Shown one piece after another: positions 1 to 10,312 of a stretch of 10,312 bases of DNA. A program made the translations under genes and the position numbers. Under the pieces are notes generated by a model. It was not told where the DNA came from. It did no database searches and saw only the letters and a program-made list of their open reading frames with translations. This DNA is from Nanobdellota archaeon (GTDB taxonomy: Archaea; Nanobdellota; Nanobdellia; Pacearchaeales; GW2011-AR1): the NCBI GenBank assembly GCA_018825865.1, contig JAHKAF010000058.1:1-10312 (forward strand). The letters run 5' to 3'. The stretch's first letter is position 1. Every line of letters starts with the position of its first letter.

Positions 1-1
1 A

Positions 2-49
2 GCACCGCTCGGTGTACCCCAAAGCACTGAATTCTGGGGCAAAGATGAT
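2..49 (+). repeat. Palindrome-rich repeat, copy A1, in the tail of the upstream CDS
   Basis: The 48-nt segment contains a perfect 5-bp hairpin (CACCG 3-7, CGGTG 10-14, 2-nt loop) and a second stem CCCCA 17-21 with TGGGG 35-39. It aligns with 2498-2563 inside gyrA at about 37 of 48 positions once an 18-nt insertion in the gyrA copy is allowed. Both copies are read in the same frame. Confidence 0.6.
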
Positions 50-67
50 AGTGAGGAGGAAGGATGA
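2..67 (+). CDS. C-terminal tail of an unidentified CDS (5' end outside window)
   Basis: This is the end of a gene whose body lies upstream of the window. The frame starting at position 2 stays open for 21 codons and stops at TGA 65-67, overlapping the next ATG (64-66) in an ATGA arrangement typical of translational coupling. The tail is acidic and ends KDDSEEEG. Residues from positions 2-49 match an in-frame insert in GyrA downstream (10 of 16 residues identical by hand, allowing one six-residue gap), which is the main reason for choosing this frame. A second frame (from position 3, stop 72-74) is also open, so the choice is not certain. Because it precedes gyrA, gyrB is a reasonable guess, but no GyrB motif is visible in these 21 residues. 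Confidence 0.5.
   Translation, partial: APLGVPQSTEFWGKDDSEEEG
53..59 (+). promoter_or_regulatory. Shine-Dalgarno sequence of the HD-domain gene
   Basis: GAGGAGG lies 4 nt before the ATG at 64, inside the last codons of the upstream CDS. It is one of the few clear Shine-Dalgarno motifs in the window and fits an internal operon gene. Genes that open a transcription unit here instead have only a TATA box about 20 nt upstream. Confidence 0.65.
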
Positions 68-627
68 AAATTGATGAAGTAAGAAAAATTGCAAAGGAGA
101 AGTATGATAAAAGTGATTATCATTACCATATTTTACCAGTTGTTAAAAATGCACTTTTATTAGCAGATAAATTAAAAGCAGACAAGGAAGTTATTGAAAT
201 TGCTGCATGGTTGCATGATATTGGACGAGCAATAAGTAGAAATGATTTTGAAAAGGAAAATGAGCATCATATAGTTGGAGAAAAAGAATCAATTAAGATA
301 CTTAACAAATTGGGTTATGAAAAAGATTTTATTAGGAAGGTTTCACATTGTGTATTAACACATAGGGGAAGGAAAGAACCTGATCCTGAAACAATTGAAG
401 CCAAGATTGTTTCTAGTGCTGATGCAATGGCACACTTTGATACTTTTTTAGATCTTTTTAGATTTTTTTTAACAACTGAAGAATCTTTTGAGAAGGCAGT
501 AATTGGTGTTGAAGCCAAAATAAATAGGAATTGGAATAAAAAAATGATTCCAGAGGCTAAAGAGATGGTGAAAGATAAATATGATGCTATTATATTATTA
601 ATCAAAAATATGAAGCAATATTTTTAA
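64..627 (+). CDS. HD-domain metal-dependent phosphohydrolase
   Basis: This 187-residue soluble protein belongs to the HD superfamily, whose members hydrolyse phosphomonoesters or phosphodiesters of nucleotides using bound metal. The ligand pattern is visible in order: His20/His22 near the N-terminus, the His51-Asp52 pair in WLHDIG, His68/His69, His95 and His100 in SHCVLTH, and Asp120 in [10 protein letters not shown]. Length and motif spacing fit stand-alone HD hydrolases of the uncharacterised COG1418-like type; the substrate cannot be read from sequence. The start is fixed by the ATGA overlap with the preceding CDS and the GAGGAGG ribosome site. The stop is followed after one base by the gyrA ATG, so the gene is very probably co-transcribed with gyrA. 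Its reading frame is visibly more AT-rich than gyrA, which may mean a different history. Confidence 0.85.
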
Positions 628-628
628 G

Positions 629-3199
629 ATGACATCAAAAAACCCAAACGAAACCAACGAGAGAGCAAGAGCAAGCTCTTCCACTAGTTCGTCTCTGACG
701 AGCCAAACTAAAGGAGTAATCAACACAGAAGTATCTGAAGAGATGAGGAAAGCATACTTGGATTATGCCATGAGTGTTATTGTGTCGAGGGCGATTCCTT
801 CAATTGAAGATGGAATGAAACCTGTTCAGCGTCGTATTCTTTATGCTATGAATCAGATGGGGGTTAAGCCTGGAACACAGACAAAAAAATCCGCGCGTAT
901 TGTTGGAGATGTTATTGGTAAATTTCATCCTCATGGCGATACTGCAGTTTATGACGCAATGGTCAGAATGGCGCAGAATTTTTCTTTGAGGTATCCCTTG
1001 GTTTATGGACAGGGAAATTTTGGTTCAATTGATGGCGACCCTCCTGCCGCAATGAGATATACAGAAACGAGGCTTACTCCGATTTCAATGGAACTGCTTC
1101 AGGATATTGAAAAAGAGACTGTTAAATTTGTTCCGAATTATGATAATTCACTTAAAGAGCCTGAGCTTTTGCCTGGGAAACTTCCGACGCTGATTTTGAA
1201 CGGCGCAACAGGGATTGCAGTCGGGATGGCTACGAATATTCCTCCACATAATCTTACAGAGGTTTGTGATGCACTTATTGCGTATATTAAGAAACCTGAT
1301 ATAACTATTGAAGAACTTTGCGAGATTGTAACTGGCCCGGATTTTCCTACAGGCGGAATGGTGCAGGGAGATATGGTTGATTTATATAAGACTGGAAGAG
1401 GGAGAATGATTATGAGAGGGAAGGTTTCTACAGAGGCGATAAATAAGAAAGAGTCAATCGTGATTACTGAGATTCCTTATATGCTTAACAAAACTACGTT
1501 AGTTACACAGATAGCGAATTTGATTCAGAACAAGAAGATAAAGAATGTGACTGATTTAAGGGATGAATCTTCTAAAGGAAAAATTAGAATTGTTCTTGAG
1601 TTGAAGAAGGATACTAATTCTAAGTTTGTGATGAATTCGTTATATAAGTACACCCGCCTTCAGGATTCGTTTAATGTTAATTTTCTTGCACTGGTTGGAA
1701 GAGAGCCGAAAATTTTGACTTTGAAAGATGTTGTTGAGCAGTATGTTAAATACAGAAAGACAATTATTACTAATCGGGTTAAATTTGAGTTGAAGAAGGC
1801 AAAAGATAGACAGGAGACTGTTGAAGGACTTTTGATTGCTTTGAAGAATATCGACGCTGTGATTAAGTTGATTAAGGGTTCGAAGGGCGCTGCAGAGGCG
1901 TTGGAGGGTTTGGTGAAAACGTTTAAGCTGAGTAAAAAACAGGCACAGGCGGTTTTGGATACAAAGCTTCAGCAGTTGACTTCTTTGGAGCGGGATAAAT
2001 TAGATAAAGAATCAAAAGAATTAAAATTGAATATTGCGGAGCTTGAAAAGATATTGGGAGATATTAATGAAGTTTTGAAGATTATTGTTAAGGAAGTTAA
2101 TGAATTAAAGAAAAAGTATGGGGACAATAGAAGGACTTATGTGCTGAAAAGAATTAGTGAGATTTCTGAAAAGGATTTGGTGCAGAAGAGAGATGTTGTT
2201 GTGACTATTACTGATAAAGGTTATGTCAAGAGAATGGATGTTAAAACTTATCGGGAGCAGAAGAGAGGGGGCAAGGGAGTTATTGGAAGCGGACTGGCAA
2301 CAGGTGATTTTGTAAAGCAGTTGATTACTTGTTCAACACATGATTATTTAATGTTTTTCACGACGAGAGGGAGAGTTTTGTGGCTGAAAGCTTACGACGT
2401 TCCTTCTGCAGAAAGGTATAGTAAAGGAAAGGCAATAGTTAATTTACTTGGTTTAAAAGAGGAGAAAATTACAAATGTTATTTCAGTTAATACTTTTGCA
2501 CCGCCTGGTGTATCCCAAGAAGGGACAAGACCCCAAACTGCGGAAGGAGGGGGCAACGATGATTTATTTATGGCTACAAAGAAAGGAATTGTTAAGAGGA
2601 TTTCGTTGAAGCATTTTTCAAAACCGCGCGCGTCTGGAATTAAGGCATTGAATCTTCCGACGGATAATTCAGATTTCTTGATTGGTGTTGAAGTTGTTAA
2701 GAAAAATCAGGAGGTTTCTCTTGCGACAATGAAGGGACAGGCAATTCGGTTTAATAGCGAGGATGTTCGTTCAATGGGTCGTTCGAGTTACGGGGTCACA
2801 GGAATTAAGTTGTCTAAAGACGATGGGATTGTTGGGCTGGAGGTTTTGGATAAAGCGGCGATATTGACTATTACGAAGAAGGGTTATGGTAAAAGAACTG
2901 CAGTGGAGGATTATCGGAAAACTGCGCGTGCAGGGAAGGGTGTGATTAATATGAAAGTTACAGCAAAGACAGGAGATGTTGTGAAGACACTTTCAGTGAA
3001 TCCTGAAGAGAGCATAATTATTACAACAGCGAAGGGAATTGTGATAAGGACCTCTTTGAAGAATATTAGAGTGATGGGAAGGGCAACACAGGGAGTTAGG
3101 ATAGTGAAACTTCAGCCAGAAGATTATGTTACTGATTTGGTAAAGGTTCCTGATAATGATATTAATGGGAATGGAAATGGGAACAGCGAGGAGAAATGA
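629..3199 (+). CDS. gyrA: DNA gyrase subunit A
   Basis: GyrA cuts and rejoins DNA in the A2B2 gyrase, which uses ATP to introduce negative supercoils. The breakage-reunion domain begins near residue 30 and carries the catalytic Tyr144 in [10 protein letters not shown]. The region equivalent to the E. coli quinolone-resistance region reads [10 protein letters not shown], with Thr105 and Asp109 at the Ser83 and Asp87 positions. A coiled-coil tower follows (about 380-500), then a six-bladed C-terminal pinwheel (about 521-835). The GyrA box QKRGGKG at 544-550 marks it as gyrase rather than topoisomerase IV. Oddities are a Ser-rich N-terminal linker (13-25) encoded by two hairpins, a 22-residue insert between blades 2 and 3 (624-645), and a Gly/Asn-rich tail (846-852). 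Archaeal gyrases are understood to be of bacterial origin. The ATG at 629 follows the HD stop by one base, and no Shine-Dalgarno is evident. Confidence 0.97.
667..701 (+). repeat. Tandem hairpins encoding the GyrA N-terminal linker
   Basis: Two perfect hairpins stand side by side in the coding sequence. The first is AAGAGC 667-672 with GCTCTT 675-680 and a 2-nt loop; the second is TCGTC 689-693 with GACGA 697-701 and a 3-nt loop. The palindrome ACTAGT lies between them at 683-688. They encode GyrA residues of about 13-25, a Ser/Thr-rich stretch before the conserved domain. The core GAGCAAGCTC (669-678) recurs at 4668-4677 in an intergenic region. Confidence 0.6.
2498..2563 (+). repeat. Palindrome-rich repeat, copy A2, inserted in frame in gyrA
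   Basis: This is a 66-nt (22-codon) segment encoding GyrA residues 624-645, between pinwheel blades 2 and 3, where E. coli GyrA has a short link. It has stems CACC 2499-2502 / GGTG 2507-2510 and TCCC 2513-2516 / GGGA 2522-2525, plus a CCCC/GGGG pairing (2531-2534 with bases in the 2549-2553 G-run). It differs from copy A1 mainly by an 18-nt insertion at 2513-2530, which preserves the reading frame. Confidence 0.65.
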
Positions 3200-3223
3200 G
3201 ATTGTTGTGGTTTGGGATATATA

Positions 3224-3233
3224 TTTTTAAAAA
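3224..3233 (+). promoter_or_regulatory. TATA box for the membrane-anchored protein gene
   Basis: TTTTTAAAAA ends about 21 nt before the ATG at 3255, preceded by a further TATATA stretch (3219-3224). The spacing places the expected transcription start at or just before the ATG, supporting that start over an upstream in-frame TTG at 3240. Confidence 0.6.
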
Positions 3234-3254
3234 GTATTTTTGATAGAGGTTTTG

Positions 3255-3782
3255 ATGGATAAGATAAGTGAACTCCTTTTAACTTTAAATGCTTACTCTC
3301 CCTTACTATTAGTAATTGCTACGATAATTCTTGTGATAATAACAGGGATTTATGCTTATTTTATTTATTATTCATTTAAACTATCTAAAAAAGATTATGA
3401 AGTAAGAAATAGGCCTTATCTCACAATAGAAAAGGATATAAGTTTGCCATTGGGAGAAGGAGGAACCCAATTTCTTTTTTTAATTAAAAACTCTGGTAAT
3501 ACTCCCGCACAAGTATTATCTTATGAAACGGTGTTTTTAGAATGTGATAAAGCAGAAGAAAAATTTTCCAACCCTTATAATAGAAAAAAGTTAAATCAAA
3601 GAGCAATTCTTGCTAAGGGGCAAAATACTACTTTTACAGTTAAAGTTCCTTCTGATGAAAAGATTGGATTAGAAATAAAAATAAAATACAAGGGGATTGT
3701 TTTTAGGAAGGTATTTGGTACTAAGGTATTATTTAAATTAGAAAAAAGGATGGTTTTTCCGATTGATAGTTTTGTTTTTTAA
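3255..3782 (+). CDS. Membrane-anchored protein of unknown function
   Basis: I do not recognise this 175-residue protein beyond its architecture. A short N-terminus is followed by one strong hydrophobic segment (about residues 15-40), then a charged KLSKKDYEVRNRP link and a soluble domain rich in alternating beta-type residues, including FLIKNSGNTPAQV. That last motif, with a preceding RPYLTIEK, is common in membrane-anchored beta-sandwich proteins of unknown role. No catalytic residues or Cys cluster stand out. The ATG at 3255 is preferred over the TTG at 3240 because a TATA box lies 21 nt before it. The stop codon directly abuts the stop codon of the opposite-strand nuclease gene, so transcripts of the two converge with no spacer. 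Confidence 0.7.
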   Translation: MDKISELLLTLNAYSPLLLVIATIILVIITGIYAYFIYYSFKLSKKDYEVRNRPYLTIEKDISLPLGEGGTQFLFLIKNSGNTPAQVLSYETVFLECDKAEEKFSNPYNRKKLNQRAILAKGQNTTFTVKVPSDEKIGLEIKIKYKGIVFRKVFGTKVLFKLEKRMVFPIDSFVF

Positions 3783-4619
3783 TCACCAGATATCCAACTC
3801 AACCTGCTTAGTTTCTTTTTTCTCCTCTACGTTTTTGTTCCAAACCTGGCAAACGTCTTTTTTGTATTCGCACCAGTTGCAGAGAATTGATTTATTTGAA
3901 GGGAATGTTATTGTCGCTTCGATTTGCTTAATTAATTTCAGAGTTTCTTCTTTAAGATTTTGCAGTTCCTCGTTTGTCCGTCTGGAGCAGATTTTTTTGT
4001 CGTGTGCGAGATAGTGCCATATCAGGCAAACTTCCTTGTCCATTCCGAATAATTCTTTTATTGCGAGTGCATAGAGTGCGAGTTGCCTGTCGTTTTCCAC
4101 CTGTTTCTGCATTGGAAGATTGTTCGCTGTTTTATAGTCGTGAATTCCATATTCATCTTTTTCAACATCGTGCGAAAGTCTGTCAATAAATCCCTGTATT
4201 TTGTATTCTCCTTTGTTATCCAGTTCAATCAAAATTTTCTTTTCTGTTTCAAGAGTATTATCTTCAAATGGCTGGTGCTTTGTGTAATAATTAATAATAA
4301 ACTCCACGCCTTTGTTGAAGTAATCTTTTACTGTTAGACCTTTTTTTATTATCGGTATATCTTCATTGTAATCTTCTTCCCATTTTTCTGTGTAGTGAAT
4401 TATGATTTCCTCGACAGAAGGAATTTTTCCTTTCTTCACTTGGGTGTAAAGCCATTCTAATGTGTCATGAACTATTTTTCCAAGATGAGATTCTATTGTG
4501 GCTCTTATTTCTGGAATTATTTTATCAATATATCTGAACTTAAATTTAAGCGGGCATTGTTCAAAAGTGCTTAGACGAGAATGAGAATATATTTTTGGTT
4601 TCTTTTTTTTAGCGGGCAT
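3783..4619 (-). CDS. PD-(D/E)XK nuclease of the Cas4/RecB-like family with Fe-S cysteines
   Basis: This 278-residue protein matches the RecB-type PD-(D/E)XK nuclease superfamily (PDDEXK_1/Cas4-like), which degrades or trims DNA ends in repair. Motifs in order: SRLSTFEQCPLKF (13-25) at the N-terminus; GKIVH with His51; GFID with Asp146; the catalytic HDYKT containing Asp161 and Lys163; and the QxxxY motif QLALY (Gln179-Tyr183). Cys22 with Cys247, Cys250 and Cys257 reproduces the one-plus-three arrangement that binds a 4Fe-4S cluster in Cas4 and AddB. The C-terminus ends QVELDIW, resembling a truncated PCNA-binding motif. No cas genes or CRISPR repeats are nearby, so a stand-alone repair role is more likely than CRISPR adaptation. 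The start at 4619 is chosen because a TATA box lies 22 nt upstream; a longer in-frame extension to 4736 would run through that promoter and the repeats. Confidence 0.88.
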   Translation of the reverse strand: MPAKKKKPKIYSHSRLSTFEQCPLKFKFRYIDKIIPEIRATIESHLGKIVHDTLEWLYTQVKKGKIPSVEEIIIHYTEKWEEDYNEDIPIIKKGLTVKDYFNKGVEFIINYYTKHQPFEDNTLETEKKILIELDNKGEYKIQGFIDRLSHDVEKDEYGIHDYKTANNLPMQKQVENDRQLALYALAIKELFGMDKEVCLIWHYLAHDKKICSRRTNEELQNLKEETLKLIKQIEATITFPSNKSILCNWCEYKKDVCQVWNKNVEEKKETKQVELDIW

Positions 4620-4641
4620 AATTAACTGGAGAAAAATGGGG

Positions 4642-4650
4642 TTATAAATA
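4642..4650 (-). promoter_or_regulatory. TATA box for the PD-(D/E)XK nuclease gene
   Basis: On the minus strand this reads TATTTATAA and ends 22 nt before the ATG at 4619. The spacing predicts transcription starting close to the start codon. Confidence 0.65.
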
Positions 4651-4666
4651 TTTAGGGTGTTTAGTA

Positions 4667-4678
4667 CGAGCAAGCTCG
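4667..4678 (+). repeat. Small perfect hairpin sharing its core with gyrA
   Basis: CGAGC and GCTCG flank an AA loop. The core GAGCAAGCTC (4668-4677) is identical to 669-678 in the gyrA N-terminal linker. It sits just behind the nuclease promoter, on the side away from the gene. Confidence 0.55.
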
Positions 4679-4686
4679 CGGATAAG

Positions 4687-4717
4687 TGGCTCACAATCGG
4701 TTTCACCAGATTGTTCG
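4687..4717 (+). repeat. Repeat B, short copy (B1)
   Basis: The left end TGGCTCACAATC and the right end TTCACCAGATTGTTCG are nearly the same as the ends of the longer copy at 5755-5830. ACAATC (4693-4698) pairs with GATTGT (4709-4714) over a 10-nt loop. The copy lies upstream of the nuclease promoter. Confidence 0.6.
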
Positions 4718-4776
4718 CTAAATAAATTGATATCAAATTTTTTACTTATAATCGTTGAGGTAACTGGACACTTCAC

Positions 4777-4868
4777 TTGTTAACAACTTTTCTTCAGCGG
4801 AGAAATCAAGCGAAGCAGATTTCGGAGCAATTAATTTGCGAACTTGTGAGCAGGTAATTTCACTCACA
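4777..4868 (+). repeat. Cluster of hairpins between the secreted-protein gene and the nuclease promoter
   Basis: Four structures follow one another: the 10-nt palindrome TTGTTAACAA (4777-4786); a 6-bp stem GAAATC (4802-4807) / GATTTC (4818-4823) with a 10-nt loop, the same geometry as repeat B1; GCAA/TTGC around TTAAT; and TGTGAG (4845-4850) / CTCACA (4863-4868). The last spans the stop codon of the minus-strand secreted-protein gene, so it could affect transcript ending. No gene is seen in this 240-bp gap. Confidence 0.5.
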
Positions 4869-5687
4869 CACTAAACTTTCAGAATTCCAATTTGTGTAGT
4901 TTAAGTTTTGGCAGCATTCATCTTCTAATCCAGGTGTTACTGTTCCGCATCCTCCGACAAGCTGTTCCTCGTCGACAACATCTCTTGCCAAAAATCCCCA
5001 CCAAGAAGTTTTTGTTTTGATTATTTCTCCAGTTTCAGAATTCATCTGAATCTTTACCCTTTCTCTTACAGGAATAAACCCTAATAATCTTGCTCTTTTT
5101 TGAGTCTGAACTTGATAAACCCCGTCCCCATCCAATTCTATATCTTCGCAATCACAATCCCTTTGTTTTATTTTCTCTTTTATTTTCTCCTTAACTTCAT
5201 CAGGAAGAATTTTAATCACTCTTGTTTCATTGTTTTTGAATATTCCATAAACTTCTCCTTCAGCCTTATACAAAACAACTTTTGTTTTCATTTCAGCATC
5301 TTTTACTTTAATAATTGTGTTTCCTGATTCTCCTGCACGAATAGTCATCTCTCTATTTTTGAATTGGCATGTTGTAACAGAACCCTGGCACCTGCAATTT
5401 TCAGGACAGTTTCCTGGTTCAGCGTTTGCCTGTAGTTTATTTTGAACTCTCTGGATATTTTTTATTCTGTAAGCATTAATCTCCCCTGCCCTAGTTTGTT
5501 GCTGTGTCTGAATTTCGTTGTCTTCTCCTTGATTTTCTGTCTGAACTTCTGCCTGATTTCCTGAATCTTCAGATTGAGAATTATTAACACTTGCTTGATT
5601 CTGTGTTGTAAAACTAGTTATAGGTGCAGCTAATACAAAACTTGTAAGGAACATAAGGCAAATAATAAATACTATTTCTTTTTTCAT
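4860..5687 (-). CDS. Secreted Cys-rich protein of unknown function
   Basis: This 275-residue protein has a classical signal peptide: MKKE, a hydrophobic core, and a predicted cleavage after about residue 20 (FVLA/AP). A Gln/Asn/Glu-rich low-complexity linker follows (26-68), then a helical segment, then a Cys motif CPENCRC with a further Cys at 107. A beta-rich domain contains MTIRAGESGNTIIKV (114-128) and, near residues 137-160, LYKAEGEVYGIF. A charged helix with a CDC pair (178-180), a second beta region, and SWWGFLA at 228-234 come next. Ten cysteines in the mature part suggest disulfides outside the cell. I associate this layout with exported proteins common in Pacearchaeota/Woesearchaeota, but no function is known to me. 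The gene has its own TATA box and is divergent from the small broken gene at 5888. Confidence 0.8.
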   Translation of the reverse strand: MKKEIVFIICLMFLTSFVLAAPITSFTTQNQASVNNSQSEDSGNQAEVQTENQGEDNEIQTQQQTRAGEINAYRIKNIQRVQNKLQANAEPGNCPENCRCQGSVTTCQFKNREMTIRAGESGNTIIKVKDAEMKTKVVLYKAEGEVYGIFKNNETRVIKILPDEVKEKIKEKIKQRDCDCEDIELDGDGVYQVQTQKRARLLGFIPVRERVKIQMNSETGEIIKTKTSWWGFLARDVVDEEQLVGGCGTVTPGLEDECCQNLNYTNWNSESLVCE

Positions 5688-5708
5688 AATTAGTGGAGGG
5701 AAAAAGAG

Positions 5709-5718
5709 TTTATAAAAT
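5709..5718 (-). promoter_or_regulatory. TATA box for the secreted Cys-rich protein gene
   Basis: The minus strand reads TTTTATAAA across this site, 21 nt before the ATG at 5687. It fits the same short-leader spacing seen at the other genes. Confidence 0.6.
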
Positions 5719-5754
5719 TAACTGGGAAAATACTTCGCTCTGCTCAGGCATTGA

Positions 5755-5830
5755 TGGCTCACAATCCGACGCTGTCTTTACTGAACAGGGTGGGGGAAAC
5801 GTAAAAATTTTTGATTCACCCAGATTGTTC
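5755..5830 (+). repeat. Repeat B, long copy (B3)
   Basis: It begins ATGGCTCACAATCCG and ends TTCACCCAGATTGTTCG, matching both ends of the short copy at 4687-4717 while carrying about 45 extra bases in the middle. ACAATC (5761-5766) can pair with GATTGT (5823-5828). It lies in the 200-bp divergent region between the secreted-protein gene and the small gene at 5888. Confidence 0.6.
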
Positions 5831-5858
5831 GTGGAGAGGAAGTTGTTAAGAGGAAAAG

Positions 5859-5868
5859 TTTATATATT
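5859..5868 (+). promoter_or_regulatory. TATA box for the small gene at 5888
   Basis: TTTATATATT ends 19 nt before the ATG at 5888. It is the best match to an archaeal TATA consensus in the window and decides the start, since a longer in-frame extension upstream would read through repeat B. Confidence 0.65.
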
Positions 5869-5887
5869 ATTTCAATGCTGTTTTTTT

Positions 5888-6228
5888 ATGAAAATTTTAA
5901 TATTAGAAAATCCAAAAGAACACTCCTACGAACATGGCAAATCTTTTTGTAAATATATTCATCTAAAAGGTCATGATTGTGAAATTGTAGAAAATTCATT
6001 GGAGGCTCACAAGAGATTAAAATCTGGGAGATTAAATATATTATAATTCATCATCATTCATTTGAAGATTTAATATTTCTAAAAAGATTTCATAATGATG
6101 TAAGATTTATTGGGTATAACTCTGATTTAAGTCAATTCCCCGAAGGATCCTTTACAAAGAAATTAAAAGAGAATTATGATAGTTTAATATATGGTTCCTC
6201 TTGTATTGATTTGTTTTTAATGAGTTAA
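5888..6228 (+). pseudogene. Small receiver-like protein, frameshifted by one apparent missing base
   Basis: The first frame runs from ATG 5888 through 52 codons to TAA at 6044-6046. A different frame, entered by adding one G to the GGG at 6026-6028, continues from LKSG into EIKYIIIHHHSFEDL and stays open to TAA 6226-6228, giving 113 residues. The restored protein starts MKILILENP and has alternating beta and helical stretches like a CheY-type receiver fold. The usual acidic phosphorylation residues are not in place, so the fold is only a guess. The well-placed TATA box and the clean second half argue for a functional gene interrupted recently or by a sequencing error. Confidence 0.55.
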
Positions 6229-6276
6229 TTATTTTCTTTAAACACAAAACTCTAATTCATCTCTATTAGTATAAAA

Positions 6277-7482
6277 TTATAAAATTTCCCCCCAACCTAT
6301 CAACCTCCAATGCCCGTCGATATTTCGCGCGATTCCTAAATTATCACCTTTGATTGCAACTATTGGAATATTAAGGGAGAGTTCAATTTCTCTGTTAGAA
6401 ATTTTCTCGACGATTCCAACAGTGATTGTCGTATTTACACTTAACATCAGCATTTCTTTTGTCTTGAATGGTTCGACAGCTTTCTGTTCTTCTGTTCCTA
6501 AAACTTCTTCAAATAATTCTGCTTTTACTTTTATCTTATTGCTTATCTCTGGAAGAGAATCTTTTGTTGAAATAATGCATCCAGTCAGAGAGTCTGTTTT
6601 TGTCATGAATGGATCTAATCCTGTTTCAATAGAGATGCTTGCCCCAGGGACAACTTTTTTCACTGATTCGTTTCCTTTGTGTAGCGAGAGAATTTTGGTT
6701 GTCAGGGTTTGGTAAGTTTTTTCATGACCTTTTTTTACACTTAATCCTGGTTTTATTTCAATTTCATCCCCTACATTTAATTCACCTTTTTTCAGAATTC
6801 CTCCAAGAACCCCCCCTTTTAATTTATCAATCTTTGTTCCTGGTCTGTTGATATCAAAACTTCTTGCAATCAGAAAGATTGGTTTTGAAGTAGAATCTCT
6901 TTTTGGAATTTCTAACTTTGTGAGTTCTTCTAATATCTTGTCTATGTTTACTCCCTGTTGTGCTGAGATTGGAATAATCGGAGAATTTTCCGCAAGAGTT
7001 CCTTTGACGAATTTTTTAATTTCTTTGTAATTTTCTAATGCCTGTTTTTTGTCTACCAGGTCTATTTTATTTTGGATTATAATTATGTTTTTTATTTTCT
7101 TAGCTTGTAGTGCCATGAAATGTTCTTTTGTCTGGGGTTTGATTCCTTCATTTGCAGCAATCACCAAGATTGCAGCGTCGATAATTGCAGCTCCTGAAAG
7201 CATTGTCGCCATAAGCATCTCATGCCCTGGCGCGTCAATAAAACTAATATATCTGATTGGCTTTCCTTTACTTTGCCCTTCCTTGGACAATGATGTAGAA
7301 TATTTATCCCCTTCTTTATAGATTGTAATATCCGCATAACCCAATTTAATTGTAATTCCTCTTTTCAGTTCTTCAGAATGCGTGTCAGTGAACTTTCCAG
7401 TAAGTTTGGAAAGGATGGTTGTCTTTCCATGGTCAATATGCCCGACTACTCCGACATTTAGTTCTGGAATTTGGTTTGTCAT
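6277..7482 (-). CDS. eif2g: Translation initiation factor aIF2 subunit gamma
   Basis: This is the GTP-binding core of the heterotrimeric aIF2, which brings initiator Met-tRNA to the small ribosomal subunit. The 401-residue frame starting MTNQIPELNVGVVG carries G1 GHIDHGKTT (14-22), the switch I RGITI (41-45), G3 DAPGH (83-87), G4 NKID (138-141) and G5 SAQ (173-175). Two beta-barrel domains follow, with family signatures such as RSFDINRPGT. The loop between about residues 55 and 77, which in most archaeal and eukaryotic members holds a four-Cys zinc knuckle, has no cysteine. The start at 7482 is preferred to an ATG 17 codons upstream because a TATA-like box lies 21 nt before it and family members begin about here. 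It is divergent from the MFS transporter. Confidence 0.95.
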   Translation of the reverse strand: MTNQIPELNVGVVGHIDHGKTTILSKLTGKFTDTHSEELKRGITIKLGYADITIYKEGDKYSTSLSKEGQSKGKPIRYISFIDAPGHEMLMATMLSGAAIIDAAILVIAANEGIKPQTKEHFMALQAKKIKNIIIIQNKIDLVDKKQALENYKEIKKFVKGTLAENSPIIPISAQQGVNIDKILEELTKLEIPKRDSTSKPIFLIARSFDINRPGTKIDKLKGGVLGGILKKGELNVGDEIEIKPGLSVKKGHEKTYQTLTTKILSLHKGNESVKKVVPGASISIETGLDPFMTKTDSLTGCIISTKDSLPEISNKIKVKAELFEEVLGTEEQKAVEPFKTKEMLMLSVNTTITVGIVEKISNREIELSLNIPIVAIKGDNLGIARNIDGHWRLIGWGEIL

Positions 7483-7502
7483 GAAACTTTGAGAATAAGA
7501 TA

Positions 7503-7512
7503 GGTTAAAAGG
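7503..7512 (-). promoter_or_regulatory. TATA-like box for the aIF2 gamma gene
   Basis: The minus strand reads CCTTTTAACC, a weaker match, with its near edge 21 nt before the ATG at 7482. It is supported mainly by having the same spacing as the other boxes. Confidence 0.45.
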
Positions 7513-7536
7513 TTTTTGGGAGTTCTTCTCCAAGAG

Positions 7537-7545
7537 TTTTTAAAT
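7537..7545 (+). promoter_or_regulatory. TATA box for the MFS transporter gene
   Basis: TTTTTAAAT ends 20 nt before the ATG at 7566. With the minus-strand box at 7503-7512 it forms a compact divergent promoter region. Confidence 0.55.
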
Positions 7546-7565
7546 CTCATTTTCTTATTTATCTT

Positions 7566-8744
7566 ATGTATGCCATAAGGAAATTTCTCAGACTTAAACA
7601 GATATCAAAACTGGGTGTTGTAGGATTTTTTGCAGCATTTGGAATTGCGCTCGTCGACACTATCTGGTCAATCTATCTTGAGGGCTATCTTCACAATCCG
7701 TCTTATGTTGGTTTCATCAGCACAATTTTCATGATTGTCGGGCTGGCTTCATATGTGTTTTTGATTCCTGTGGTCCAGAAGTCCAGCAAATCATTTTTAT
7801 TTTTACTGGCCCTTGTGATGTTTTTTATCTCGTATACTCTTCTTAGTTTTGTTTCACATATTTATCTGATAATTTTTATTGGGGTTATTATTTCTGTTGC
7901 TGCCAGTCTGAAAGTGGAATCTTTTGGGATTATAATTGCAGACAAATCCAAGAGCAATGAAATCTCCAAAAATGAAAGTCTTATATATACTTGTCTTAAT
8001 CTTGCGTGGCTGATTGGACCTCTTGTTGCAGGTTTTATTGCAAAGCTCTACGGATTCAATCGTGTTTTTATGTGGGCTGCAGGATTCCTGTTTTTGGCTT
8101 TTGTTTCATTTGAAAGTTTTAGCTTGAAAGACAATAAAAAAAGCAAGCCTTCAAAAGAGAACTTTTTTTACCTTATTAAAGAATTTTTTTCAGACAGACA
8201 GAGATTCTATATATACCTTATCAGTGGAGGGATCAGCGTCTGGTGGGCTTTCATTTATATTTATGGCCCGATTTATATTGTTGAGCACGGATTTGGAAGA
8301 GAGATTGTAGGAATTTTTCTTTTCAGCGTCGCACTTCCGCTTGTTCTTCTTGAATATGTTTTCGGTAAATTAGCTTCGAAAGTAGGTTTGAAAAAAATGT
8401 TTATAATGGGCTATATGATTATGGGAATATCTGCTATAACTTGTTTTTTTATTTCAAACTATTTTGTTTTATTTGGATTTGTATTATTGGCCAGTGTTGG
8501 GGCATCTATGCTGGAACCGACGACAGAAGCGTATTTTTTTGACATCACCCCCCGCTCTCAGAGAAGTAAATTTTACGGAATTTATGACACCACAATCGGA
8601 ATCTTCTGCGCTCTGTCGACATTTTTATCAGGTATTGTCTTGCTGTGGTTTAGTTTTAATTACCTATTCTTGTTATTGGGAATTATTCTGATTTTAATGG
8701 CAGGCATTTCCACGAGGGTTAAAAACATTGTTGAGGAGAAGTGA
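7566..8744 (+). CDS. Major facilitator superfamily transporter
   Basis: This 392-residue integral membrane protein has about twelve hydrophobic segments in two halves, joined by a charged cytoplasmic loop (about 187-213, rich in Lys). The fifth-helix motif LIGPLVAGFIAKLYGFNRVF (149-168) and a motif-A-like GKLASKVGLKKMF in the second half are typical of MFS drug/metabolite transporters. The first half carries a charged Asp31 in helix 1 (IALVDTIW), which could take part in proton coupling; that is inference. The substrate cannot be predicted. The start at 7566 fits the TATA box 20 nt upstream. The stop lies 10 nt from that of the convergent gene at 8755. Confidence 0.88.
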   Translation: MYAIRKFLRLKQISKLGVVGFFAAFGIALVDTIWSIYLEGYLHNPSYVGFISTIFMIVGLASYVFLIPVVQKSSKSFLFLLALVMFFISYTLLSFVSHIYLIIFIGVIISVAASLKVESFGIIIADKSKSNEISKNESLIYTCLNLAWLIGPLVAGFIAKLYGFNRVFMWAAGFLFLAFVSFESFSLKDNKKSKPSKENFFYLIKEFFSDRQRFYIYLISGGISVWWAFIYIYGPIYIVEHGFGREIVGIFLFSVALPLVLLEYVFGKLASKVGLKKMFIMGYMIMGISAITCFFISNYFVLFGFVLLASVGASMLEPTTEAYFFDITPRSQRSKFYGIYDTTIGIFCALSTFLSGIVLLWFSFNYLFLLLGIILILMAGISTRVKNIVEEK

Positions 8745-8754
8745 GAGTTTGGGG

Positions 8755-9255
8755 TCAGAGGAATGTTTTGTTTTGATGTATTTTTCCTTTATGGAAAATA
8801 AAATCTTTAATATCGTCCTTTCCAATATCTTCCAATAATTCATAAGGTTTTGATTCTGTATTAATTCTGACCCTCATTAATCTTCTTGATATAGTTTCAT
8901 CCATATATTCTGGATATTCATCAAATTCACTGAAAACCGTAAGTGCAGGAATCATTTTCGAAAATAATTCAAGTTTTTCCTCGTTGTTTTCACAATAAGG
9001 AATCTTATCAACTAACAACATAAAATCTGTGCAAATTTCACCAAATCTTTCTTCATCTATCCGCTCCAATGCTTCTTCAAATTTCTTAATTTCTTCTGAA
9101 TCATAATAAAATTTTACTCTTCCATTATTACTTACAAAGAGGGTATTTTTGAATCCTGCTCCAATCAATTCTGTCAGATGTTCAGATTCTCCAATATGCC
9201 ATGCTTTAATCTCTGATAAACTACAGAATCTTGTAACTGATTTTATGTAACCCAT
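8755..9255 (-). CDS. Short protein resembling the N-terminal part of PEP-utilising enzymes
   Basis: The 166-residue soluble protein starts MGYIKSVTRFCSLSEIKAWH and includes GFKNTLFVSNNGRVKFYYD, a helical segment, and ISRRLMRVRINTES (about 123-136). This order resembles the helical region that precedes the phosphohistidine domain in PEP-utilising proteins of DPANN archaea; I recall the resemblance but cannot check it. No His-containing swivel domain or ATP-grasp domain follows, so if related it is truncated or specialised. The start at 9255 is chosen over an upstream ATG at 9363 because the latter overlaps eS6 by 59 nt, while a TATA-like site (9284-9294) and AAGGA precede 9255. Gene and stop are clean. 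Confidence is fair that it is a gene and low for the function. Confidence 0.6.
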   Translation of the reverse strand: MGYIKSVTRFCSLSEIKAWHIGESEHLTELIGAGFKNTLFVSNNGRVKFYYDSEEIKKFEEALERIDEERFGEICTDFMLLVDKIPYCENNEEKLELFSKMIPALTVFSEFDEYPEYMDETISRRLMRVRINTESKPYELLEDIGKDDIKDFIFHKGKIHQNKTFL

Positions 9256-9283
9256 TTCCTTTTTAATATCTAATTCAGAATTA

Positions 9284-9294
9284 GTTATAAAATT
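9284..9294 (-). promoter_or_regulatory. TATA-like box for the short gene downstream of eS6
   Basis: The minus strand reads AATTTTATAAC, 29 nt before the ATG at 9255 and just after the eS6 stop. It could give the gene its own promoter even though it follows eS6 by only 49 nt. Confidence 0.45.
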
Positions 9295-9304
9295 ATTCCT
9301 TCTT

Positions 9305-9748
9305 CTATTCTGCGGGTTTTTCAACTTCAGGCTGTTTAACTTGTTCAGGAAAAACCTCAGCAAGTTTCTTTTTTCCTTCTTTTAAAACTTTAAGATTAAT
9401 CTGCACGATTGCATCTGAAATAACTTTTCCTCGAACTGTTTTTCTAAGTCTCAATCCTTTTGGTTTGTTTCTTGCGATTTTCTTTTTGCCTTCTCTTCGC
9501 GGGCGTTTTTTCATTCCTTTCCCATAAGTCAATAAAACTTTTTTCATCCCTATTCCCTCGACATTCTCCATCACTGTAAAACCTGATTTATCACTTGCAC
9601 CCATTATCTCAAATTCATAACCTTCTAAGTCATTCGAGACCTCTTTACCATTAATTTTATTATGCAATTCCTTCCCGATAAAACCTGGCGCTTCAGATTC
9701 TATTTTGAAAGTTTTGCCTTCTTTGGTTCCAATGTTTATCTTGAACAT
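9305..9748 (-). CDS. rps6e: 30S ribosomal protein S6e (eS6)
   Basis: This is an archaeal/eukaryotic protein of the small ribosomal subunit. The 147-residue sequence follows the eS6 pattern: FKINIGTKEGKTFKIE at the N-terminus, IGKELHNKINGKEV, the GYEFEIMGASDKSGFTV core (about 43-59), a basic segment GKGMKKRPRREGKKK, and the family signature RLRKTVRGKVISDAIVQINL (100-119). A short charged tail (about 125-147) extends past the conserved part. A TATA box lies 20 nt before the ATG, so the message probably has almost no leader. In many archaea eS6 lies next to aIF2 gamma; here the two are on the same strand but separated by the MFS and PEP-like genes. Confidence 0.95.
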   Translation of the reverse strand: MFKINIGTKEGKTFKIESEAPGFIGKELHNKINGKEVSNDLEGYEFEIMGASDKSGFTVMENVEGIGMKKVLLTYGKGMKKRPRREGKKKIARNKPKGLRLRKTVRGKVISDAIVQINLKVLKEGKKKLAEVFPEQVKQPEVEKPAE

Positions 9749-9768
9749 AAGAATTAATTGAGAAATTA

Positions 9769-9779
9769 GTTTTTAAAAC
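9769..9779 (-). promoter_or_regulatory. TATA box for eS6
   Basis: GTTTTTAAAAC on either strand, with its near edge 20 nt before the ATG at 9748. A second AT box (minus strand AATTTATACT, about 9785-9795) lies farther upstream and could be an alternative promoter. Confidence 0.6.
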
Positions 9780-9817
9780 TTTTGAGTATAAATTTTTAGG
9801 GTTTTGGTTGGTGTATT

Positions 9818-9834
9818 GCTCACGACTTCGTCGT
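9818..9834 (+). repeat. Small perfect hairpin next to GCTCAC
   Basis: ACGAC (9822-9826) and GTCGT (9830-9834) flank a TTC loop. The preceding GCTCAC also begins repeat B copies at 4689-4694 and 5757-5762. It lies between the eS6 promoter and the end of the upstream minus-strand gene, where it may serve as a transcript end or be another repeat copy. Confidence 0.4.
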
Positions 9835-9853
9835 TCGGGATTGAGAGGGGGTG

Positions 9854-10185
9854 TTATCTAGGGAAGTATTTTTCAACAAATTTTGCAACCTCATTCTTTG
9901 CCATTACCTCTGATTCTAGTTCATCATACCTTTCATCAGCCTTTTCTACATCCTCGATGGTTTTCCATCGCCCAGATTTCTTAATATATTTAAGAAACTT
10001 CCTTGATAATTCATAATGTGGAGAATTTTGTTCGGTCATATCTTCTAATTGAGAAATCAAATGTTTTCTTCTTTCTTCTGCTTTAACTATTTCTCCGTCT
10101 TCAAACTCTAACCTTGCTTTAATTACAGCATGACTAACATAATGATAAGTTAATTTAGGGTCTTTGAAGGGTCTCTTTCTGTCAT
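9854..10185 (-). pseudogene. Small hypothetical protein, frameshifted near its start
   Basis: The open frame reading FKDPKLTYHYVSHAVIKAR through to VEKYFPR (stop 9854-9856) has no ATG, GTG or TTG until an internal TTG at 10060. Upstream an ATG at 10185 reads MTE and then fails at codon 12. Adding one A to the AAA run (10176-10178 on the plus strand TTT) joins MTEK to RPFKDPKLTYHY and gives a clean 110-residue protein. It is charged and largely helical, with no domain I recognise. Its restored start lies 9 nt after the stop of the upstream gene, as in an operon. It is either a recent one-base deletion or a homopolymer sequencing error; the 68-residue TTG form is the fallback. Confidence 0.5.
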
Positions 10186-10194
10186 TTCATCGTC

Positions 10195-10311
10195 CTACTT
10201 TACACAATTGCACGCTTTATATCCTTGGTTTAGTGCCGTGGTTTTAGATTTGAATTTGATTTTGCTTCGCGGTTTTATGTTCTGGGCGTAGGCGCATGTA
10301 TCGACGTGGAA
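10195..10311 (-). CDS. C-terminus of a protein with an Ada-like zinc-binding domain (partial)
   Basis: Only the last 38 codons are inside the window; the gene continues past the right edge. The end reads FHVDTCAYAQNIKP, then IKFKSKTTALNQGYKACNCVK and a TAG at 10195-10197. The pattern of His, Cys four residues on, Ile-Lys-Pro, Phe-x-Ser, Ala-x-x-x-Gly-Tyr, then a Cys pair matches the small Ada-type metal-binding module found at the C-terminus of various secreted or DNA-acting proteins. Probable ligands are His2, Cys6, Cys34 and Cys36 of this fragment; the final pair is CxC rather than the more usual CxxC. The main domain, and so the function, is not visible. It probably heads an operon with the small gene that follows 9 nt later. 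Confidence 0.65.
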   Translation of the reverse strand, partial: FHVDTCAYAQNIKPRSKIKFKSKTTALNQGYKACNCVK

Positions 10312-10312
10312 T

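Follow-up and report, generated by a model that had tools for sequence, protein, structure and literature searches.

A family of tiny palindromic elements, very probably mobile and translated in frame, in protein genes of a Pacearchaeota relative

The DNA gyrase subunit A gene of this archaeon carries a segment that strongly resembles the tail of the coding sequence upstream. This raises the question of whether the segment is an old part of gyrase or a repeat that entered both genes in frame. The window (the whole analysed stretch of 10,312 nucleotides) starts at an assembly break, which falls within the upstream copy. Alignment of positions 2-49 with 2498-2563 gave 37 identities over 48 aligned positions and a single 18-nt gap, exactly the figures that a sequence-only reading had counted by hand. 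The in-frame peptides are APLGVPQSTEFWGKDD and a 22-residue peptide from the GyrA copy. Both copies (L026 and L001) fold into small hairpins, as had also been described, each forming hairpin 1 and a CCCC/GGGG hairpin. The features are as follows.

1..67, + strand: tail of the upstream coding sequence, with a stop TGA (65-67) whose bases are partly shared by the following ATG (at 64) (read from the sequence).
2..43, + strand: element copy of the short form, given 42 nt by the model and lying in frame close to where the upstream coding sequence ends (pattern, covariance model, alignment).
629..3199, + strand: gyrA, which carries the long copy (Pfam PF00521/PF03989, NCBIfam TIGR01063).
2499..2555 (model 2498-2557), + strand: long-form element copy in gyrA, net 57 nt (19 codons), phase 0 (orthologues have the empty site TTTTG^A).
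2498..2511, + strand: hairpin 1 of the gyrA copy, GCACC GCCT GGTGT (fold; stem covariation over 96 copies).
2513..2530, + strand: hairpin 2 of the gyrA copy, an optional 18-nt module, TCCC AAGAA GGGA CAAGA (fold; a related 18-nt hairpin stands alone elsewhere).
2531..2553, + strand: hairpin 3 of the gyrA copy, CCCC ... GGGG (fold, covariation).
6277..7533, - strand: putative gene of aIF2 gamma, as we take it to be, with the empty site, after N380 (near 6391-6393), of an 18-nt lone hairpin that the relative G016 has there.

The GyrA alignment was built from loci L155-L217, setting aside the more distant L218-L263 and the genomes without the locus. The segment is missing from 55 of the 57 distinct orthologues; one of the other two does not cover the site and one has an unrelated linker there. 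This comparison, also a check that the sequence-only reading had proposed, thus rejects a conserved GyrA segment. The extra segment had been placed at residues 624-645; the insertion itself is real, but its net extent is 57 nt (2499-2555, residues 624-642), because the trailing GATGAT is target sequence. At the other end of the pair, contig C64 ends with these 42 nt and with the 16 nt that follow them at the window start, at one mismatch, and therefore the two are probably one copy. The upstream coding sequence seems to continue on C64, where its part gave no Pfam match.

The host genome, a Pacearchaeota relative of 590,629 bp, contains about 40 copies of the element. The pattern GCACCGCNNGGTGTA with at most two mismatches has 34 matches in it, one of which (on C45) is not an element, and the reversed control pattern has two; such controls reject chance similarity. 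BLAST with the GyrA copy found 17 places (16 at E<0.002), and a covariance model found 42 at E<=1 and 40 at E<=0.01. A search for further copies, which had been proposed as a check, thus returned many, with common ends and in unrelated genes. The element is present in 23 of 181 genomes of the host's family, with 24 copies in G001, 13 in G030, nine in G013 and one in G016. Contigs C47 and C49 carry identical 60-nt copies, from which that of C39 differs by one nucleotide, all with unrelated flanks; in G132 a 75-nt nested composite occurs at two places with one difference, also between unrelated flanks. The copies are partly non-independent, since some sites are common to several genomes (see also C64/C82). 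For the tests below, the second set comprises 67 copies from 16 genomes, after seven weak matches (E 8e-4 to 0.0036) were left out of the 74 found in genomes other than the first six. Alignment A1 excludes L045 (a pattern match that is not an element) and L005, with L021 merged with the identical L020. Alignment A2 holds the 42-nt copies less two of 98, namely the window copy (its C64 twin being kept) and the one from G130 (its sequence being that of the G129 copy).

Several other identities were considered and rejected. A known RNA family is not indicated, as Rfam gathering thresholds gave no match in seven sources and window positions 2400-2650 gave none at E<=1. Two exact patterns had no match among viral contigs, which discounts a viral vector, and one query for plasmid relatives had no match. 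A second hairpin family derived from the GyrA N-terminal extension was dismissed as well: beyond that extension, its pattern has a single other occurrence in 185,626 bp. Outside the known copies, 14-mers of the retrieved stretches revealed only an AT-rich word in G000 as another repeat.

The unit is a row of hairpins that runs from hairpin 1 (15 nt) through optional hairpins of 18 and 12 nt to hairpin 3 (27 nt). Its model length ranges from 36 to 105 nt, mostly 42 and 60, and the net insert is mostly 39 or 57 nt. Six copies were folded singly; they fold only 0.7-1.7 sd better than shuffles, L009 lacks hairpin 1 and L016 hairpin 3 in the best structure, and in none do the element ends pair with each other. 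Across copies the palindromic body is under structural constraint, its stems being maintained by compensatory changes: both sides have changed at seven of nine pairs (55 cells against 10.4 in shuffled data, a value found in 0 of 500 shuffles). Wobble pairs favor the sense over the antisense strand weakly (15 vs 6). The 18-nt hairpin also inserts alone, adding six codons, and within other hairpins. Nested cases are G000 C98:1498, L276, G001 C43 and C22, G030 C9:10036 and G129 C15, and one L5 site holds 60 nt in G000 and 42 nt in G001.

The host genes include those of GyrA, PolD, GatD/E, LeuRS, Kae1, enolase and ribosomal proteins, and the copies lie in all three phases, in which the same DNA encodes unrelated peptides. 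The host ORFs amount to 73 references, 67 of them distinct; Pfam was run on 50, of which 41 matched at E<=0.001, and on four further host ORFs and four lone-hairpin hosts. Empty sites in orthologues give a net gain equal to the model length minus 3 in the window GyrA, in the middle of the G001 GyrA gene, in L32e (TTTTTG^AAACAA) and in GatD of G016, and the lone hairpin adds exactly 18 nt to the putative aIF2 gamma gene of G016. Conserved genes with empty orthologous sites have therefore received the element in frame. The clean empty sites of GyrA and L32e show no target duplication, insertion occurring at G^A-like places, and one lone-hairpin site, in DP2, is flanked by a duplication-like sequence. 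In G013 the GatE site aligns with 12 extra residues against 13 expected, and the sites in DP2, the Kae1 C-terminus and the GatD N-terminal linker are too variable for the insert to be measured.

If the copies are translated, their frames should remain open. An earlier division into codon-score classes (25 in frame, 3 shifted, 64 other; n=92) was too strict near gene ends and was replaced by open-frame tests, in which the frame was assigned from the flanks alone. None of the 42 flank-defined sense copies with a length divisible by three has an in-frame stop, compared with a permuted mean of 12.7 and a minimum of 4 in 20,000 permutations. Two of 56 flank-defined copies do have one, and these are antisense or of a length not divisible by three, outside the tested class. 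In the second set, 0 of 32 copies contain a stop where 3.6 are expected (P 0.008); a looser flank limit of 10 codons gives 1 of 41, and at 50 codons P is only 0.053. Of the copies that have a host ORF, 63 of 69 are of a length divisible by three, as are 19 of the 23 that lack one and 61 of 67 in the second set. Stop avoidance, frame-keeping lengths and the use of several phases back the likeness to Rickettsia palindromic elements (RPE) first perceived from the window. From these sequence comparisons, it is very probable that we are dealing with a family of tiny non-autonomous mobile palindromic elements, inserted in frame into protein genes and translated there. Copies in genes should then lengthen essential proteins by 6 to about 25 residues (34 once). 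Their persistence would reflect hydrophilic sense peptides that are tolerated at loops, linkers and termini as long as the frame is kept, and the conserved hairpins would be the signal for a mobilising activity acting in trans.

The orientation of the copies bears on how they move. In ORFs of at least 80 aa, 113 copies are sense and six antisense; the ratio is 45:11 when 20 open codons are required per side, a limit that admits short chance ORFs, and 28:3 at 50 codons. One explanation is that insertion is blind to the strand and that the bias reflects only peptide selection and target-site skew, to which we give slightly less than an even chance. Antisense peptides are indeed more hydrophobic (mean GRAVY -0.19, +0.52 and +0.02, against -0.32, -0.70 and -0.98 for sense), and GAA exceeds TTC in host ORFs by 3028 to 1300 (2.3:1), so that the preference can be partly explained in this way. 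Yet the target skew alone would yield six or fewer antisense copies among 119 with P ~1e-11, relatedness not being corrected for, and the sense orientation also prevails where copies lie between tandem genes (14 vs 3), though for several of these an ORF is only a few bases away. In our main reading, the hairpin is most likely recognised on one strand, either as RNA or as DNA that transcription has made single-stranded. Recognition of this kind would account for the sense bias and for the missing target duplication alike; it is the least certain step of the proposal. A bolder extension, which we advance tentatively and consider rather unlikely, is that single 18-nt hairpins move alone, invade each other's loops and assemble larger elements one hairpin at a time, spreading via an RNA stage or a transcription-coupled sense-strand route and adding whole-codon peptides to essential proteins. 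If so, these would possibly be the smallest in-frame mobile elements described, and a streamlined DPANN archaeon would keep gaining whole-codon peptides.

No mobilising protein was identified, Y1 transposase and reverse transcriptase each being missing from copy-rich genomes (incomplete MAGs), and a correlation with either was rejected on the same ground. Movement by a transposase that acts on single-stranded hairpins, either an IS200/IS605-type Y1 or a REP-associated one, would suit the hairpins, the clean sites without duplication and the short-target preference, and Y1 matches exist in the host genome (two) and in G022 (eight). Nevertheless, none was found in the incomplete MAGs G001, G013, G030 and G016, which hold 24, 9, 13 and 1 copies, while 19 of 50 genomes without the element have one. 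The co-occurrence that marks REP/RAYT or IS200/IS605 systems was likewise not found in these incomplete MAGs. Such a mechanism alone does not predict that orientation follows transcription either, and we regard it as unlikely.

The peptide might also never be made, the element being spliced out of the mRNA as a mini-intron at the hairpins or skipped by the ribosome as in Magnusiomyces. A row of sense hairpins in coding sequence, exact duplication-free insertion at two sites and the wide conservation of the host proteins would fit this. In translational bypassing, as for byp elements, the insert is skipped and its frame and stops are unconstrained. Frame-keeping and stop avoidance, which removal would not require, are both observed in the archaeal element, and its ends do not pair in the six folded copies; we therefore hold removal or bypass to be improbable. 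Finally, there is next to no chance that the copies are non-mobile old linkers or convergent low-complexity coding sequence: a few sites are common to several genomes (L32e, L5, GatD, enolase), but the GyrA orthologues are overwhelmingly empty, near-identical DNA lies between unrelated flanks and its three phases encode unrelated peptides.

A family of mobile, translated palindromes invites comparison with known systems. NCBIfam contains RPE models, and none was among the matches at E<=10 of eight host proteins. The comparisons that follow draw on passages of the cited papers. RPE are palindromic repeats that occur between genes and also, in frame, within conserved protein genes, and one such product has been shown to be active (PMC2229807); the archaeal element shares these locations and the palindromic nature, and like a repeat of this kind it has many dispersed copies within one genome. 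RPE differ in measuring 105-146 bp and in having terminal inverted repeats and long stem-loops, whereas the model gives most archaeal copies 42 or 60 nt, and these consist of separate hairpins without end-to-end pairing in the copies folded, modular, nested and as short as 18 nt; they do not have the length and termini of the RPE family. The sequence-only reading knew of no named archaeal equivalent, but coding palindromes are cited for Methanocaldococcus jannaschii (Suyama et al. 2005) and, by the citing papers' descriptions, resemble ours in being archaeal, palindromic and fused into protein genes. Among the open-licence papers searched, none reporting coding palindromes in Pacearchaeota or other DPANN was found. 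The Wolbachia coding palindromic repeats are cited as in-frame, like the archaeal element, but are bacterial (PMC2996958), and PARCEL share a palindromic coding sequence but form tandem domains and are reported in that passage as absent from the archaeal genomes examined there (PMC2996958). The GC clusters (GC42) and double-hairpin elements of yeast mitochondria are likewise tiny hairpin modules with loop-concentrated changes, module merging and shuffling and a short AG target, but are mostly intergenic with a putative target-site duplication (PMC4478555). The byp elements of Magnusiomyces capitatus mitochondria are palindromic and lie within coding genes, but are reported to stay untranslated via bypassing (PMC6649704), whereas frame and stops point to translation in the archaeon. 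Classical MITEs, finally, which have terminal inverted repeats and duplicate their target, are set apart by the absence of duplication at the clean GyrA and L32e sites.

By analogy, the element would work like the coding palindromes of Rickettsia and Wolbachia. Both of these bacteria have reduced symbiont genomes, and the parallel hints that such elements share a background of weak selection in small genomes. The family allows selfish DNA that preserves the frame to be compared within an archaeal lineage of small genomes; many genomes are at different stages (gain, nesting, shared sites), and the movement and frame-fit of coding palindromes can therefore be tested by comparison. Some odd loops in Pacearchaeota proteins, and some assembly breaks, may be due to the element, and it would supply new peptide segments to gyrase, the replicative polymerase, amidotransferases and ribosomal proteins.

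The sequence-only reading had matched by hand a segment of GyrA with the tail of the preceding gene (37 of 48 positions, a single 18-nt gap), and alignment gives the same result. The repeat proposed from this pair has many copies in its own genome (G000; 590,629 bp in 110 contigs, 77% complete). The hairpin 1 pattern, GCACCGCNNGGTGTA, matches 34 times with at most two mismatches, versus 2 for the reversed pattern, and at one of the 34 (contig C45) the rest of the element is missing. A covariance model (R1), built from 28 copies, finds 42 places at E ≤ 1 and 40 at E ≤ 0.01. The copies are rows of small hairpins, and their length in model coordinates is 42 or 60 nt in most and 36 to 105 nt in the remainder.

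Modules of the element, in order
Hairpin 1, start of copies: (G/A)CACCGCTCGGTGTA
Optional 18-nt hairpin, between hairpins 1 and 3: TCCCAAAGAGGGACAAGA or TACCCAAAGGGCACAAGA
Optional 12-nt hairpin, between hairpins 1 and 3: ACCTCTTCGAGG
Hairpin 3, end of copies: CCCCAAA ... GAAT ... GGGGCAAA

The places at window 2-43 and C64:17-58 are probably a single copy divided by an assembly break, as the 16 bases after both agree with 1 mismatch; the place at C98:11419 is truncated at a contig end. Contigs of this genome break at element copies: for 5 of the 42 places, a contig end is no more than 150 nt away, where about 1.4 such places are expected.

Across 96 copies of 42 nt, both stems are paired in 95.3% of cells and 7 of the 9 pairs include cells with both partners changed. 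Such double-change cells number 55 versus 10.4 in shuffles (0 of 500 shuffles as high) and drop to 4-16 when the partner is moved by 1-3 columns. This covariation indicates that the hairpins are maintained, also in the copies within genes. When six copies were folded singly, they were just 0.7-1.7 sd above shuffles in stability, and the best structure lacked hairpin 1 in locus L009 and hairpin 3 in locus L016.

Of the 63 orthologue sequences in the alignment (57 of them distinct), 61 (55 of the distinct ones) lack the extra GyrA segment, residues 624-642; of the two exceptions, one stops short of the site and the other has an unrelated charged linker. The insert is also lacking in the nearest relative, G001, of the same genus, whose GyrA carries two copies of its own, N-terminal and mid-gene, the mid-gene place being empty in the window's gene. 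By sequence alignment, the insert position is short in both solved gyrase chains with alignments shown. At four sites, the net gain equals the model length minus 3.

Net gain at the four sites
GyrA of the window: 57 nt
GyrA of G001, mid-gene: 39 nt
L32e: 57 nt
GatD of the relative G016: 69 nt

The cleanest case is L32e, where G001 reads TTTTTGAAACAAAAC and G000 reads TTTTTG[57 nt]AAGCAAAAC; no target duplication was seen at the L32e or GyrA empty sites. In GatE, G000 and the relative G013 each hold one insert absent from the other, the latter of 12 residues by alignment where 13 were expected. The DP2, Kae1 C-terminal and GatD N-terminal linker sites are too variable for the gain to be measured. 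G precedes 69% of copies (85 compared) and A follows 90% (86 compared), a preference that may partly be a constraint of the element itself, because its first base pairs with position 14. A lone 18-nt hairpin in the DP2 gene of G000 (L109, about 4760-4860) has a short duplication at its flanks (ILEVVNEV ... VLEVVNEV), noticed at no second site. Enolase copies from three genera (L124 in G001 and L146 in G030, assigned by Pfam; L300 in G132, by flanking peptide) occupy about the same loop in different phases and forms, which suggests either a hotspot for insertion or the re-invasion of an old site. The GyrA of the window also has an N-terminal extension (about 641-704) without clear counterpart among 64 aligned sequences, of which three have different additions at that position. 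The DNA of this extension includes a small palindrome (TTCGTC TCT GACGA) and is not a recognised element copy.

The in-frame character claimed for the repeat is borne out. Of the copies that have a host ORF, 63 of 69 measure a multiple of three in the model, as do 19 of 23 without one and 61 of 67 in a second set from 16 further genomes. With frames set from the flanks alone (20 or more open codons per side), none of 42 sense copies of such length contains an in-frame stop, while random dealing of the same elements to the same sites gives a mean of 12.7 (minimum 4 in 20,000 trials). Stops occur in 2 of all 56 flank-defined copies, both antisense or of other length. The second set has 0 stops in 32 copies versus 3.6 at 20 codons per side (P 0.008), 1 in 41 at 10 (P 0.010), 0 in 29 at 30 (P 0.017) and 0 in 24 at 50 (P 0.053). 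The same DNA yields APLGVPQSTEFGGK, HRSVYPKLRNEGAK or TARCTPNCGMKGQK-like peptides in its three phases. The TGA in the hairpin 3 consensus is retained in 17 of 33 phase-2 copies versus 1 of 26 phase-0 copies, the latter probably the 58-nt, off-register copy C74:20415; since this table was drawn from stop-free frames, evidence is taken from the flank-based tests only.

Among 159 copies, 119 fall within ORFs of 80 aa or longer, 113 in sense and 6 in antisense. Tandem genes have 14 sense and 3 antisense copies between them, and the other 23 are at contig ends or in convergent or divergent intergenic regions. The bias is not due to stops, because antisense frames are open at least as often as sense frames. 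The target skew (GAA:TTC = 3028:1300) is likewise insufficient (P ~1e-11 for at most 6 of 119 antisense, uncorrected for relatedness). The greater hydrophilicity of the sense peptides may explain part of the bias. Wobble pairs possible in the sense RNA and not in the antisense number 15, versus 6 of the reverse kind (one-sided P 0.04), which weakly supports a constraint at the RNA level.

Pfam assigns a host for 41 of 50 scanned ORFs. Hosts include GyrA, PolD DP2 and GatD (three genomes each for the latter two), GatE (labelled GatB by Pfam and GatE by NCBIfam), Kae1/TsaD and enolase (two genomes each), the LeuRS editing domain, the TruB family, L5, L22, L24, L32e, S2, S27a, NifU, a class-V aminotransferase, DNA alkylation repair, a PPDK-type enzyme, topoisomerase I and primase. 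Half of the copies with a host ORF (35 of 69) lie within 40 codons of an ORF end; those of L5 may be untranslated, because they stand just before a possible start ATG. Besides palindromic elements, the PolD DP2 genes of G000 (L109:2896-7980) and G001 (L123:1-4371) contain an intein with a LAGLIDADG domain. GyrA frames of 1,219-1,662 aa from relatives whose GyrA match is split around residue 100-175 (L168 and L169; G019, G022, G028, G034, G037 and G040) probably contain inteins. A 41-nt copy outside long ORFs (L110:6344-6384; L125, G001 C28:4877-4917) has similar flanks in the two genomes (AAAAATCT ... GTCT.TTGTTGC) and possibly lies inside an unrecognised RNA, for which no Rfam match was found.

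Contigs C47 and C49 hold identical 60-nt copies, and C39 one that differs once; the flanks of the three are unrelated, at 22-38% identity across 40 nt. In G132, a nested composite of 75 nt is present at two places, with one difference. At the shared L5 site the copy measures 60 nt in G000 and 42 nt in G001. The 18-nt module also stands alone: its query, ATACCCNAAAGGGCACNAG, with two mismatches, finds 15 places in G000, 9 of which are outside long elements; the control finds none. Six of these 9 are in ORFs of at least 200 aa and 3 are without a long ORF; five of the six read (N/D)TLK(G/D)T(R/S), in hosts including L31e, GatE and TruB. Among 7 further loci (G030, G001, G016), 4 are in a sense ORF of at least 100 aa, the longest ORF is antisense in 2, and 1 has no such ORF. 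In G016, a gene that we take to encode aIF2 gamma is longer by exactly 6 codons through its hairpin; the orthologue in the window is empty after N380. Hairpins nest within hairpins at G000 C98:1498, L276 (one of the 9, set in a second hairpin of this kind), G001 C43 and C22, G030 C9 and G129 C15. Across 56 relatives, the lone-hairpin pattern is common only where the long element is also present (G000 15, G030 10, G001 6, G016 5); G015 and G052 have single two-mismatch hits, and the control pattern has one, in G013. Near-identical copies at L093 (G000 C18:3530) and L337 (G156 C3:5019), from two family genomes, with conserved downstream DNA and one near a contig end, could reflect horizontal transfer, orthology or cross-assembly.

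The element is present in 6 of 56 relatives, 23 of 181 family genomes (15 of 87 genera) and 5 of 371 genomes drawn evenly from the phylum (the five all belong to that family), the own genome being counted in the first and last; filters in the two larger scans were stricter, so weak matches were lost. Two exact element patterns had no match among viral contigs. Transposases of the IS200/IS605-type Y1 family have 2 matches in the own genome and 8 in G022, were not found in the incomplete MAGs G001, G013, G030 and G016, and occur in 19 of the 50 relatives that lack the element. Reverse transcriptases are present in G000, G022 and G030 and were not found in G001, G013 and G016, also incomplete. 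Neither enzyme tracks the element, which among incomplete MAGs is not decisive. The patchy spread suits a lineage-bound selfish element.

The suggested likeness to the Rickettsia palindromic elements (RPEs) holds for the way in which the family works. RPEs, in the excerpts of PMC2229807, are 105-146 bp long with terminal inverted repeats, lie in frame in 19 reading frames, and include one in a guanylate kinase that is expressed and active. Coding palindromes are also cited from M. jannaschii (Suyama et al. 2005, in excerpts of PMC2229807 and PMC2996958) and Wolbachia (Ogata et al. 2005, in excerpts of PMC2996958), and the yeast GC42 clusters, as excerpted from PMC4478555, resemble the family in modularity and merging. 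The family may further differ from RPEs in showing no target duplication at clean sites and in lying mostly in sense. Since it works like RPEs, yet differs from them in sequence, in length and in its small nestable modules, it is a new variety of coding palindromes already known as a kind.
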